Shown here: piece by piece, positions 1 through 64,000 of the stretch
How the letters are laid out: each line of letters starts with the position of its first letter
Position numbering within the stretch: position 1 is the first letter of the stretch
DNA from: Gemmatimonadota bacterium
GTDB taxonomy: Bacteria; Gemmatimonadota; Gemmatimonadetes; Longimicrobiales; Gaopeijiaceae
Assembly (NCBI GenBank): GCA_027623325.1
Contig: JAQBXY010000014.1
Location: 1-64,000 of the forward strand
Length of the DNA stretch: 64,000 bases
Direction of reading: 5' to 3'
Notes under the pieces: model-generated
The model's database searches: none
What the model saw: the letters and a program-made list of their open reading frames with translations, nothing else
Told to the model about the DNA's origin: nothing
Program-made: the position numbers and the translations under genes

Positions 1-78
1 GCCAAAATGGTGAAAATGGGGGTGCCATGATTGTGCTTTGCAACCAGGAGGTCGCCAGTTCGATCCTGGCTGGCTTCA
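1..78 (+). tRNA. tRNA-like sequence truncated by the left edge
   Basis: A perfect T arm is visible: stem 54-58 pairs with 66-70 around the loop TTCGATC. Bases 1-4 (GCCA) pair with 71-74 (TGGC), so they look like the last four bases of a 5' acceptor strand whose first three lie outside the window. A short D-like stem (7-10 with 25-28) is possible. The anticodon arm is poor: the loop TTTGCAA at 37-43 would give an Ala TGC anticodon but its stem barely pairs, and an alternative stem at 29-33/41-45 lacks U33. No CCA is encoded (ACT follows). It is a degenerate or partial tRNA, perhaps the 3' remnant of an integration site. Confidence 0.35.
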
Positions 79-478
79 CTGCGGTAACTGCTTTGGTAGC
101 ATGTAGGTAGAGCTGTTCCGTCTCGCGTTTTGCGGCGGCGGGTGTAGATGTTTCTCTACATGTTCGCGGGCCGTGCGACCGGTCCTTTGAAGCGTGCTTC
201 GCGCGCGTCGACGACGGGGGCATGCGCATGTTCCTCGCGGAGCTCCACCGCGCACGAGGGGACCTGTCGCGGCTGGCCGCTCACGGTACGGCCGACGCGA
301 AGGGCTGCTATCGATCGGCGCCCCGAGGGGTTCGACACGTTCGACCTCCTGGAGGCCCGAAGGCCGACGGATTCTCTGGTTGAGAGATCCTGATCTTCCC
401 GACCTGCCGACACCGGTTGGTAGCGGGCGCCCTGCTGAGTCTCCTATTCTCCGCCATGTCTCAGAGTGAGGAGTAGGC
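79..478. other. Region without a supported gene (decayed DNA)
   Basis: No reading frame here has a start, ribosome site and convincing protein. A small inverted repeat TGTAGA/TCTACA (about 141-158) lies just after the tRNA-like sequence. One frame through about 165-330 has the flavour of helical TPR-type protein (MRMFLAELHRARGDLSRL) but has no start and soon hits a stop. Together with the broken TPR tail further right, this suggests remnants of an old gene rather than active coding sequence. Confidence 0.35.
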
Positions 479-745
479 GTGCCGAGGACCATTCGCGCGT
501 TGCTGGCCACCGCGGCTTTACTCTCGGCCGCTTGGTGGCTCTACGAGGGAGGCTGGGAGCCGGTCATCTCATCCATCCTCGCCGTTGCAGGGCTACTGGC
601 CTCGGGCGCCGCGGTGAACCGGCGGCGGTCGCGTCCGGTGCGATCAGTGAGCCTGGAGTCGGTCGTCCCTCGTCCTTGGCTTCGGCGCCCAGGGTGGGTC
701 GTGGTTCATTGCGGAGTGCTCCGCCACTCTTGGTCTGCATGCTGA
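479..745 (+). CDS. Small membrane protein, possibly the head of a broken gene
   Basis: A GTG start is preceded by GAGGAG at good distance. The first about 50 residues look genuine: a basic N-terminus, two hydrophobic stretches (about residues 6-20 and 27-45) separated by WLYEGGWEP, then a basic RRRSRP stretch. After about residue 55 the sequence turns into Pro/Arg/Trp-rich text unlike a folded protein, and another frame becomes protein-like. Either it is a two-helix small membrane protein with a meaningless tail, or the N-terminus of a gene whose remainder was lost or frameshifted. I do not know a function. Confidence 0.4.
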   Translation: MPRTIRALLATAALLSAAWWLYEGGWEPVISSILAVAGLLASGAAVNRRRSRPVRSVSLESVVPRPWLRRPGWVVVHCGVLRHSWSAC

Positions 746-926
746 GGCCATCGGGTGGCTAGACGCAGCGCTCCAATGGGGATTCAGCAACGCGATGTTC
801 GTTGCGTCACCGAGCTCGGCGATCAAGGCGCTTGGAGAGGATCCGCTCTTCCAGGGTTGGGCCGCTCGCGCAGCGAAAAGACGGGATGAGGTGGTGAGGA
901 TGTTGGCTCGGTCGCCTTCGCGGTAG
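651..926 (+). pseudogene. C-terminal tail of a TPR-repeat protein, 5' lost
   Basis: An open frame runs from an upstream stop at 648-650 to TAG at 924-926 without a usable start. It encodes a stretch with GGSWFIAECSATLGLHAEAI, then WLDAALQWGF and ALGEDPLFQGW. This closely resembles the conserved ending of TPR proteins fused to kinases, cyclases or winged-helix regulators, where an AECYALLG helix is followed by ALEWLENAVxxGF and a final D-P-x-(F/L)-x-x-(L/W) motif. Everything upstream of that ending is missing, so this is a remnant. Confidence 0.45.
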
Positions 927-930
927 TGGG

Positions 931-1311
931 TCAGGGCTCGGGGTCGCCGTCGAAGCCGATTCCGAGGTGATCGATCAGGCGATCCTCGATCTCATCGCGT
1001 AGTCCCTGGTCCCGAAGCCGCCCGAGTACGTGCCGGACCCGGTGCCGAGTGACCGTGCGGATCTGCTGCGGCATGACAATGCTCTCGAGGTCGTTACCCG
1101 CCGCGCCTGCTGGCAGCAGTACTTCGAACGCGTAGACCTGTCGCTGTTTTCCCGCTCGCTTGGTAATAGGCAGGATGGTGACCAAGCCCGAGTGGCGGTT
1201 GAAGCCGTCGTTCGAAACGACCAAACAGGGGCGCGCGCCTGCCTGCGCGCCGCCCTGCGTCGGGTCGAGATCGACCAGGACCATCGACCAGCGGAGCAGC
1301 CCGCTGGGCAT
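931..1311 (-). CDS. MazF/PemK-family toxin endoribonuclease
   Basis: Predicted 126-aa mRNA interferase of a type II toxin-antitoxin system. Family hallmarks are present: an N-terminal VLVDLDPTQGG strand pair, the RPCLVVSNDGFN segment that carries the catalytic Arg and Ser/Thr region, ILPITKR, and a closing IRTVTRHRV strand. Length is normal for MazF. The ATG at 1311 was chosen because it overlaps the antitoxin stop as TGATG, implying coupled translation, and because a longer upstream reading is Arg-rich and unlike the family. The toxin lies downstream of its antitoxin, the usual order. Confidence 0.85.
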   Translation of the reverse strand: MPSGLLRWSMVLVDLDPTQGGAQAGARPCLVVSNDGFNRHSGLVTILPITKRAGKQRQVYAFEVLLPAGAAGNDLESIVMPQQIRTVTRHRVRHVLGRLRDQGLRDEIEDRLIDHLGIGFDGDPEP

Positions 1312-1610
1312 CAAGGTCGATCTGCGTCGAGGCCGTCGCGGAGGGCGACGTCGAACGCCTGTGCCGTGGCCGCCATGCCAGCCACCCACACGTCGTCCTC
1401 GGCCGCCCGCGCGTATTCACTGTAGAGGCGGCGCTGGTCCAGCGCCCGCAACTCGCGCCGGAGGGCTCGCTCCACGAACTCGTTCTGACTCTTCGCTTCC
1501 CCGGCGTCGACCGCTTCGCGCACCTGCATCACGACGCTTGCCGGGAGCCGGTAGCCGGTCTTTGCCGTGGGGTCTGGCCCTTGGGTCTTCGGCCTCATGC
1601 CAGCAAACAT
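1311..1610 (-). CDS. Ribbon-helix-helix antitoxin partner of the MazF toxin
   Basis: A small protein of about 99 aa whose middle reads TGYRLPASVVMQVREAVDAG then AKSQNEFVERALRREL, the strand-helix-helix pattern of CopG/MetJ-type DNA-binding antitoxins. The acidic C-terminus (RDGLDADRP) is typical of the toxin-neutralising tail. The start is uncertain: ATGs at 1619, 1610 and 1598 are all possible. I chose 1610 because a palindrome ends right before it. The frame stays open upstream, but there it runs through the transposase remnant. Confidence 0.7.
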   Translation of the reverse strand: MFAGMRPKTQGPDPTAKTGYRLPASVVMQVREAVDAGEAKSQNEFVERALRRELRALDQRRLYSEYARAAEDDVWVAGMAATAQAFDVALRDGLDADRP

Positions 1611-1629
1611 GCCACCCATATCGGGTGGC
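1611..1629. promoter_or_regulatory. Candidate autoregulatory operator of the toxin-antitoxin pair
   Basis: A perfect 7-bp inverted repeat, GCCACCC / GGGTGGC, with spacer ATATC, lies immediately upstream of the chosen antitoxin ATG. Ribbon-helix-helix antitoxins commonly bind such short palindromes over their own promoter. Function is inferred from position and symmetry only. Confidence 0.45.
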
Positions 1630-1716
1630 GTCAACAACTGGCGCCCTACGCGGCGTTGGTGCATGGCCGGCTTCTCTCCTCCAGTGCGGGCGACGGTCTT
1701 GGAGCCAGCGGGGCAC

Positions 1717-1917
1717 CTCGTCCAGCGCGATGTTCGCGTACGTACGCTGGCCACCGGGCCTGCCGCTGGCCGGAGCCCGCTAGGCATCGAGCGCCTCATC
1801 TGAAAGCCACACGGTCACGTCGCCACGACGCCGAAGGCCTGCCTCGTACTCAGGCCAGTTCCGTATCCGATACTGAGACTTCGCGCGCTTGTACTGGCTT
1901 CGCTTCGGATACTTCAT
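1717..1917 (-). pseudogene. N-terminal remnant of an IS5-type DDE transposase
   Basis: The frame begins MKYPKRSQYK, passes NWPEYEAGLRRRGDVTVWLS and DEALDA, meets TAG at 1780-1782, and continues in the same frame as RAPASGRPGGQRTYANIAL before homology is lost. This is the conserved head of IS5-family transposases, where the position of the TAG normally holds Trp (DEALxxWRAP), so TGG has probably mutated to TAG. The DDE domain is absent, replaced by DNA upstream of the antitoxin. A decayed insertion sequence with no activity. Confidence 0.6.
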
Positions 1918-2002
1918 CGCTGGCGGCTCCGGGTCAGGGGCTTCTCCTTTCAACGAAACCTAGACCATGAGCCATGCACCAACGCGACGTCGGACGACCG
2001 TC

Positions 2003-2515
2003 CTACCGCGACGGTCCTCCGAATCGAAACATCACCGATGCGACGCCCCCGCTCGGCGCGACGACCACCACGTACGCCCGATCGTATTCCATCTCCCCGA
2101 TGGGCTCTCCGGCGTCACCGCCGAGAGCGGCGACCAGCTCGGCGTTGGTGTTGCTGTGTCCGACGACCAGGTGTCGCCCGGGTGTAGAACGGAGCCGTTG
2201 AGCAAAGGCGCGCAGATCGGCGGGCGCATAGAGGGCGGGCGTGATGCCCGTGGCGCCAGCAATGGGTTCGATTGTCGATCGAGTGCGTTTGTAGTCGGTG
2301 GTGTGGATGTGGGTCAGGCGTGCCTCCCGCATCATACCGGCGATCCGTCGAGCGCGATCCCAGCCGGCGTCCGAGATGGGAGGGTCATTGGTACCGTCTT
2401 CGGCACGTTCTGCGTGCCGGACCACGAAGACAACAACGGGCTGTTCCTGAGCGGCCGCGAGGGTCGGTGCCGCGAGGAGCAGGGCGACCAGCGGGACGAA
2501 AATTCGACGGTGCAT
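2003..2515 (-). CDS. Secreted histidine phosphatase family protein (SixA-like)
   Basis: A 170-aa protein with a signal peptide (residues 1-22: MHRRIFVPLV, a hydrophobic run, then AAAQ). The mature part opens with the phosphohistidine motif FVVRHAERAEDG (RHA, catalytic His) and later has LVVGHSNTNAEL, carrying the second catalytic His of branch-1 histidine phosphatases. The small single-domain size matches SixA/phosphoglycerate-mutase-like periplasmic phosphatases. The ATG at 2515 has AGGGG about nine bases upstream. The substrate is unknown, and it stands alone between two remnants. Confidence 0.85.
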   Translation of the reverse strand: MHRRIFVPLVALLLAAPTLAAAQEQPVVVFVVRHAERAEDGTNDPPISDAGWDRARRIAGMMREARLTHIHTTDYKRTRSTIEPIAGATGITPALYAPADLRAFAQRLRSTPGRHLVVGHSNTNAELVAALGGDAGEPIGEMEYDRAYVVVVAPSGGVASVMFRFGGPSR

Positions 2516-2555
2516 CGACGGACCCCTGAGCTTTGCTCCCTTTTCACCCATGGTC

Positions 2556-2909
2556 TCAGAACCCGACCTGGAAGTTAACGAGGATCTTGTGTGGCGACGA
2601 GCTGTCCGAAACCGGGGCCATCCAATCGACCTGGATTTCCGACGCCGAGGTCGGCCACCATTGAACCCTAGAAGTGCCATGTCATCGCTCACGCCACCGA
2701 CAGGGCGGTAGCGGTCCCAACGAAGGAGGACCTGAGAAGGTCCCGATGGACCAGTTGGCACCCGTCCCGACCCGTCCGCCGACCTGCACGCCCATCTGAC
2801 GGCCAGGCGCGAGCGCATCGACCACTCGGGAACGATTCACGAAATCGATGGCCAGGGCGAACGTGAGCAACTCGCGACTAAACACCGGCAGGCCCGCAAC
2901 ATCGTTCAT
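2556..2909 (-). pseudogene. Collapsed phosphate-selective porin (OprO/OprP type)
   Basis: Two parts of one outer-membrane beta-barrel lie in different frames. The upstream part (2909 to about 2720) reads LPVFSRELLTFALAIDFVNR then VVDALAPGRQMGVQVGGRVG, typical of OprO/OprP-type porins. The downstream part (about 2655 to 2556) reads ASEIQVDWMAPVSDSSSPHK then ILVNFQVGF and stops, with the terminal Phe expected of a barrel protein. The centre is deleted and the frame shifted. The original protein would be several times longer. Confidence 0.55.
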
Positions 2910-2922
2910 TGAACGAGACGGA

Positions 2923-4056
2923 TCACAGCCAACCCTTCCTCCGGAACTGCCAGAGCATCCCTCCGCCGATGATGGCCATGAACGTCAGCAGCGCGGGGTA
3001 GGCCCATCGGACCCCGAGTTCGGGCATGTACTCGAAGTTCATTCCGTACAGCCCGGCGAAGAACGATAGGGGAATGAAAATGGTCGCGATGATCGTGAGC
3101 ACTTTCATCACTTCGTTCATGCGATTGCTTACCCCGGACAAGTAGAGATCCATCGCCCCGGACAGCACCTCGCGCAGCGTTTCGACGGTGTCGATCACCT
3201 GGACGGAATGATCGTAGACGTCACGGAGAAACACGCGCGTTTCATCCGTGATCTGAGGGAGCTCACCGCGGTAGAGTTGACCGAGCGTCTCGCGCAGCGG
3301 CCAGACCGCTCGCCTCAATATGAGCATCTCTCTTTTCAGTCCGTGTATACGCTTCATGACCTCCATCGATGGATCATCGAGAACCGTGTCTTCGAGCGCC
3401 TCGATCCGGTCGCCGATGGTCTCGAGGATCCGGAAGTAACTGTCGACGATGGCGTCGATGAGTGTGTACGCGAGATAGTCGGTGCCCCGGGTCCTAAGGC
3501 GGCCCTTGCCGTGACGGAGCCTCTCTCGCACGCCCTCGAACACGTCGCCGGGTCGCTCCTGGAACGAGAACAGGTGCCGCTGGCCCACGATCAGACTGAG
3601 CTGCTCGGACACCACCGACTCGGTCGCCTCATCGAACGACAGCATGGTGAGGATCACCAGGAAATGGTCGTCGAACTCCTCGACCTTGGGCCGCTGAGTC
3701 GTGGACAGTACGTCCTCGAGCGCGAGCGCGTGGACCCCGAATCTCTCTCCGACTGCTTGAACGATGTCCACCTCGTGTAACCCATCGATGTTCACCCAGC
3801 TGATACGGGGCCCCTCGGCGTATGAAAAGCTCTCCTCGATGGTGCTCAAGGTCAGCTCTTCGATTCGGTCAACGTCGTAGTCGATCAGGCGGAGTCGTAC
3901 CTGCTCCATCTTGCGCCGACCCGTATGAAAAAGCGTACCAGGAGCCGACCCTGGAGCTTTCTTGGCGTGGCTGACCATCCGGCCGACCACACTCCGAACG
4001 CCGCGCGCACGGGCGACGATCGATTCCGCAGGTCTGGTCGGAACAGTCGCTGACAT
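2923..4056 (-). CDS. corA: Magnesium/cobalt transporter CorA
   Basis: A 377-aa inner-membrane divalent cation channel of the CorA/MIT family. The first about 310 residues form the cytoplasmic funnel and long stalk helix. Two C-terminal membrane helices follow: one begins LTIIATIFIPLSFFAG and ends in the selectivity motif YGMNFE, the other is YPALLTFMAIIGGGMLW. The protein ends in the basic tail RRKGWL, normal for CorA. GGAGAT precedes the ATG. Transcribed away from the channel gene to its right, so the roughly 180-bp gap between them carries divergent promoters. Confidence 0.95.
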   Translation of the reverse strand: MSATVPTRPAESIVARARGVRSVVGRMVSHAKKAPGSAPGTLFHTGRRKMEQVRLRLIDYDVDRIEELTLSTIEESFSYAEGPRISWVNIDGLHEVDIVQAVGERFGVHALALEDVLSTTQRPKVEEFDDHFLVILTMLSFDEATESVVSEQLSLIVGQRHLFSFQERPGDVFEGVRERLRHGKGRLRTRGTDYLAYTLIDAIVDSYFRILETIGDRIEALEDTVLDDPSMEVMKRIHGLKREMLILRRAVWPLRETLGQLYRGELPQITDETRVFLRDVYDHSVQVIDTVETLREVLSGAMDLYLSGVSNRMNEVMKVLTIIATIFIPLSFFAGLYGMNFEYMPELGVRWAYPALLTFMAIIGGGMLWQFRRKGWL

Positions 4057-4237
4057 CGCTTATCTCCGTCGCGTTGGTGAACTGCGCCGGCCACGGCGCG
4101 CTTGAAGGACACCGGAGCACGATGCCGGGTCGGCGACCGGAGCGCCAGAATACTCGTCGCCCGTCGTTCGCGGCTTGCTGCGGCGCCGGGCAGTAGAGAA
4201 TGTTCGCCGTCGGCTCCTCGATCCGCAGAGTTCTGGA

Positions 4238-5119
4238 ATGAATGTGAGGGAGATCATCAGGTCGCTGGGGGTGTGGCTGGAGGGGAGGCTCTTCGAGATC
4301 GGAGGCACCGTCGTGACGGGGGCCTCGGTCCTCACGTTCATCCTCGTATTGCTGTTCACCTTCTGGATCTCGTGGATCCTACAGCGTGTTACGGAGAGGA
4401 CCCTGATACGGGGTGGGCTTTCCCATGAGGGAACGCGGGCCACGACCAAACGCTTGCTTCATTACTGCGTACTGGTGGTGGGGCTCGGCGTGGCGCTTCA
4501 GTCGATCGGAATCAGCCTGGCTTCCGTATTCGCTGCGGGCGCGTTCGCGGCGGTCGCCATCGGTTTCGCTCTCCAGAACATCCTACAGAACTTCGTGTCG
4601 GGTGTGATCCTACTCGTGGAACGCTCCATCAAGGAGACCGACGTGTTGGAGGTCGAGGGCGTCACGATCAGGGTGATCCGTATGGGCGCACGAACGACCT
4701 TAGCCCGGACGCGCGACGATGAAGAACTCATCATTCCCAACTCCATTCTCGTCCAGTCGGCGGTGAAGAATCTCACGCTCACGGACGAAGTCTTTCGAGT
4801 GAGATCGACGGTGGGGGTATCGTACGATTCGGACATGAGGGTCGTGGAGTTCACTCTGTACGAAGCCGCAGCGTCGGTAGAACATCGGTTTCTCGGACGC
4901 GATCCGGTGGTCCTGCTCACGGAGTTTGGGGACTCCTCCGTGGTCTGGGAGGTGTCGGTGTGGGCCAAGACCCCGTGGGAGGCGATGACTACCCGGTCCG
5001 ACCTGAACAAGGCCATTTGGTGGGGACTCAAGACCGAAGAGGTCACGATTGCCTATCCGCAGCTCGATCTTCACGTAAAGCCCACCGACGTCGGAGCGTC
5101 CCTGTTGGGCACCCGCTGA
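4238..5119 (+). CDS. Small-conductance mechanosensitive channel (MscS family)
   Basis: A 293-aa inner-membrane channel. Helices occupy roughly residues 18-45 and 68-90, followed by the pore helix region with Ala/Gly pattern VFAAGAFAAVAIGFALQNIL. The beta domain (VEGVTIRVIRMGARTTLART, IIPNSILV) and a C-terminal alpha/beta domain follow. Length is typical of E. coli MscS. The ATG at 4238 was preferred to an upstream in-frame TTG because the extra residues are Arg-rich and not family-like, though no strong ribosome site precedes it. It is likely a hypo-osmotic shock valve. Confidence 0.92.
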   Translation: MNVREIIRSLGVWLEGRLFEIGGTVVTGASVLTFILVLLFTFWISWILQRVTERTLIRGGLSHEGTRATTKRLLHYCVLVVGLGVALQSIGISLASVFAAGAFAAVAIGFALQNILQNFVSGVILLVERSIKETDVLEVEGVTIRVIRMGARTTLARTRDDEELIIPNSILVQSAVKNLTLTDEVFRVRSTVGVSYDSDMRVVEFTLYEAAASVEHRFLGRDPVVLLTEFGDSSVVWEVSVWAKTPWEAMTTRSDLNKAIWWGLKTEEVTIAYPQLDLHVKPTDVGASLLGTR

Positions 5120-5151
5120 CGAATCGGAGCGTGGCGCACGTATCGTTGGGC

Positions 5152-6066
5152 ATGCCCAAGGTTGTCATCTCGGTCTCCGGACTCGGAAAGCGCTATGGGG
5201 CCACCATCGCCGTGGCCGACGTCTCCCTCGAAGTCCATGAGGGAGAGATCTTCGGTCTGATCGGACCGAATGGCGCGGGCAAGACGACGACGATGGAGTG
5301 CATCGAGGGTCTTCGTACACCCGACTCCGGCACGATCGCCGTCTTGGGGCTCGACCCACGAAGGGAAGCGGCCGCACTTCAGCAGCGGATCGGAGTTCAG
5401 CATCAGGAGGCGCAACTCCAGAAGCGCATCAAGGTGTGGGAGGCAATCGACCTGTGGTCAGCGCTGTACTCCCGTTCGACCGAGGGCGAGGAACTGTTGG
5501 CTCGCCTCGGATTGGAGGCTAAACGAAACGCCTGGTTCATGACTCTGTCGGGGGGGCAGAAGCAGAGACTGTTCATTGCACTGGCGATGATTCACGATCC
5601 CGAGGTCCTCTTCCTCGATGAATTGACGACAGGACTCGACCCGCAGGCGCGCCGGACGATTTGGGAGTTGATCACGGGCATCCGGGACCGGGGAAAGACC
5701 GTCTTTCTCACGACGCACCTCATGGAAGAAGCGGAGCGCCTTTGTGACCGAGTGGCGATTATCGACCACGGTCGTCTGGTCGAAGTGGGGACCCCGGCGG
5801 ACCTCGTGGCGCGCCACTGTCCGGAGCGAACCGTCGTGGTGACGAGTGACGAGATCGGACCGGGCCGATTCGCCGGACTCCCCGGCCTTCGCACCGTGAC
5901 GGGTGACGGGTCGGTCTACAGGCTACGGGGTGAGGGAGAGGCTTTCGTAACGCAGGTCATCAACTTCGTGGCGAAGGAGGGGATCCGGATTACGGGTTTC
6001 CGCTCCGAGGTCCCGACGTTGGAAGACGTCTTCTTGAAGCTCACCGGTCACGGGATCAGGGACTGA
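5152..6066 (+). CDS. ABC transporter ATP-binding protein (ABC-2 type exporter)
   Basis: A 304-aa nucleotide-binding subunit. Walker A is GPNGAGKT (about residue 39), the signature is LSGGQKQR, Walker B is VLFLDELTTGLDP, and the H-loop is TTHLMEEAE. The Pro normally found after the catalytic Glu (LDEPTTGLD) is Leu here. A C-terminal extension of about 80 residues ends in TLEDVFLKLTG, as in DrrA/CcmA-type exporter ATPases. The gene starts 32 bp after the channel gene and stops 4 bp before the permease gene, so ATPase and permease form one transporter. The substrate is unknown. Confidence 0.93.
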   Translation: MPKVVISVSGLGKRYGATIAVADVSLEVHEGEIFGLIGPNGAGKTTTMECIEGLRTPDSGTIAVLGLDPRREAAALQQRIGVQHQEAQLQKRIKVWEAIDLWSALYSRSTEGEELLARLGLEAKRNAWFMTLSGGQKQRLFIALAMIHDPEVLFLDELTTGLDPQARRTIWELITGIRDRGKTVFLTTHLMEEAERLCDRVAIIDHGRLVEVGTPADLVARHCPERTVVVTSDEIGPGRFAGLPGLRTVTGDGSVYRLRGEGEAFVTQVINFVAKEGIRITGFRSEVPTLEDVFLKLTGHGIRD

Positions 6067-6070
6067 CACC

Positions 6071-6814
6071 ATGCTCAAGGGCTTCTGGAAGTTGACCTGG
6101 ATCGAAACGAAGGTCTTCATGAGAGAACCGATGGGGGTCCTCGGTACTCTCGGCATCCCGGTCGTGATCTTCATCGTCCTGGGTCGAACGTTCCGCCTCG
6201 ATCGACTGGACGCCTCGTCGGGGCCGGAAGCGCCGTTCAACGTCCCGATCCTCGCTGCGCTGTTGATTGCAGTGGGCGCAGTCCTGTCGCTCGTGGCGAT
6301 CATCACGATTTACCGCGAGGGCGGAATCTTGAAGCGCCTTCGGGCCACGCCGCTTTCGCCGATCACGATCCTGAGCGCCCACGTCTTCATCAAGCTCGTG
6401 TTCACCGCGCTCAGTTTCGGCCTCCTCGTCTTGGCGGGTCGACGGTTCTTTCCGGGCGCCCTCGACGTCAACCTTCCGAGCTTCGCCGCCGCGGTGCTGC
6501 TCGGAACGCTGAGCATCCTGTCACTCGGCTTCGTCATCGCGAGCGTGGTGCCGACGGCGCGTTTCGCGCAGCCGATCGGTGCGGCGGTGCTCTATCCGAT
6601 GATCGCGGTCTCTGGCTTGTTCTTTCCGGTCGACGCGCTCGCGCCCGCTCTTCGAATCATCGCGAAGACGCTTCCGACTACACATGCGGTCACCCTGATG
6701 ACGGGCATTTGGAACGGATCGAGTTGGGCGGCCGAATGGGTGAGCGTGGGCGCCTTGCTCTTAGTGTTCGTGGTCTGCCTAGCGGTGTCGACGCGAGTGT
6801 TCCGTTGGGAGTGA
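6071..6814 (+). CDS. ABC-2 type transporter permease
   Basis: A 247-aa membrane subunit with six predicted helices, including GTLGIPVVIFIVLGRTF near residue 30, a pair around residues 55-80, and a C-terminal helix VGALLLVFVVCLAVSTRVF. The cytoplasmic loop YREGGILKRLRATPLSP is the signature of ABC-2 permeases of the DrrB/NodJ/YadH type and couples to the ATPase. Start and stop spacing with the upstream ATPase gene indicates an operon. Exports an unidentified substrate (lipid, polysaccharide or drug are the usual possibilities). Confidence 0.9.
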   Translation: MLKGFWKLTWIETKVFMREPMGVLGTLGIPVVIFIVLGRTFRLDRLDASSGPEAPFNVPILAALLIAVGAVLSLVAIITIYREGGILKRLRATPLSPITILSAHVFIKLVFTALSFGLLVLAGRRFFPGALDVNLPSFAAAVLLGTLSILSLGFVIASVVPTARFAQPIGAAVLYPMIAVSGLFFPVDALAPALRIIAKTLPTTHAVTLMTGIWNGSSWAAEWVSVGALLLVFVVCLAVSTRVFRWE

Positions 6815-6945
6815 GCGGGACTTCCATTACCTTCTGGCTGCGGGATCCCACCTTGAGCCCTCGGTTCCGGGGGCCGGCACTCGCTCAAAACTCTGCGCCA
6901 GCCTATCGAGCCGGATGTTCCGGCCGGCCTGCTTGGCGCCATTCA

Positions 6946-8256
6946 GTGGACAACCCCTTGGCTTTTTCTGGCCTTTTATTGCACCCGACCCTTCTCAAAG
7001 GGGTCGAGGACGTTGGATTCGTACGCCCGACTCCCATTCAAGAGCAGGCGATTCCGCCCGCCCTCGCAGGCAACGATCTGCTCGCCTGCGCGGCGACAGG
7101 GAGCGGCAAGACGGCGGCGTTTCTACTCCCCATCCTCCATCAACTCGTGGACCGGCCCCGCGGCACCACACGGGCGTTGGTCATCGCGCCGACGCGCGAA
7201 CTGGCCCTGCAGATCGTCGAAGATCTGAAGGGGCTCGCCCGGCATACGGGCATCAAAGGCGCGGCGGTCTACGGCGGTGTCGGCATGAACCCCCAGGAGA
7301 AGGCCTTCCGAAGCGGAGTCGATGTCCTCGTCGCTACGCCCGGACGCCTTCTGGATCATTTCCAGTACCCGTACGCGAAGCTCGCGGGCCTCGAGTTCCT
7401 CGTTCTTGACGAGGCCGATCGGATGCTGGATATGGGCTTTCTGCCCGATATTCGACGCGTGCTCCGGCATGTGCCCACACCGAAACAGACCTTCTTCTTC
7501 AGCGCAACGATGCCGCCGCCGATCGAGGTGTTGACTCGCGAAATCCTTCGCAAGCCGATCAAGATCGCGCTTCAACGTCGTGCTGCGCCGGCCCAGGGTG
7601 TGACGCAGACCGTGTATCCTGTTCCGGCGAGTCTCCGGGGCGAGTTGCTCGTAGAGTTGCTCAAGCGGGGTGATATGGACGATGCCCTCGTCTTCACCCG
7701 AACGAAGCACCGAGCGGACCGACTCACGAAGCTCCTGAACCGGCACGGCATCTCCGCCGAGCGCATCCACGGCAACCGTTCTCAGGCTCAACGCACTCGG
7801 GCCCTCGCGGGATTCAAAGCAGGTGAGTTTCGCGTTCTGGTCGCGACGGACATCGCCGCTCGCGGCATCGACGTGGAGGCGTTGGGCCATGTGGTCAACT
7901 TCGACCTGCCCACGGTACCCGAAGACTACATCCACCGCGTGGGACGCACGGCTCGCGCCGACGCCACCGGCGACGCATTTACCTTGGTCGCGCCGGAGGA
8001 CGAAGCGGACATGAAGCGGATCGAGCGTGCCGTGGGAATGTCCATTCCGAGGGTCCGGCTCGAGGGGTTCGCATACGAGGCGACCGCCGAGGCACCTCTG
8101 GAAATGCCTCGGGGTGAGCGCATCGCGGCGATCCGCGCCAAGAAGGCCGCGGATCGGCAACGATCGGCCGACAAGAAGGCGAGGAAGACCCTGAGCGAGG
8201 CGCCTGCTGCGAGCAGCAATAGGCCGCGCCGCCGCAGGTACGGGCGAAAGCCCTAA
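6946..8256 (+). CDS. DEAD-box ATP-dependent RNA helicase
   Basis: A 436-aa helicase of the RhlE-like group. Motifs appear in order: Q motif (FVRPTPIQEQAIP), motif I (AATGSGKT), Ia (PTRELALQ), Ib (TPGRLLDH), II (VLDEADRMLDMGF), III (SATMP), then in the second RecA domain ALVFTRTKHRAD, VATDIAARGIDV and VI (HRVGRTAR). A basic tail (ARKTLSEAP to RRRRYGRKP) follows, as in RNA-binding helicases. GTG at 6946 gives an N-terminus that fits the family; the frame is open upstream but not protein-like. Likely roles are ribosome assembly or mRNA turnover. Confidence 0.95.
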   Translation: MDNPLAFSGLLLHPTLLKGVEDVGFVRPTPIQEQAIPPALAGNDLLACAATGSGKTAAFLLPILHQLVDRPRGTTRALVIAPTRELALQIVEDLKGLARHTGIKGAAVYGGVGMNPQEKAFRSGVDVLVATPGRLLDHFQYPYAKLAGLEFLVLDEADRMLDMGFLPDIRRVLRHVPTPKQTFFFSATMPPPIEVLTREILRKPIKIALQRRAAPAQGVTQTVYPVPASLRGELLVELLKRGDMDDALVFTRTKHRADRLTKLLNRHGISAERIHGNRSQAQRTRALAGFKAGEFRVLVATDIAARGIDVEALGHVVNFDLPTVPEDYIHRVGRTARADATGDAFTLVAPEDEADMKRIERAVGMSIPRVRLEGFAYEATAEAPLEMPRGERIAAIRAKKAADRQRSADKKARKTLSEAPAASSNRPRRRRYGRKP

Positions 8257-8304
8257 GGCTGATCGACCTTGAGTGAGCGCCGAGCGGGCGACGCGGGACT
8301 CGCG

Positions 8305-11300
8305 TTAGCCTCCTCGGCGCGGCACCTCGATTGCGGCTCCTGGGTCGGGCCGGATTCCTTCCTGATCGAGTGAATCGTTGAACGCGGGCATTCGCTCCGT
8401 GATGAGTGCGTTCACCCGCTCGATGAGACCGGGCGCGGCGGCCCAAGCGGCCTCGACCCGCCACAGTTGGTCTTCCGTCGGGAGGGTCGACGACTGCTGG
8501 ATCGCTCCTGCGACTCCAGCGTGCCCGCGGGCCACACCCAGCTCGCGCTCGATGGCGGCGACTTCCGCCTGGATCGCCTCGAGCTCGTCGCTCAACGCGG
8601 ACGGCCTGTCTTCGTGCGTTGTGAGTAGCGCCTCGGCTTCAGAGAGCTGACTACTCAGACGCTGGGCGGCCTCGGTCGCACGATAGAGGGGTTCCGCGAG
8701 TTGGTGAAGGCTCATGAGCGCTTCCTGTCGCGTCGCCCGGTCCGCGGCCGTCATAACCCGTCGTGGATCGGCTTGGATCTCCACCGTAGAGCTGTGCGTG
8801 CCCCCCGCGGCGTTTAGGGTGACGGTGTAAACGCCCGGGAGCGCGATCGGGCCCTGTGGGGCACCACCTCGTCCGCCGCCGCCACCCGCGCCACCCCTGC
8901 CGCCGCCGCCGGCGCCCGATTCCGGCTCGTAGGGTCGATCGAACCGCCAGTCCCAGACAACCTCATGGATGCCCTCGCCGCCGGGCCCCTCAATCGTTCG
9001 GATCCGCCTGCCCTCGGCGTCGCTGAGGGTCAACGCGACGCGGCCCTCGTCTGCCATGGCGTCGCGCAGATAGTACCGAATCGGGGTGGCGCGGGGAGGG
9101 TTGCTGCCCGAGTACGTCGCGCCGTAAAACGGCCAGTCTCCGCGTTGGGCCCACATGATCGTCGTTCGGCTCGGAAAGACCACCGCAGCCTCTGTCATCA
9201 CAGCGGCCGACAAACCTTCCAGAGGGGAGATGTCCTCCATGATCCAAATGCTCCGACCGTGCGTCCCCACGATCAGGTCGTTCTCGCGGGGGTGGATCAA
9301 GATGTCGTCCACCGGAACCACCGGAAGGTTGTTCTTGAGCGCCGCCCAGCTGTCACCCCGGTCGATCGAGACGAAGACGCCCACCTCGTTGCCGACGAAA
9401 AGCAGGTCTGCGTTGCGGTGGTGTTCGGTAATGACGTTCACCGACCACCCGTCGGGCAGGCCACGCGTGATCGGTCGCCAGCCGCGACCGAAGTCCTCGC
9501 TCACGTAGACGTAGGCGGAGAAGTCGCCGTTACGGTGTCCGTCGAAGGTCGCGTAAACCCGACCGGGCGCGTGTGCCGATGGGGTGAGCCGGCTCACATA
9601 GGTGCGTTCGGGCAGATCTCGGATGTTGGTGCCGATGTCTTCCCACGTGGTGCCACCGTTCATCGTGACTTTCACGTTGCCGTCGTCCGTACCCACGTAG
9701 ATCACGTCAGGAGAGAACCTCGACTCGCCCACGGCCGTCAGATTCCCGTAGTTCGACGTACCGTCGTGAATCGACATCATGGGTTGATCACCGGAAACGC
9801 CCATGATCTCGAGGCGGTCTCGGTCGATCTGTTTCGTGAGGTCGACTCCTCCGACCTCCTCCCAACTCATGCCGCGATCCCGAGAGCGCATGAGGTAGTT
9901 CGCGCCAAGGTAGATCGTTCGCGGATCGTGCCTGGAGATGAGGAGAGGACTATTCCAGTTGAATCGGTACTCTTTCGTTGAATCGCCCGCCTCGCGCGGC
10001 CCGGTGATCGGCTGCATGGGCGTCTTTTCGCCCGTAGTGAGGTCGTAGCGGTTCATGTTCCCGCCCTGCGTTTCCGAGAAGACGATGGTCGAGTCGGTCG
10101 GATCGACGACGGTCCAGAATCCGTCGCCGTACGCGGTCTCGTACCAGTCCTGATTTCGGATGCCGTGGAAGGAGCGGGTGTTCGAGGGGCCGCACCACGG
10201 GTTGTTGTCCTGAAGGCCCCCGCACACAAAGTACGGGTCGCGCATGTCGTATCCGATGGCGTAGAACTGACCAAGCGCGATGTTGTCGAACATGCGCCAG
10301 TGTGCGGCGCCGTCCCACGACGCGGCCACTCCGCCGTCGCTCCCGATTATCAGGTGGTCCGGGTCCTGAGGGTTGACCCACAGCGCATGGTGATCGACGT
10401 GGATCTGTTCGGCTCCGTCGCTCCGGAACGAACGGCCCCCGTCGTCGGAGATCATGAGATCGGAGCCCAGAACATAGATCCGGTCTGGATTGGTCGGGTC
10501 GATCCGAACCTGCGAGTAATACATCGGCCGCGGGTTCGTGTCCGAGACCTTCTCCCACGTCGTGCCCCGGTCCAGCGAACGGAAGAGGCCACTACGGCTT
10601 GAGCCGCCGCCGCCCCGTCCACCACCACGGCCGCTGTTGGCCCGCTGAGCATCCGCCTCGACCAGCGCATACACGATGTTGCCGTCCTGTCTGTACACGT
10701 CGATGCCGATGCGGCCCTTGTCGCCCGTCGGCAGGCCGTCGGTCAGTTCCATCCAGCTTTTTCCACCGTCAACGCTGCGGTACAGCCCACTTCCCGGACC
10801 GCCACCGTTGAAGCCCCATCCGGTGCGTTGGCGCTGGTACATCGCCGCGAACAGGGTACTGGGATCGGCCGGATCCATTGCGAGGTCGATGGCGCCCGTG
10901 AAATCATCGATCGACAGGACGTTCTCCCACGTCTCCCCGCCATCGGTCGTCTTGAACACGCCTCGGTCCGGACTCGGCCCCCACAGGTTCCCGACGGCCG
11001 CCACATATACGATGTCAGGGTCGCGTGGATGGATCACGATGCGCGCGATATGCCGCGTCTCGTCGAGACCCATGTGGGTCCAGGTGAGTCCCGCGTCAGT
11101 CGACTTGTACACGCCATTGCCCCACGGAGACGACTGACGGTTCTGCGGTTCACCCGTGCCGACCCAGATCAAGTTGGGGTTGGGCTGGTGGAGCGTGATG
11201 TCCCCGATCGAACTGGTGGATTGTTCGTCGAAAAGCGGCGTCCATGAGGTGCCGTGGTTCTCCGTCTTCCAGACCCCTCCTGTTGCGGTCCCCAGATAGA

Positions 11301-11481
11301 AGACCTGCGGGCGGGATTCCACGACAGCGAGATCTGCGATCCGTCCGCCCATCAACGCCGGTCCGACCTCCCTGTACTCCAAGCGGGAGATCGTGGTCGC
11401 CAGGTCAGGATTCTGACCCTTGGCAGAGGATGGAAGTAGGACCAGGAGCCCAGCCAGGGCGAGGCGACGGTTGCACTTCAT
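8305..11481 (-). CDS. Large secreted BNR/Asp-box beta-propeller protein (sortilin/VPS10-like)
   Basis: A 1058-aa exported protein with a signal peptide ending near residue 22. Residues about 30-760 form a propeller-like array marked by repeated Asp-boxes such as STDAGLTW, TTDGGETW, SVDGGKSW, SDDGGRSF, SRDRGMSW, SEDFGRGW and SIDRGDSW. A beta-sandwich follows (VALTLSDAEGRRIRTIEG), then a Gly-rich linker (about residues 880-905), a VYTVTLNA strand and a helical end. Databases often label such proteins glycosyl hydrolases, but no catalytic residues can be assigned here. The family is expanded in Gemmatimonadota. Transcribed divergently from the creatininase gene. Confidence 0.92.
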   Translation of the reverse strand: MKCNRRLALAGLLVLLPSSAKGQNPDLATTISRLEYREVGPALMGGRIADLAVVESRPQVFYLGTATGGVWKTENHGTSWTPLFDEQSTSSIGDITLHQPNPNLIWVGTGEPQNRQSSPWGNGVYKSTDAGLTWTHMGLDETRHIARIVIHPRDPDIVYVAAVGNLWGPSPDRGVFKTTDGGETWENVLSIDDFTGAIDLAMDPADPSTLFAAMYQRQRTGWGFNGGGPGSGLYRSVDGGKSWMELTDGLPTGDKGRIGIDVYRQDGNIVYALVEADAQRANSGRGGGRGGGGSSRSGLFRSLDRGTTWEKVSDTNPRPMYYSQVRIDPTNPDRIYVLGSDLMISDDGGRSFRSDGAEQIHVDHHALWVNPQDPDHLIIGSDGGVAASWDGAAHWRMFDNIALGQFYAIGYDMRDPYFVCGGLQDNNPWCGPSNTRSFHGIRNQDWYETAYGDGFWTVVDPTDSTIVFSETQGGNMNRYDLTTGEKTPMQPITGPREAGDSTKEYRFNWNSPLLISRHDPRTIYLGANYLMRSRDRGMSWEEVGGVDLTKQIDRDRLEIMGVSGDQPMMSIHDGTSNYGNLTAVGESRFSPDVIYVGTDDGNVKVTMNGGTTWEDIGTNIRDLPERTYVSRLTPSAHAPGRVYATFDGHRNGDFSAYVYVSEDFGRGWRPITRGLPDGWSVNVITEHHRNADLLFVGNEVGVFVSIDRGDSWAALKNNLPVVPVDDILIHPRENDLIVGTHGRSIWIMEDISPLEGLSAAVMTEAAVVFPSRTTIMWAQRGDWPFYGATYSGSNPPRATPIRYYLRDAMADEGRVALTLSDAEGRRIRTIEGPGGEGIHEVVWDWRFDRPYEPESGAGGGGRGGAGGGGGRGGAPQGPIALPGVYTVTLNAAGGTHSSTVEIQADPRRVMTAADRATRQEALMSLHQLAEPLYRATEAAQRLSSQLSEAEALLTTHEDRPSALSDELEAIQAEVAAIERELGVARGHAGVAGAIQQSSTLPTEDQLWRVEAAWAAAPGLIERVNALITERMPAFNDSLDQEGIRPDPGAAIEVPRRGG

Positions 11482-11673
11482 GGAACGTTCTCGGTCGTGG
11501 GTCTGGACGGGTCGCGCGCGTTGGGTATTCTGAGGTTTGCGGGCGGGCGCGCAAGGCGGATCTCGTGGGTCACTCCCGTCTCGGTCACCCCGACGGTCTC
11601 GATCTCACACCCCTGGCGCGCCCGGGATTTCGGCCGCAGTCTCGATCCGAGATTCGACCTTCCGGAGAAAACG

Positions 11674-13437
11674 ATGAACAAGACGTTCTTGGCTGCGGCC
11701 GCCCTCATGCTCGTAGCATCGACGGCCCACGCTCAGCAGCAGCGTGACCCCAACTCGATGGGCGGTGGGAACTGCGCGGACAACGTATACAACTGCGCGA
11801 CGACGCCGAATCCACTCCCTGCGCCCAACACGGTGTGGATCGAGGAAATGACGTGGATGGATGTCCGCGATGCGTTGGCCGATGGAAAGACCACCGTGAT
11901 CATTCCCACGGGTGGGGTCGAGCCCAACGGCCCTTGGCTCGCGACGGGGAAGCACAATTTCGTGCTCCGAGCGAACTGTGACGCGATCGCTCGCGAGCTG
12001 GGTAACGCCCTGTGCGCGCCCATCATCAAGCTCGTCCCGGAAGGCGACATCGAGCCTCCGAGCAGTCACATGACGAGTCCGGGCACGATTTCCATGCGCC
12101 AGGAGACGTTCGAGGCGATGCTGACCGACGTTGCGCACAGCCTCAAGATGCACGGCTTCCGCAACATCATCTTCATCGGCGACAGCGGTGGGAATCAGAG
12201 CGGGCAGCGAGCCGTAGCCGAGCGACTGAACGCGAAGTGGGATGGCACGGTGGTCGCGCATGTCCAAGAGTATTACGACTACGCGACCGTCACCCGATAC
12301 ATGGAGTTCCGTGGCCTGCGGCAGGGCGAGGGAGACGGGTTACATGACGACCCGGTGATCGCTCTGAACATGTTCGCGGACGACCCGTCCTCGATTCGTT
12401 ATGCCGAACGTGCAGCGACTGGGAATGCGACCATCAACGGTGTGTCCCTGGCGGACCGCGTTCAGAATGTGGAGTGGGCGCGAGAGATCGTTTCGTTCCG
12501 GGCGACGGAGACAGCTCGCCATGTCCGTCGAGCAATCGGGCAGGGTGGGACGACCCCTACGCCGCAGCGCGCCGGAGGCGGTGGTGGACGCGGCGGTCAG
12601 GGCTTCCAGCGTCCCGCTCCCGATCCGCGCTCGATGGGTGGTGGGGAATGCAGCGCGAGCCCCTTCAACTGCGTCGATACACCCAATCCGCTGCCGGCAG
12701 CGAACACGGTTTGGATCGAGGACATGACGTGGATGGACGTCCGTGATGCTCTGGGCATGGGGAAGACGACCGCGATCATCGCGACGGGGGGCATGGAGCC
12801 GAACGGTCCCTGGCTGGTGACTGGAAAACACAACTACGTCCTCCGGGCCAACTGCGATCGAATCGCTCGCAAGCTGGGCGACGCCTTGTGCGCCCCCATC
12901 CTGGAGCTCGTGCCAGAAGGTGGGATCGAGCCGCCCACAGGGCATATGACCAGTCCGGGAACGATCAGTCTCCGCGAGGAGACGTTCGCGGCGGTGCTCA
13001 CCGACATGGCGGAGAGCCTCCGGCAGCACGGCTTCGACAACATCGTCTTCATCGGTGACAGCGGGGGGAACCAACGCGGCATGGAGTCGGTCGCCACGGC
13101 GCTCAATGCGAAGTGGGGTGGCGCGGCGAAGGCGCACTTCATCGCCGAGTACTACCGTGCACCGGCGGGATCGCGCGATGTCCTTCGTGAGCTCGGAGTG
13201 ACTCGGGACGGAATGGCGAGTGACGGGCTGCATGACGACATCGGGATCACGCTCAACATGATGCTCGACGATCCGAATTCCGTCCGCTGGGCGGAACGGG
13301 TGGTGACGGGGCAGGCCGTCATCAACGGCGTCGACATCTCCGACCTGACGCAGTCCCTCGTGTGGGCGGAAGAGGTCGCAAACGAACGGTCGGAGCGGAC
13401 CGCAAAACTCATCCGCGAACGGATCGGAATGGAGTAG
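11674..13437 (+). CDS. Secreted tandem-domain creatininase family protein
   Basis: A 587-aa protein: signal peptide (residues 1-20, ending STAHA), creatininase-like domain 1 (about 30-290), Gly-rich linker (about 291-318), domain 2 (about 320-587). Each half starts with a Cys pair (C34/C41; C326/C333) and shares WIEEMTWMDVRDAL-like, SPGTIS and INGV segments, so it is an internal duplication. The metal-site motifs differ from classical creatininase: EQHGPHL is EPNGPWL (E83, N85; E375, N377), the later Asp is His in TGKHN (H94, H386), and NGHGGN is GDSGGN (D170, D462). It may bind metal differently or act as a non-canonical amidohydrolase. CGGAGAA precedes the ATG. Confidence 0.9.
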   Translation: MNKTFLAAAALMLVASTAHAQQQRDPNSMGGGNCADNVYNCATTPNPLPAPNTVWIEEMTWMDVRDALADGKTTVIIPTGGVEPNGPWLATGKHNFVLRANCDAIARELGNALCAPIIKLVPEGDIEPPSSHMTSPGTISMRQETFEAMLTDVAHSLKMHGFRNIIFIGDSGGNQSGQRAVAERLNAKWDGTVVAHVQEYYDYATVTRYMEFRGLRQGEGDGLHDDPVIALNMFADDPSSIRYAERAATGNATINGVSLADRVQNVEWAREIVSFRATETARHVRRAIGQGGTTPTPQRAGGGGGRGGQGFQRPAPDPRSMGGGECSASPFNCVDTPNPLPAANTVWIEDMTWMDVRDALGMGKTTAIIATGGMEPNGPWLVTGKHNYVLRANCDRIARKLGDALCAPILELVPEGGIEPPTGHMTSPGTISLREETFAAVLTDMAESLRQHGFDNIVFIGDSGGNQRGMESVATALNAKWGGAAKAHFIAEYYRAPAGSRDVLRELGVTRDGMASDGLHDDIGITLNMMLDDPNSVRWAERVVTGQAVINGVDISDLTQSLVWAEEVANERSERTAKLIRERIGME

Positions 13438-13448
13438 GAGTCGGCCCA

Positions 13449-14681
13449 ATGAACCTCGACTTCGCGCGGAGCCAGTTCCCCGCGCTCGATGGTGACTGGG
13501 TCTACTTCGACAACGGTGGGGGCTCACAGATCCTGCAGCCGGTCCTGAACCGGCTGCAAGACTACCTCATCACCTCCAATGTCCAGCTTGGTGCCTCGTA
13601 CGGTGTCTCGCGACGGGCCGCGTCACGTCTGGCCGAAGCTCAGGCCGCAATGGCGGTGCTCGTCAACACGAACGATCCCGCCGAGATCGTTATGGGCCCG
13701 TCGACCTCCGTGCTCTTGCGAACGCTTGCAGCGAGCGTCGGGGAAACGATCTCTCCCGGGGACGAGATCGTCGTCACCAACGCGGACCACGAGGCCAACG
13801 TCGGTCCCTGGCTCGCGCTGGAGCGACGAGGAGCCGTACTTCGCTTCTGGGAGGCGGACCCCACATCTGGCGAACTTCGCCTGGAAGATCTCTTGCCACT
13901 CCTGGGTCCTCGGACACGGCTCGTCTCCGTCACGCATGCCTCGAACATTCTCGGCACCATCAATCCGATTCGGGCTATCGCCGATAGGGTGCACGCCGAG
14001 GGAGCTCTGCTTTGTGTCGACGGGGTCGGGTACGCACCGCATCGCGCGGTGGACGTAGGAGAGCTCGACGTAGACTTCTATGCCTTCAGCTTCTACAAGA
14101 CCTTCGGTCCGCACCACGCGGTTCTGTACGGGCGGAAAGAGCTCCTCTTGGATCTGCCGGGTCAGAGTCTCTCGTTCATCTCCGAGGACGACGTCCCGTA
14201 CAAGTTCCAACCCGGGAATGTGAACTACGAACTCAGCTACTCCATGCTGGGGCTGACCGACTATCTCACGGCGCTCGCGTCCGGAGGAGTCGGAGTCGAC
14301 GCGCTTCCGGTTGCGGTATCTCGGACTGCGATCGAAAGGGCGTTCGTACTGATCGCGGCTCACGAGGAGGTGCTGAGTCGCCGCCTCCTCGATTTTCTAA
14401 CGGACAGGCCAGGCGTAAGACTTCTCGGAAACGTGCTCCCGGATCAGGCGCTGCGCGTTCCGATCATCTCCTTCGTCATCGATGGTATGAAGAGTGCGGA
14501 TGTCGTCCGGGAAATCGATGCGCATCGGATCGGCATCCGCTTTGGGAACTTCCATTCTCCGCGACTCGTCCGTGCGCTGGGACTCGACGGGGATGATGGA
14601 GTTGTGCGGGTGAGCATGGTCCACTACAACACCGTCGAGGAGATCGATCGACTCACGGCGCTCCTCGACGCTCTGGTCTGA
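13449..14681 (+). CDS. Class V aminotransferase (cysteine-desulfurase-like)
   Basis: A 410-aa PLP enzyme of fold type I. N-terminal VYFDNGGGSQ, TNADHEANVGPW, the Asp-containing strand LLCVDGVGYAPH and the PLP lysine in FSFYKTFGPHH (K217) place it in the SufS/CsdA-like class V group. The small C-terminal domain ends with IGIRFGNFHSPRLVRALG. It starts 11 bp after the creatininase stop, with AGGAG overlapping that stop, so the two are probably co-transcribed. No catalytic Cys loop can be assigned, so desulfurase versus lyase or transaminase activity is open. No signal peptide is present. Confidence 0.9.
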   Translation: MNLDFARSQFPALDGDWVYFDNGGGSQILQPVLNRLQDYLITSNVQLGASYGVSRRAASRLAEAQAAMAVLVNTNDPAEIVMGPSTSVLLRTLAASVGETISPGDEIVVTNADHEANVGPWLALERRGAVLRFWEADPTSGELRLEDLLPLLGPRTRLVSVTHASNILGTINPIRAIADRVHAEGALLCVDGVGYAPHRAVDVGELDVDFYAFSFYKTFGPHHAVLYGRKELLLDLPGQSLSFISEDDVPYKFQPGNVNYELSYSMLGLTDYLTALASGGVGVDALPVAVSRTAIERAFVLIAAHEEVLSRRLLDFLTDRPGVRLLGNVLPDQALRVPIISFVIDGMKSADVVREIDAHRIGIRFGNFHSPRLVRALGLDGDDGVVRVSMVHYNTVEEIDRLTALLDALV

Positions 14682-14722
14682 GGCATACGTCCCAGTCCCT
14701 CACGCGCACAGGACTCCCGAAC

Positions 14723-15745
14723 TTGGCTCTGTACCCCCTTCTGTTGGAACCGATCTACAAGGAGAAGGTCTGGGGTGGGCGCGCGTTGGAGCGCTTCGAC
14801 CGCGTGCTTCCAGGCGGCCCGGAATATCGGATCGGTGAATCGTGGGAGTTGGTCGACCTCGACGCGACCAGTCCTTCCGGAGGCGGTGGCGGAGCAGCGC
14901 ACTCCCCGATCGGGAACGGACCGCTCATGAAGCGAGGGCTCGGCGAGGTCGTCAGTGATTTCGGCCCTCTGGTTGTCGGGACGGCCGTGCTCACCCCCGA
15001 GGGGAAGTTTCCCCTCCTGGTGAAGTACCTCGACGCGCGTGAGAACCTCTCCGTCCAGGTGCATCCTTCGCCAGCGTACGCGGCTGCCAATCCCGAAGCC
15101 CACGAGAAGTCAGAAGCGTGGTATGTGGTTGCGGCAGAGCCCGGGTCGCTCATCTACAAGGGGGTCGTCGAGGGCACGACTCCCGAGCGCTTCGAGGCTG
15201 CGATCGAAGCGGGTACCGTGGCGGACCTCATGATTCAGGTGCCGGCACGTGCGGGCGACTGTCACTACCTGCCGAGCGGGACGTGTCACGCACTCGGTGG
15301 TGGCATTCTCGTCGCCGAGGTGCAGACACCGTCGGACACGACGTTTCGTGTGTTCGATTGGGGGCGCAGGGATCGAGAGTTACACGTCGAGCCAGCCCTG
15401 GAGTGCATCGACTTCGGGCCGGTACGGGCGGACCAGGCCTCGGAGATCCGATCAGAGATCTCAGAGGGAGTCTTGCTCCGGAGCCTCGTGCGGTGCGCTC
15501 ATTTCACGATCGATGAATGGACACTAGAGGCGGAACGGAGGCGTGACTTCGAATTCGCGCAGCCGACGGTGCTGATGGTCATCGCCGGTCGCGGCTGGCT
15601 GGAGTGGGGCCGCGGCGAAGGCCACCGACTTCCCGTCCCCACGGGGCGAACCGTACTTCTGCCCGCCGCCCTAGGCCGAGCGACCTTCTCGACCGACTCA
15701 GACGCGACCATCCTGGAGGTCGGTCTGCCGACCGGGTCCGTGTAG
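14723..15745 (+). CDS. manA: Mannose-6-phosphate isomerase, class I
   Basis: A 340-aa zinc enzyme interconverting fructose-6-P and mannose-6-P. It starts with TTG (LALYPLLLEPIYKEKVWGG). Zinc and active-site segments include ENLSVQVHPS (Gln and His ligands), EKSEAWYVV (Glu ligand), LPSGTCHALGGGILVAEVQ (His ligand) and the conserved TFRVFDWGR. It has the compact form of about 320-340 residues seen in Firmicutes-type ManA. It lies 41 bp after the aminotransferase and 38 bp before the ABC-F gene, all on the same strand. It supplies mannose-6-P for glycan or GDP-sugar synthesis. Confidence 0.92.
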   Translation: MALYPLLLEPIYKEKVWGGRALERFDRVLPGGPEYRIGESWELVDLDATSPSGGGGGAAHSPIGNGPLMKRGLGEVVSDFGPLVVGTAVLTPEGKFPLLVKYLDARENLSVQVHPSPAYAAANPEAHEKSEAWYVVAAEPGSLIYKGVVEGTTPERFEAAIEAGTVADLMIQVPARAGDCHYLPSGTCHALGGGILVAEVQTPSDTTFRVFDWGRRDRELHVEPALECIDFGPVRADQASEIRSEISEGVLLRSLVRCAHFTIDEWTLEAERRRDFEFAQPTVLMVIAGRGWLEWGRGEGHRLPVPTGRTVLLPAALGRATFSTDSDATILEVGLPTGSV

Positions 15746-15783
15746 CCCCACAAGAGGGCGAAGTTTTACTAGATTCTGCGGCT

Positions 15784-17772
15784 ATGATTTCCGCATCGAA
15801 TCTCGCCAAGTCGTTCGGCGACCGGACACTGTTCGCACAAGCCTCGTTCCAGTTGAACCCGGGCGAGCGTTATGGATTGGTGGGCGCCAACGGTTCCGGC
15901 AAGACGACGCTTCTCCAGATTCTGACCGGGGCCGCGGAAGCGACCGAGGGCCAGGTCTCGATTCCCAAGTCGTTGCGCCTCGGCGTATTGAAACAGGACC
16001 ACTTTCTGTACGAGGAGCAGGAGATTTTGGGCGTCGCTCTCATGGGCGACCCCGAACTTTGGGGCGCGATGGTGGAGAAGGAGGCCATCCTCGCGAAGGC
16101 CGGCGAAGATTTTGACGTCGACCGATTCTCTGAGTTGGAAGAGACCGTGCAGCGCCTCGATGGCTATACGGCCGAGGCGCGGGCCGCGACGATCCTCGAA
16201 GGGCTGGGCCTGCCCACGGCGTTACATCGGGATCGCTTGTCGACGCTGTCGGGTGGCTTCAAACTGCGGGTGCTTCTCGCACAGGTGCTCGCGTCAGCAC
16301 CCGACGTTCTCCTGCTCGACGAGCCGACGAACCATCTCGACATTCTGTCGATCCGATGGCTGGAGAAGTTCCTCCATGCCTTCTCGGGTCCGGTCGTGGT
16401 GATCTCCCACGATCACCGCTTTCTGGACAACGTGACCACACGGATTCTCGACGTGGACTACGGGACGGTACAGCTCTACCGAGGCAACTATACGGCCTTC
16501 CTCGAGGCCAAAGTCGCCGAGCGCGAACGCCGCGAAAAGGAAATCGAAGGGCGCGAGCGTGAGATCGCGCACCACCAGGAGTTCGTCGACCGATTCAAGG
16601 CCAAAGCGAGCAAGGCGCGGCAGGCCCAGAGCAAGATGCGCGTCATCGAGCGCAAGGCCTCCGAACTGCACGCGCTGCCGGGTAGCTCTCGTCGGTACCC
16701 GACGTTCCGTTTCGAACAGCGCCGCCCGAGTGGTCGAGACGTACTCACCATCTCTGGGGTCCACAAAGCCTTCGGCGACAAGGAAGTGCTCCACGGGGTG
16801 GACCTCGAGGTCCGGCGTGGGGATCGCCTCGCCATCATGGGACCGAACGGAATCGGAAAGTCGACGCTACTCAAGATCGTCATGGGAGAAGTCGAGGCGG
16901 ACTCGGGTGAGGTCGAATGGGGCTACGAGACACACCCGGGTTATTTCGCGCAGGACAACAAGGACCAGTTCACGGATTCCAAGGAATCCACCGAGGACTG
17001 GCTTTGGGCCTTTTGCCCCGGGAAGGACCGTGGCTTCGTCCGGGGTCAGATGGGCCTCATGCTGTTCACAGGGGACGACGGAAAGAAGCGTGTGAGCGCT
17101 CTTTCGGGCGGTGAAGCGGCTCGTCTCGTCTTCAGCCGCCTGGCGCTCGATCGCCCGAACGTGCTGGTTCTCGACGAGCCGACCAACCACCTAGACCTGG
17201 AGTCGATCGAGGCCCTCGTCGAAGAGCTGCAACAGTTCGACGGGACGTTGATCTTCGTGTCCCATGATCGCTGGTTCGTGAGTCGGCTGGCATCGCGCGT
17301 CGTTGAGATTCGGCCCGGCGAGATCCTCGACTACCAGGGCTCCTACGAGGAGTACGTGCACTTCTCCGGGGACGATCACCTCGACGCAGATACGGTTGTT
17401 CTGAAGGCGAAACGCGACAAGCAGAAACCCAGTCGCCCGTCGGGGGAGTGGGGGCAGGGACGGAAACGCGATGACGAGAGGGCATCGGATGCGTCACCGA
17501 CTCCCGCCATGATCGAAAAGCGTCTGAACAAGCTCGATCGGCGTCGCGACGAGTTGACCGCGGTGCTCGACGCGGCGGAATCGAGAATCGCCCGTATCGA
17601 TGAGACGTTTTGCCAGCCCGGTTACTACGACCAGACGGCTCCCGATGAGGTCGCCGCGCTGGAAGGCGAGCGCAATCAACTCAAGGACGACGTCGATCGG
17701 CACATGGAGGAGTGGGCCGAACTGGAACGCGAGGTGGAGTCGCTGACATCGGGTGTGACCGGGAGCCGCTGA
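15784..17772 (+). CDS. ABC-F family ATP-binding protein
   Basis: A 662-aa soluble ATPase with two nucleotide-binding domains and no membrane segments, as in Uup/EttA/YheS proteins that act on ribosomes. Domain 1: VGANGSGKTTL, LSGGFKLR, LLLDEPTNHLD. A charged linker helix follows (AKVAERERREKEIEGRERE, about residues 240-290). Domain 2: MGPNGIGKSTL, LSGGEAARLVFS, LVLDEPTNHLD. A C-terminal coiled coil (about 580-655, rich in RLNKLDRRRDEL-like heptads) resembles the Uup DNA/RNA-binding tail. Function is probably translation-factor-like or antibiotic protection; the exact subfamily cannot be fixed by eye. Confidence 0.94.
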   Translation: MISASNLAKSFGDRTLFAQASFQLNPGERYGLVGANGSGKTTLLQILTGAAEATEGQVSIPKSLRLGVLKQDHFLYEEQEILGVALMGDPELWGAMVEKEAILAKAGEDFDVDRFSELEETVQRLDGYTAEARAATILEGLGLPTALHRDRLSTLSGGFKLRVLLAQVLASAPDVLLLDEPTNHLDILSIRWLEKFLHAFSGPVVVISHDHRFLDNVTTRILDVDYGTVQLYRGNYTAFLEAKVAERERREKEIEGREREIAHHQEFVDRFKAKASKARQAQSKMRVIERKASELHALPGSSRRYPTFRFEQRRPSGRDVLTISGVHKAFGDKEVLHGVDLEVRRGDRLAIMGPNGIGKSTLLKIVMGEVEADSGEVEWGYETHPGYFAQDNKDQFTDSKESTEDWLWAFCPGKDRGFVRGQMGLMLFTGDDGKKRVSALSGGEAARLVFSRLALDRPNVLVLDEPTNHLDLESIEALVEELQQFDGTLIFVSHDRWFVSRLASRVVEIRPGEILDYQGSYEEYVHFSGDDHLDADTVVLKAKRDKQKPSRPSGEWGQGRKRDDERASDASPTPAMIEKRLNKLDRRRDELTAVLDAAESRIARIDETFCQPGYYDQTAPDEVAALEGERNQLKDDVDRHMEEWAELEREVESLTSGVTGSR

Positions 17773-17878
17773 CCGTCCCTGTTCGCCGAAGCATCATCCT
17801 TGACCCCTTCCATCTACCGCTGGAAGTGCGCTCGGCGCTACCATGTTTCAACCAACCCACAGCCTCGGAGCAGCCACG

Positions 17879-18370
17879 ATGAACAGGACCGTCCGAATCC
17901 TACTTTCGACGTTCGTTCTCGCGAGCGTCGTCGGTGCACCGCTCAGCGCTCAGGTTGTGGGGCAGTCGCCGGAGGCCCTCCAGGGTATCACCGCCGTCGA
18001 CGCGCAGGTAGCTGTGACGTGGGTAGAGCAGATCACGAAGGACGGCGGTCCGACCTAGACTCAGTACGAGCAGGCGTTTCTGGCGGAGTTTCGTGCGGGA
18101 CTTCAGCGCGGCGGCGTGCAGGTCAGCGAGAGTGCCCCGAACTACCTCTACTGCTCCATCGCCCTGCTATACGAGGAGAACGGACTCGTTTCGGCGGCCC
18201 AGGCAGTGGAGTACCACCAGATGCTCGGTCCCGACCAACAGTGGGCCATAACATGGACCAAGATGCAGGTGTTCACGGTCGGGCTTCAGAGGTTCGGTGG
18301 GCAGGATGACGCTGGGTGGTGCTCCTCGAGCTTCGTCACCGACTGGAAGGCAGGCAACGCAGGATTCTGA
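17879..18370 (+). pseudogene. Secreted small protein gene interrupted by an in-frame amber codon
   Basis: A good start (CGGAG before ATG at 17879) leads into a signal peptide (MNRTVRILLSTFVLASVVGA, then PLSAQ). The frame is broken by TAG at 18056-18058 after KDGGPT, and continues uninterrupted in the same frame for 104 codons (TQYEQAFLAEFRAG, ESAPNYLYCSIALLYEENGL, WAITWTKMQVFTVGL) to TGA at 18368-18370. Codon use and composition stay protein-like after the TAG, so the whole stretch was recently one exported protein of about 163 residues. I do not recognise the family. Either a single nonsense mutation (CAG or TGG to TAG) or a sequence error. Confidence 0.6.
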
Positions 18371-18388
18371 CAACGGAAGGCGCTGAGG

Positions 18389-18838
18389 CTACGAGGGGCC
18401 GCCCGCTTCGAGCCGCTCCTTGAGTCGCTTGAGCGCCGTGCTTACTTCGTTCTCGAACGTGGCCTGCAGCATACGTGCGGGGATGAACTTGAGCGGTCCC
18501 GATGCCGATCCCTCGAAGGCCATGGTAACCCTGGTGCCACCATCGACTTCTTCCCACGTCAGGTCCGTCTTCGCGTCCAGGACTGAGTCCTTCGTACTCT
18601 CACAGACGACGTGGCGGCCCGCTTCGTAGAGCGTCACGACGTAGGTGTTCACCAGTCTCTTTCCGAGAAACTCCGACACATAGCGACGCCGTGTGCCGAC
18701 GGTCGCGGGTCCAGCTGGGACCTGATCGGCCTCAATGAGGTGAGGCTGCCACTCACGCTCGCGGGTGATGTCGTTCATGTAAGCGAAGACATCGGCGACC
18801 GAACGTCGAATGACGATGGACTCGCCGTGGCTCGGCAC
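18389..18838 (-). CDS. SRPBCC (START/polyketide-cyclase-like) family protein
   Basis: A 149-aa cytoplasmic protein with the helix-grip fold pattern: ESIVIRRSVADVFAYMND at the start, TREREWQPHLIEADQ, a central antiparallel sheet (TRRRYVSEFLG, NTYVVTLYEAGRHVVCES, LTWEEVDGGTRVTMAFEG) and a long C-terminal helix (FENEVSTALKRLKERLE). Such proteins bind hydrophobic ligands; no ligand can be assigned. It starts only 4 bp after the stop of the DUF5916 gene on the same strand, so the two are co-transcribed. Confidence 0.88.
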   Translation of the reverse strand: MPSHGESIVIRRSVADVFAYMNDITREREWQPHLIEADQVPAGPATVGTRRRYVSEFLGKRLVNTYVVTLYEAGRHVVCESTKDSVLDAKTDLTWEEVDGGTRVTMAFEGSASGPLKFIPARMLQATFENEVSTALKRLKERLEAGGPS

Positions 18839-18842
18839 TCGA

Positions 18843-21083
18843 TTACCAGCCCGATACGTCGAAGAGCTTGCTGTACTTCACGGTCACCACACGGTTCAGC
18901 GGTGTGTCCCTGGCCAGGGTGTCGAACCCGTTGGCCTGATTGAAGACCACGAAGAGACCCGAGCCCGCATCATCCAACCATCCGAACCGGATGTTGGAGG
19001 ACCAGGAGTCGGCCAGATCGGAGTACTGCAGTAAGGACTGCACGTAGATTCGCGGGGTAGCGAAGTACGCCAGTCGGACTCCGATCAGCGTGGCTTCGAA
19101 GTCGCCCTGTGGCAGGTTGACGTCGTTGTAGTCCACTCGCACCGAGCCACTGAGCGACGAATTGTACCGGGCCGTGACGGTACCAAACGGGTTCATCCGG
19201 TCACCCGTAAGAAAATTGCCCGCATTCAGTCCGCCGTTGAACGACAACGGGGCGCTTTCGTTCGTGAAGAAGACCCATCCGGCCTCCCAGCCTTCGTAGG
19301 TTCCGGCGGGGATCACGACACCATTCGTGATGGTGAAGTCTTCTTCGAGCCCTTCTCTCACCCAGTTGAACGCCGGGTGAATCTCCATGCCGTCTTCGAA
19401 TTCGATGTGGGAGTCGAGGTGGACGCGGCTCGTCTCCTCGAAGCCGGTCTGGATGTCACGGTAGGTATAGAACGACACGTGGGGACGGAGTTCGCGGACG
19501 CTCCACCGTTCCGGACGGACGAACGTCTGCGCGTAGAGCTGCGTGTATCGGTACCCTCCCCGGGGCAGGAAGCCCAGCTCCGGATTGAAGTCTTCGCCGA
19601 CTTCACGATAGTTGGCTGTCGCGACTAGCGCCCGTGATGTCCACCCACCCTGCAGATCGAAGGCGTGGTCGGCCCCGTTGCGCCCCGGGGTATCCGTCCT
19701 CGCCAGAAACGAGGTAAAGGTCAGCGCTTCCCCGACGCCGAGCTGACCATCGACCGCGTAGGTCCGGTTCCAGTCCCCCGCTACATCGGACGCTCTCCGA
19801 AGGAAGGCCCCCCCGATGCGCGATCGGTTTGGAAGCTCCCGTGCCAGTCGAGCCACGGAATACTGGTTCTCGGGGACGGCGGTCGCACCCCCAGGCAGAA
19901 GTAGATCGTCGGTGGCGATATGGAGCAGCCCGATGTTCAGTCCGAGTGCCTTACCCGACATCCGGCCTCCCCCCAGAATCGGAACCGGACCACTGTTGGA
20001 GATCCCGATGCGGCGGCTGAAAAAGAGGTCGGCACCTCCCGCCCCTACCTGAAAGAGTCCCGCGTTCTCGAGGAAGAAGGGACGCTTTTCGGGAAAGAAG
20101 AGGTTGAAGCGCGTCAGGTTCGTTTGAACCTCATCTACTTCGACCTGGGCGAAGTCGGTGTTCGCAGTCACGTCCAGGGTGAGTCCCTGGGTGATCTGGA
20201 TCTTGGCGTCACCGCCGACTTCCGTCGGATAGCTGAAGTCCAGATCGCCCGCCTGGTAGTCGCGGACCGCACGCTGGAGCACGTAGGGGGTCACGCGCAC
20301 CAGGCGTTGGCTCGGGGGCTCGAGGCCCTCGAGCGCGCCCGCGTAGTTGAGCCGATACTGATCGAACTCGCGCGGGATGGGCGCCCAGAAGGACTGTTCG
20401 TTCAGGCGGCGGACCCGGCGCGACACGTTGAGGCCCCAGACTTGATCCTCGCCGTCCGCGTACCGGAGCGTGGAGAAGGGGATCCGGAACTCGGCGTACC
20501 AACCTCGGTCGTCGCGGGAAGTAGCGACGGTCCAGCTACCATCCCAATTGAGGTTGAATCCTCCGCCGGACCCGCTCTGCTGTCGACGGTTCTGGGCCCC
20601 ACCGCCCGCTCCGAAGAAGCGACCGCCGCCCTGGCCAGCGTTGGCGACCTGACCGTCGTACTCGATGCCCACTGGATTGGTACCGAAGACGAAGGCGTTC
20701 TGCGCGTCCCGGAACGTGTCGAAGATCAAGAGGACCGCATCGCTCTGCGCCAGGTCGTAGTCCCGGATCGCTTCGCCCGGCACGATCCCGCCGATATCGG
20801 AATCGAACGCCCACACGCCCACAAACAGCGCCTGTCCGTCGCTGAGGATTCGGACCTCTGTGCGCTCGGTCGCGGGCTGACCATCGAGGGGCACGCGTTG
20901 GGTGAAGTCCGAGAGGGGAGGCCCACTTGTCCACACCGCTTCGTCGAGCCTGCCGTCGACGACGGGAGCTTCCGCGGCTGTGACGATTCGTGTCGCCGGA
21001 GGGGCATCCTGTTGACCTGCGACAGGTGTTGCGGCGAGCAGGGAAAGAACGAGGATGGTCCAAGCGCGTACGAATCGTAGCAT
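18843..21083 (-). CDS. DUF5916 outer-membrane protein with CBM9-like N-terminal domain
   Basis: A 746-aa exported protein. The signal peptide ends near residue 25 (TPVAGQQ). Residues about 30-200 form a CBM9-like sandwich, starting at VVDGRLDEAVW and including LFVGVWAFDSD and DAQNAFVFGTNP. From about 210 a long series of amphipathic strands follows (WTVATSRDDRGWYAEFRIPF, FFLENAGLFQVG, PRIYVQSLLQYSD), ending with SKLFDVSGW, the terminal aromatic of an outer-membrane barrel. The combination matches DUF5916, common in Gemmatimonadota and Bacteroidota. Function is unknown, possibly glycan-related. ATG at 21083 was chosen because the signal peptide follows directly. Confidence 0.92.
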   Translation of the reverse strand: MLRFVRAWTILVLSLLAATPVAGQQDAPPATRIVTAAEAPVVDGRLDEAVWTSGPPLSDFTQRVPLDGQPATERTEVRILSDGQALFVGVWAFDSDIGGIVPGEAIRDYDLAQSDAVLLIFDTFRDAQNAFVFGTNPVGIEYDGQVANAGQGGGRFFGAGGGAQNRRQQSGSGGGFNLNWDGSWTVATSRDDRGWYAEFRIPFSTLRYADGEDQVWGLNVSRRVRRLNEQSFWAPIPREFDQYRLNYAGALEGLEPPSQRLVRVTPYVLQRAVRDYQAGDLDFSYPTEVGGDAKIQITQGLTLDVTANTDFAQVEVDEVQTNLTRFNLFFPEKRPFFLENAGLFQVGAGGADLFFSRRIGISNSGPVPILGGGRMSGKALGLNIGLLHIATDDLLLPGGATAVPENQYSVARLARELPNRSRIGGAFLRRASDVAGDWNRTYAVDGQLGVGEALTFTSFLARTDTPGRNGADHAFDLQGGWTSRALVATANYREVGEDFNPELGFLPRGGYRYTQLYAQTFVRPERWSVRELRPHVSFYTYRDIQTGFEETSRVHLDSHIEFEDGMEIHPAFNWVREGLEEDFTITNGVVIPAGTYEGWEAGWVFFTNESAPLSFNGGLNAGNFLTGDRMNPFGTVTARYNSSLSGSVRVDYNDVNLPQGDFEATLIGVRLAYFATPRIYVQSLLQYSDLADSWSSNIRFGWLDDAGSGLFVVFNQANGFDTLARDTPLNRVVTVKYSKLFDVSGW

Positions 21084-21276
21084 GTCTTCGAGGTCGGGTC
21101 GTGGTTGGGCAGGAACGGGGCGGGGGCGATCCGGAAGTGCAGCGGCCCACAAGATCGTGGTATTGCCGGTATGACGACAATCGAGGCGGCTCGGGTGTTG
21201 GTGGTCAACAGCATCACCGTGCTCCACATTCCGTCACCGACCCTGCTTTGAACCCACGAAAGGGATGTGCGCCTCG

Positions 21277-22089
21277 ATGACGCAGGACAACAGGCCCTCG
21301 GCCTCCACGCGCTCCTTCGAGGAGAAGTACGTCCGCTTTCGGTCTCCTGAAGGACGAGCGGTCGCGCGAGCGGCGCTCGGCACTGATCTCGCGAACGGCT
21401 ACACGACCAAGGATCAGGCTGCTGCTCTTGCCGGTCACCTTGGTGTGGGAACGGGAGATCGCCTGCTTGACCTCGGGGCCGGTCGCGGGTGGCCGGGCTC
21501 GTTCATCGCCGAGACCACGGGCTGTGGTCTGGTATGCACCGATCTTCCGATGGAGGCTCTCTTGTCAGCTCAGGAGAACATCGGAGCCCTCGAGCTGGAC
21601 GCTTCGGCGACAGTCCTGGTCGCCGACGGTCGAATGTTGCCCTTCGGGGATGGCGTCTTCGATGCCGTCTGCCATGCCGACGTCTTGTGCTGACTGCTTG
21701 CAAAACTCTCCGTGATGAGAGAATGCTGGAGGGTGTTGAAGCCCGGCGGCCGACTGGCCCTGCTCACCATCGAGACTGCTCCCGATCTGAGCCAGCGTGA
21801 CCAGACGCAGGCCGCTAGCTTGGGGCCGTCCGCGGTTGGGGCCGATGCCCCAGCGCATGAGTTGGTGAGGCGTGCAGGTCTCCAAGTCCGCCATGTCGAG
21901 GATCTCACGGCGGCCTTCGCGACCACGTGCGCGGCCATCTGGGAGGTCCGGCGCTCGGCGGAGAGGGAGCTGCGCGCCGTGGAGGGTGACGAAGTCTACG
22001 ACATCGAGCAGGCCAAGAAGGAGCATATGCTCGAAGGCATACGGCTCGGGCTCCTCCGCCGGAGCCTCGTCGTCGCTGAAAGGGTGTGA
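21277..22089 (+). CDS. Class I SAM methyltransferase with in-frame UGA (candidate selenoprotein)
   Basis: A 270-codon frame interrupted only by TGA at codon 139 (21691-21693). Before it: LLDLGAGRGWPGSF (motif I, SAM binding, about 63-76), TDLPMEALLSAQEN (motif II) and VLVADGRMLPFGDGVFDAVC. After it the frame continues with normal methyltransferase sequence: KLSVMRECWRVLKPGGRLAL, then a helical C-terminal domain (HELVRRAGLQVRHVEDLT) ending SLVVAERV. The UGA follows Cys138 (DVLC-stop-LL), at the end of the usual FDAVxxxDVL strand. A stem-loop starts 12 nt after it. Selenocysteine is plausible; a nonsense mutation is the alternative. ATG at 21277 fits AAAGGG better than the ATG at 21265. Confidence 0.75.
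21694..21726 (+). promoter_or_regulatory. Candidate bacterial SECIS stem-loop after the UGA
   Basis: CTCTC (21706-21710) pairs perfectly with GAGAG (21717-21721) around the loop CGTGAT. A lower stem GCA/TGC (21700-21702 with 21724-21726) is separated by an A-rich internal loop. The apical loop begins 18 nt after the UGA and has G at its second position. Both agree with the published bacterial SECIS rules as I remember them (16-37 nt spacing, G in the first two loop bases). The upper stem is short, so the match could be chance. Confidence 0.4.
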
Positions 22090-22163
22090 CGCGCTACCTG
22101 CAGACCTCCGCCGGGGTCACGTAAGCGCGCTCCCCATTCGCATACGTCGCTTGGTCGATGTAC
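22014..22163. repeat. 150-bp direct repeat, left copy
   Basis: This segment matches 23765-23914 over 150 bases without gaps and with 7 mismatches. It holds the last 25 codons and the stop of the methyltransferase gene (intact here) plus, on the other strand, a 23-codon C-terminal fragment (YIDQATYANGERAYVTPAEV) of the secreted protein whose complete gene adjoins the right copy. Downstream, 22164-22391 holds only a leader with no supported gene. Confidence 0.95.
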
Positions 22164-22391
22164 CGAGAACCCGAGTCCTGATAAGGACCAAACATGGAAG
22201 AGCAAGGCGACAAGGATGAGCGATCAGTTCGTTCCGCTGTTTCTCGAGATCGCCTGCCGGTGATGCTGCGCGGCGTGGACGCGCTCTGCGGATCGGGACT
22301 ATGATTCCCCGCGCCGACCGACCGCCGGGGTCGTGAAGTCGAGCAGCTCACCCCACGGCCGGAAGCCTCGGACTCCAGACAGGACGACGCC

Positions 22392-23669
22392 ATGCATCGC
22401 CGCCAGTTCATACGCCGCCTGAGCGCGGGAGCGCTCGCTCTGCAGCCGGGCGCCCTGGAGCTCGCCGAGCGGGCCTCGCGCACGGTCGAGGGACGGACGC
22501 CCCAGGAGGTCGCGCGCGACGAGGACTACTGGTTCGAGATCCGCCGCGCATTCACGATCGACCCGAACGAGATCAATCTGAACTCCGGCAGCGTGAGTCC
22601 GGCGCCGCGGGTGGTGCAGGAGGCCGTGCAGCACTACCAGACGATCACCAACATGAGCCCCTCGCTCTGGGTGGACGAGATGATGGGCCCGCATCGCGAG
22701 GTCGTGCGGAAGCGTCTCGCGGCGCTGGCCGGCGCCGATCCCGAGGAAATCGCGGTCACCCGCAACACGTCGGAGTCGCTCCAGATCGTTCAGTTGGGGA
22801 TGAACCTCCAGCCAGGCGACGAGATCCTGCTGACCACGCAGGACTACCCCCGCATGATCACGACCTGGCAGCAGCGTGAACGGCGCGACGGCGTCGTCTT
22901 GAAGATGTTTCCCGTGCCCTCTCCTCCCGAGGACCCGGCAGAACTGGTGGAGCTGTACCGCCGCGCCCTCACGCCCCGGACGCGGGTCGTACATATGTCG
23001 CACGTCACCTTCACGGCCGGGCAGATCTTCCCCGTGCGTGAGATCTGCGCGATGGCGCGGGAGCGCGGGATCCTCACCGTGGTCGACGGCGCCCACTCGT
23101 TCGCACACTTCCCGTTCACGCTACCCGAACTCGGCTGCGACTTCTTCGGGACGTCGCTCCACAAGTGGCTCACGGCACCGGTGGGTACCGGCCTGCTGTA
23201 CGTGCGCCGCGAGCGAATCGGGGAGATCTGGCCACTCACGCCGGCCCCCGCTTCGCTCGACCACGACATCCGCAAGTTCGAGCAGATCGGGACGTTCCCG
23301 CTCGCGATCCCCAACGCGATCGGCGAGGCCGTGACCTTCCACGAGAGCATTGGAGGCGAGCGGAAAGCCGAGCGCCTTCGCTATCTCCGGCGACGCTGGA
23401 TGGATCAGCTCGTCGGTGTGCCCGGTGTGCGGTTCTACACCGCCAACGACGACGCCCAGGCCGGCGCGCTCGCCACCATGGGGATCGCCGGAATCGGGGC
23501 CGCCGATCTCACTGAACGGCTGCAGGCGGAGTATTCGATCCATGTGCGCCCCCGCTTCGTCGACGGTGAATGGGAGGGCATCCGGGTCACGCCCAACGTG
23601 TTCAGCACGCTCGAGGAAGTGGATACCTTCGCCGTGGGGATCCGGAAGATCGCGGCGGGCGGTCCCTAG
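22392..23669 (+). CDS. Tat-exported class V aminotransferase (isopenicillin-N-epimerase-like)
   Basis: A 425-aa PLP enzyme with a twin-arginine leader (MHRRQFIRRLSAGALAL). Core motifs: LNSGSVSPAPRVV, VTRNTSESLQIVQLGM, LLTTQDYPRMITTWQQR, VDGAHSFAHFPF (Asp and His at the cofactor), the PLP lysine in FFGTSLHKWLTAPVGTG (K258), and a C-terminal domain ending VRPRFVDGEWEGIRVTPNVF. This is the epimerase/lyase-like branch of class V enzymes, often found in the periplasm in this type of organism. It sits alone between two copies of a 150-bp direct repeat, indicating that the gene was inserted as a unit at the 3' ends of its neighbours. Confidence 0.92.
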   Translation: MHRRQFIRRLSAGALALQPGALELAERASRTVEGRTPQEVARDEDYWFEIRRAFTIDPNEINLNSGSVSPAPRVVQEAVQHYQTITNMSPSLWVDEMMGPHREVVRKRLAALAGADPEEIAVTRNTSESLQIVQLGMNLQPGDEILLTTQDYPRMITTWQQRERRDGVVLKMFPVPSPPEDPAELVELYRRALTPRTRVVHMSHVTFTAGQIFPVREICAMARERGILTVVDGAHSFAHFPFTLPELGCDFFGTSLHKWLTAPVGTGLLYVRRERIGEIWPLTPAPASLDHDIRKFEQIGTFPLAIPNAIGEAVTFHESIGGERKAERLRYLRRRWMDQLVGVPGVRFYTANDDAQAGALATMGIAGIGAADLTERLQAEYSIHVRPRFVDGEWEGIRVTPNVFSTLEEVDTFAVGIRKIAAGGP

Positions 23670-23764
23670 GCTACCGGCCTTCCGACTGACCCGCCCCAGC
23701 CGCGCATCTCGGCGGCCCATTACCAACCGCCCTCCCTGGACGGAAAGGCAAGGTAGGGCGGGGT

Positions 23765-23914
23765 CAAGAAAGAGCATATGCTCGAAGGCATTCGGCGCGG
23801 GCTCCTCCGCTGGAGCCTCGTCGTCGCTGAAAGGGTGTGACGCGCTACCTGCAGACCTCCGCCGGTGTCACGTAGGCGCGCTCCCCATTCGCGTACGTCG
23901 CTTGGTCGATGTAC
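23765..23914. repeat. 150-bp direct repeat, right copy
   Basis: Second copy of the segment at 22014-22163 (143 of 150 identical). Here the minus-strand secreted protein gene is intact, and the plus strand keeps only the last codons of the methyltransferase (KKEHMLEGIRRGLLRWSLVV then AERV and a stop at 23838-23840), with two amino-acid changes from the left copy. Each copy completes one of the two convergent genes. The stretch 23670-23764 before it contains nothing recognisable. Confidence 0.95.
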
Positions 23915-25071
23915 TCCATGCGGAACTCCAGAATCTGCCCACCGTTCCCCTCGAGAACGAGCCCCACGACCTGACCATTCGTGATGACAAACCAACGGCC
24001 CTGACTATTGTCCACACCCCCGGAGTTCCCAAGGGCGCCCCCGACGTCGACACTGACCGAACTCTCGTCCCGCATGGCGTACGACCGATCGGAAGAGAGA
24101 TACAGATCGGTGCGCGCACTGTACCCGCCGGCCGAGCCGCTGGAGTAACTACTCATCCGGGTGAGTTTTTTGCCCGCGAGAAATGACACCCACTCCCGGA
24201 CCTCGGGGTGATCTTCTGTGAAACCCGGCGCCAACGCACGACCCGCGTTCGCGCCGCCCGTCTCTGCACCGCCGGACCCGCCAGGGGTTGGGGCGCCTAC
24301 TCGCGGCCCGCTCTGACCCGCGGGCTGGCCCACCGCGCCGGTCTGGCGAGCCAGGTCGTACTGCACGCCGCCCGACTGCACCACGAGTCCACTTCCTTGG
24401 GCCTGAGCGGTCAGTTGATACGAACCCTCCGCCGTTTCAATGATGCCCTGGAGTCCTCCCGCACCGCTCTGTGCGCGCACCGCGTAGACCTCGCCGGACA
24501 CCGCGACCCGGCCCTGATATTGGCCACCGGATCCTTCAAGCTGGAGCGTCACGTTGCCGTCCGTGAACGTAACCACGAAGGGGTCTGGAGCACCGCCGGC
24601 GAGGGGATTCGCTCCCGCTGGCCTAGACGCAAGCGGATTCGAGCCGGCCCCACCCGTCGACCCGGTGCCAGCGCCGCTTGAATTCACGGCCGCGGCCCCC
24701 GCCGCCGTGAAATCGATCTCGGTGTAGTCGTCGTAGTTCGGCTGACCCTGAGCGTCCGTTCCGAAGAGGGTCATCCAAATTTCGCCCTCCCACCGGTCGG
24801 CTTCGAAGAACAACGAGCCTTCGGAACTGCGCATGGCACCGACGAGTGTACCGTCTTCGATTCGGCCTTCGATTTGATAGCTGAGGCCGTTGCTCGAAAG
24901 CTGCCCCGTCACCGCGCCGCCGCCCGCCTCCTGCAATACGAGCGTCATCACGCCCCCTACTTCGTTCGGTACCGTGAACGTTCCGGTGTATTGCTGCCCG
25001 GACACCGAGGGAGCTACGGCGGATGCGGCGGTGATGGCGAGCCCGAGGACCCACGAGAGGCGTCGGCGCAT
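23845..25071 (-). CDS. Secreted protein of unknown function, low-complexity linker
   Basis: A 408-aa exported protein: basic start MRRRLSW, hydrophobic signal segment, cleavage near SVSGQQ. Residues about 28-130 form a lipocalin-like antiparallel domain (YTGTFTVPNEVGGVMTLVLQ, VTGQLSSNGLSYQIEGRIED, WMTLFGTDAQGQPNY). A Ser/Gly/Ala linker follows, then a second similar domain (FVVTFTDGNVTLQLEGSGGQ and Y.GRVAVSGEVYAV), another Gly/Pro-rich linker, and a C-terminal domain with RMSSYSSGSAGGYS and SSDRSYAMRDESSVSVDV. It ends TPAEVCR. GAGGA precedes the ATG. I do not recognise an enzyme; an extracellular binding or structural role is possible. Confidence 0.85.
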   Translation of the reverse strand: MRRRLSWVLGLAITAASAVAPSVSGQQYTGTFTVPNEVGGVMTLVLQEAGGGAVTGQLSSNGLSYQIEGRIEDGTLVGAMRSSEGSLFFEADRWEGEIWMTLFGTDAQGQPNYDDYTEIDFTAAGAAAVNSSGAGTGSTGGAGSNPLASRPAGANPLAGGAPDPFVVTFTDGNVTLQLEGSGGQYQGRVAVSGEVYAVRAQSGAGGLQGIIETAEGSYQLTAQAQGSGLVVQSGGVQYDLARQTGAVGQPAGQSGPRVGAPTPGGSGGAETGGANAGRALAPGFTEDHPEVREWVSFLAGKKLTRMSSYSSGSAGGYSARTDLYLSSDRSYAMRDESSVSVDVGGALGNSGGVDNSQGRWFVITNGQVVGLVLEGNGGQILEFRMEYIDQATYANGERAYVTPAEVCR

Positions 25072-25178
25072 GAGTATCCTCAATGAGCGAACGTGGGGCG
25101 GGGGACCCCACCCAAGTTCACCAGGCTACGAAGCGGAATCCCTCCGTGCAAGCCGAGCGGAGAGTTTGGGGGCGTCCG

Positions 25179-25478
25179 TCAACGCACCCCAACGGACACC
25201 AAAGCCGCGAAGACCTGTTCGTCGACGGTAGCCGTGGTCGGGTCAACCGCCTGAAGCCAGCTTGCCGCGTTCAGATCGACCACGAGTACGACTCGGCGGT
25301 CGGCCTGAACTTCCAGCGCGACTGGGCGATCGACCGTGAGCGTGACATCGTCCAACTCGACGTCCACCGGCCCCGTTACCGTATCCCCATTGATCACGAG
25401 GCCCGCGTCGATCTCGGCCTCGATTTCAGTGAAGACAATTCTGAATGTCGAGTACGTCGTTGCGGGGACGATCTGGCT
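25179..25478 (-). pseudogene. C-terminal fragment of a DUF4382-like protein
   Basis: A 100-codon frame, open from a stop at 25479-25481, has no plausible start near its beginning but reads as an intact protein C-terminus: VPATTYSTFRIVFTEIEAEI, INGDTVTGPVDVELDDVTLT, RRVVLVVDLNAASWL, VDEQVFAALVSVGVR. This resembles DUF4382-type lipoproteins, where a GTY-x-x-(L/F)-R segment leads into a carrier-like sandwich. The N-terminal lipobox and first half are missing. A GTG at 25397 could give a 72-aa protein, but that would begin mid-domain. A different lipoprotein gene starts divergently just to the right. Confidence 0.5.
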
Positions 25479-25567
25479 TCAGCGGTCTCGACCGTGCTGG
25501 TTACGGGAGAGTCAGAGTGATGGATCGAGCGGTACTCCTGACGAACGGACATTGGGAGGGTGTTCGC

Positions 25568-26416
25568 ATGATGGTGATGGTGAAGAACGACCGCAGGGCA
25601 CTACGGCTTCTGGGTACCGCGATGGTGGCGGTGGGTGGTGTGGGTTGTGGGGATTCCACAGGCGTCGACGACCCGAAGGCCGTGGCGTTGAACTTTCGGG
25701 TTTCCACCACCGCCACCCCGGCGAGCGCGGTCGCGCGCTCGACCGGGCCAGCGGCCGCCGCCGCACGTGTCGCGGGTGCACCGCTAGAGATCGTAGGGAC
25801 GAACGGGACGCTCATCTTGAACGAGATCCGACTCATTCTTGCGGAAGTCGAGCTCGAGGGAGAGGACGATGCCTGCAACGATGATCTGCCCGGATCGGAT
25901 GACTGTGCGGATTTCGAGGCGTTGCCTCGGTTTCTGGATCTACCGCTCGATGGACAGCCGGTGGAGGCGTTCGTTGGTTTGATTCCTCCGGGCACGTATG
26001 AGGAGCTCGAGTTCGAGGTCGAAGACCTCGAGGACGATGAGGGGGATCCCATTCTGGCAGCCGCGATCGCCGAACTCCGCGCGCAGATCCTGAACGAGAT
26101 TCCCGATTGGCCGCGGAAAGCGAGCGCGATGATCGCGGGAACGTTCCAATCGGCGTCGTCCGGGACGGTGTCATTCCGGGTCTTCTTGGAAGCCGAGATT
26201 GAGGTCGAGCGCGACCTCAATCCTCACTTGGTCGTGGGCTCCGACGGCGGGTCATCGGTGGATTTGAGCGTCAATGTGAGGCCGGACATCTGGTTCACCC
26301 GCTCCGACGGGTCCGTGCTGCCGCTCCACTTGTATGACTTCGAGACCACGGGACAGCTGCTCGAGTTCGAAATCGAGATGGAAGACGGCTTTACCCAGAT
26401 CGAGATCGGGAGCTGA
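25568..26416 (+). CDS. Putative lipoprotein of unknown function
   Basis: A 282-aa protein with a short basic start (MVKNDRRALRLLG), a hydrophobic stretch and a lipobox-like VGGVGC, suggesting lipid anchoring at that Cys. The mature part is strongly acidic (EGEDDACNDDLPGSDD, EFEVEDLEDDEGD) with beta-strand-rich segments (VALNFRVSTT, LPLDGQPVEAFVGLIPPGTY, VSFRVFLEAEIEVE). The PPGTYEELEFEVEDL segment recalls DUF4382-like lipoproteins and the fragment to its left. GGGAGGG nine bases before the ATG supports this start. It ends 21 bp from the stop of the convergent DUF3187 gene. Confidence 0.82.
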   Translation: MMVMVKNDRRALRLLGTAMVAVGGVGCGDSTGVDDPKAVALNFRVSTTATPASAVARSTGPAAAAARVAGAPLEIVGTNGTLILNEIRLILAEVELEGEDDACNDDLPGSDDCADFEALPRFLDLPLDGQPVEAFVGLIPPGTYEELEFEVEDLEDDEGDPILAAAIAELRAQILNEIPDWPRKASAMIAGTFQSASSGTVSFRVFLEAEIEVERDLNPHLVVGSDGGSSVDLSVNVRPDIWFTRSDGSVLPLHLYDFETTGQLLEFEIEMEDGFTQIEIGS

Positions 26417-26437
26417 ACGACCCCGTGCTCGCGCCGC

Positions 26438-27445
26438 TCACCATCGCCGGCTGACGCGAAGGCCGACGGTAAAGTCGATGGCCGGCGTGTCCGCTGGGAC
26501 GTCTTCCTGAAAGCTGACGTCCCAGCGCCACGCTTCACCCCAACGGCCCGCGAGCCCCAATACGAGGTTGGTCGGGGCCCGGTCCAGTTCACGGTGATCG
26601 AACGATGTCAGGATCGCGGACTGCATCTGGAACTGAACTACAGCAGCGACCCAGCTACCCAGCGAGCGCTCGACGGCGATTGCGGCGAAGACACTCCCGT
26701 TGCGCAAGATCGCGTCGAGTTCGGGGGCCGCGCGGACCGTCGACCCGCCGACCATCGCGTGGCCGTACCAGGCGCCCATCCCGACTCTTCCGAGGGCGGT
26801 GATCGCGAGATCGGTGCGTGCCTCGCCAGCCCATTGTACGTCGCCAGGGACGCGGGCCGTTCCCTTCAGCGTGAGTAGAGTGCGTCCGTCCAGGGACTCG
26901 AGCGCACTCCATTTCGCGAAGATGCGGACGTCTCCAAGACCCAAGGTCCTCCTCGGAATGTCGAGGTAGGTGGAGGTGCCGCCGTCTGTCAGCCGCTGTC
27001 GATACACCCCTTCCGGAAAACGATCACGGTTTGCGTTCCCGAATCCCAATCGGTTGTGCCACGCTAGAATCGTTCCGTCGAGGGTTCCCGGACCTGTCGT
27101 CTCGAGACTGAGTCTCGCGCCGACCTCGACACGTTCCGTCGCCCCCCAGCGCACGGTCAGCGTACTGAGCAGGCGCTCCATGTCGAGAAAGAGCACGTGA
27201 GTCGCCGAAGAATCCTGCTCGAAGATGTTGGAGAAGCCGTTCCAAATCTCGAACGTCAGCGCTCCGCGACGGGATAGTTCAGCCGTTTCTGTCGTCGCCG
27301 TAAGCGATATGCGATGGAGGGGTGCCCCTTCTTCGGAGGTGAGCGGTCCGAACGACGGTTGCTGCGCGCCCGCTGCTGCCGGGACGAGGAGGAACGCGAC
27401 GACGGGGACGATTCGACACGCGTAGAGGCGACGACTTGATACCAT
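26438..27445 (-). CDS. DUF3187-like outer-membrane protein
   Basis: A 335-aa exported protein with a signal peptide (SSRRLYACRIVPVVAFLLVP, cleavage near AAAGAQQ). The mature part consists of alternating amphipathic strands typical of a beta-barrel: LTFEIWNGFSNIFEQDSS, VEVGARLSLETTG, ILAWHNRLGFGNANRDRFPE, LGLGDVRIFAKW, WRWDVSFQEDVPADTPAIDF, ending TVGLRVSRRW with a terminal aromatic. The WHNRLGFGN.NRDRFPEG region matches my memory of DUF3187 proteins, which have unknown function. It is transcribed divergently from the molybdoenzyme operon, sharing a 162-bp gap. Confidence 0.8.
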   Translation of the reverse strand: MVSSRRLYACRIVPVVAFLLVPAAAGAQQPSFGPLTSEEGAPLHRISLTATTETAELSRRGALTFEIWNGFSNIFEQDSSATHVLFLDMERLLSTLTVRWGATERVEVGARLSLETTGPGTLDGTILAWHNRLGFGNANRDRFPEGVYRQRLTDGGTSTYLDIPRRTLGLGDVRIFAKWSALESLDGRTLLTLKGTARVPGDVQWAGEARTDLAITALGRVGMGAWYGHAMVGGSTVRAAPELDAILRNGSVFAAIAVERSLGSWVAAVVQFQMQSAILTSFDHRELDRAPTNLVLGLAGRWGEAWRWDVSFQEDVPADTPAIDFTVGLRVSRRW

Positions 27446-27607
27446 GCAAGCATGATGATGTAGGTGGTGCGCCTCAACAAGCGTGTGGTGCCGGCGTAAA
27501 AGAGGTCGGTTCGTGGCAACCCGACTTCCTACGACAGGTCCTCGCGTACCCGCGTGCGCTCGCCTATCTTGCCCCGATTCGAGGTGCCTCACGCGCAGGA
27601 GTGCATG

Positions 27608-28240
27608 ATGGGCCAGGAAGAAACAGTGGGTGTGTCGGAGCACAGCTTCACCAGACGCACCTTCATCAAGGGTGTCATCGCGACCGGGGCTACAACGTCT
27701 TCCGCCGGTTATCTCTTCCGGGGATCGAGCCTACTTGGTGCGGCTACCTACCAGACCGCAACGGAGCGACTGATCACGCTCACGGTGAACGGGCAGGCCC
27801 GGAGGGTCGACGTGCTTCCGCACGAGACGCTGGCCATGACTCTCCGTTACAAGCTCGGACTCACCGGCACGAAGTTGGGGTGCGATCGCGCTGAGTGCGG
27901 AGCGTGTACGGTGCTCATCGATGGTGTGAACCAGTACGGATGCTCCATGCTGACCCACCAGGTGCGGGGCCGATCGGTCACGACGATCGAGGGGCTCGAG
28001 AATCCCGATACGGGCGAACTGAGCGTCGTGCAAAAGGCGGTCATGGAAGAGGGCGGATTCCAGTGCGCCTTCTGCGCTCCGGGCTTCATCATGAGTATGG
28101 AGGCCCTGATCGCGGAGAATCCGAACCCCACCCGCGAAGAGGCTGCCCACGCGCTTTCGGGCAATCTCTGCCGCTGCGCCGACTACCACAAAATCCTCAA
28201 CTGCGCGATGCGAGCTGCCGAGCTCGCACGGGCCGTATAG
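27608..28240 (+). CDS. Xanthine-dehydrogenase-family 2Fe-2S subunit with Tat signal
   Basis: A 210-aa electron-transfer subunit. The N-terminus carries the twin-arginine motif FTRRTFIKGV followed by a hydrophobic segment, so the folded complex should be exported. The first 2Fe-2S site is GCDRAECGACTVLIDGVNQY then GC (plant-ferredoxin type); the second, helical domain has QCAFCAPGFIMS and GNLCRCADYHKI. This architecture matches PaoA/YagT of the periplasmic aldehyde oxidoreductase. ATG at 27608 has AGGAG at 6-bp spacing. The Moco subunit follows 12 bp later. Confidence 0.95.
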   Translation: MGQEETVGVSEHSFTRRTFIKGVIATGATTSSAGYLFRGSSLLGAATYQTATERLITLTVNGQARRVDVLPHETLAMTLRYKLGLTGTKLGCDRAECGACTVLIDGVNQYGCSMLTHQVRGRSVTTIEGLENPDTGELSVVQKAVMEEGGFQCAFCAPGFIMSMEALIAENPNPTREEAAHALSGNLCRCADYHKILNCAMRAAELARAV

Positions 28241-28252
28241 CGGGAGAGATTC

Positions 28253-30643
28253 ATGGCCGAAAAACTGATTGGAGCTGACATCGCGCCACCGGATCTCCAC
28301 GCGAAGATCACGGGCCGCGCCAAGTTCGCCGAGGACTTCCGTGCCCCGGGCATGGTCTTCGCCAAACTCCTCCTGAGTCCGATGCCGCACGCCCGGGTTC
28401 GGAGCATGGATACGAGCAGAGCGCTCGCGATGCCTGGAGTCATTGGCATTCTCACCGCGGACGATGTGCCCGCTCGCGAGGGTCCGCGTGAAGCGTGCCT
28501 CACGAACGAGCCGAAGTACGAAGGTGAGCCGGTCCTGGCCGTAGCGGCCGTCGATGAGGAGACCGCAGCAGCGGCGATCGAGGAAATCGAGATCGACTTC
28601 GAGCCTCTTCCGTTCGTCGTCGATCCGCTCGAGAGCCTGCGACCCTCAGGGCCGAACGCCTACACCGAAGGCAATCAGTTTTCGGGTGAGGACGGGTGGA
28701 GCCAACTGAAGTGGACCGCGGCCGACTTCGCGCTGATCGACGCGGGCCGCATGCCGAATCCGACCGCGCCGATTGAGTGGACGAAGGGCGATCCGGAAGC
28801 CGCGTTCGCGGAGTCCTCGCTCGTCCTGGAGGAGGTCATCGTCCATCAGTCGCTCACGCACCACCCCATGGAGCCACGCTCCAACATGGCCTATTGGGAG
28901 AACGGACGGCTCTTTGCCTTCGTTTCGACCCAGAGCACGCAACAGACCAAGTTCGCTCTGGCCGGCGCCTTGGACATGGATCCAGAAGACATCACTTTGG
29001 TTGCAGAGTTCTGTGGCGGTGGATTCGGGTCGAAGATCAGCGGCTCTACGGTGATGCAGATTCCGGCGCTTTTTTCTCGTAAGATCGGTCGTCCGGTCAT
29101 GCTGCGTATCACGCGCTACGAGGAGAACTACGTCGGCCGGGCCCGCCCGGGATTCCAGAGCTGGCTCAAGATGGGATTCCTCCCCAACGGGAAGTGCAAC
29201 GCCATCGACCTCATCCTCGTCGAGGACGGGGGCCCATACGGGTCGGGCGACAACGGCACGGCGGGAATGACTGCCGACCTGACGTACACGCCGCGGAACA
29301 TGCGCTTCCGCGCGGCGTCCATGTACACGAACACGCCGCCCAAGGCGGCACAGCGAGGTCCCGGAGGGGCTCAAATCATCGCGATGATGGAGCCGATTCT
29401 CGACAAGGCGGCGCGCGAGCTCGGCATGGATCGACTCGAGATTCGTCGGATCAACGCACCAGGTCCCGATGTGACGTTCGGTCCGCGCGACACGACGCTG
29501 ACGAGTGTGCACGCACGCGAGGCGCTCGACCAGGGTGCGCAAATGTTCGACTGGGCGGGGAAGCAGGCCCTGTCCGGGCAGCGCAACGGCTCCAAAGTCA
29601 CGGGCCTCGGAATTGGCTTGTCACCGTATACCGCAGGGTCGCGCGGTCGGGACGGCCTGATGTTGATTCGGCCGGACGGTCGGCTCTACGTCCATCAGGG
29701 AATCGGAAACCTCGGCACTCACTCCATCGCCGACACGGCCCGCCCAGCTGCCGAGCTGCTCGGTCTGGACTGGGATGACGTGACCATCGTGTGGGGTGAC
29801 TCGAGTAAGGGGATGCCCCGGAGTACGGTTCAGGCCGGCAGTCAGACGACGCACGCGCACACCCGGGCGAATCATGCCGCTGGAATGGATGCGCTTCGTA
29901 AGGTCCGTCAGATTGCCGCCGCGACGCTGGGGGGGGCGGCGAGCGCCTATTCTGTAGACGGTGGACGCGTCCGCGGTCCCGGCGGGTCGATGACCTTCGC
30001 TCAGGTTGCCCAGCGAGCGATCGCCATGGGTGGTGAGTACGATGGTCACGTCCTTCCCGAAGATATCCACGCACAGACGGTTCCGGCCGCTCAGATGCTC
30101 GCTGGACAGGGTCTCATGGGTGTCGCTCGCGACAACTACGGGGGAGAGGGCTCCATCTACAGTTGGGTCGCGGGCTTCGCGATGATCGAGCTCGATCACG
30201 ACACGGGTGTCGTCGACATCAAGGAGTTCGTCGGGGTCACGGACTGTGGTACGGTGCTCCACCCTCGGAGCCTCGGAGCCCAGGTCCTCGGGGGCTGCAT
30301 CCAGGGAATCGGGATGGCCATGACGCAGCGGTGGGTCTTCGATCCGCAGTGGGGCGTCCCGTTCGCAAATCGGCTCTATACCGCTAGGCCACCCGGCTTC
30401 CTCGACATTCCCCTCAACGCGCGCTGGGGAGCCGTAGGGATCGCCGATCCGACGTCACCGGTCGGTGCAAAGGGAATTGGCGAACCACCGGTCGGTGCCG
30501 GTGCAGCGGCGCTCGCCTGCGCCGTTGCGGACGCCATGGGCGGCGTCTGCCTCTGTCGGACACCTCTGACGCCGGACATCATCCTCGCGGAACTCGAGGG
30601 TCGTGTTGCCGCACACGGCCGCCTCGATCAGCACGTCGGCTAA
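28253..30643 (+). CDS. Xanthine-dehydrogenase-family molybdopterin-binding subunit
   Basis: A 796-aa catalytic subunit. N-terminal aldehyde-oxidase a/b hammerhead domain: ITGRAKFAEDFRAPGMVFAK, then SPMPHARVRSMDTSRA. Moco-binding segments: CGGGFGSKISGS, QRGPGGAQIIAMMEP and NLGTHSIADT. Near the C-terminus is VGAKGIGEPPVGAGAAALA, whose Glu is the catalytic base of this family. No signal peptide is present; it would hitchhike with the Tat-tagged 2Fe-2S subunit. Substrate class by homology is an aldehyde or N-heterocycle hydroxylated at carbon; the actual substrate cannot be read from sequence. Confidence 0.95.
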   Translation: MAEKLIGADIAPPDLHAKITGRAKFAEDFRAPGMVFAKLLLSPMPHARVRSMDTSRALAMPGVIGILTADDVPAREGPREACLTNEPKYEGEPVLAVAAVDEETAAAAIEEIEIDFEPLPFVVDPLESLRPSGPNAYTEGNQFSGEDGWSQLKWTAADFALIDAGRMPNPTAPIEWTKGDPEAAFAESSLVLEEVIVHQSLTHHPMEPRSNMAYWENGRLFAFVSTQSTQQTKFALAGALDMDPEDITLVAEFCGGGFGSKISGSTVMQIPALFSRKIGRPVMLRITRYEENYVGRARPGFQSWLKMGFLPNGKCNAIDLILVEDGGPYGSGDNGTAGMTADLTYTPRNMRFRAASMYTNTPPKAAQRGPGGAQIIAMMEPILDKAARELGMDRLEIRRINAPGPDVTFGPRDTTLTSVHAREALDQGAQMFDWAGKQALSGQRNGSKVTGLGIGLSPYTAGSRGRDGLMLIRPDGRLYVHQGIGNLGTHSIADTARPAAELLGLDWDDVTIVWGDSSKGMPRSTVQAGSQTTHAHTRANHAAGMDALRKVRQIAAATLGGAASAYSVDGGRVRGPGGSMTFAQVAQRAIAMGGEYDGHVLPEDIHAQTVPAAQMLAGQGLMGVARDNYGGEGSIYSWVAGFAMIELDHDTGVVDIKEFVGVTDCGTVLHPRSLGAQVLGGCIQGIGMAMTQRWVFDPQWGVPFANRLYTARPPGFLDIPLNARWGAVGIADPTSPVGAKGIGEPPVGAGAAALACAVADAMGGVCLCRTPLTPDIILAELEGRVAAHGRLDQHVG

Positions 30644-30654
30644 AGGAAACGAAC

Positions 30655-31653
30655 ATGGCTAAAATCAGGGACATGATTCCGGCGTTCGAGCTCCTTCAGC
30701 CGACGACGATCGAAGCAGCGATAGACCTTTTGGACGAGCATCGTTCGGGGGCGTGGGTCCTCGCGGGCGGGCTCGATTCCTTTGACTGGTTCAAGGACCG
30801 CATCAAGCGTCCGTCTGCGGTCATCGACCTCGGAGGGATTCCGGAGCTGACGGGAATTCGTGACGCGGAGGGTGGCCTGGAGATCGGTGCGATGACAACG
30901 CTGACGAGCATCGTGCGGCATCCGCGGATCCGGTCGGAGTACTCGATCGTGGCCGACGCGGCAGAGCATGTCGCGACGCCGCAGATTCGCAATCAAGGGA
31001 CAATGGGCGGCAACCTGGCTCAAGACACCCGCTGCTGGTACTACCGGAGCGGCTGGCCCTGCTACCGCGCGGGAGGCAACACATGCTACGCCTCGGCGCC
31101 TCAGGCGATGAATCGCGAACACTGCATCATGGGGCGCAGCCGGTGTGTAGCGGTCAACCCGTCCGACACGGCACCCGCCCTCATCGCGGTCGATGCCAAG
31201 ATGATCGTGGAGAACACGAGCGGACCGAAGGTCTACGACGCCGAGGACTTCTTCATCGGGCCATCGATCGACATTACCCGCATGACGGTCATGAAGCCGA
31301 GGGACCTGCTGACGAGGGTTCACATTCCCGCGGCGTGGGCCAACGCGGAGTTCTACTACGAGAAGGTCCGCGACCGTGGGTCATGGGACTTCCAGTTGGT
31401 GAGCATCGCGGCCGCGTTCAGGATGTCAGGTGGCACGATCGAAGAGGCGCGGATCGCCGTGAACGGCGTGGCGCCGTATCCAGTGCGGCTCGATGCGGTC
31501 GAACGGCTGGTCGCGGGCACGTCGGGTGACGAGGCGACGGCGAACAGGGCCGGCGACCTCGCGATCGCAGGGGCACGAGCGCTCCGACACAACGATTACA
31601 AGATTCCCATGATGCGAAACCTGGTCCGACGAGCCGTAGGGAGTGTAGCCTGA
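30655..31653 (+). CDS. FAD-binding subunit with Cys-rich (4Fe-4S-type) insertion
   Basis: A 332-aa flavoprotein subunit of the molybdenum hydroxylase. FAD segments include WVLAGGLDSFDWFKDR, IGAMTTLTSIVRHP and NQGTMGGNLAQDTRCW. Between the FAD motifs lies an insertion with five Cys (C127, C136, C144, C157, C164), at the place where HcrB of 4-hydroxybenzoyl-CoA reductase and PaoB bind an extra 4Fe-4S cluster. C-terminal CO-dehydrogenase-flavoprotein domain: GSWDFQLVSIAAAFRM and NGVAPYPVRLDAVERLV. AAAGGA precedes the ATG. The stop overlaps the start of the cytochrome b gene (TGATG). Confidence 0.93.
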   Translation: MAKIRDMIPAFELLQPTTIEAAIDLLDEHRSGAWVLAGGLDSFDWFKDRIKRPSAVIDLGGIPELTGIRDAEGGLEIGAMTTLTSIVRHPRIRSEYSIVADAAEHVATPQIRNQGTMGGNLAQDTRCWYYRSGWPCYRAGGNTCYASAPQAMNREHCIMGRSRCVAVNPSDTAPALIAVDAKMIVENTSGPKVYDAEDFFIGPSIDITRMTVMKPRDLLTRVHIPAAWANAEFYYEKVRDRGSWDFQLVSIAAAFRMSGGTIEEARIAVNGVAPYPVRLDAVERLVAGTSGDEATANRAGDLAIAGARALRHNDYKIPMMRNLVRRAVGSVA

Positions 31654-32531
31654 TGGAATTCTGGCGCTCGGTAGCGAATCCCTGGGATCAGAACGTTCTG
31701 ATCGGAGTCTCGTGGGACCTGATGTGGGCTGCCGTCGGCGGGGCGGTCCTCTTCCTCGTGGGCCACGCCATCTGGATCAAGACCCGTCCTGCGGAGGCGC
31801 CCCAGGCTCCTGTCGATAGGGCTGCGGCCGCTGGGATTCCGGAAAGAATCCAGCGGCACTCGCTCGCGGCGCGGATCTTTCACTGGACCATGTCCGCGAC
31901 GATGCTCGTGTTGCTCGTCACGGCCTTCGTGCCCGTCTTTGGATTTCAATTCGCGTGGGTACAGGTGCATTGGATCGCCGGCGTTCTACTGATCGCGAGC
32001 GTGCTTTGGCACGTCGTTCACGCGATCGGATGGCAAGATTTCTGGTCCATGTTCCAACTCGGCATCGATGAGGGGATGGCGCACCTGAAGCACGTCCTGT
32101 CCTCCAAGGCTCCGGCGCCTCCCAAGGCCGGGAAGTACCCGTTCGATCATCGCATGTATCATCATGTGATCGTCGTGGTGTCGCTCGCGGCGATCATCAC
32201 GGGCGTCTTCATGATGGTCCGTATCGACACGCCGTTCATGGCACGGAATCCGTATCTGTTCGGCGATTCCACGTGGGGCGTGATCTACGTCCTGCACGGC
32301 CTCTCGGGCGTTGCTCTCATCTTCTTGATCGCGGCCCATATCTACTTCGCGATCCGTCCAGAGAAGCGTTGGATCACCTGGTCGATGATCCGCGGTTGGG
32401 TCGACCGGGAGCACTACCTCGCTCACCACGACCCCGAGAAGTGGGTGGTCGCCGAGAAGGTCGCGGCGCTCCAAGGGGGCACCGGGGCGGTCGCAGACGC
32501 GACCGTGAGCGCGCCGCGGGGGGAAGACTGA
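31653..32531 (+). CDS. Membrane di-heme cytochrome b (b561/formate-dehydrogenase-gamma-like)
   Basis: A 292-aa integral protein with an extra N-terminal helix (VSWDLMWAAVGGAVLFLVG) and a four-helix cytochrome b core. Candidate heme ligands lie in RIFHWTMSATMLVLLV, VQVHWIAGVLLIASVLWHVV, VLHGLSGVALIFLIAAHIYF and the DHRMYHHVIVVV segment. The cytoplasmic C-terminus EHYLAHHDPEKW recalls hydrogenase and formate-dehydrogenase cytochromes. Translational coupling to the FAD subunit suggests it moves electrons from the exported enzyme to the quinone pool, an addition not present in E. coli paoABC. Confidence 0.9.
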   Translation: MEFWRSVANPWDQNVLIGVSWDLMWAAVGGAVLFLVGHAIWIKTRPAEAPQAPVDRAAAAGIPERIQRHSLAARIFHWTMSATMLVLLVTAFVPVFGFQFAWVQVHWIAGVLLIASVLWHVVHAIGWQDFWSMFQLGIDEGMAHLKHVLSSKAPAPPKAGKYPFDHRMYHHVIVVVSLAAIITGVFMMVRIDTPFMARNPYLFGDSTWGVIYVLHGLSGVALIFLIAAHIYFAIRPEKRWITWSMIRGWVDREHYLAHHDPEKWVVAEKVAALQGGTGAVADATVSAPRGED

Positions 32532-32927
32532 GTGACCACGTTGGCTCCCGATGAGGTGAGAGCGCGGATCGACGCAATCGAAGAGGGCTACGAGTTCTTT
32601 CTCGCCTATGCAGCGCAGGGCCTCACGACCGATCAGGGCGCGAAGGCCGGGGGGCAGCTGAGAGACTTCCTCAAGAGGGTGATTATCGCCCTCGACGGTC
32701 TTCCTGCACAGCTGGAGGCCGCTACCGCCGACATGGAACCGAAAGACGCATGGCATGACATGGTCGGCGTGCTCCGCGCGGACGCGGGGGCGGCGCTCGC
32801 CGCGGTGCGCTTGGTCGCTGCGCGGCCGGGAATCAGTTCGCAGCTCGTCGACAATCTCAACGCGAACATCCACCTCAGAGCCCTCCTCACCGATCTCTTC
32901 CTGATCGACGATCTCCTCGATCGTTAG
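32532..32927 (+). CDS. Helical protein of unknown function in the molybdoenzyme operon
   Basis: A 131-aa soluble, mainly helical protein starting with GTG directly after the cytochrome b stop. It contains EEGYEFFLAYAAQGLTTDQG, QLRDFLKRVIIALDGLPAQL, and ends LRALLTDLFLIDDLLDR. No Cys pairs, signal peptide or membrane helices are present. Its position inside the operon suggests an accessory role (assembly or regulation of the membrane complex), but I do not recognise the family. Confidence 0.75.
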   Translation: MTTLAPDEVRARIDAIEEGYEFFLAYAAQGLTTDQGAKAGGQLRDFLKRVIIALDGLPAQLEAATADMEPKDAWHDMVGVLRADAGAALAAVRLVAARPGISSQLVDNLNANIHLRALLTDLFLIDDLLDR

Positions 32928-32957
32928 GAAGCTCTAGAAAGCAGGGAGCGCCATCGC

Positions 32958-33293
32958 GTGTCTCTTCGTCTCTTGCTCTTCTTGACGGGTGCCATGCTCG
33001 CCGTGTCGGGTGGTGTAAAGCTGAAGGCGATGTCCAAGGCGGGGCTGGGTCTGGCACCTCTGGCGCTGCTCGAGATGATTGCCGCGGTCGCACTCGCCGG
33101 CTCGAGCGTGTCGGATACCTTCGCGGTCCCAGGCATGCGCTGGGCTGTCCCCCTGGGCGTCCTTCTCCTCCTTGTGTCCAGCGTGAGTCACGCGCTGCGA
33201 TTGAAGCAACATCGCCAGCGTCGGGCCGAGACGGAGGGGGGCAGACTCCAGAACTTCTTGAAGTACTCGGGAGGTCCGAACCGAGGCGAATGA
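32958..33293 (+). CDS. Small DoxX-like membrane protein
   Basis: A 111-aa protein with four predicted helices: LRLLLFLTGAMLAVSGGVKL, LAPLALLEMIAAVALAG, a weaker third, and VPLGVLLLLVSSVSHALRL, followed by a basic tail (LKQHRQRRAETEGG). The size and helix pattern resemble DoxX-like proteins, which are often quinone-associated. It starts with GTG, 30 bp after the preceding gene and on the same strand, and is the last likely member of the molybdoenzyme operon. Function is not assignable. Confidence 0.7.
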   Translation: MSLRLLLFLTGAMLAVSGGVKLKAMSKAGLGLAPLALLEMIAAVALAGSSVSDTFAVPGMRWAVPLGVLLLLVSSVSHALRLKQHRQRRAETEGGRLQNFLKYSGGPNRGE

Positions 33294-33365
33294 CCGGCTA
33301 CGCCGATCCCGTTGCTTCCAGTACATTCTCCGCGTTCCAACACGTTCCTACATCGCTTAAATCGC

Positions 33366-33848
33366 ATGCTCCAGGACCTGGGCAATATCGGTGAATTCGT
33401 CGGCGCCCTCGGCGTCGTCGTCTCACTTGTCTACCTCGCCCGTCAGATGATCCAGAACACCCTGACCGTGAGGGCCGCGTCGTTCAACCAGATGGTCCAG
33501 AACAGCATCCGTTTGCTGGAGCATTCGTTCCGGGATTCGGAATTTGCCGCCTTCTTGGCTCGCGCCGAACGGAGCCCCGAGGACCTGACCGCCGAGGAGC
33601 TCCTCCGTTGGAACGCCTACATGACTGCCGTGTACCGTCACTTCGGCAATCTCAAGTATGCCCATCGACTCGGAACGCTGGACCGCCAGATGTGGGCGGC
33701 GTACGAGGCGGATCTGAAGAGGCATCTTCGCACCGCTTCCTGGGCGAACTGGTTCCTGGCCAATCGTGAGATCTTCAGCACGGCGCTGGGTGAACAGGTG
33801 GACCGTGCGCTGGTAGAGCTTTCCGAGGAGCGCGAGGGCGCTCGCTAG
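33366..33848 (+). CDS. Single-helix membrane protein of unknown function
   Basis: A 160-aa protein. The N-terminus IGEFVGALGVVVSLVYLARQ is a membrane helix followed by MIQNTLTVRAASFNQMVQNS, a pattern I know from a common uncharacterised family of roughly 150-180 residues in environmental bacteria. The remainder is helical with conserved-looking LLRWNAYMTAVYRHFGNLKY. The start at 33366 removes an unlikely Pro/Ser/Thr-rich extension. No operon partner is evident. Confidence 0.75.
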   Translation: MLQDLGNIGEFVGALGVVVSLVYLARQMIQNTLTVRAASFNQMVQNSIRLLEHSFRDSEFAAFLARAERSPEDLTAEELLRWNAYMTAVYRHFGNLKYAHRLGTLDRQMWAAYEADLKRHLRTASWANWFLANREIFSTALGEQVDRALVELSEEREGAR

Positions 33849-33944
33849 GGCCTTAGCTCTGCGGAGTTGGTACTGGATCGGATCTCGACGCTCGGGGAAA
33901 TCGATCTCAACAAGGCCGGGTGCAACCTTCTTGTTCCCTTATGC

Positions 33945-33980
33945 GTCTACAATGTATACACAGCAGTCTACGTTATAGAC
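33945..33980. promoter_or_regulatory. Tandem PadR operators/promoter
   Basis: Two palindromes lie just upstream of the PadR-like gene: GTCTACAATGTATAC (33945-33959, imperfect) and GTCTACGTTATAGAC (33966-33980, perfect 5-bp arms). Their starts are 21 bp apart, two helical turns, so two dimers could bind on the same face of the DNA. The stretch is AT-rich compared with its surroundings and contains TATAC and TATAGA sequences usable as -10 elements. Autoregulation is inferred. Confidence 0.55.
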
Positions 33981-33990
33981 GGATAGCGCG

Positions 33991-34326
33991 ATGAGCCCCA
34001 AGAGCTTCCTCGGTGAGTTCGAGCAGATGGTGCTGCTGGCCATTCTCCAGCAGGCGGACGAGGCGTTCGCCCTCGAGGTGCGACGTGAGATCGAGCGGAG
34101 CGCCGAGCGCACCGTGTCGCGTGGCGCGTTCTACACCACACTCGATCGCCTCGAGCGAAAAGGATTCGTTCGCTGGACGGATGCCGTATCACAGGACACC
34201 CGCCGCAGTGGGCCACTGCGCCGCTTCGCCGTCACGCGGGCGGGTCTCGTCGCTCTGCGGGAGTCGCGGAAGGCGTTCGACACGTTGTCACGCGGGCTGG
34301 ATCGGCTCTTGGGGGAAACGCCATGA
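33991..34326 (+). CDS. PadR-family winged-helix transcriptional regulator
   Basis: A 111-aa repressor. FLGEFEQMVLLAILQQADEA is the PadR entry helix, REIERSAERTVSRGAFYTTL the recognition helix region (with the conserved YTTLDRLERKGFV), and the wing contains SGPLRRFAVTRAG. The short C-terminal helix would give the dimer. The gene overlaps the downstream permease by ATGA, the standard arrangement in which a PadR protein controls an ADOP-type efflux permease. Two palindromes in front of it are its probable operators. Confidence 0.92.
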   Translation: MSPKSFLGEFEQMVLLAILQQADEAFALEVRREIERSAERTVSRGAFYTTLDRLERKGFVRWTDAVSQDTRRSGPLRRFAVTRAGLVALRESRKAFDTLSRGLDRLLGETP

Positions 34327-36959
34327 GTCCCCCGATCGGACCCCCGCGATGGGTGTCCTCGCTCCTTGCCCGCGTCCTGCCGAGCGGCACCATCGGCACG
34401 AGCGTCAAAGCGGACCTGGACCAGGAGTTCCGAGAGATGCTCGGGCGGGTCACTTCAGGTACCGCGCGCCGGTGGTACGCCTGGGAAGCGCTCAAGCTTG
34501 CCGCGCACTATTCCTGGGGGGGCGTTCGCTCCCTCGATCTGCCGAGAAGCGGAGGGCGGGGGATGGAGGGCTTCATGGGGAATGTTCGGCTTGCGTTGCG
34601 TCACTTCAGACGGGCGCCGGGATTCACGTTCGTAGCTGCCGGAACGATCGCGCTCGGCATCGGGGCGAACGTTGCCATCTTCTCGGTGGTCAACACCGTT
34701 CTCCTGGACCCGCTACCCTACGATTCGGCGGACGAGCTCGTCGCGATTTGGGAGTGGCACGAGCTCCGCGATCGTCAGAAGAACGTGGCCAACCCCGGGA
34801 ACTTCTCGGCGTGGCGGGACGGGAGCGAGTCCTTCGCTCAGATGACCTCCGTCTCCATGGCCATGCCGGCGACCGTGACCGCCGCCGCCGAACCGGAGGA
34901 GGCGATGGTCCAGTATGCCTCCCCGGACTTCTTTGAAGTACTCGGGCTGGAGGCGAGTCTCGGGCGGACCCTCGCGTCCGAGGCGGAGGTGGTCATCTCG
35001 GATCGTTATTGGCGGGAGCGCTTCGCCGCATCCCCCACCGTCGTCGGGCAGACGGTCGAGTTGAACGGACTCTCTGTTGTCATCGTCGGGGTGCTCCCCC
35101 GGTCCTACGTCGTGTTCGGCGAGGGCACCGACCTGTGGGCCGCGAACGCGAACGACGAAGGCGACCAGACGAATTCGGGCCGATGGTTGATGGTCGTCGG
35201 CCGGCTCGCCCCGGGGGCGACCCTCAGTGTTGCCGAGCAGGAGTTGAAGGCCATCGCGGTTGGACTCCAAGAGGCGTTTCCCGTGTTCAACGCAGGGTGG
35301 ACGGTACAGCTCGTTCCGCTCAAGGACGAGATCGTCGGCGACGTCCAGCAGGCCCTGTGGATCCTGCTCGGGGCCGTGGGCCTGTTGCTGGTGATCGCGT
35401 GCGCGAACGTGGCCAACCTTTTCCTGGTTCGGGCGACCGATCGCCAGCGCGAGATGGCGGTGCGGACCTCGCTGGGCGCTACAGGGGGATCGCTCGCCGG
35501 GCAGCTCCTGACCGAGAGCCTTCTTCTCGCCGGCGGAGGGGCCAGCCTCGGCGTAGCGATCGCTCACGTCACGACCCGGTGGATGTCGACTTCGATGCCC
35601 GACGCATTCGCGCTGCCACGCGTGGAGGGTGCGGGTGTGGATCCAACCGTCCTGGCCTTCGCGGTCGTGATGACGGTGGGGACTGCCTTGGTCTTCGGGC
35701 TTCTGCCTGCGGTGCAGGCGGCCCGCACATCACCGGCCGGAACCTTGGGTGCCGAGGCGCGCGGTCCGTCTCGGTTCACGGGCGTCGTGCGAAACGGCCT
35801 CGTGATCGCCGAGGTCTCCGTATCCGTCGTACTGCTCTCGGGCGCGGCACTCCTCGGCCGGAGCTTCTCCGCCCTCATGGCGGTCGATCATGGCATCGAA
35901 GCCGAGCACGTCCTCGTCGGGCGCGTGAACTTGGCGGGTTCGAAGTATCCTACGGCGGCGCCGAAGGTCGCCTTCTTCGATGAGTTGTTCGAGCGGATCG
36001 CTGCCAAGCCGGGCGTGGAGGCCGTTGGCGGCGTCACCTTCCTGCCTATGGACGGCCAGGGCGCCGCAAACAGCTATTGGGTCGCCGATCGAGCCGCTCC
36101 CGACCCCGCGGACCGGCGCGCCGCCGATATCCGCAATGTCGCCGGAAATTACTTCGACGCCATGGGGATCAGCCTGTTGCGGGGGCGTCTCTTCGACGAC
36201 CGCGACCGCACGGACGCGCCGCAGACTGTTGTGGTCAACCGAAGCCTCGCCGACATGTACTGGCCGGGTGAGACGGCTGTGGGAAGGCAGGTCGTCGTGG
36301 ATTGGGTGGACGAGACCCCTTGGGAGATCATTGGCGTCGTCGAGGACGTCAGGAACACCGGACCCGAGACGGAAGCGAGAGAGACGATCTACATCCACTA
36401 TGCCAAAGGGACGTTCTTCCCGTGGATGCACGTGGCGGTGCGCGCGACGGGCGACCCGGCGCTGCTCATGGAAACGGTACGCCTGGAATTGGCTGGACTC
36501 GACGAGACCTTGGCGATGGGTAGCGTGAGAGTCATGGAGGAGCTGGTCAATCGGGCCGTTGCCCGTCCTCGACTCACGAGCCTCTTCATGCTCATCTTCG
36601 CGGGCCTGGCTACGGTCCTTGCGGCGGTCGGCATGTACGGAGTCCTGTCGTATGCCGTCTCGCGCCGTGTCCGGGAGATCGGAGTGCGGATCGCGCTAGG
36701 GTCTGAGCCCGGTAGGGTGCTCGGCATGATCGTCGCGCAAGGCGCTAGGCTGACGGCGGTTGGACTCGCACTCGGGCTCGGAGCCGCGACGCTGGCGAAC
36801 CGGCTCATCGCGGGCCTGCTGTATGAGATCGCGCCGTCCGACCCGGTCGCTCTGTTCGGAGCCGGCGGGGTATTAGCGGCCGTGGAGCTCCTGGCGTGTG
36901 CGATCCCCGCCTGGCGCGCGTCACGCGTGGAGCCGGCTGAAGCTCTGCGGGCGGACTGA
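34323..36959 (+). CDS. ADOP-family ABC transporter permease (MacB-like)
   Basis: An 878-aa permease with an N-terminal cytoplasmic cap of about 80 residues (LDQEFREMLGRVTSGTARRW), then two MacB/FtsX-type repeats. First repeat: RLALRHFRRAPGFTFVAAGT, a MacB_PCD periplasmic domain, then three helices around residues 340-470 (LWILLGAVGLLLVIACANVA). Second repeat: a periplasmic domain (SKYPTAAPKVAFFDELFERI), then the last three helices with YGVLSYAVSRRVREIGVRIA. Such acidobacterial/Gemmatimonadota-type permeases export peptides or drugs using an ATPase encoded elsewhere; none is adjacent. Translationally coupled to the PadR gene. Confidence 0.93.
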   Translation: MSPPIGPPRWVSSLLARVLPSGTIGTSVKADLDQEFREMLGRVTSGTARRWYAWEALKLAAHYSWGGVRSLDLPRSGGRGMEGFMGNVRLALRHFRRAPGFTFVAAGTIALGIGANVAIFSVVNTVLLDPLPYDSADELVAIWEWHELRDRQKNVANPGNFSAWRDGSESFAQMTSVSMAMPATVTAAAEPEEAMVQYASPDFFEVLGLEASLGRTLASEAEVVISDRYWRERFAASPTVVGQTVELNGLSVVIVGVLPRSYVVFGEGTDLWAANANDEGDQTNSGRWLMVVGRLAPGATLSVAEQELKAIAVGLQEAFPVFNAGWTVQLVPLKDEIVGDVQQALWILLGAVGLLLVIACANVANLFLVRATDRQREMAVRTSLGATGGSLAGQLLTESLLLAGGGASLGVAIAHVTTRWMSTSMPDAFALPRVEGAGVDPTVLAFAVVMTVGTALVFGLLPAVQAARTSPAGTLGAEARGPSRFTGVVRNGLVIAEVSVSVVLLSGAALLGRSFSALMAVDHGIEAEHVLVGRVNLAGSKYPTAAPKVAFFDELFERIAAKPGVEAVGGVTFLPMDGQGAANSYWVADRAAPDPADRRAADIRNVAGNYFDAMGISLLRGRLFDDRDRTDAPQTVVVNRSLADMYWPGETAVGRQVVVDWVDETPWEIIGVVEDVRNTGPETEARETIYIHYAKGTFFPWMHVAVRATGDPALLMETVRLELAGLDETLAMGSVRVMEELVNRAVARPRLTSLFMLIFAGLATVLAAVGMYGVLSYAVSRRVREIGVRIALGSEPGRVLGMIVAQGARLTAVGLALGLGAATLANRLIAGLLYEIAPSDPVALFGAGGVLAAVELLACAIPAWRASRVEPAEALRAD

Positions 36960-37061
36960 TCTACCCTTGATTGGGGCGTTGCGAGCGCCCTAGGTTGTCT
37001 GGCGCCGGAGGAAACATACGTTTTGCGCTTCGGCGATCGACCGGAACAAGGGTGACGTTAT

Positions 37062-38503
37062 ATGACGGTGCGCTTCCGCATCCGCACGTCCGCGGGACAG
37101 GAACTGTCGTTCGCAACGCACGAGATGTTCGAGGACTTCGTGCGCTCGGGCGACCTTTCCATGAACGACCTCGTCTACGACGGTGATTCCGGTTCGTGGT
37201 CTCCTGCGCGCACGCACCCGCTTGTCCTGGAGATCGAGTACGCGAAGGAAGAGGCTGCGGAAGCCGCTGAAGCAGCGGCCAAGGCGGCGGAGGCGCCGCC
37301 GGAAGACGCGCCCAAACTTTCCGAAGGCGATGCATTCGGCCTCGAACTCGCGCCGGCCTCGGAGATGATGACTCCGGAGGCGGAGAAGGCCGCGTTCGTC
37401 AAACGTATGGATGCAGAGCGGCGAAGCGACATCGACTTTGCTGCACCGGACCGTACCGGGATCACGGGTTTCACCATGGAGGATGCGCCCCCCGCACCTT
37501 CCGTGCAGATGCCGGTGACGCGTCCCGCGGTGCAGCGACCCGACTCGCGCCCCGCGCCGCGACGACCGGACCCGCGTCCCGAGAGTTCGCGCCCCCCCGC
37601 CGAGAAGAGGAGTCGCGCCCCAGGCCCGAGACCGAGAGCCCGCGTCGTCCTCCCCAGAAGAGGGGGTCTCTCGGCAAGTTCGTGGCAGGCCTGATTGGAA
37701 TCGTAGGCATCGGTGCCGCTGCGTACTTTGGTGTGCAGTTCGTCTCGGCAACCTCGGAAGGCAGGCCGCCGGCGGGGGAGGATCCTGTCGATACGGTCCG
37801 GACGGTCGTGGCTCCGAGGCCGACCCCAAGGACCACCCCGACGACGACCTCACCGCCGCCGACGACCACACCGCCGCCCGTTCGGGAACCGGTTATCGCG
37901 AGTACGGAATCGGCCGTTCGGGAGCGTGCGCGCGAACGTTTCTTGACCTCTACCCAGAATCTGTTGCGCGACTTGCCTCCGATCCCTGCACAGTGGCCAG
38001 GAGGTGCGTACATCTCCTTTCCATCCGATAACCCAGAGGTGGCCGACGTTTGGCAGAGTTACCTGGCCACGATTCGAAGTGTGCGGGCGGGCGACGAACG
38101 TCGATATGCGACGGCGTATGAGGCCGCGCTCGATGATGCGGCGGTGGACGGAGAGGTGCGCGTCACACGGCTCAACGCCGCGTTGGCCAACTTCTCGTCG
38201 GGCGCTGCGCTGCGGAGCGCACACTACGATCGGGTCGAAGCGCTGGCGACGGCGGCGATCCAGAGTCACAACGCGCTCGTCGAAGCGGAAGGGCTGTTCA
38301 TCTTCGATGCGACCGGTACGTCGGGCGGCAGAGGTTCCTTAGGGCGTGGTGTCTCCGGGAGAGACGCCGACTCACAACTGCTGCTCGATCAGGTGCTGAG
38401 TCTCCTATCGGGCGCCCTGGAGGCCGGAGGCCTTGGGCCGCGAGAGGGCTCCAACGTTCGTTCCTGGGTCTGGGACGGTCTTCTGGGAGCCGTAGCAAAC
38501 TAG
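37062..38503 (+). pseudogene. GYF-like membrane protein gene split by a frameshift in a C run
   Basis: Two frames complement each other. 37062-37694 encodes a GYF/DUF4339-like domain (RIRTSAGQELSFATHEMFED, DLSMNDLVYDGDSGSWSPA) and an Ala/Glu then Pro/Arg-rich linker. 37682-38503 encodes a membrane helix (LIGIVGIGAAAYFGVQFVSA), a Thr/Pro-rich linker and a helical C-terminal domain. Seven C bases at 37592-37598 lie in the shared linker; one extra C would join them into one 480-residue protein with a uniform Pro/Arg/Glu linker. So this is a one-base deletion, a sequencing error in a homopolymer, or slippage-based phase variation. The pieces could also be read separately. Confidence 0.6.
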
Positions 38504-38597
38504 ACCGAGCCGAGCGGTTGCTGGTTGAGCGGTGGAACTTGGCTGCCCGGTAGCGTAGCTTGGCTCGGTCCTGACTCTCGTCTCCCACCCTCCGCGA

Positions 38598-40130
38598 ATG
38601 CCCCCAACGAGCGCGACGCCCACGACGAGCCCCCTGCTTTGGGCGAAGGTCATCGACCACACCCGGTGTATCGGGTGTCACGCCTGCACCACGGCATGCA
38701 AGTCGGAGAACGAGGTTCCGCTCTCCGTCACGCGCACGTACGTCAAATACGTCGACGTCGGGCACTTTCCGCAAACGCGCAGGTCGTTTCAGGTCACACG
38801 GTGCAACCAGTGTGAGGAGGCCCCATGTGTTACCGCGTGTCCGACCGCGGCCATGCACCGCCGCCCCGACGGAATCGTCGACTTCGACAAGTCGATTTGT
38901 ATCGGGTGCAAGGCGTGCATCGCGGCCTGCCCGTACGACGCCATCTTTATCAATCCCGAAGACAAGTCGGCTGAGAAGTGCAACTTCTGCGCCCACCGGC
39001 TCGACGTCGGTCTTGAACCCGCGTGTGTCGTCGTGTGTCCGACTCAGGCTCTGTTGGTCGGGGACATGAATGATCCCTTGTCGGCCGTGAGCGAGATCAT
39101 TCATAGGGACGCCGTCGCGGTTCGTCGGCCCGAGAAGGGGACCCGACCGAAGGTCTTCTACAAGGGCGCGGATCAGGTCACGCTCGATCCGCTGGCTGCG
39201 CGCCGACCGGACGGTGGACTGTTCATGTGGAGCGAGCAGGGCAACGTGTCGCACCAGGTTCACTCCGGACATCCTGGCCATGGGAACAGCTCAGCCGCCG
39301 CCGTCCTCAGCTATGACGTCCTGCACCGAGCGCCGTGGGACTGGCGGGTGAGCGCCTACACGTTCACGAAGTCCATCGCCGCTGGCGCGTACCTCGTGCC
39401 CCTCCTCCTTGGTGCCTTGGGCCTTGCGCCCTTCACCTCCATGACCTGGGGGCTGCACGCGCCCCTGGTGGCCATGATCGGCCTCGCGGTAACCGGGGGG
39501 CTCCTCGTCTGGGACCTCGAGCATCCCGAGCGGTTCTGGATGGTCTTGCTAAAGCCACAGTGGCGGAGTTGGCTCGTACGCGGCGGCTTCATCATCACGG
39601 CCTACGGGGGCGTCCTGGCGGTGCATCTCGCTGCCACGTTCTTGGGCCGGGCAGATCTCACCCCGGTGCTTGGATGGGCCGGGGGACCCTTGGCGGCCAT
39701 GACCGCCGTGTACACCGCATACTTGTTCGCTCAGGCCAAGGCCCGCGATCTGTGGCAAAGCCCCCTCCTGCCGGCTCACCTTCTGGTGCAGGCGATCGTC
39801 GCGGGTGCCGCGGTCCTGCTCGTGCTGAATCGTGGCCCCGGACCCGAGGTGGCGGTGGTCGTCACCTTCCGTCTCGCGCTTCTGGCACACCTCGTTCTGG
39901 TGCTCGGTGAGGCTTCGATGGGCCATCCGACGGAGCACGCCACGCTCGCCGCCCGCGCGATGACCCGGGGTGCCTACGCGCACTTCTTCTGGGTATCGAT
40001 TCCGCTCGCGGTTCTGGGCCTCGTCTTTGCCGCGGCGACCCCGGTCATCGCTGCCCTCGCCGGGCTCGGCGGACTCTTCTTATACGAGCACGCCTTCGTC
40101 CAGGCGGGCCAATCGGTGCCACTCGCATGA
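38598..40130 (+). CDS. Four-cluster ferredoxin fused to NrfD-type membrane anchor
   Basis: A 510-aa fusion of two normally separate CISM subunits. Residues about 15-165 are a PsrB/NrfC-type ferredoxin with 16 cluster Cys in four groups: CIGCHACTTACKSENE, CNQCEEAPCVTACP, CIGCKACIAACPYDA, CNFCAHRLDVGLEPAC then VVVCP. From about residue 235 come eight or more membrane helices of the NrfD/PsrC type, starting WDWRVSAYTFTKSIAAGAYL and including DLEHPERFWMVL. No signal peptide is present, so the iron-sulfur part should face the cytoplasm. It links the molybdoenzyme, whose start overlaps by 4 bp, to the quinone pool. Confidence 0.93.
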   Translation: MPPTSATPTTSPLLWAKVIDHTRCIGCHACTTACKSENEVPLSVTRTYVKYVDVGHFPQTRRSFQVTRCNQCEEAPCVTACPTAAMHRRPDGIVDFDKSICIGCKACIAACPYDAIFINPEDKSAEKCNFCAHRLDVGLEPACVVVCPTQALLVGDMNDPLSAVSEIIHRDAVAVRRPEKGTRPKVFYKGADQVTLDPLAARRPDGGLFMWSEQGNVSHQVHSGHPGHGNSSAAAVLSYDVLHRAPWDWRVSAYTFTKSIAAGAYLVPLLLGALGLAPFTSMTWGLHAPLVAMIGLAVTGGLLVWDLEHPERFWMVLLKPQWRSWLVRGGFIITAYGGVLAVHLAATFLGRADLTPVLGWAGGPLAAMTAVYTAYLFAQAKARDLWQSPLLPAHLLVQAIVAGAAVLLVLNRGPGPEVAVVVTFRLALLAHLVLVLGEASMGHPTEHATLAARAMTRGAYAHFFWVSIPLAVLGLVFAAATPVIAALAGLGGLFLYEHAFVQAGQSVPLA

Positions 40131-43048
40131 ACCACAAAGAACTCAACGCCCGGGTCTCAGCCGCGCGAGACCAGGTCGAGGCTCGCGGGGAGACGTTTTA
40201 CCCGGGCGCCAGTCGGATTCATCTGGCGGCGTTTCCCCCGCGGGAGCGGTGGAACGACTGGGTGGAGTTGGACTCGAAGTCCTGGCCGAAGCGGGTTGAG
40301 AAGCGGTACATGCTCGTTCCTACCACATGCTTCAACTGCGAGTCTGCGTGCGGGCTTCTGGCCTATGTGGATCGCGACACGCTGCAGGTGCGCAAGTTCG
40401 AGGGGAACCCAGAGCACCCGGGTTCGCGCGGTCGGAACTGCGCGAAGGGTCCGGCTACGATCAACCAGATCACCGACCCCGATCGGATCTTGTTTCCGCT
40501 GAAGCGGGCGGGGGAGCGGGGCGAAGGGAAGTGGGAGAGAGTGAGTTGGGATGACGCGCTCGACGACATCGCTGGGCGAATTCGAAAGTGCATGCAGGAC
40601 GAACGGCACGAGCAGGTCATGTACCACGTTGGACGCCCGGGCGAAGACGGGTATACCGAACGCATGCTGGCGGCGTGGGGTGTCGACGGGCATAACTCGC
40701 ACACCAACGTGTGCTCGAGCGGCGCCCGCGCTGGGTACCATTGGTGGATGGGGATGGACCGCCCCAGCCCCGACCATGCCAACGCGAAGGTGATCGTCCT
40801 TGTGAGTAGTCACCTCGAGACGGGTCACTACTTCAACCCCCACGCCCAGCGCATCATCGAGGGAAAGAAGAACGGGGCGAAGCTCATCGTTCTCGACACC
40901 CGGCTTTCGAACACGTCGACACACGCTGACCAATGGCTATCGCCGTACCCCGGCTCCGAGGCGGCTATTTTTCTGGCGGTCGCCAATTGGATGATCCAGG
41001 AAGGCAAATACGATCGTGAGTTTGTTCGTCGATGGTGGAACTGGCAGGAATACCTAGACCGAATTCACGGAGAGCCGAACGGTGGGTTCGAACGCTTCGA
41101 GGAGCTGCTCCGAGACACCTACTCCGAGTACACCTTCGACTTCGCTGCGGAGGAGTCCGGCCTGTCCGCCGCCGCTTTGCAGACGATGGCCGAGACCATC
41201 TCGACTGCAGGCACACGACTCGCCACTCACAATTGGCGCAGCGCGGGTTCTGGCAACCTGGGTGGATGGCAAGTGGCGCGAACGCTGCTGCTCCTGAACG
41301 CCCTTCTCGGAGCGATCGCGACCGAAGGGGGGACCTTCCCGAACTCGTGGAACAAGTTCACGCCCAAGCCGCCTCGGCTACCGCATCAGCATCCGAAGCG
41401 CTGGAACGAGGTGCTTTGGCCCCGCGAGTACCCGCTTGCGTTAATGGAGATGTCGTTCCTGATGCCGCATCTGATGCGCGACCAGGACGCCTTCGTCGAC
41501 GTCTACTTTACCAGAGTCTACAATCCGGTGTGGACCAACCCGGACGGCTTCAGTTGGATCGAGATGCTGACGGATCCGAAGAGGATCGGCCAGCACATCG
41601 CGATGACCCCCACCTGGAATGAAACCGCCTACTTCGCGGACTACGTGCTACCGATGGGGCACTCGTCCGAGCGACACGATCTGACGTCCTACGAACAGTA
41701 CGACGGCCAGTGGCTCGGCTTCCGGCAACCGGTTCTTCGAACGGCCCGGGAGCGTCTCGGTGAACGCATCACGGACACGCGGCAGGTGAATCCGGGTGAG
41801 GTCTGGGAAGAGAACGAGTTCTGGATCGAGTTGACGTGGCGTATCGACCCCGACGGAACACTGGGCATTCGTCAGTTCTTCGAATCCGTGAAGAATCCGG
41901 GGGAGAAGATGACCGTCGACGAGTACTATGGGTGGATCTTCGAGAATTCGGTGCCCGGTCTTCCGGCGGCGGCTGCCGCGGAGGGGATCAGCCCGCTCGA
42001 GTACATGCGTCGCGTCGGTGCGTTCGAGGTCGCCAGCAAGATCGGGCGGGTATACGAACAGCGGATCCCCGAGGAAGAACTCGAGGACGTTCACGTCGAC
42101 GGAGCGGATCGTGTCTACACACGCGCGCCCGTTCCCCCGAGCCCGAAGGCGCCGGGAGGCACCAAGATCGACCCGGATGAGCAGGGCCGTCGCCGAGTCG
42201 GTGTGCGGGTGAACGGGGAGGTCCTCAGGGGTTGGCCGACGCCGTCCGGAAAGCTCGAGTTCTGGTCCCCGACGCTCCACGAGTGGGGCTGGCCCGAGCT
42301 CGCGATCCCGACCTACATCCGGAGCCACATCCATCGGCAGAATCTGGACGCCGACCAGATGCCTCTCATTTCGACGTTCCGCGTCCCGGTACAGATCCAC
42401 ACACGCAGCGCAAATGCGAAGTGGCTCGACGAAATCGCCCACACGAATCCGCTTTGGATTCATCCGTCGGACGCCGCTCGGGTGGGTGTTGCGAAGACGG
42501 GAGACCTCGTGCGCGTCGAGACCGAGATCGGGCACTTCGTTCTCAAGACATGGATCACGGAGGGTATTCGCCCTGGAGTCGTCGCCTGTAGCCATCACAT
42601 GGGGCGGTGGAAGCCGGAGGGACACGAGGGGCAGAGAATCGGAATGATGACCGTGGCGTTGGACCAGGCCGATTCGACCTGGGACCTCACCCGGAAGAAG
42701 GGTGGCGGTCCGTTCGCTTCTTCGGATCCGGATACGCTGCGGGTCTGGTGGACGGACGTGGGTGTCCATCAGAATCTGACGCATGCCGTGCACCCCGATC
42801 CGATTTCGGGGATGCACTGCTGGCATCAGGCCGTTCGAGTAAAGAAGGCCGAGCCAACCGACTCCTTTGGTGATGTATCCGTCGATACGGCCAAGTCACG
42901 CGCGGCCTACGAGCGATGGCTGGCGACGACGCGATCCGCCGACGAGCATTCGCCCGATGGCACCCGGCGCCCCTTCTGGATGCTGCGCCCGGTTCGGCCC
43001 GAGCGCGCCGCCTACGATCTTCCCGACCGTGAGCCGGTTGGTGCCTGA
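40127..43048 (+). CDS. Molybdopterin (bis-MGD) oxidoreductase of the DMSO-reductase superfamily
   Basis: A 973-aa catalytic subunit. The N-terminal 4Fe-4S site is TTCFNCESACGLLAY with the fourth Cys in RGRNCAKGPAT. The likely molybdenum ligand is the Cys in SHTNVCSSGARAGYHWWMG. Pterin-binding regions include SWDDALDDIAGRI, VLVSSHLETGHYFNPHAQRI, NWRSAGSGNLGGW and, in the C-terminal dinucleotide domain, IHTRSANAKWLDE and WIHPSDAARVGV. There is no Tat signal, so it acts in the cytoplasm. Substrate unknown; its relatives include thiosulfate, arsenate and other oxyanion enzymes. Overlaps the anchor gene upstream and the chaperone gene downstream. Confidence 0.92.
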   Translation: MNHKELNARVSAARDQVEARGETFYPGASRIHLAAFPPRERWNDWVELDSKSWPKRVEKRYMLVPTTCFNCESACGLLAYVDRDTLQVRKFEGNPEHPGSRGRNCAKGPATINQITDPDRILFPLKRAGERGEGKWERVSWDDALDDIAGRIRKCMQDERHEQVMYHVGRPGEDGYTERMLAAWGVDGHNSHTNVCSSGARAGYHWWMGMDRPSPDHANAKVIVLVSSHLETGHYFNPHAQRIIEGKKNGAKLIVLDTRLSNTSTHADQWLSPYPGSEAAIFLAVANWMIQEGKYDREFVRRWWNWQEYLDRIHGEPNGGFERFEELLRDTYSEYTFDFAAEESGLSAAALQTMAETISTAGTRLATHNWRSAGSGNLGGWQVARTLLLLNALLGAIATEGGTFPNSWNKFTPKPPRLPHQHPKRWNEVLWPREYPLALMEMSFLMPHLMRDQDAFVDVYFTRVYNPVWTNPDGFSWIEMLTDPKRIGQHIAMTPTWNETAYFADYVLPMGHSSERHDLTSYEQYDGQWLGFRQPVLRTARERLGERITDTRQVNPGEVWEENEFWIELTWRIDPDGTLGIRQFFESVKNPGEKMTVDEYYGWIFENSVPGLPAAAAAEGISPLEYMRRVGAFEVASKIGRVYEQRIPEEELEDVHVDGADRVYTRAPVPPSPKAPGGTKIDPDEQGRRRVGVRVNGEVLRGWPTPSGKLEFWSPTLHEWGWPELAIPTYIRSHIHRQNLDADQMPLISTFRVPVQIHTRSANAKWLDEIAHTNPLWIHPSDAARVGVAKTGDLVRVETEIGHFVLKTWITEGIRPGVVACSHHMGRWKPEGHEGQRIGMMTVALDQADSTWDLTRKKGGGPFASSDPDTLRVWWTDVGVHQNLTHAVHPDPISGMHCWHQAVRVKKAEPTDSFGDVSVDTAKSRAAYERWLATTRSADEHSPDGTRRPFWMLRPVRPERAAYDLPDREPVGA

Positions 43049-43970
43049 CGACGCCCCCCTTGAGCTGATACGCAGTCTGGCCGTGATCGCCGAGCCGCCA
43101 GGCGAGGAGCAGGGACGACTCACACAACTGCTGGACCTCGGCGCGCCGCCGACCGCGTCTGAATACTCCGACGTCTTCCTGTTTCAACTCTATCCCTACG
43201 CGTCTGTTCACGTCGGGTCCGAGGGGATGATGGGGGGGGAGGCCCGCGATCGCGTCGCCGGCTTCTGGACGGCTCTGGGCCACGTACCCCCTGCCGAGCC
43301 GGACCATCTTGCGGCACTGCTGGGCTTGTACGCCAGCCTCGGGCAACGCGAGCACGACGTAGACGGGGCGGAGCGGGCCCTGGTGCGCGAGAGTCGCCAC
43401 GCGCTCTTGAACGAACACCTCGCACCGTGGGTTTTCGCATTTCTCGCGCGTGTCCAGGAACTGGCGAGCGGGGCCTACGCAGCCTGGGCCTCGCTCCTCT
43501 ACGAGGTCCTCCTCTCTGAGGCCCGATCGTTCGGGTCGGATGCCTCCGCTCCATTGCCGCTACACCTTCGCCTTTCGGACGACCTTCCCGATCCGCGGAC
43601 CGAGGGCGGGGACGCGTGGTTCTCAGGGCTATTGGCGCCGGTCCGGGCGGGCATGATCCTGACTCGGGCTGATCTGGCCCGAATCGCGGGTGCCCTCGAC
43701 CTCGGCTTGAGAGCGGGGGAGCGACGGTACGCCCTCGAACACCTCCTTGCCCAAGACCCGATCTCCGTTCTGGGAGCGCTCGCCGCGGAGGCCCGTCGAC
43801 AGGGAGCCGCGCATGCCGGGCGCAGTGATTGGCTCGGGCCGGCGGCAACGTTCTGTCACGACCGGGCGATGCGGGCAGCCGCCCTCCTGGAGGAACTCGC
43901 CGAGCAGGGGGCCACTCACTTACGCGACGCGAGTGAAGCGCCGGTCGGGATCGGAGTGGAAGAGGGGTGA
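43029..43970 (+). CDS. TorD-like molybdoenzyme assembly chaperone
   Basis: A 313-aa helical protein (GTG start; a second GTG at 43041 is possible). Its middle contains TorD/DmsD-family patterns: SDVFLFQLYPYASVHVG, DRVAGFWTALGHVPPAEPDH then LAALLGLYASL, and HLAPWVFAFLARVQELASG with the Y-A-x-W segment. It is longer than classical TorD, with a C-terminal half (SGLLAPVRAGMILTRADLAR) carrying a second helical region. It overlaps the molybdoenzyme by 20 bp and the SulP gene by 4 bp, so it is the dedicated chaperone of that enzyme. Confidence 0.85.
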   Translation: MSRLVPDDAPLELIRSLAVIAEPPGEEQGRLTQLLDLGAPPTASEYSDVFLFQLYPYASVHVGSEGMMGGEARDRVAGFWTALGHVPPAEPDHLAALLGLYASLGQREHDVDGAERALVRESRHALLNEHLAPWVFAFLARVQELASGAYAAWASLLYEVLLSEARSFGSDASAPLPLHLRLSDDLPDPRTEGGDAWFSGLLAPVRAGMILTRADLARIAGALDLGLRAGERRYALEHLLAQDPISVLGALAAEARRQGAAHAGRSDWLGPAATFCHDRAMRAAALLEELAEQGATHLRDASEAPVGIGVEEG

Positions 43971-45532
43971 CGCCCATGAGAGCCGATCCGCCCGGACGGA
44001 TGTCGCTCCCCGACGTCCTGGCTGGCCTGAGCGTCGCACTGGTCCTGATTCCGCAATCGATGGCGTACGCCGAGCTGGCGGGCCTCCCGCCCCATCATGG
44101 GCTTTATGCGGCCACACTGCCGCTGATCGCTGCGGCGTTCCTCGCTTCGTCGCCGTATCTGTCGACGGGCCCCGTGGCCCTGACCGGCCTCCTCACGTTC
44201 AGTGCGTTGGTTCCGTTGGCACCGGTAGGAACCGCAGAATTCGCAGCTCTGGCGGCCCTCTTGGCCCTGATCGTCGGCCTAGTGCGTTTTGCGGTAGGTT
44301 GGTTCAAGGCCGGATGGCTCGTATACCTGATGTCCCATTCGATGATGCGGGGCTTTCTCTCTGCGGCCGCGATTCTGATTTTTGCGTCGCAGGTACCCGG
44401 TCTGCTGGGAAGCGCGGCGCCGGCGGACGAGGGCGTGCTGCAACGTGCCTGGTGGGCGCTGGCGCACCGGGAATCGTGGGGAGTGGCGGCCATAGGGTTG
44501 TCCGCGTTCACGATCGTCACCGTAGTAGTCGCGGGCCGAATCCACCCTCTCGTTCCGGGCGTCCTCCTCGCCTCGGCCGTCGGGGTCGCATACTCGGTGA
44601 TGACCGGGTACACAGGACCGACCGTGGGCGCGATCCCAAGCGGCCTGCCACCGTTTTCGGCCGATCTGCCTTGGGCGCGACTCCCCTCGCTCATCGTGCC
44701 GGGCTTGGTCATTTCCGTCATAGGCTTTGCCGAGGGCGTGTCGATTTCGCGTCTCCTTGCGTCGCAGGACCGACAGCGCTGGGTGGCCGATCGAGAATTT
44801 TTGAGCAAGGGCATGGCGTGTGTAGTGGCCGCCTTCACCGGCGGCTTGCCGGTGGGTGGTTCGCTGTCTCGCACGAGCTTGAACCGTCTAGCCGGTGCCC
44901 GAAGTCGTTGGAGCGGACTCGTGACGGGCGTCGCCGTGCTCTGCTTCCTGCCATTTGCGGATGTGCTCAGTCCGCTGCCCAAGGCGGTCCTCGCGGGCAT
45001 CGTCGTGACGGCGATTTCAAAACTCATCCGGCCTCAGGACCTCTGGAGGATCTGGAGGATCTCGCCGCCACAGGCGCTCGTCGGTTGGGGCACGTTCGCG
45101 GCGACCCTCATCCTCTCGCCGCAGGTCGACCAGGCGATCCTCCTCGGGATCGCCATGTCGGCTGCGGTCCATCTATGGCGGGAGTTGAAGCCTCATGTGA
45201 CGTCGAAGCGGGTCGACGACACCCTTGTCGTCGAGTTGAGCGGTGTGCTGTGGTTCGGTTCCGCGCCGGCCCTCGAGGATCAGATCCTGGCCCAGGTCGC
45301 CGACGAACCCGACGTCACGCGGGTCGTGATTCGTTGCGGCGGGTTGGGCCGGATCGATCTGTCGGGTGCCTACACCCTCCACGAGATGATCAACCAGGGA
45401 TCGGGTGCCGGCTACGAGGTGGTTCTCGAGGACGTCCCGGACCATGCGAGGCGACTCTTGTCGGCCGTCGGCGTGATCGTTGATCGTCCCGTCGGTCAAC
45501 CGACCGGAACCGGAACCACGTCTCCTCCGTAG
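43967..45532 (+). CDS. SulP-family anion transporter with STAS domain
   Basis: A 521-aa transporter. The membrane part (about residues 12-400) begins with the SulP signature DVLAGLSVALVLIPQSMAYA then ELAGLPPHHGLYAA, and has ISVIGFAEGVSISRLLAS and LPVGGSLSRTSLNRLAGARS. A STAS domain (about 420-505) starts at DDTLVVELSGVLWFGSA and has RIDLSGAYTLHEMI. SulP proteins carry sulfate, bicarbonate or other anions. Its GTG start overlaps the chaperone stop, placing it in the molybdoenzyme operon. That suggests it handles the anionic substrate or product of that enzyme. Confidence 0.93.
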   Translation: MTPMRADPPGRMSLPDVLAGLSVALVLIPQSMAYAELAGLPPHHGLYAATLPLIAAAFLASSPYLSTGPVALTGLLTFSALVPLAPVGTAEFAALAALLALIVGLVRFAVGWFKAGWLVYLMSHSMMRGFLSAAAILIFASQVPGLLGSAAPADEGVLQRAWWALAHRESWGVAAIGLSAFTIVTVVVAGRIHPLVPGVLLASAVGVAYSVMTGYTGPTVGAIPSGLPPFSADLPWARLPSLIVPGLVISVIGFAEGVSISRLLASQDRQRWVADREFLSKGMACVVAAFTGGLPVGGSLSRTSLNRLAGARSRWSGLVTGVAVLCFLPFADVLSPLPKAVLAGIVVTAISKLIRPQDLWRIWRISPPQALVGWGTFAATLILSPQVDQAILLGIAMSAAVHLWRELKPHVTSKRVDDTLVVELSGVLWFGSAPALEDQILAQVADEPDVTRVVIRCGGLGRIDLSGAYTLHEMINQGSGAGYEVVLEDVPDHARRLLSAVGVIVDRPVGQPTGTGTTSPP

Positions 45533-45598
45533 TGTGGAAGAGGCCGGACCTCTACTTTGGTCCTCGGCTCGGGACGACCCATCTATTCGGGGGATATC

Positions 45599-45883
45599 AT
45601 GTTCGCTTTGATTGCGGCCGGCATTGCCGGCGTATCGGGCGTCTTCGGTCATATCAAGGCCAGGGACTTCGTAGGCCAGCGGCTTCGCTACACGGCACTG
45701 GTCGAAAAGCCTGCGCTGGGACTCTGGGCCGGGGTCGGGGCGATGATCGTGGCCGCCCCTGTGGTGGCCATTCTCCCGATCGTCGGCGCGGGCACGGCGA
45801 TCGCGATCGGCGCCGGGGTCGGGACGGGAGTCGCTCTTGGGGTCAAGGACTCGAAGGAGCCCCCCAAACTCCTGGATCGCTGA
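45599..45883 (+). CDS. Small membrane protein of unknown function
   Basis: A 94-aa protein with an N-terminal helix (MFALIAAGIAGVSGVFGHI), a short basic loop (KARDFVGQRLRYTALVEK) and a long Gly/Ala/Val-rich hydrophobic segment (AMIVAAPVVAILPIVGAGTA then IAIGAGVGTGVALGV), ending in a charged tail. GGGGG precedes the ATG at 45599. It follows the SulP gene by 66 bp on the same strand and may belong to the same transcript. I do not recognise it. The 200 bp after it hold no supported feature. Confidence 0.65.
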   Translation: MFALIAAGIAGVSGVFGHIKARDFVGQRLRYTALVEKPALGLWAGVGAMIVAAPVVAILPIVGAGTAIAIGAGVGTGVALGVKDSKEPPKLLDR

Positions 45884-46085
45884 CGCCCGTGCCACCGACC
45901 GCAACGCGGTCGCACCGAGACTTCTAACGTCCGCTCCCATTCGGAGGTAGGTCGCGGGCCGACTGCCGACGATGTTCGGCGTCTACGCAGTGTGGGCCGT
46001 ATCGCGCGTCCCCACGCTCTTCGGCGCCCTCGTGTGTGCGGAGTTGGCGAGCAACGCGGCGCGGACTCTAGGGCTGTCCTGAGGT

Positions 46086-46373
46086 TCAGCCCCCGAAACG
46101 CTCCAGGACGCCGATCAACTTCTGCCGCTCCGTGTCGGAAAGCTTTCCGTCACTGAAGAAGTTCGTGAGGATGCCGATGATTTCGTCGACCGCTTGGATG
46201 CCGATCACGTCGGGGTTGGCTTCGATCCAGGCCTGGAACCCTTTCGCCTCGCTCTCTGAAACGTGCCCGTCCGCGACGATCGCCCGCGCGAACTGCATCA
46301 TGCCATGAAGCGCGTTGCTCCTTCGCATGACCGAGTCGTCGATTTCCAATGCGGCTTCTCCGGCGAGTTTCAC
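46086..46373 (-). CDS. TerB-like helical domain protein
   Basis: A 95-aa acidic helical protein starting with GTG (an in-frame stop lies seven codons upstream). Sequence FARAIVADGHVSESEAKGFQ then AWIEANPDV and NFFSDGKLSDTERQKLIGVL shows two D-G-x-(V/L)-(S/T)-x-x-E motifs, the metal-binding-like loops of TerB-type domains. In related proteins this domain is joined to a BRCT or exonuclease domain; here it stands alone. Role unknown. Confidence 0.7.
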   Translation of the reverse strand: MKLAGEAALEIDDSVMRRSNALHGMMQFARAIVADGHVSESEAKGFQAWIEANPDVIGIQAVDEIIGILTNFFSDGKLSDTERQKLIGVLERFGG

Positions 46374-46490
46374 GGTACAGATTGAGCAACATCAGAGGGC
46401 GATCCACGAACCACAAGGGAACGGTCCCTTGAGCCGAGCGCCGCGGAGCGGCACGTTGTTGCTTCACGTCACCCCAGCCAGAACGCGATC

Positions 46491-47885
46491 ATGAGCGAAA
46501 CCCACGATTCTTCTCCGACCTTTATCGATCGTCGAGATCTGCTGAAGCTCGGCGCAGCAGGATTGGGTTTGGGTGTCGCAGGGGGGCTCGCCGGCCTCTC
46601 TGCCGAAGAGGTCGCGCTACTCCAGGAGCGCCCGAGTCTTGGACCCGCTCCGGAGACGTTGTTGTCGGCGGACCCCATCGACGTTGTACGCGTCGGGTTC
46701 GTCGGAGTCGGACTTCAGGGTGGCTCGCACGTCAGGAATTTCTTGGGCATCGAGGGTGTCGAGATCGTAGCGATCGGGGATGTCCATGAAGCGCGCGCCC
46801 GCGAAGTGGCGGACTGGGTGGAGCAGGACGGCCGGCGGCGGCCCGCGCTCTACACCCGGGGCGACACCGATTTCGTTCGGATGTGCGAAGAAGAGGACCT
46901 CGACCTCGTCTTTACGGCGACTCCCTGGGAATGGCACGTACCGGTTTGCCTGGCGGCGATGGAGAACGGGAAACACGCTGCGACCGAGGTGCCTGCGGCC
47001 TATCGCGTGGAGGATTGCTGGAGGCTGGTGGAAGCTGCGGAGAAGTACTCGAAGCACTGCGTCATGATGGAAAACTGCAACTACGACCGTCCCGAAATGA
47101 TGGTCTTCAACATGGCGCGGCAGGGGCTCTTCGGTGACATCGTCCATGCCGAGTGCGGGTACCTCCACGACCTCAGAGGCATCAAGTTCGAGGATCGCAA
47201 CGAGGGGCTGTGGCGGCGAGCCCACGCGATGGCCCGGAACGGCAACTTCTACCCGACGCACGGCCTGGCTCCGGTTTCCAACGTCATGGATATCAACCGA
47301 GGCGACCGCTTCGACTATCTGGTGTCGATGAGTTCGCCCGCGCTCGGACTTCATGACTGGGCTCGCGAGCACTATCCAGAGGGACATGTCAAACGCGCAG
47401 AGCGCTACGTGCAGGGGGATGTGAACACCACGATGATCAAGACCGTCCAGGGTAAGACCATCTATGTGAGCCACGACACGAATCTTCCCCGACCCTACTC
47501 GCGAATCCATGCGGTTCAGGGCACGCGCGGCATTTTCCAGGGATACCCGAATCGGGTGTACGTCGAAGGGATGAGCCCCGAGCATCGCTGGGAGGACTGG
47601 CTCGAGCGACGCGACGAGTTCGATCATCCGGTCTGGACCGACCTCGAAGAGCGTTCCGCTGGCGCGGGGCATGGCGGCATGGATTTCATCGAGGACTACC
47701 AGCTCGTGAAGGCCCTCCGCGAGGGGAAGCCCACCGATTTCAACGTCTACGATGCGGCGGTACAGTCCGTGATCTGCCCGCTTACCGAGTGGTCCGTCGC
47801 GAACCGGTCGAGGCCGGTGGACGTTCCGGATTTCACGAGGGGCAGGTGGGCACAATGGCCGCGCCTCGAGTTTCTGAGGGGGTAG
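46491..47885 (+). CDS. Tat-exported GH109-like Gfo/Idh/MocA protein (alpha-N-acetylgalactosaminidase candidate)
   Basis: A 464-aa protein with a twin-arginine leader (DRRDLLKLGAAGLGLGVAGG). The Rossmann motif is RVGFVGVGLQGGSHV, followed by LVFTATPWEWHVPVCLAAME and GKHAATEVPAA, which replaces the EKP of ordinary oxidoreductases. The second domain has CGYLHDLRGIKFEDR, NGNFYPTHGLAPVSNVMDIN and RGDRFDYLVSMSSP, segments I associate with GH109, which hydrolyses terminal GalNAc by an NAD-dependent redox mechanism. Its neighbour is a GALK2-like kinase, consistent with GalNAc release and salvage. The specific activity is inferred. Confidence 0.85.
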   Translation: MSETHDSSPTFIDRRDLLKLGAAGLGLGVAGGLAGLSAEEVALLQERPSLGPAPETLLSADPIDVVRVGFVGVGLQGGSHVRNFLGIEGVEIVAIGDVHEARAREVADWVEQDGRRRPALYTRGDTDFVRMCEEEDLDLVFTATPWEWHVPVCLAAMENGKHAATEVPAAYRVEDCWRLVEAAEKYSKHCVMMENCNYDRPEMMVFNMARQGLFGDIVHAECGYLHDLRGIKFEDRNEGLWRRAHAMARNGNFYPTHGLAPVSNVMDINRGDRFDYLVSMSSPALGLHDWAREHYPEGHVKRAERYVQGDVNTTMIKTVQGKTIYVSHDTNLPRPYSRIHAVQGTRGIFQGYPNRVYVEGMSPEHRWEDWLERRDEFDHPVWTDLEERSAGAGHGGMDFIEDYQLVKALREGKPTDFNVYDAAVQSVICPLTEWSVANRSRPVDVPDFTRGRWAQWPRLEFLRG

Positions 47886-47909
47886 GCGGCGGGTGATGGG
47901 AGACGAACG

Positions 47910-49124
47910 CTGAGAGACGTCTCTGAGGCGTTCGAGGCACTATTCGGAGCGCCTCCGACGTATGTCGCGCGTGCACCCGGGCGCGTGAACCTCATCGGCG
48001 AGCACATCGACTACAACGACTTGCCGGTCTTTCCCATGGCTCTGCAGCGGGCCGTTCGCATCGCCCTGCGTCCCAGAGACGACGGCCGGGTGGTGCTTCA
48101 CAATGTCAGTCCCGACTTCCCCACCGTCGAGTTCGAGATCGAGCCTGCCATCCCGCCTTACGTGAAGGGCTCATGGGGCAACTACGTGAAGGCTCCGGCC
48201 AACGAGCTGGCGCGGCGCTTCGCCATATGGCGTGGTTTCGAGGGTGTTCTGTCGTCCGACCTTCCCGTGGCTTCCGGACTCTCGTCCTCGTCGGCCCTCG
48301 TCAACGTCGTGGGGCTCGCGCTCGCGCACATCAACGAGGTCTCGACGGAGGTGCGGGAGTTTTCTCCGGTGATGGCCGACGCGGAGCGTTACGTGGGTAC
48401 CCGCGGTGGCGGCATGGACCAGACGATCTCACTGGGAGCGAAGAACCGATGTGCCGCGCACATTTCGTTCAACCCGCTCCGCATGCGCCATGTCACCGTG
48501 CCGGACGACTGGTGCTTCATCGTCGCTGATACGGGTAAGCGGGCGGAAAAATCAGGTGCGGCCCAGACCGCGTATAATCTGCGCCGAAAGGAATGTGAAG
48601 AGGCTCTTCGGATCGTGACAGGGTACGTTGCCACGGCCAACATCACCGACAAGCTGTGCATCCGGTACCCGGAGTTGGTGAAGGCGGTGAACGCCGACAC
48701 ACTCGTTGAGGCGGCCGGGCAGGTGCTTCAGGGAAATCTCCTGCGCCGTTTCCGCCATGTGGTGACCGAGGCCGATCGCGTTGAAGAAGCCGTGGATCGG
48801 GTTTTTGCCGCCGATGTCACGGGCTTCGGCGCTCTCATGGACGCGTCGCACGCGAGCCTCCGTTCCGATTTCCACGTGAGTTCGGCTGAACTCGATGAAC
48901 TGGTGGCCGTCGCACGAGAGGGTGGAGCGGCCGGTGCGCGCCTCACCGGTGCGGGATTCGGAGGCTTCATTGTGGCGCTTGCCGATCGCTGGACGGTGGG
49001 GGGAGTCCTCGAGACGCTGGTAGCGGACTACTACGAGCGCAGAGGAATGGCGGATCGGATCGACGATCGACTGTTCGTAGCTGTCCCGTCGGCCGGAGCG
49101 AGCTTCGATCGTTTCCGTGCCTAG
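47910..49124 (+). CDS. GHMP sugar kinase, GALK2-like (GalNAc kinase candidate)
   Basis: A 404-aa kinase. The galactokinase signature ARAPGRVNLIGEHIDYND has Ile where classical galactokinases have Thr (GEHTDY), as in GALK2 (N-acetylgalactosamine kinase). Further motifs: GSWGNYVKAPANELARRF, the ATP loop LPVASGLSSSSALVNVVG, ERYVGTRGGGMDQTIS (catalytic Asp) and the GHMP C-terminal motif GARLTGAGFGG. No ATG, GTG or TTG precedes the signature in frame; CTG at 47910 has GGGAG seven bases before it and gives a normal N-terminus (LRDVSEAFEALFG). Next to GH109, so it probably makes GalNAc-1-phosphate. Confidence 0.88.
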   Translation: MRDVSEAFEALFGAPPTYVARAPGRVNLIGEHIDYNDLPVFPMALQRAVRIALRPRDDGRVVLHNVSPDFPTVEFEIEPAIPPYVKGSWGNYVKAPANELARRFAIWRGFEGVLSSDLPVASGLSSSSALVNVVGLALAHINEVSTEVREFSPVMADAERYVGTRGGGMDQTISLGAKNRCAAHISFNPLRMRHVTVPDDWCFIVADTGKRAEKSGAAQTAYNLRRKECEEALRIVTGYVATANITDKLCIRYPELVKAVNADTLVEAAGQVLQGNLLRRFRHVVTEADRVEEAVDRVFAADVTGFGALMDASHASLRSDFHVSSAELDELVAVAREGGAAGARLTGAGFGGFIVALADRWTVGGVLETLVADYYERRGMADRIDDRLFVAVPSAGASFDRFRA

Positions 49125-49228
49125 CGACCGTTGTTGGTCATCCACGGCGCGGGCGGGTTGACGGACCTGCCGGAAGGACAATCTTCAGCACTCCGTAGGA
49201 CCTCGTCTCCCCTGCAGCGCCCTGGTTG

Positions 49229-49996
49229 ATGTTCGCACCCACGTCGAAAAAGATCTTGCTCGCTGTTCTGGTCGCGTCCTACGTGATTCAGAGCGGGCTC
49301 GTCTATTCCGATGACGTCGATATCCGGCTTTCGGAAGACGCTGTGCAAGGCCGCAAGCTCTTCCACGACGGTTCGTGTCAGGTCTGTCACCAACTCTGGG
49401 GGCAGGGTGGATTCCTGGGACCCGACCTGACGAATGCTGCGAGCCGCGTCGACGAGACGCGGCTCGCTTCGCTTCTTACGGTCGGGAGTGGTCAGATGCC
49501 CTCCTACCGGTACGACGCCCGGGAGATCGCGTTCCTTCGGGCCTTTCTCGAGGAGATCGACCGACCCGATGTGGGCCGAGGACAGCTTCGGCTGGGGGAC
49601 CCCGCATCGGGGACCAGTCCGCAGGCAGCTTTCGAGGCGGCCGTTGTGGCCGGGAATCTTCCGGCCGATGCGAGAGCCGGCTTCGAGACCTTCCGGTCTG
49701 GGATCTGCTCGGCCTGCCACTTCCCGTTCCAGAGGTCGATCGTCGGCGCGCCGGACCTGTCGACAGCGGTCGACCGGGTCGACGACGCTGGTTTGCGGAC
49801 GGTTCTCAGCGAGGGCAGGCCCCTCCTCGGAATGCCGCCTCCGGCGCCGGTACTCAGCGACGGTCAGAAGGACGAGATGATCGCTTACTTGCACTGGCTC
49901 CGGGAGAATCGCTCCGGTCTCGTCGGGGAGGTCGAACGGAGGCAGCGTGAGCGAGGGGTCGATTGGTCCCGACTACCATGGTGGGAGTTCCGATGA
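49229..49996 (+). CDS. Membrane-anchored di-heme cytochrome c (NorC-like plus second heme domain)
   Basis: A 255-aa protein. A single N-terminal helix (KKILLAVLVASYVIQSGLVY) anchors it with the heme domains outside. Heme 1: GRKLFHDGSCQVCHQLWGQG (C50, C53, H54), a NorC-like setting, with probable axial Met in SGQMPSYRYD. Heme 2: FRSGICSACHFPFQR (C160, C163, H164), with Met in LLGMPPPAP. NorC normally has one heme, so the second domain is an addition. Its stop overlaps the start of the heme-copper subunit (ATGA), making it the electron entry subunit of that enzyme. ATG at 49229 is preceded by only a weak ribosome site. Confidence 0.9.
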   Translation: MFAPTSKKILLAVLVASYVIQSGLVYSDDVDIRLSEDAVQGRKLFHDGSCQVCHQLWGQGGFLGPDLTNAASRVDETRLASLLTVGSGQMPSYRYDAREIAFLRAFLEEIDRPDVGRGQLRLGDPASGTSPQAAFEAAVVAGNLPADARAGFETFRSGICSACHFPFQRSIVGAPDLSTAVDRVDDAGLRTVLSEGRPLLGMPPPAPVLSDGQKDEMIAYLHWLRENRSGLVGEVERRQRERGVDWSRLPWWEFR

Positions 49997-51426
49997 GCGA
50001 CACCACTCGGTCCGGAGGCCTATGGCTTCCGTTCGAGCAGGGTGATCCTGTTCGCCAGTTCGCCACGATCATGTTCATACGTGGTGGGCTGATCGCGATC
50101 GTGGTGACCCTGGTCGGCGGCATTCTGGGCGCCCTGTACTCGATTCCGGCCCTTGCCCCCGCCTTCCAATCGGTGGGAATGGATTTGAGGCAGCTCAGAC
50201 CGATCCATACGGCGTTCGCCTCCGCGTGGATCTTCCTGGGTGGCGTGGCCGTGGTGCACCGGTGGCTCCAGGACTACGGCGGCAAAGCCACATCGGGGGA
50301 CCGCTGGCGTCTTCGCGTGCAGGTGCTTTCGTGGGCCGTAGCGGGGCTAGGCATCCTCGTGACGCTGGCGCTCGGCATCGGGTCAGGTCGGGAGTACGTT
50401 GGTTTCCATCCCGCCTTCAGCGCGCTGATCCTTCTCGGCTGGTTGTGCTACCTGTGGACGTTCTTCCGGATCGCCGGACCGGGCTTCTTCGAACGGCCGT
50501 TGTACGTGACGATGTGGGGCGTAGGAATGCTCTTCTTCGTCGTCACCTTCGTCGAGCAGCACCTCTATTTGCTGCCGGGTATCTTCGAGAGTCCGCTACA
50601 AGATCTTCAGGTGCAATGGAAGGCCACGGGCACGCTGGTTGGTTCGTTCAACCTGTTCGTCTACGGCGCGGTGATCTACATCGGCGAGCGGATCAGCCGG
50701 GACCCGACGTACGGGCATTCCAAAGTGGCGTACGGACTCTTCTCGGTAGGGCTGCTCAACTCCTTCACGAACTTCGCCCATCACACATACCACCTCCCGC
50801 AGGATCATCTGGTGAAGTGGATCTCCTTCGTTGTGAGCATGATGGAGATTTCGATTCTGTGCCGGGCGACCTATGACCTGTGGGTACTGGTCCGCAAGTC
50901 GGAAGCCAGGGAGTTCTGCGCGGCGCGAGGTTCGTTCGCGGCCTCGAAGTACTGGTCGGTCTTCATTCTGCTGTCGGCGATTCTCATATCGATCCCGCCC
51001 CTGAACGCGATCATCCATGGCACGTATGCCGTGACGGGTCACGCCATGGGCGCGACCATCGGGATCGACACGATGGTCCTGGTCGGTGCCATCATCTGGA
51101 TCCTCGGTGAGCACATAGCAGGTCGGGAAGGGCCGGGTGGCTCCCTTGTATTGCACACGTCAGGTATGCGGCGGATCGTCGTCGGCTTGAACCTGTCGGT
51201 GGCCGCACTGGTGGGATGGCTGCACGTTTCCGGAGTCATCACGGGGGTGTCCCGCGCAGGCTTCGGGCCGGACGAGGTCTACGTTGGGCCGACGTGGCTG
51301 TCGGCGTGGAACGGGGTCGCGTTCTCGGCGACAGGCTTCGTCGCTTTGCTGTTTTTCGCGGCTCTGCTGATCAAGCTTCTTCCGATCGCGTTTCGGTACT
51401 GGTGGGTCGCGGAGGCGCGAGCCTGA
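49993..51426 (+). CDS. Heme-copper oxidoreductase subunit I, nitric-oxide-reductase-like
   Basis: A 477-aa integral protein of about 12 helices. All expected ligands are visible: low-spin heme His72 (LRPIHTAFASAW) and His350 (TGHAMGATIG), high-spin heme His342 (IIHGTY), and active-site metal ligands His190 (VEQHLYLLPG) and His263/His264 (FAHHTYHLPQ). There is no Tyr-His cross-link motif of aa3 oxidases, and HGTY...GHAMG resembles NorB. The Glu found four residues after the first metal His in classical cNOR is Leu here, while a Glu (E188) lies two residues before it. Likely an NO-reducing variant, coupled to the di-heme cytochrome c gene. Confidence 0.88.
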   Translation: MSDTTRSGGLWLPFEQGDPVRQFATIMFIRGGLIAIVVTLVGGILGALYSIPALAPAFQSVGMDLRQLRPIHTAFASAWIFLGGVAVVHRWLQDYGGKATSGDRWRLRVQVLSWAVAGLGILVTLALGIGSGREYVGFHPAFSALILLGWLCYLWTFFRIAGPGFFERPLYVTMWGVGMLFFVVTFVEQHLYLLPGIFESPLQDLQVQWKATGTLVGSFNLFVYGAVIYIGERISRDPTYGHSKVAYGLFSVGLLNSFTNFAHHTYHLPQDHLVKWISFVVSMMEISILCRATYDLWVLVRKSEAREFCAARGSFAASKYWSVFILLSAILISIPPLNAIIHGTYAVTGHAMGATIGIDTMVLVGAIIWILGEHIAGREGPGGSLVLHTSGMRRIVVGLNLSVAALVGWLHVSGVITGVSRAGFGPDEVYVGPTWLSAWNGVAFSATGFVALLFFAALLIKLLPIAFRYWWVAEARA

Positions 51427-51430
51427 TCGC

Positions 51431-53200
51431 CTATCGAATTCCGACCCGCGGCAACGTCTTGAGCAAGGCCACCGCGGCGATCCCTGCTGCGGCCCAGCAC
51501 ACCATGGCCAGCAGGTTTCTGCCGTAGAGGACATAACCGGTCCCGAAAATCCCGCCGTACACGACGGTGCAGCCCAGGAACCAGGCCAGGAAAGCGGCAG
51601 AAACGCTGTCGCCTTCGAGCTGGTCCGGCAGGTCGAGGCCCGCCCCCTTCCAGCCACTGCCCATGGGCCGGATCAGAGCGTGGAAGGAGCGGAGAGTCTC
51701 GGCGTCGGCTGGAGCCGTGAGGAACGTGACGGTCAGCCATCCAACCGTGGTCAGGACGACGGCGGCGATGAGCTGAACCGACGGGTCTATGGCGGCGAAG
51801 CCGAGCGCCTCGTGCCCGAATTGGAAGTAGATCGCGATCACGAACGACAGGACCATCGCCGATAGCTCACTCCAGGCGTTGATCCGCCACCAGAACCATC
51901 GCAGCAGGAAGACGAGCCCGGTGCCCGCGCCGATCTGTAACAGAATCTGGAAGGCCTGGAGCGCGTTCTCGAGCCAGAGGGACAGTGCACCCGCGAGCGT
52001 GATCAGGCCGACCGTCGCCCAGCGACCGACCGTGACGTAATGACGCTCGTCCCGGTCGTTCGCGATGAAGCGTCGATAGACGTCGTCGACGATATAGGAC
52101 GCACCCCAGTTGAGATGTGTGCTGATGGTCGACATGTACGCCGCCGCGAGGGAGGCGAGGACCAACCCGAGCAGGCCCGACGGCAAGAAGACCAGCATCG
52201 CCGGATAGGCGAGATCGTGTCGCACGATGGACGGGTCGACATGCGGGAAGGCGACTTGGATCGATTCGAGCGTTGGGTAGACGATCAGTGACGCGAGGGC
52301 CACGAGGATCCACGGCCAAGGTCGAAGGGCATAGTGAGCGATGTTGAACCAGAGTGTCGCCTTCATGGCGTGGCTCTCATCCTTCGCAGCGAGCATGCGT
52401 TGAGCGACGTACCCACCGCCGCCCGGCTCAGCGCCAGGATACCACGTGCTCCACCACTGCACCGCAATGGGGATGATGAACACGGTGGAGGCGGTTTTCC
52501 AATCCGTGAAGTCCGGAAGGAGGCCTAGCTTCCCTTCTAGAGCCGGGTGGCTGAAGAGCCCGACCATGCCGCCGACCTCCGGCTGCGCGACTGCGTACCA
52601 CGCGGCGGCGACCGACCCGACCATGGCGATCGCGAACAACAGAAGGTCGGTCACGACGACCCCCCACAACCCCGACGTGGCCGAGTACAGCGCCGTGAGG
52701 CTACCGGCGATCAGCACGACCTCGTACTTGGAGGCGCCCAGCATCACCCCGCCGATCTTGATGGCAGCAAGCGTTACCGTCGCCATGATCATGCAATTGA
52801 AGAACACTCCGAGGTACACGGCCCGGAATCCGCGAAGGAACGCGGCCGGCTTCCCCGAATACCGGAGTTCGTAGAAGCCCACGTCGGTCACGATACCGGA
52901 TCGGCGCCAGAGCTTCGCGTAGAAGAACACCGTGCACATGCCGGTGATCACAAAGGCCCACCAGATCCAGTTCTGGCTGACGCCGCCTGTTCGTACCAGG
53001 TCCGTTACGAGGTTGGGTGTGTCGGTCGAGAACGTCGTCGCCACCATGGACGTGCCGAGGAGCCACCACGGCATCGACCGACCGCCGAGAAAGAACTCGC
53101 CGGTTTCCTTGCCTGCCCGCCGCGCGAAGTAGAGGCCGAGCGACACCGCGAGGACCGCGTAAGCGCCCATGACGGTCCAATCGAGTGCGGTCAGTTGCAT
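51431..53200 (-). CDS. Sodium:solute symporter family transporter
   Basis: A 589-aa transporter with about 13-14 helices. It begins LTALDWTVMGAYAVLAVSLG then LYFARRAGKETGEFFLGGRS and MPWWLLGTSMVATTFSTDTP, the SSS/SGLT family entrance. Further features: WSTWYPGAEPGGGGYVAQRM, LASLAAAYMSTISTHLNWGA, which carries the Ser/Thr of the second sodium site. It lies 6 bp after the nucleotidyltransferase gene on the same strand, so the two form an operon converging on the NOR genes. With GH109 and the kinase across the locus, a GalNAc or amino-sugar substrate is plausible but not proven. Confidence 0.92.
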   Translation of the reverse strand: MQLTALDWTVMGAYAVLAVSLGLYFARRAGKETGEFFLGGRSMPWWLLGTSMVATTFSTDTPNLVTDLVRTGGVSQNWIWWAFVITGMCTVFFYAKLWRRSGIVTDVGFYELRYSGKPAAFLRGFRAVYLGVFFNCMIMATVTLAAIKIGGVMLGASKYEVVLIAGSLTALYSATSGLWGVVVTDLLLFAIAMVGSVAAAWYAVAQPEVGGMVGLFSHPALEGKLGLLPDFTDWKTASTVFIIPIAVQWWSTWYPGAEPGGGGYVAQRMLAAKDESHAMKATLWFNIAHYALRPWPWILVALASLIVYPTLESIQVAFPHVDPSIVRHDLAYPAMLVFLPSGLLGLVLASLAAAYMSTISTHLNWGASYIVDDVYRRFIANDRDERHYVTVGRWATVGLITLAGALSLWLENALQAFQILLQIGAGTGLVFLLRWFWWRINAWSELSAMVLSFVIAIYFQFGHEALGFAAIDPSVQLIAAVVLTTVGWLTVTFLTAPADAETLRSFHALIRPMGSGWKGAGLDLPDQLEGDSVSAAFLAWFLGCTVVYGGIFGTGYVLYGRNLLAMVCWAAAGIAAVALLKTLPRVGIR

Positions 53201-53206
53201 GATGAC

Positions 53207-54127
53207 TCAGCCAAGGCGGGCGAGGGCATCCGCGAGCCGGGCCGGGTAGGAGCCCGACGCGACGCGCTCTCTCAGGATCGCCTCGGACCGGGCTCGGTCC
53301 GCAGCGTGGGTGATGCCGAACCATGTATCGGGCGCCTGGAGGACCGTCACTCGTGTGGCCTCCAATTCGATCTGAGCGCTGACCGTTGTGGACAAGAAGC
53401 ACTCCTGCTGCGTGTCCGAGCCCCAGTAGTGAAGGAAGCGTTGGAACTGGCGTCTCAGGAGATCGATGACCGACGGACTGAAGCCCCAGAGGTTCATGGA
53501 GACGATCTCTTGGCCGGTGAGCTCGACAGGCGCCCCGTCCGTCGCGATGCCTGTAACCCACCCATCGCTCCGTCGAATGTTCTGGACCTCGGTGACTCGC
53601 TCGAGCAGATCGTCTTTCCCGAGGACGCAGACCCCTCGTGCCACCCCTCCCGCGCCGGAGAGGGTATTCTCGAGGGTGTATCCGACCAGCGCTGCCTGCG
53701 TGGTGCGCCCGTCGTCCGTCATCTGATCGTGCAATAGGCGAAACGCCTCCGGGCCATAGAGGTCGTCCGCGTTGCAAACGGCGAACGGTCCCTCTAGGGA
53801 ATCCGCCGCGCACAGCACGGCATGCGCTGTACCCCACGGCTTGACGCGATCCGGCGGCGCACGAAAACCGTCCGGAAGTTGGTCGAGTTCCTGGCAGACG
53901 AAGTTCGTTTCGAAGGTGCCTCCGAGGACGTCGTCGACGTGCGTCCGGACAGCATCGAGGATCTCCCGACGAACGACGAAGGTGACGCTGCCGAACCCGC
54001 TTCGAGCAGCATCGAAGACATTGAAATCCATGATCGCTTCCCCGCGCGGGCCGAGGGGGTCCAACTGCTTGAGGCGGCCGTAGCGAGTGGACAGGCCGGC
54101 GGCCAGCACGACGAGAGGAAAACTCAC
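53207..54127 (-). CDS. Sugar-phosphate nucleotidyltransferase-like protein
   Basis: A 306-aa NTP-transferase fold protein. The nucleotide-binding signature is LVVLAAGLSTRYGRLKQLDP (G-x-S-T-R-x-G-x-x-K). KPWGTAHAVLCAADSLEGPF and AVCNADDLYGPEAF carry the metal-binding Asp pair, and VSMNLWGFSPSVIDLL is the acceptor-side segment. The length suits sugar-1-phosphate nucleotidyltransferases. A kinase, a symporter and GH109 at the same locus suggest GalNAc-1-P activation to a nucleotide sugar. The promoter must lie in the 174-bp divergent gap shared with proB. Confidence 0.87.
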   Translation of the reverse strand: MSFPLVVLAAGLSTRYGRLKQLDPLGPRGEAIMDFNVFDAARSGFGSVTFVVRREILDAVRTHVDDVLGGTFETNFVCQELDQLPDGFRAPPDRVKPWGTAHAVLCAADSLEGPFAVCNADDLYGPEAFRLLHDQMTDDGRTTQAALVGYTLENTLSGAGGVARGVCVLGKDDLLERVTEVQNIRRSDGWVTGIATDGAPVELTGQEIVSMNLWGFSPSVIDLLRRQFQRFLHYWGSDTQQECFLSTTVSAQIELEATRVTVLQAPDTWFGITHAADRARSEAILRERVASGSYPARLADALARLG

Positions 54128-54301
54128 GGGTTCGTTGTAATGTCGGGAAGCGGGGAAGGGCTTCGAGTCGGTAAGGAAACGCGAGGAGGTTGCCCGGCGT
54201 CGGAATCTGCAACGCCGGTGGGATGAACGCGAGGCTCCTACTCGCTGGGAGACCCGGCCCGAGCGGGAGACCCCGGTACGAACTGCCGCGGCGGGGATCC
54301 G

Positions 54302-55525
54302 ATGGGCAAAGGACTGGTGTCCGGATCAGTGATGCTTTATTCATTTCCAATGAATAATTCCTCAGTCGCGCACCTTTTGGACCGATCGGAGGCCGCGGAG
54401 ATACCCGCGTCGTCGTCGACGACTCCTCGGGTCGTGATCAAGCTGGGCACCCGCCTCCTCACGGGAGGGACCACGGTCCTCGATCCCGCCCGTATGGCGG
54501 CGGTCGCGCACGCGGTCGCTGGCGCGCCGAATACGGAGGTCGTCATCGTCTCCAGTGGAGCCGTCGCGGCCGGGTTCCGCACCCTCGGTCATACCGCGCC
54601 GCCGACGCGAATTCAGGACCGGCAGGCCGCGGCGGCGGTCGGTCAGGGTCGCCTCATGAAGATGTGGGCGGATGCGTTCCAGGAGGTCGGCCTCGAGGTC
54701 GCCCAGATTCTGCTGACCAACGACTGCCTTACCGATCGCCGGCGCTACGTCGCGACGAGACGAGCCCTTGGTACGCTGCTTCAGGCCGGTGTGGTCCCCA
54801 TTATCAATGAGAACGACACGGTAAGCGTCGACGAGATTATCGTGGGAGATAACGACAACCTCGCCGCGATGACCGCCTCGCTGGTGGACGCGAACCTTCT
54901 GGCCCTGCTCACGGACGTCCCGGGGGTGTTGAGCGGCGATCCAGATCGCGACCCGGATGCGCACCTTATCACCCATGCCGCGAGCGCCGAGGAACTCAGG
55001 GGGCTCTGCTTCAAGAAGAAGGCCGTGGAGTCGAAGGGCGGCATGGTCACCAAGCTGGAAGCGGCGGAACGCGCGGGGCGGTACGGAATCCCGACCGTGA
55101 TCGCTTCGGGCACGGACCCCGATGTATTGGCCGCGGTCGTTCGTGGCCAACCCGCGGGCACGTTCATCTCGGCCGACGCGAGACCTCTGGCCGCGCACCG
55201 ACACTGGATGGCCGTGCAAAAAGGCCTTCAGGGCTCGCTCGTGGTCGACGACGGCGCCGTCCGTGCGATCCGTCGGAGGGCGAACTTGCTTCCTAGCGGA
55301 ATCGTGGGCGTACGCGGTCATTTTCAGCGTGGTGACCTCGTCGCGGTGGTCGATGTGAGCGGCACCGAGCAGGCACGCGGCATTGTTCGTTTCGATGATC
55401 GTGACGTGGAAAGGATTCGGGGCTTGCACACTCTGGAGGTGAAGACCGCTCTGGGCTCGGATCGAGGTCATGTCGTCATGCGTCCCGACCGAATGGTACT
55501 GGCAGGAGAGGAAGGGAAACGGTGA
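54302..55525 (+). CDS. proB: Glutamate 5-kinase
   Basis: A 407-aa enzyme for the first step of proline synthesis (glutamate to glutamyl-5-phosphate). The kinase domain starts at RVVIKLGTRLLTGG (about residue 43), with VVIVSSGAVAAGFRTLG, VVPIINENDTVSVDEIIVGD, NDNLAAMTASLVDAN and SKGGMVTKLEAAERA. A C-terminal PUA domain (about 310-400) has LLPSGIVGVRGHFQRGDLVA. The leader before the kinase domain, about 40 residues, is longer than usual. The ATG at 54302 has GGGGAT before it; ATG at 54350 lies inside a 9-bp palindrome, and the true start could be there or later. Coupled to proA by GTGA. Confidence 0.93.
   Translation: MGKGLVSGSVMLYSFPMNNSSVAHLLDRSEAAEIPASSSTTPRVVIKLGTRLLTGGTTVLDPARMAAVAHAVAGAPNTEVVIVSSGAVAAGFRTLGHTAPPTRIQDRQAAAAVGQGRLMKMWADAFQEVGLEVAQILLTNDCLTDRRRYVATRRALGTLLQAGVVPIINENDTVSVDEIIVGDNDNLAAMTASLVDANLLALLTDVPGVLSGDPDRDPDAHLITHAASAEELRGLCFKKKAVESKGGMVTKLEAAERAGRYGIPTVIASGTDPDVLAAVVRGQPAGTFISADARPLAAHRHWMAVQKGLQGSLVVDDGAVRAIRRRANLLPSGIVGVRGHFQRGDLVAVVDVSGTEQARGIVRFDDRDVERIRGLHTLEVKTALGSDRGHVVMRPDRMVLAGEEGKR
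54337..54357. promoter_or_regulatory. AT-rich perfect palindrome at the proB start
   Basis: TTATTCATT / AATGAATAA, nine perfect pairs with a 3-bp spacer TCC, in otherwise GC-rich DNA. It includes a possible proB ATG (54350). As DNA it could be an operator; as RNA a hairpin masking the start. It is not a canonical arginine (ARG) box, since the TGAAT half-sites face outwards. Confidence 0.45.
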
Positions 55526-56799
55526 TCGCTGCGCCGTCGCCCAGAGTAGTGGAGACTATCGAGACGATGGCCCGCGCCGCCCGGAGGGCGTCCCGCCAGA
55601 TCGTTCGCTCCAGTGCCCAGCAAAGGCGAGCGGCCCTACAAGCGATGGCCGACGCGATCGACGAGCACGCGGCCGACATTCTCGTGGCCAATGCACTCGA
55701 TCTTTCGGCGGCCGACGAGCACGGCGTCACGGGTGTCATGCGTAACCGCCTCGAGCTCGACCGCGCCGGCATCGAGAAGCTCGCCGCGGCCGTCCGCGAG
55801 ATCGCGGACCAACCCGATCCTCTCGGGCGAATCGAGGATGAACACGTTCGGCCGAACGGTCTGAGGGTGGGTCGCATGCGCATTCCTCTCGGCGTGATCG
55901 CGATGATCTACGAGAGCAGGCCCAACGTGACATCGGATGCCGCGGCGCTGTGCGTGAAGGCGGGCAACGCGATCATCCTTCGTGGTGGCTCGGAAGCGAT
56001 CCACTCCAATCGGGCGATCGCCGAAGCGCTCCGCGCAGGCCTGGAGACGACGGCCCTGCCGGTGGATGCCGTCCAGCTCGTGTCCACCGCCGATCGCGCA
56101 GCGATCGATGTGTTGCTCGAGCAGGAAGATTCGATCGACCTCGTGATTCCGCGCGGAGGGGAAGGGCTTATCCGAGCCGTAACCGCCAAGAGTCGAATTC
56201 CGGTGCTGCAGCACTACAAGGGCGTTTGTCATGTTTTCGTAGACGAGACGGCTCTATTGGAGCGGGCGGTAGAGATCGTCCACAACGCCAAAGTTCACCG
56301 GCCCGGTGTGTGCAACGCGCTCGAGACCCTTCTGGTCCACGGCTCGGCGGCTCCACGGGTACTCCCCTCCATTGCGGCGCGTCTATCGGACGCCGGCGTC
56401 GAGCTCCGCGGGTGCCCCGAGACCGTGGCTCTGCTGCCCTCTCTTCCGGTCGCACCCGCCACGGAGGCCGACTGGCATGCCGAGTACCTCGATCTGATTC
56501 TGGCCATCCGGATCGTGCCGGACCTCGAGGCGGCCCTCGATCACATCGCGACGTACGGCTCCTCCCACACCGAGGCGATCGTTACCGAGGATGCCGGGCA
56601 GGCTGAGGCCTTCGTGGCGGCGGTGCAGTCCTCGACCGTGCTCGTGAACGCGAGCACGCGCTTCGCCGACGGAGGAGAGTTGGGGCTTGGCGCTGAGATC
56701 GGCATCTCGACCTCGAAACTCCATGCCTTCGGGCCGATGGGAGCCAACGAACTGACCACCCGGAAGTTCGTAGTATTCGGCGAGGGGCAGATTCGTTAG
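55522..56799 (+). CDS. proA: Glutamate-5-semialdehyde dehydrogenase
   Basis: A 425-aa NADPH-dependent enzyme reducing glutamyl-5-phosphate, second step of proline synthesis. Features: LGVIAMIYESRPNVTSDAAA then LCVKAGNAIILRGGSEAIHS (nucleotide and substrate binding), VIPRGGEGLIRAV, and the catalytic Cys in KVHRPGVCNALETLLVHG. It ends with TRFADGGELGLGAEIGISTS then KLHAFGPMGANELTTRK, the family C-terminal signature. GTG start overlapping the proB stop means the two are translated together. Confidence 0.95.
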   Translation: MIAAPSPRVVETIETMARAARRASRQIVRSSAQQRRAALQAMADAIDEHAADILVANALDLSAADEHGVTGVMRNRLELDRAGIEKLAAAVREIADQPDPLGRIEDEHVRPNGLRVGRMRIPLGVIAMIYESRPNVTSDAAALCVKAGNAIILRGGSEAIHSNRAIAEALRAGLETTALPVDAVQLVSTADRAAIDVLLEQEDSIDLVIPRGGEGLIRAVTAKSRIPVLQHYKGVCHVFVDETALLERAVEIVHNAKVHRPGVCNALETLLVHGSAAPRVLPSIAARLSDAGVELRGCPETVALLPSLPVAPATEADWHAEYLDLILAIRIVPDLEAALDHIATYGSSHTEAIVTEDAGQAEAFVAAVQSSTVLVNASTRFADGGELGLGAEIGISTSKLHAFGPMGANELTTRKFVVFGEGQIR

Positions 56800-56822
56800 G
56801 TCTGGGAGACCGCTGGGTCTTC

Positions 56823-58472
56823 CTATCCCAAGTCCCTGCCGGCGATCCCCGCGTACGCTACGCCCGTCAGCTCGGCGATGTCCTTCTTCCACGTGGTCAG
56901 ATCGTCGACCTCGAAGTCCCCGAGCCTCCTGTGCCCACAGGCTCGTGCGAGGACCTTCATGAGCTCGACGGTGGCGTCGAGATAGGTCGTCAGGCGTTTG
57001 GCCGACTCCTCGACGATCAGCCGAGCGCGGAGGTCCTTCTTTTGCGTCGCGATGCCCACAGGGCAGTTGTTGGAGTGACACGCTCGCATGCCGAGGCAGC
57101 CGATCGCTTGAAGGGCGGAGTTGGAGATCGCGACGCCGTCGGCGCCTAAGGCGAGGGCTTTCACGAAGTCCGATTCGGTTCGTAACCCCCCGGTGATGAT
57201 GAGCGTTACGTCCTGGGCACCCGCGCGGTCCAGGTGGCGCCGCGCTCTTGGTAGAGCGGCCAGAGTGGGTACCGAGATGTTCTTCTTGAAGATCTCGGGC
57301 GCCGCCCCCGTCCCGCCGCCTCGTCCATCCAAGATGATGTAATCGCACCCTACCTCGAGCGCGAAGTCGATGTCGGCTTCGATGTGTTGGGCCGAGAGCT
57401 TGAAGCCGACCGGGGCGCCGCCCGTCACCCCTCGGACCTCGTCCGCAACAGCTCTGAAATCGGCGGGTGATTTCAGGTCCGGGAAGGTGGCCGGACTGAC
57501 GGCCGGTTGACCCGGTTCCAAGCCTCGTACCTCGGCGATCTTGCCGACGACCTTCTCGCCCGGAAGGTGCCCTCCCGTTCCGGACTTGGCGCCCTGACCA
57601 CCCTTGAAGTGAAAGGCCTGACACCGGGCGACCTTCTCGAGGCTCCACCCGAAACGTGCGGACGCGAGTTCATAGAAGTAGCGGCTGTTTTCCTGTTGTT
57701 CTTCCGGCAGCATACCGCCCTCACCCGAGCAGATCCCGGTTCCTGCGCGCTCGGCGCCTCTCGCGAGAGCGACCTTGGCCTCTTCGGACAGTGATCCGAA
57801 ACTCATATCGCTGACGAAGAGCGGAATGGCGAGGCGCAGCGGTTTATCCGCCCGTGGCCCGATCACGAGCTCGCTCGAGACCGGCTCGGCGTCGAGGAGA
57901 GGTCGCGTCGCGAGCTGCGCCGTGAGGATCTGTAGATCGTCCCAGCGGGGCAGCTCGGTAAGGGCGACCCCCATCGCCGAGACGGGGCCGTGGTGCCCGA
58001 CTTTTCGAAGCCCGTGGCGAGCCAAGGACTGGATATGGCCGTTGTAGGGCTCTTCGGGGGTGCCGTGAACGTCCTGATACGTGCCGAGGTACTCGTCGCG
58101 ACGATAGGGCTGAGGGTGCGTCGTGGCGAAGGCCTGCACGTCCGCCTCATCGACCCAGACGGTGTCCTCCTCCAGGTCGATGAGTGCGGCAAACCGGTGG
58201 AGGGCCTCACTGTTGTTGTACTCGCTCACCCCGGTGTCGTAACGGTAGTCCCAGCCGTGTACGCCGCAGATGAGGTTCGGGCCGTCGACGTAACCGTCCG
58301 CGAGGAGCGCACCCCGATGGTGACACCGGCCGTACAACACGGCCACCTGTTCGTCGAAGCGAATCACGACGAGGTCCACGCCCGCTACCAGAGCGTATGC
58401 CGGATCTCGATCGGCGAGGGCGCTCCACGAAGCGACCTTCGTACGGCGGGGACCAACGGCGGGCAACTGCAT
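56823..58472 (-). CDS. Rieske domain fused to FMN-dependent glutamate-synthase-like domain
   Basis: A 549-aa protein. Residues about 1-110 form a Rieske 2Fe-2S domain: LYGRCHHRGALLADGYVDGP then NLICGVHGWDY, giving the C-x-H and C-x-x-H ligand pairs. A linker (RRDEYLGTYQDVHGTPEEPY) leads to a GltB-type FMN barrel: MSFGSLSEEAKVALARGAER, GICSGEGGMLPEEQ, KGGQGAKSGTGGHLPG, DGRGGGTGAAPEIF, GADGVAISNSALQAIGCLGM and RACHSNNCPVGIATQK. The glutaminase domain and the 3Fe-4S Cys triad of full GltB are only partly represented. AGGAG precedes the ATG. A known but uncharacterised fusion type; possibly a small-molecule oxidoreductase convergent with proBA. Confidence 0.92.
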   Translation of the reverse strand: MQLPAVGPRRTKVASWSALADRDPAYALVAGVDLVVIRFDEQVAVLYGRCHHRGALLADGYVDGPNLICGVHGWDYRYDTGVSEYNNSEALHRFAALIDLEEDTVWVDEADVQAFATTHPQPYRRDEYLGTYQDVHGTPEEPYNGHIQSLARHGLRKVGHHGPVSAMGVALTELPRWDDLQILTAQLATRPLLDAEPVSSELVIGPRADKPLRLAIPLFVSDMSFGSLSEEAKVALARGAERAGTGICSGEGGMLPEEQQENSRYFYELASARFGWSLEKVARCQAFHFKGGQGAKSGTGGHLPGEKVVGKIAEVRGLEPGQPAVSPATFPDLKSPADFRAVADEVRGVTGGAPVGFKLSAQHIEADIDFALEVGCDYIILDGRGGGTGAAPEIFKKNISVPTLAALPRARRHLDRAGAQDVTLIITGGLRTESDFVKALALGADGVAISNSALQAIGCLGMRACHSNNCPVGIATQKKDLRARLIVEESAKRLTTYLDATVELMKVLARACGHRRLGDFEVDDLTTWKKDIAELTGVAYAGIAGRDLG

Positions 58473-58693
58473 CGGAGACTCCTGCGGGGGACACACGGGA
58501 CGGGACCGGCGCCCGTCGCAGCGACAATACGCCATGGTCGGTCCGATGCCCACCTGTCGCGTCCCGCGCCTCCTATCCCCGCTCTGTTACAAAGCGAGTA
58601 CGCACGTCTCCCTAGAGATGGCACGCATGCCGGCGGGCATCTTCATTTCGAGCGTGGCAATGGCCACCGCGAACCCGTTGAGAGGAGGGCTCG

Positions 58694-59188
58694 ATGTGGG
58701 AGATCCTGGGAGGACTGCTGGTGGGAAGCGCGATCAGCGGGGTCCTGCCGTTGGTCAACGCAGAGGTGCTGGTCCTAGTGGCCGCGGCAGCCGTCCCGGC
58801 CGTGGGGGTCCCCCTTGTCGCGATCGTGGGTACCGTGGGCCAGATGAGCGCCAAGACGTCGCTGTTCGCCTTGGCACGGTGGGCGCCGCACCGCCTGCCC
58901 CAGAGGGCGCGGGGGTCTCTGAACAGGACGTCGGAAGCCTTGAAGTCACGGGGCGGAGCGATCAGCTCGCTGGTCTTCACTAGCGCGGTTACCGGCTTGC
59001 CCCCCTTTTACGGTGTCAGCCTGGCGACGGGGGCTTTGGGCATGCGTCTGTCCAGCTTCGTAGCCAGCGGAGGTAGCGGGCGGCTGATCCGATTCGGAGT
59101 CTTGGCCTGTGCGGGGCGCCGATTCGGAGAGGATGCGTTGTCCTTCCTGGGTGACACGTTCAATACGATCCCCGGATTGGGAGGATGA
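58694..59188 (+). CDS. Small DedA/VTT-like membrane protein
   Basis: A 164-aa membrane protein with about four helices: MWEILGGLLVGSAISGVLPL, AEVLVLVAAAAVPAVGVPLV, a region SLVFTSAVTGLPPFYGVSLA, and GALGMRLSSFVASGGSGRLI with a following helix. The G-x-x-x-G and TGLPPFY patterns recall VTT/DedA-type flippase proteins, but it is shorter. GAGGAGGG precedes the ATG. The following gene starts 4 bp later, so both are likely co-transcribed. Confidence 0.75.
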   Translation: MWEILGGLLVGSAISGVLPLVNAEVLVLVAAAAVPAVGVPLVAIVGTVGQMSAKTSLFALARWAPHRLPQRARGSLNRTSEALKSRGGAISSLVFTSAVTGLPPFYGVSLATGALGMRLSSFVASGGSGRLIRFGVLACAGRRFGEDALSFLGDTFNTIPGLGG

Positions 59189-59192
59189 TGTC

Positions 59193-59984
59193 GTGCCCAC
59201 ACCAGCGAGTGTCGCCCTGTCGAGGTTGAGGGCGCGGGTCAGGGTAGCGCTGGGAGTCGCTACGCTTGGCCTCGTCGCCGGGTCAGTGTCGCCGGACCTG
59301 ACAGCGCAGAGCGACTACGAGGGCGCACGGCTCGTGCGCCCCGCCTGGGTCGTCGGCAATGTTCCCGACACCGTCTGGGTCCTCATGGAAGCCGCGGTCG
59401 CCGCCGGCCATGACGACACTATGAAGTCCATGCTGAAAGAGGCGGAGGTGCACGCCAGGGCGGCGACGGTCGGTTATGAGACGGACATCGGCCGGAGGTT
59501 TGCGCTGGCGGCTGTCCTCGGTATGCGAGCCGATCGTGAGGGAGGGCGAACGAAGGTGGGAGCGGCTTCCGCGCTATACGAAGAGCTCGATGTCGTGCTC
59601 GCCCTCGACCCCGATCATGCCCAGGCGCGCTACATGATGGGGCGCCTCCACGCGGGCGTGCGACGGATGAACAGAGTTACGCGGTGGCTCGCCACGAACA
59701 TTCTGGGCGGAGGAACGTTGAAGAAGGCCTCTTGGGAAGAGGCGGAACAACACCTCGTCTTCGCCGAGACGCGCGCCGGCGATGTGCCGGACCATCATCT
59801 CCAGCTGGCCCGCCTGTATCTCGACACGGACCGGATGGCGTTGGCGGAGGTCGAGGTCCATCACGTCCTCGCGCTGGTGGCGGTGTCGCCGATGGAACAG
59901 GAGGCCCGGGCAGAGGCTCTCGACCTGCAGGCAGAATTCTTCGGGGACTCGGACGACAGGATGCAACGAAAGGAAGGCGGGTGA
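59193..59984 (+). CDS. Exported TPR-like helical protein
   Basis: A 263-aa protein with a signal peptide (LRARVRVALGVATLGLVAGS, cleavage near DLTAQSD). The mature part is helical with TPR-like spacing: MLKEAEVHARAATVGYETDI, ALYEELDVVLALDPDHAQAR, YMMGRLHAGVRRMN, LKKASWEEAEQHLVFAETRA and HHLQLARLYLDTDRMALAEV. GTG at 59193 has GGGAGG nine bases before it. Similar helical repeats are found in secreted proteins of this phylum; probably a periplasmic scaffold. No partner is identified. Confidence 0.8.
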   Translation: MPTPASVALSRLRARVRVALGVATLGLVAGSVSPDLTAQSDYEGARLVRPAWVVGNVPDTVWVLMEAAVAAGHDDTMKSMLKEAEVHARAATVGYETDIGRRFALAAVLGMRADREGGRTKVGAASALYEELDVVLALDPDHAQARYMMGRLHAGVRRMNRVTRWLATNILGGGTLKKASWEEAEQHLVFAETRAGDVPDHHLQLARLYLDTDRMALAEVEVHHVLALVAVSPMEQEARAEALDLQAEFFGDSDDRMQRKEGG

Positions 59985-60009
59985 CGTCTACACAAGTACG
60001 GTAGGGAAC

Positions 60010-60044
60010 CCGAAACATTTTCGGAGACTTCTACGAAGTATGAT
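60010..60044 (+). promoter_or_regulatory. Candidate promoter/operator for the 77-aa membrane protein gene
   Basis: A perfect 6-bp inverted repeat CCGAAA/TTTCGG with spacer CAT (60010-60024) is followed 14 bp later by TATGAT (60039-60044), a good -10 hexamer about 60 bp before the ATG. The matching -35 region is weak and falls within the repeat, so a bound regulator could block or replace it. Confidence 0.3.
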
Positions 60045-60100
60045 ACGAGGGCACGCGACAGGGTCGTGGCCCGGAACGTGATCGTGAGGGGGAAAACACC

Positions 60101-60334
60101 ATGATTCAAGCACACATCGACAACAAGAAATCGGTTCCGCTCTGGGCCATCGTGGGGGCGCCGTTGATCGGGGTTCCGCTGATGGTCGCTCTTCTGGCTC
60201 TTACCACGCCGGCCGGAGTTCCAGAGGCGACGGACATCGAGGCAGGAATAGAGATCGAACAGGTCGACGTGCAGTCGGTCGAGCAGACCATCGACGTCGA
60301 CATCGAGGAAGCGGCGGTGCTCCGTCGTAGTTGA
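60101..60334 (+). CDS. Small single-helix membrane protein with acidic tail
   Basis: A 77-aa protein. After a short polar start (MIQAHIDNKKSVP) comes one strong helix (LWAIVGAPLIGVPLMVALLA), then a Val/Glu/Asp/Ile-rich tail (EATDIEAGIEIEQVDVQSVE then QTIDVDIEEAAVLRRS) with alternating acidic and aliphatic residues that could form an exposed beta strand. GAGGGG precedes the ATG. It forms its own transcription unit: candidate promoter upstream, strong terminator directly after. I do not recognise the family. Confidence 0.7.
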   Translation: MIQAHIDNKKSVPLWAIVGAPLIGVPLMVALLALTTPAGVPEATDIEAGIEIEQVDVQSVEQTIDVDIEEAAVLRRS

Positions 60335-60377
60335 ACGCTCCGGCCGTGCGCCGAGCGCACGGCCGGAGCGTTCTTTT
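60334..60377 (+). terminator. Strong rho-independent terminator
   Basis: AACGCTCCGGCCGTGCG (60334-60350) pairs perfectly over 17 bp with 60356-60372 around the loop CCGAG, followed by CTTTTC. It begins at the last base of the stop codon of the small membrane protein gene. Confidence 0.9.
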
Positions 60378-60458
60378 CGGATGAATCGACCGCGCCGCCC
60401 CCGGGCGGCGTTTTCGTATTATGGAACTTCCCCGTACCCCAGACCCGTATAGCCTCAC

Positions 60459-61397
60459 ATGGATGAGATACGGATTCCGAACGACGCGACCTACGCACCC
60501 TTCTCGCTCACGGACATAATCGCGACGGCGCCACTCGCGTCGCGGCTCCTCCTAGGGGCCACCTTGCCCGGTCGAGTTCTAAGTGCGGCGGCTCTGGGAG
60601 TGTATGCGGGCAGCGCGGTCCAAGACTGGATCGTTCGGCGGGACATGCGTTGGATCGACTTCTCCAAGGAGTTCGGCTGCGACATCAAGACGCTGGACGA
60701 GATGCCCGAGTCGGCGCGAAGAGACGAGGTCGAGCGCCTCGCGGCGCGCCTGGACGATGGCTTCACGGCCGAGCGGATTCCGCGTGCGGAACTGGCCGTC
60801 TCGGTGAACGAGCACCTGACCGAATACATGGCGGGAATCACAGGACAGCGCGTCTACACGAGTTCCGAGGTGCGAGACTTCACGCTGGCCAAGCTGATCT
60901 TCCCGTTCGCGATGGGGGTCTGCGACGTGGTTTCCGGGGACGTCGCGCTCTTTCGAGACACCGGCATTTTCGAACCGCATGTCATCTGCCATGAGTTCGT
61001 GCACCGGAAGGGATACTGGAAAGAGCTGCACGCCCAGGCCCTCTCCTACATGGCACTCATGTCGTCCGGGGACCCGGTCCTCATTCAGTCCGCTCTCGCA
61101 GAGCGACTCCACCGCCAACTGAAGGTCATCGCCGGCGAGGATCACCAGGCCTACCACGACCTGGTCGACAGCCTCTCCATGAGGAGCGAGCTGAAGGACG
61201 AAATGCACTCGCTGCGACCCGATGCCGGCGTGTATGAAAGTTCGGTGTCGGTCGTCATGAAGAGGCTCTACGACGAGCGCCTCAAGCTCACGGGCCAGAA
61301 CGGATTGTCGGACTACGACCTCGGATTCACGAATTTCCTCTGGACGTTCTCCAAGAGTCCTCGCGCACGACAGGAGGCGCGACACGCGGCGTTCTGA
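60459..61397 (+). CDS. Putative membrane-associated metallopeptidase (HEFVH motif)
   Basis: A 312-aa protein with a hydrophobic region near the start (APLASRLLLGATLPGRVLSA then AALGVYAG). Its centre contains VICHEFVHRKGYWKELHAQA: HEFVH is an HExxH zinc-metallopeptidase motif, and a nearby His or Glu (ELHAQ) could be the third ligand. This resembles DUF3810-type predicted peptidases, where HExxH is followed by a glutamate helix. The C-terminal part is helical (YESSVSVVMKRLYDERLKLT). The fold is inferred only from the motif; no substrate is suggested by neighbours. Confidence 0.7.
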   Translation: MDEIRIPNDATYAPFSLTDIIATAPLASRLLLGATLPGRVLSAAALGVYAGSAVQDWIVRRDMRWIDFSKEFGCDIKTLDEMPESARRDEVERLAARLDDGFTAERIPRAELAVSVNEHLTEYMAGITGQRVYTSSEVRDFTLAKLIFPFAMGVCDVVSGDVALFRDTGIFEPHVICHEFVHRKGYWKELHAQALSYMALMSSGDPVLIQSALAERLHRQLKVIAGEDHQAYHDLVDSLSMRSELKDEMHSLRPDAGVYESSVSVVMKRLYDERLKLTGQNGLSDYDLGFTNFLWTFSKSPRARQEARHAAF

Positions 61398-61418
61398 TTC
61401 GTCGAGCTGCTCCCCGCC

Positions 61419-62486
61419 TCAGGAAAAGAGATCGATCTGGGGCCCGCTGTGAGGGATGGGCGCTCGGAACGCGTCGGCGGAGAGCGCAGGCGGATGCTCG
61501 AGCCCCAGGCGATGGCAGGTGACGCGGAAGAGCGATTGGAGCTGGTCCGCCCACGGGCCCTCGCCTCTCCCGCGTACCGCGAAACGCCCGTCGTAGAGGT
61601 CTCCACCGCGCAAGGCTCGGACCCGGTTGAGGACCTTCTCCCGACGATCGGGGAAGTGCTGACCGAGCCACTCCTGAAAGAGGTCCTTCACGCCGTGAGG
61701 TAGCCGTAGGACGATGTATCCGGCGAAGGTTGCACCTGCTTCGGCCGCGGCCTCCAGGATCGCGGGCATCTCATGGTCGGTCAGACCAGGTATGACGGGA
61801 GCGACGTTCACCCCCACGGGGATTCCCGCGTCCGCGAGGACGCGAATGGCCCCCAGACGTCTCCCCGGGGTGGAGGCTCGAGGCTCCATGACCCGTTGGA
61901 CATCGTTTCTGAGTGTGGTCACGGAGAGTACTACGGACACGGCTCTGAACCGGGCGAGTTCGGCGAGAAGATCGATGTCGCGCGTTACGAGGTAGCTCTT
62001 CGTGATGATGGTGACTGGGTTCCTGAACTCCGCCAACACCTCCAGGCACCGTCTCGTGATCCGGAGTCGCCGTTCGGCAGGCTGGTACGCGTCCGTATTC
62101 CCGCTCAAGCCGATCGGGCGCGGGTTCCACCGCTTCGCCGAGAGAGCCTCACGTAGAAGCTCTGGGGCTCGCTTCTTCACCACGATCCTGGTTTCGAAGT
62201 CGAGCCCCGCAGAGTACCCAAGATATTCGTGGGTGGGGCGAGCATAACAATACGAACACCCGTGGCTGCATCCCCGGTACGGGTTGATCCCTACGTCGAA
62301 CCCGACATCGGGTGAGTCGTTGTGCGCGAGGATCGAGCGTGTGGCGTCCTCGAGAAAGATGGTCCCGGGTGCCGGGTCGTCGGGATCTGACCAGCCGTCC
62401 ATGTCAACGTGGAGCCGCTCGAACCGATTCGGCGGATTCCAACTGGTGCCCCGTCCATGGAGGACGGGCAGCGACTGTGGATGCAT
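61419..62486 (-). CDS. PA0069-family radical SAM protein
   Basis: A 355-aa protein. The cluster motif is GINPYRGCSHGCSYCYARPT (C-x3-C-x2-C binding the 4Fe-4S of SAM). Surrounding family features are DATRSILAHNDSPDVGFDVG, HEYLGYSAGLDFETRIVVK, GLSGNTDAYQPAERRLRITR, TIITKSYLVTRDIDLL and GVNVAPVIPGLTDHEM. This matches the spore-photoproduct-lyase-related PA0069/SplB-like family, which is widespread but has no settled reaction. It is convergent with the HEFVH protein gene, the stops being 21 bp apart. Confidence 0.92.
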   Translation of the reverse strand: MHPQSLPVLHGRGTSWNPPNRFERLHVDMDGWSDPDDPAPGTIFLEDATRSILAHNDSPDVGFDVGINPYRGCSHGCSYCYARPTHEYLGYSAGLDFETRIVVKKRAPELLREALSAKRWNPRPIGLSGNTDAYQPAERRLRITRRCLEVLAEFRNPVTIITKSYLVTRDIDLLAELARFRAVSVVLSVTTLRNDVQRVMEPRASTPGRRLGAIRVLADAGIPVGVNVAPVIPGLTDHEMPAILEAAAEAGATFAGYIVLRLPHGVKDLFQEWLGQHFPDRREKVLNRVRALRGGDLYDGRFAVRGRGEGPWADQLQSLFRVTCHRLGLEHPPALSADAFRAPIPHSGPQIDLFS

Positions 62487-62562
62487 AATTCGTAACCCGA
62501 AGAAAGACCGAACAAAAGGTATCGATCGGTCGTTCCTCGGGGAAGGGGGGCCGCACGAGAAA

Positions 62563-62593
62563 GGCCCCGCCCGGACGTGGTCCGGACGGGGCC
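62563..62593 (-). terminator. Rho-independent terminator of the 143-aa protein gene
   Basis: GGCCCCG-C-CCGGAC, loop GTG, GTCCGG-A-CGGGGCC: a 14-position stem with one mismatch. On the minus strand it is followed by TTTCTC, so it fits transcription from the gene at 62622-63053. Confidence 0.8.
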
Positions 62594-62621
62594 TCGGTCG
62601 AGCCGGCTTACGTGCCTGGCC

Positions 62622-63053
62622 TCAAGCGGTCTCGATGTCGTAGCAGACTCGCCAGTCGATCATGTTCTCAGGATCGTCCGAGCCCTCGTCGGTCGGCTGG
62701 TGCCGTCCGAGCCACGTCGACGAATCACCCGTGTACTCACGACAGTAATCCGCGAGCGTGTCGTTGGCCGTAAAGTCATCCAGTTCGACACCGAATAACT
62801 CTACGAGCAGCGTTTCGCCCACCGCACCCTCGAACAGAACCTTGTCGATCTTGTCGACCTTGTTCCTGCGCGGGTGGTCGGAGATGGACCAGTAGCCCTG
62901 CTCCGGGAACTCGAGCTCGTGGGATTGGCCGGACGTGGTGACCTTCGAGCGGAAGCGGAATTCGCCCCCATCGTCCCACATCGCTTCTTTGTTGTCCTTG
63001 ATCTGGATCCAACGAAGCGTGACCCGGATCTGGCCGCCACCATTATCGGACAT
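62622..63053 (-). CDS. Beta-rich protein of unknown function
   Basis: A 143-aa acidic protein without signal peptide. It starts MSDNGGGQIRVTLRWIQIKD and continues with sheet-like segments (FRFRSKVTTSGQSHELEFPE, YWSISDHPRRNKVDKIDKVL, ETLLVELFGVELDDF), then an end rich in Asp/Glu (HQPTDEGSDDPENMIDWRV). Alternating hydrophobics suggest a C2-like or immunoglobulin-like sandwich. AGGAG precedes the ATG and a clear terminator follows, so it is a well-formed single-gene unit. Family not recognised. Confidence 0.8.
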   Translation of the reverse strand: MSDNGGGQIRVTLRWIQIKDNKEAMWDDGGEFRFRSKVTTSGQSHELEFPEQGYWSISDHPRRNKVDKIDKVLFEGAVGETLLVELFGVELDDFTANDTLADYCREYTGDSSTWLGRHQPTDEGSDDPENMIDWRVCYDIETA

Positions 63054-63141
63054 TCTGGCTCCTGGTTTCATTCAGAAAATCGTGACGCGGAGTAATAGAC
63101 CGCGCCCTACCCCGAGGTCAAGGGCTTCGACCGCTTCGAAT

Positions 63142-63534
63142 CTACGTGGTTTGGGCCTTCGGGATTTCGGACATGAGCGCCAGTTGGTTTCCTTCACTGT
63201 CGATAAAGAACGCCATCCACAGTTCGTGGTCTTCCATGTCGGCGATGAGTGTCGGGTCGAGCTCGAACGTCACACCTCGTGCGCCGAGCACCCGGTGAGC
63301 CTCGACGATATCCGGGACCTTGTAGTACAAGATCGAGCCGGGATGTTCACTTCCGTCTTCCCGCTCCCCGAGCATCAGCCGAACTCCGTCCAGCGCGAAG
63401 AACGCCATACGAGGTACCTCGAAGAGGAACTCCATCCCCAACGTCTCTCGGTAGAATCGTACGGCCCGGGCCAACTCCGTCGCCGGCATGAAGATCTGAC
63501 CGACCTTGTGCAGTCCGAATCCGCTGTCGTCCAT
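63142..63534 (-). CDS. VOC (glyoxalase/bleomycin-resistance) family protein
   Basis: A 130-aa protein with one paired beta-alpha-beta-beta-beta unit set: HKVGQIFMPATELARAVRFY then RETLGMEFLFEV, FFALDGVRLMLGERE, ILYYKVPDIVEAHRVLGARG, and ELWMAFFIDSEGNQLALMSE. These are the canonical VOC strands with metal-ligand candidates H (HKVG) and E (the last GNQLALMSE). ATG at 63534 was chosen because GGGGAGG lies six bases before it. Such small VOC proteins act as dioxygenases, isomerases or drug-binding proteins; nothing here tells which. Confidence 0.88.
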   Translation of the reverse strand: MDDSGFGLHKVGQIFMPATELARAVRFYRETLGMEFLFEVPRMAFFALDGVRLMLGEREDGSEHPGSILYYKVPDIVEAHRVLGARGVTFELDPTLIADMEDHELWMAFFIDSEGNQLALMSEIPKAQTT

Positions 63535-63596
63535 GAGCATCCTCCCCTCAAGTTGGAGAGGAATCTCGGACCCATGGCCTGCGACCGCCACCTCTG

Positions 63597-64000
63597 CTAC
63601 CGGATGGGGATCGTTACGGAAATCTGATGTGTGAAGACTTGGGCCTCCTGGAGCGTCAGCGCGGCCCCTGGCGCGAGAATGAAATCGGCGTCACTCGCCG
63701 AAAGCGTCTCGAGTCCCGGCCCGAAGCCGCTGCCGATCCCCGGGCGGCCCGTGCCCGTTGTGATCCGGCCCGAATAGCGAAGGTCGAGCGAGGGGAAGGC
63801 GACAACAGCGCCAAACGTAGGCGACCACTCCACCCAGGATTCGTCCTGGTCGCGGAAGCTGTTTTCGACGCGATTCACCTGATCCAACCGGTGGGGGACG
63901 GGTAGCCAGAAAGTGTCTTCCCGGTTGGGGGTGCCACAAGGTCGGGGAGGCAGATCGGTTTCCTTGTGTCGTCCGGAGCATAAGATTCGGGGGCTCCTCA
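63597..64000 (-). CDS. Outer-membrane protein, C-terminal part (continues past the window)
   Basis: The minus-strand frame is open to the right edge and ends at TAG 63597-63599, so only the C-terminal 133 residues are visible. They read SFRDQDESWVEWSPTFGAVV, FPSLDLRYSGRITTGTGRPG and ALTLQEAQVFTHQISVTIPI then R: amphipathic strands separated by Gly-rich turns, like a barrel or surface protein. TTG at 63887 would be an internal start and is not preferred. Confidence 0.7.
   Translation of the reverse strand, partial: RSPRILCSGRHKETDLPPRPCGTPNREDTFWLPVPHRLDQVNRVENSFRDQDESWVEWSPTFGAVVAFPSLDLRYSGRITTGTGRPGIGSGFGPGLETLSASDADFILAPGAALTLQEAQVFTHQISVTIPIR

Follow-up and report, generated by a model that had tools for sequence, protein, structure and literature searches.

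Creatininase (creatinine amidohydrolase, 1j2t/1q3k) is a hexamer, and we take its metal ligands to be Glu34, His36, Asp45, His120 and Glu122, with Glu34, Asp45 and His120 presumably the columns of metal 1. The mycofactocin peptidase MftE has PF02633 kinship in common with the chain described here and, unlike that signal-bearing chain, is presumably cytoplasmic. In one report MftE appears as a creatininase homologue able to cut a peptide (PMC10885120); another presents SMc02977, the formamidase of riboflavin synthesis, as a creatininase homologue with another amide substrate (PMC9478397). As described there, SMc02977 works in an intracellular riboflavin pathway, and it is likened to our chain by description. 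IolN, the 3-dehydro-scyllo-inosose hydrolase, supplies our chain's best NCBIfam score (NF041098, 78.3 bits), yet this is far under the cut-off of 245. The scores for the creatininase equivalog (TIGR04448, 76.6 bits, cut-off 235) and the MftE equivalog (TIGR03964, 62.1 bits, cut-off 172) were also below cut-off, and NCBIfam returned no model specific to the GKHN branch, the part of PF02633 to which the chain belongs.

A fused creatininase-fold chain with an altered site

The window, by which we mean the whole 64,000-nucleotide stretch of DNA that was analysed, contains a stop-free open reading frame of 587 residues, running on the plus strand from an ATG at 11674 to a TAG at 13437 (Table 1). 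Pfam matches the whole chain to PF02633 (Creatininase) in two stretches (2.3e-54, 184.8 bits against a cut-off of 31.3), and a whole-genome search found both halves singly, at 98.8 and 90.2 bits against the same cut-off. The halves are 62% identical to each other and are joined by a Gly/Arg-rich linker (pLDDT below 50 at residues 300-311 of the whole-chain model). Residues 1-20 look like a Sec-type signal, and the chain thus looks exported. The initial annotation's claim of two creatininase-like domains in one exported chain is borne out by the two PF02633 stretches and the signal-like start. A scan for promoters and terminators gave no signal above shuffled sequences.

Table 1. Positions in the window of the fused gene's parts, its motifs and the adjacent gene
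Feature	Position	Strand	Basis
Signal-peptide-like N-terminus, residues 1-20	11674..11733	+	sequence MNKTFLAAAALMLVASTAHA; pLDDT <50 at residues 1-21
First creatininase-fold half, residues 21-300	11734..12573	+	PF02633; residues 38-292 modelled alone
Cys34...Cys41 pair, half 1	11773..11796	+	co-presence among 182 distinct cores
E83-P-N85, half 1 (E34 column kept, N for His36)	11920..11928	+	alignments, 182-core recount
G92-K-H94-N, half 1 (His for Asp45)	11947..11958	+	alignments, 182-core recount
G169-D170-S171-G-G-N174, half 1	12178..12195	+	sequence, 182-core recount
H224-D225-D226, half 1	12343..12351	+	sequence, domain sets
Second creatininase-fold half, residues 310-587	12601..13434	+	PF02633; Z 16.6 to creatininase over 344-586, whole-chain model
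Cys326...Cys333 pair, half 2	12649..12672	+	sequence; 182-core recount
E375-P-N377, half 2	12796..12804	+	sequence
G384-K-H386-N, half 2	12823..12834	+	sequence
G461-D462-S463-G-G-N, half 2	13054..13071	+	sequence
H520-D-D, half 2	13231..13239	+	182-core recount
Class V PLP enzyme, candidate operon partner	13449..14681	+	PF00266 2.9e-61; 11-nt gap

Structure prediction gave confident creatininase-fold models for both halves, the first modelled alone (residues 38-292: pLDDT 96.2, pTM 0.93) and the second within the whole chain (pLDDT 89.2, pTM 0.90). All 26 Foldseek rows with E below 0.001 are creatininase-family entries. With VIA-align, the whole chain reached Z 15.7-16.6 to the creatininase family, the next value being 7.3, while residues 38-292 reached Z 18.1-19.7 to 12 creatininase-family entries, with the next unrelated entry at 8.2. 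Creatininase itself (Z 19.6-19.7) has the same fold, and its Glu34 and His178 columns are retained here; the differences are a signal-like start, paired domains, 18% identity in the structural alignment and the replacement of His36 by Asn, Asp45 by His and His120 by Ser. These assignments come from PDB sequence alignments, which place E83 over E34, N85 over H36, H94 over D45 and S171 over H120. Over the five columns that we take to be creatininase ligands (E34, H36, D45, H120 and E122), the fused chain therefore keeps Glu at the first and has Asn, His, Ser and Gly at the others, the last by reading GDSGGN against NGHYEN. The 3' motif is altered too, from HAGxxET to HDD, with H224 in the column of the motif's His. 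In the whole-chain model strand 164-169 precedes S171 and helix 175-188 follows it.

The same altered motifs, E-P-N-G, G-K-H-N and G-D-S-G-G-N, had been reported for both halves, and this proved correct (E83/E375, H94/H386, D170/D462). GKHN occurs in none of the printed PDB chain alignments (9 and 8 chains), and checking against characterised creatininases showed that the altered motif is not standard there.

An N-terminal cysteine pair in each half, with disulfides as the suggested consequence, had also been proposed. The idea is well supported, although the count is four pairs rather than two: all 8 cysteines of the chain fall into the pairs 34/41, 102/114, 326/333 and 394/406. Among 182 distinct cores (defined below), 92 have both C34 and C41, 82 have neither and 8 have gaps; for C102 and C114, 155 cores have both and 25 neither, one has an unpaired cysteine and one a gap. 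Because paired cysteines are kept or lost jointly across relatives, disulfides are likely in each half of the fused chain.

Distribution, fusion and genomic context

The changed motif is not peculiar to the fused chain; by sequence it is standard across a large branch of PF02633. The window's genome alone has 13 PF02633 matches, of which 7 are ordinary E-x-H domains (one carrying Asn in place of Asp45) and the other 6, in 5 genes, are changed domains. At locus L016 (7655-13360, contig 14 of G000) three further changed-type paralogs with signal-like starts lie within 6 kb; two of them are adjacent, beside a DUF1028 gene (PF06267), and the ORFs around them look like hydrolases on reading. Relatives at E of 1e-20 or better were found in 114 of 298 genomes of the phylum. 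Among the matches listed in that 298-genome search, the fused form occurs in 35 genomes, all of the window's family group f1 (in G182 it was reported as two pieces in a single open frame), and single-domain forms occur in other families as well. Named genomes contain at least 571 related stretches. The best 80 of these include 16 fused ORFs and carry titles from Gemmatimonadota, Acidobacteriota, Planctomycetota, Verrucomicrobiota, Gammaproteobacteria and one Cyanobacteria, although titles of metagenome-assembled genomes may be wrong.

Alignment with single-domain relatives showed that they carry the altered motif as well. Parallel retention in the two halves had been offered as evidence for function. 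The motif is indeed in both, but a single-domain ancestor already had it, so the parallel is not independent evidence. A tree of 83 domains groups the Cys-bearing domains in one clade (support 100) and the 16 second halves in a clade of their own (95). The 16 first halves fall on one side of a branch, against the second halves and the L158 pair, an arrangement that is not fully resolved, and single-domain rows lie on the second halves' side of it. With this grouping one origin of the fusion suffices. The L158 pair (1074-3085 of an Acidobacteria MAG contig) consists of two adjacent unfused genes resembling the two halves, the second being sister to all second halves (99) and the first falling among single-domain genes (93); an unfused pair fits better than a split fusion, although an assembly error could also account for the arrangement. 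Other fused pairs exist in other subgroups: L176 and L184 combine EQKG..GEHK..GESGGN with EKNG..GKHN..GDSGGN, and L066 is another. Since these come from different subgroups, fusion of two such domains has occurred more than once.

The H-D-D motif hints that the two sites of fused proteins may have begun to differ. All 34 distinct first-half cores have H-D-D, whereas the 37 distinct second halves read HDS (24), HDN (7), HDD (4) or HDG (2), so that 33 have S, N or G as the third letter; in the window itself the second half retains HDD.

The gene immediately downstream encodes a class V PLP enzyme, and co-transcription had been considered probable. The 11-nt gap and the common strand keep this plausible, and the PLP gene recurs after the fused gene at 3 of 7 other loci of the window's genus (L020, L021, L024; 58-61% identity), but none of the 22 fused loci of other genera has it within 1.5-kb flanks. 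Any functional link would thus be confined to this genus. That comparison covered 29 of the 34 other fused loci from the phylum search. Around the 16 fused loci of named genomes, with flanks of up to 6 kb, nothing matched the PLP gene at 13449, and a second class V PLP gene of the window gave one weak match, at L153. This second gene (22392-23666) has a twin-arginine-like start, a PF00266 match at 6.8e-44 and 25% identity to the first. The divergent upstream gene (8305-11481) encodes a large Vps10/BNR propeller protein (PF15902, 2e-30), of which no relative was found in the 29 other fused loci. Of the 16 named-genome loci, 6 have a sodium:solute symporter nearby, 7 an FAD amine oxidase and 5 a GYD protein. 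Within about 6 kb of 29 of the best 80 loci, all single-domain and in several phyla by MAG title, lie DUF1552, PSCyt (DUF1592 and others) or ankyrin genes; DUF1552 has 1-13 copies per genome in 20 genomes mostly chosen for having it nearby. Neighbouring genes were taken from crude callers, and families were named for the representatives given to Pfam only. No substrate can be read from the genes next to the fused gene, which differ between loci.

Conservation and order of changes at the site

The 182 distinct cores are the subfamily domains from the phylum set and the named-genome set, canonical rows having been dropped beforehand. In them we counted E83 in 180/180, N85 in 179/180, H94 in 181/181, D170, S171 and N174 each in 182/182, Y201 and H224 each in 180/180 and D225 in 177/180. 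On sequence grounds, conservation across 182 distinct cores excludes chance as the source of the site changes. We stress that part of this set was retrieved with the GDSGGN pattern, so that the sample is biased towards D170 and S171; for this reason PF02633 domains were then gathered by the Pfam profile, from 12 genomes behind named-genome loci and 41 genomes of the class. The sequences used are a subset of the matches, made up of the returned loci, the window-genome loci and 52 chosen regions, with near-copies of genus g63 omitted.

At the E34, H36, D45 and H120 columns, the 124 distinct domains of this set read E-H-D-H in 63 cases, E-(N/K)-H-S in 39 and E-(N/R/S)-H-H in 6, the other 16 being canonical variants and fragments. 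The changes are coupled. Where both columns have letters (122 domains), H94 is accompanied by Asp or Glu at 170 in 45 of 45, and domains lacking H94 have Asp or Glu there in 0 of 77; a single acid near H224, at 225 or 229, is present in 44 of 44 rows with data. Both halves of the fused chain have the residues that mark the GKHN branch, namely E83, H94, D/E170, H224 and an acid at 225 or 229. Signal-like starts, by a crude rule, were seen in 30 of 39 S171 rows, 4 of 6 H171 rows and 9 of 79 canonical rows, second halves and truncated loci being unable to show one.

Visualizing relatedness with the motif columns taken out, we observed that the H94 rows occupy one side of a single branch, both in a quick tree (support 98) and in a careful build that includes three plasmid relatives (99/99; 47 rows, both halves of the fused chain among them), although many long branches make placement in these trees unsure. 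As the coupling is restricted to this one clade, it may represent one or few evolutionary events. All 47 rows keep E83, H94, the acid at 170 and H224, and the H224-side acid stands at 225 (29 rows) or 229 (18), never at both. Column 171 is Ser in 38 rows and His in 9, the latter on several branches, and the starred branches force at least two changes between them. His was likely the first state, since the outgroup has it; the H171 rows L267 and L270 and the plasmid rows, lying within S171 groups, then require reversals or repeated gains of Ser. Ser171 is accompanied by Asn174 in 38 of 38 rows and His171 by another letter at 174 in 9 of 9. Asn174 occurs in many canonical rows, and its absence from the H171 rows indicates that these are sisters rather than ancestors, with S171 and N174 behaving as a unit. 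This unit is the best point in favour of a role for the serine. The plasmid relatives themselves (L280, L281 and L282, from Burkholderia, Rhizobium and Paraburkholderia) are of the H171 type, and a YncE/YVTN propeller gene follows in all three opened, annotated as such in two and recognized by reading in the third.

Accounts of the site and their meaning

From these observations we hypothesize, with the balance tipping modestly in its favour, that the chain is exported and acts by metal-dependent hydrolysis, each half having a rebuilt metal site of permuted ligands. One metal, or an asymmetric pair, would sit between E83, H94, D/E170 and H224, which would replace E34/H36/D45/H120 plus a further Glu, and D225 (D/E229 in sister lineages) might serve as ligand or base. 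In the periplasm, water activated by metal would open a small ring such as an amide or a lactam; the disulfides would stiffen each half, and the fused pair may stand in for a dimer contact of the creatininase hexamer. An acid at 170 occurs alongside either His or Ser at 171, so an exchange of His and carboxylate between two ligand columns fits the retained ligand set. The initial annotation had argued for a functional, different metal site rather than decay. Conservation, coupled changes and confident fold models uphold function, while the metal site stands as a prediction. Absence of the characterised enzyme's ligand residues is what a decayed or non-catalytic copy would show, but the site does not vary over 182 distinct cores, among them both halves of fused proteins, and this makes decay very improbable.

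A metal-only account leaves the pairing of S171 with N174 unexplained, and a serine hydrolase built on the creatininase fold would use it, with a possible Glu83-His94-Ser171 triad in the three metal-1 columns and a strand-turn-helix at G169-D-S171-G-G173 resembling a nucleophile elbow. The invariance of S171 in the 182 cores, its place between strand and helix, its constant company with N174 and the presence of esterases among the next-best folds (Z about 6-8) all speak for such an enzyme. However, His takes the place of the serine in 9 of the 47 clade rows, over several branches, and G169 is also found in 4 of 6 H171 rows, so the glycine was not acquired for a serine. As for the fold, residues 38-292 reach Z up to 8.2 to a carboxylesterase, equal to an unrelated dehydratase, and VIA-align values below about 8 may reflect merely a common arrangement. 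We regard the serine enzyme as distinctly unlikely. There is somewhat more room, though it is still a speculative proposal, for a natural switch from one catalytic strategy to another on a single fold. In a binuclear amidohydrolase site, His and carboxylate would have traded places between columns Asp45 and His120, and most lineages would have taken Ser, always with Asn174, at a former metal-ligand position. The outcome would be a mononuclear two-His/carboxylate centre with new chemistry or, failing that, a Ser-His-Glu triad free of metal.

That the chain is instead a periplasmic metal-binding or metal-handling protein devoid of hydrolase activity seems unlikely. Two of the three plasmid relatives (Burkholderia, Paraburkholderia) lie among metal-handling genes (P-type ATPase and multicopper oxidase; Nramp and cupredoxin), and a YncE-like propeller gene lies downstream of all three; yet these relatives are of the H171 type, unlike the fused chain, whose neighbours include the sodium symporter, amine oxidase and GYD protein genes counted above. 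Conservation of the full polar residue set, Y201 and N174 included, also argues against mere metal handling. An ordinary binuclear creatininase-type amidohydrolase, with changed letters and the chemistry and two metals unchanged, would agree with the common fold and columns, the kept E34 and H178 columns and the acids that are still abundant. We nevertheless hold it to be quite improbable, given that three of the columns taken as creatininase ligands have changed jointly in 39 of 124 domains and that the chain falls far below the cut-offs of the creatininase, MftE and IolN models.

A literature search, mainly outside subscription journals, found no characterised member or study of the GKHN branch. 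Relatives are annotated as 'creatininase family protein', yet the branch lacks most residues of the creatininase metal site. If the site is truly rebuilt, several hundred genes (at least 571 related stretches) would be named for the wrong chemistry, and the branch would show ligand reshuffling documented at the sequence level, sister forms included, on a fold for which many structures of the parent enzyme have been solved. Should the switch of catalytic strategy prove real, living H171 and S171 members would let it be replayed.

Follow-up and report, generated by a model that had tools for sequence, protein, structure and literature searches.

Is the single in-frame TGA that crosses a methyltransferase gene in the window (the whole stretch of 64,000 nucleotides that was analyzed) a stop codon, or is it translated, and if so, into which amino acid? 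Sequence comparison makes it almost certain that the gene product is a selenoprotein, with selenocysteine (Sec) at residue 139. A more complete description is very probable: a Sec139 selenoprotein, directed by a stem-loop, which would be a stand-alone methyltransferase of the RebM type and would form a family separate from those already described. The features are listed in Table 1.

Table 1. Features of the predicted selenoprotein gene, given as positions in the window
Feature	Position	Strand	Remarks
Class I SAM-dependent methyltransferase gene, UGA predicted to be read through	21277..22089	+	270 residues with Sec139; Pfam PF08241, 59.1 bits
SAM-binding motif I, LLDLGAGRGWPG	21463..21498	+	residues 63-74
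Cys138 codon	21688..21690	+	invariant in the Sec family and the Cys homologue
UGA predicted to be read as selenocysteine (Sec139)	21691..21693	+	active-site loop after strand beta-4; TGA in 19/19 orthologues, Cys in L031
Bacterial SECIS-like element	21700..21726	+	lower stem 21700-21702/21724-21726
Upper stem and loop of this element	21706-21710 (CTCTC)/21717-21721 (GAGAG)	+	6-nt loop 21711-21716 (CGUGAU)
Stop codon (TGA) of the methyltransferase gene	22087-22089	+	

The frame 21277-22089 (an alternative start is the in-frame ATG at 21265) contains exactly one internal TGA, and it directly follows the Cys138 codon. In the initial annotation, it had been described as a single TGA after Cys138 with coding quality kept on both sides, and both points have been borne out; its reading as a candidate selenocysteine methyltransferase is supported as well. 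The Pfam domain Methyltransf_11 spans the UGA continuously, covering residues 64-161 of the read-through protein; the separate halves score 31.5 bits (N-terminal part) and 17.2 bits (C-terminal part). Amino acid identity, averaged over all pairs of Sec members, is 0.444 before the UGA and 0.444 after it. Identity per codon position shows the same periodicity on both sides (0.58/0.62/0.33 before and 0.56/0.64/0.36 after). Because identity and codon pattern are equal on both sides, the 3' half is considered to be under protein selection as strong as that of the 5' half. In motif I, residues L64, D65, G67, G69, G71, W72 and P73 are invariant among 12 members.

A search of 98 related genomes returned 11 orthologues besides the window gene, with 35-50% identity and each with exactly one in-frame TGA. 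Further profile searches covered 395 genomes of the phylum, 121 from the same family and 288 from the order to which genome G371 belongs. The total is 19 orthologues including the window gene; they are spread over several genera and two family-level groups within a single phylum, and one of them (G244) is cut by a contig end. In all 19, the frame is interrupted only by a single TGA, which always falls in the same column. The motif at this column is (H/Q)-(A/T)-D-(V/A)-(L/F/M)-C-U, in which D-x-x-C-U is invariant. The UGA column had been proposed as a check, for which homologues outside the Sec group were also read. A distant homologue from an Acidiferrobacteraceae genome (L031), the sole Cys homologue found, has Cys in the Sec column (HADLLCC). 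A sister subfamily within the phylum (11 genomes, E 1e-28 to 1e-41) is devoid of the TGA. The seven sequences read from it have His in the Sec column, with C-H, N-H or P-H at the columns of Cys138 and Sec139. In a tree, the Sec proteins form one group (support 93/96) and the His proteins another (100/100); the Cys protein sits on a long branch. Plasmid and viral collections were also searched for relatives of the Sec methyltransferase and contained no real ones.

An ordinary stop, which would imply a pseudogene, a sequencing error or a split into two proteins, has next to no probability. TGA does end genes normally in this genome, among them the methyltransferase gene and the ABC-F gene upstream of it. 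However, 19 separate assemblies share the codon in one column without other stops, coding constraint downstream equals that upstream, and a cut between two proteins would fall inside a Rossmann fold modelled as one domain. On the strength of the 19 orthologues and the Cys homologue, a pseudogene, a sequencing error and a code reassignment were rejected.

The genome carrying the gene (3.35 Mb, 60 contigs) codes for the machinery required for Sec. All four components that were to be looked for have been found: selA (533.8 bits; cut-off 267.9), selB (323.7 bits; cut-off 242), selD (381.8 bits) and tRNA-Sec (70.8 bits; gathering threshold 47). The selD gene (L037, G000:C8:257912-258832) has its own in-frame TGA, within HGAGUACKLG, which is the expected Sec position of the SelD selenoprotein. 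The presence of selB and tRNA-Sec was also checked across the genomes of the 19 orthologues, this check being run on those not already covered and on doubtful ones. Both are present in most of them. The exceptions are G009 (83% complete), where neither was found; G022 (81% complete), with a partial selB and no tRNA-Sec found; G322 (87% complete), where tRNA-Sec was not found; and G194, in which selB is only partial.

The same genome contains a second UGA-containing methyltransferase gene (L082, G000:C8:23706-23969). It is of the ArsM type, has the UGA in LWASUIGG and a stem-loop 3' of it, and probably corresponds to the known selenoprotein arsenite methyltransferase. A relative has a similar gene (L027).

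A hairpin with CTCTC pairing to GAGAG around the loop CGTGAT had been noticed downstream of the TGA. Its description proved accurate: the loop begins at the 18th nucleotide past the UGA, and G is at loop position 2. The constraints of the bSECIS model are a loop of 3-9 nt, an upper stem of 4-16 bp, G in the first two loop positions, a distance of 16-37 nt from the UGA and an energy of at most -7.5 kcal/mol (PMC13188914). The window hairpin fits, with a 6 nt loop, a 5 bp stem, G at position 2, a distance of 17 nt and -7.8 kcal/mol (28 nt). When 50 nt of the window sequence are folded, a different, overlapping hairpin is favored (z -2.05); in a 42-nt segment, the SECIS-like form wins, with a pair probability of ~0.98. 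In three close relatives (G002, G004 and G012), the hairpin is weak in isolation. A search of the genome with Rfam model RF00031 gave no SECIS match, but none was obtained in control genomes either, so this negative carries no weight.

Conservation of the hairpin is well beyond chance, with the counts coming from related, non-independent sequences. The 5-bp upper stem pairs in 19/19 orthologues, where the sole variation is from U-A to U-G. In the nine-pair structure, 93% of the cells are paired, versus 29-65% in controls with the partner slid. Two-sided covariation is absent across the 19 orthologues; the stem is conserved, not covarying. Third-position identity among Sec members is 0.86 inside the hairpin versus 0.33 outside. 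Several hairpin codons are nearly fixed (CTC in 18/18, TCC in 17/18, GTG in 18/18, GAA in 15/15). Arginine is encoded within the hairpin by AGA or AGG in 17/17 cases, while AGR is used in 75/402 other Arg codons. By these counts, the hairpin is conserved beyond coding need. It is absent from the His homologues and, as also considered next, from the Cys homologue.

A conserved in-frame stop on its own would also fit programmed read-through, with the UGA being read as Trp or another amino acid, either by reassignment or by ordinary read-through. This is highly improbable. The genome has a complete Sec system, the aligned homologues hold Cys or His rather than Trp or Arg, and the hairpin, which agrees with the bSECIS model, is lacking where Cys replaces Sec. 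Reassignment is further opposed by the normal use of TGA as a stop. We return to selenocysteine: SelB and tRNA-Sec are predicted to decode the UGA, with the stem-loop as the directing element.

Does the protein belong to a methyltransferase selenoprotein family that is already catalogued? The window protein stays below the curated cut-off of every NCBIfam model (June 2026). The 119 prokaryotic selenoprotein families inventoried in 2026 include methyltransferases of the ArsM type (UxxG), MduS (CxxU, two Sec), the UXPK-star fusion and MGMT (PMC13188914). This inventory has no matching entry, and no methyltransferase with C-U is described in it (PMC13188914). The nine new deep-Sep families include no methyltransferase. 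Since no NCBIfam cut-off is reached and there is no match in the 119-family inventory or in deep-Sep, the proteins are called a new family of SECIS-directed bacterial selenoproteins. On sequence grounds, this family appears separate from the ArsM-type and MduS-type selenoproteins and new relative to these three sources.

Membership in one of the catalogued families (ArsM, MduS, or a UXPK-star, AhpD or DUF2284 fusion) is accordingly given very little weight. Such models do occur among the weak NCBIfam matches (32-49 bits), but these scores are far below the cut-offs (380-575 bits; 263 for ArsM). ArsM (NF008823, UxxG) and the fusions with AhpD, DUF2284 or UXPK-star resemble the window protein in combining Sec with a class I SAM methyltransferase domain. 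Against the ArsM-type models, the window protein scores 35-49 bits (cut-offs 263-575), with 35.3 versus 263 bits for NF008823 itself. The UGA is also in a different column. In these genomes, the UGA of ArsM-type genes is 3' of the LKPGG motif, in WASUIGG, and their Sec is thus downstream of RVLKPGG, whereas Sec139 precedes this motif and is part of a C-U pair after beta-4. MduS (NF045649) is likewise a methyltransferase-domain selenoprotein, and membership in it had been tentatively suggested. This is not supported (32.1 bits versus a cut-off of 380): MduS is described in the review as CxxU with two Sec per protein and has a 338-position model, while the window protein has 270 residues and one C-U.

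The best NCBIfam match is the DVU_1556 family methyltransferase (NF045667), which matches all 12 members scanned. At 65.5 versus a cut-off of 155 bits, membership was rejected. Relatives of DVU_1556 in the phylum that also score below the cut-off have, like the window protein, Cys at the Cys138 column (CECSFC, CECALC; by eye). Unlike it, they lack the TGA, and their Sec column is occupied by Val or Thr.

At locus L089 (G030:C27:13161-13742 and upstream), a CobW-type GTPase frame (by eye) continues into a Cys-rich stretch (GACCAAFYDRP) just before a DVU_1556-like methyltransferase. The open frame has 695 aa and is possibly a metallochaperone-methyltransferase fusion.

What might the selenocysteine do? 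The nearest solved proteins by sequence and fold are RebM (3bus), AtmM (6uv6), MitM, TleD and phosphoethanolamine methyltransferases (E 6e-23 to RebM 3bus; TM-score 0.75 by query length). An AlphaFold model (12 family members; mean pLDDT 89.7) has strand beta-4 at residues 128-134 and Cys138-Sec139 in the following loop. The Rossmann fold, the invariant motif I and the kinship to solved members all agree with a RebM-like class I methyltransferase, and the product is probably a stand-alone small-molecule methyltransferase of the RebM, AtmM or phosphoethanolamine-methyltransferase type. The sugar O-methyltransferases RebM and AtmM, together with TleD, MitM and the phosphoethanolamine methyltransferases (3bus, 6uv6, 5gm1, 8zc8, 5wp4), share its fold and domain order. 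RebM and AtmM, however, have His-His where the Sec family has Cys-Sec. C138-U139 aligns with H140-H141 of RebM (positions counted in the alignment), which are presumably the catalytic histidines. Because the Cys-Sec pair follows beta-4 and aligns with this His pair, we expect Sec139 to lie where the methyl group is transferred, close to the methyl of SAM. No relevant paper was found in the open literature on the RebM histidines or on the Sec methyltransferase family. None of these solved relatives is given as a selenoprotein in the inventory of the review (PMC13188914).

Two groups of roles are considered, and they partly overlap. In the mechanism that we consider the most likely, the vicinal thiol/selenol pair would bind a soft substrate and present it for methylation. 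Candidates for this substrate are metalloid or metal ions, thiol complexes of these, and thiol/selenol metabolites. An adjacent Cys-Sec motif, as in the window protein, is also found in HgcA, SaoL, SaoC and MbdU, which are different protein families (PMC13188914 Table 1); the names of HgcA, SaoL and MbdU point to the handling of mercury, organometals or metals (PMC13188914). The Cys at the Cys138 column of the DVU_1556-like relatives is a further lead to the function. The assignment as a thiol- or metalloid-handling methyltransferase is tentative, at somewhat less than even confidence.

About equally likely is a selenoprotein in which Sec139 is not a ligand of a metal or metalloid. It would instead replace a RebM-like catalytic His, the selenolate acting as base or nucleophile, or the Cys-Sec bond would be redox-sensitive and serve as an on/off switch. 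Vicinal C-U pairs can form a selenenylsulfide, in line with such a switch. Replacement of His agrees with the alignment to the RebM histidines and with the sister subfamily: its His at the Sec column means that Sec stands where the ordinary methyltransferase scaffold has His. The Cys homologue, by contrast, keeps C-C, which would suit a ligand or a redox pair just as much as a base. A stronger version, in which Sec replaces the catalytic His and joins directly in methyl transfer, perhaps to metalloid or selenium/thiol compounds or via a methyl-selenide intermediate, is held more loosely still.

For the preferred reading, a Sec139 selenoprotein of the RebM type, gene neighborhoods were inspected. 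There is no conserved operon that would name the substrate, and no neighbor gene is common to all orthologues. Synteny is restricted to the genus level: ABC-F lies upstream of the gene, and a molybdenum hydroxylase cluster follows it at a greater distance. In the window, positions 27554-30643 code for a 2Fe-2S subunit and a molybdopterin-binding large subunit of a xanthine-dehydrogenase-type enzyme. In several members of the genus, as well as in G053, this cluster neighbors the selenoprotein gene. At L031:2953-6683, the Cys-type homologue overlaps an MFS transporter gene by 4 nt, followed by a gamma-glutamyltranspeptidase gene, a neighborhood that would suit thiol metabolism.

Most catalogued selenoproteins are, or resemble, redox enzymes (PMC13188914). 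A methyltransferase that stands alone and carries an invariant Cys-Sec in place of the His of its ordinary relatives would offer a clean, naturally occurring example of selenium in methyl-transfer chemistry. The exchange of His, Cys and Sec in one scaffold would make the role of selenium in methyl transfer testable. Since standard gene calling stops at the UGA, members of the family are likely annotated as two fragments.

A minor observation concerns the 3' end of the selenoprotein gene. Window positions ~22040-22160 and ~23780-23920 each encode YIDQATYANGERAYVTPAEVCR on the - strand and SSAGASSSLKGCDALPADLRR on the + strand (ORF list, by eye). Because both are encoded at both places, the segment over the selenoprotein gene's 3' end seems to have a second copy where the gene at 23845-25083 ends (by eye).
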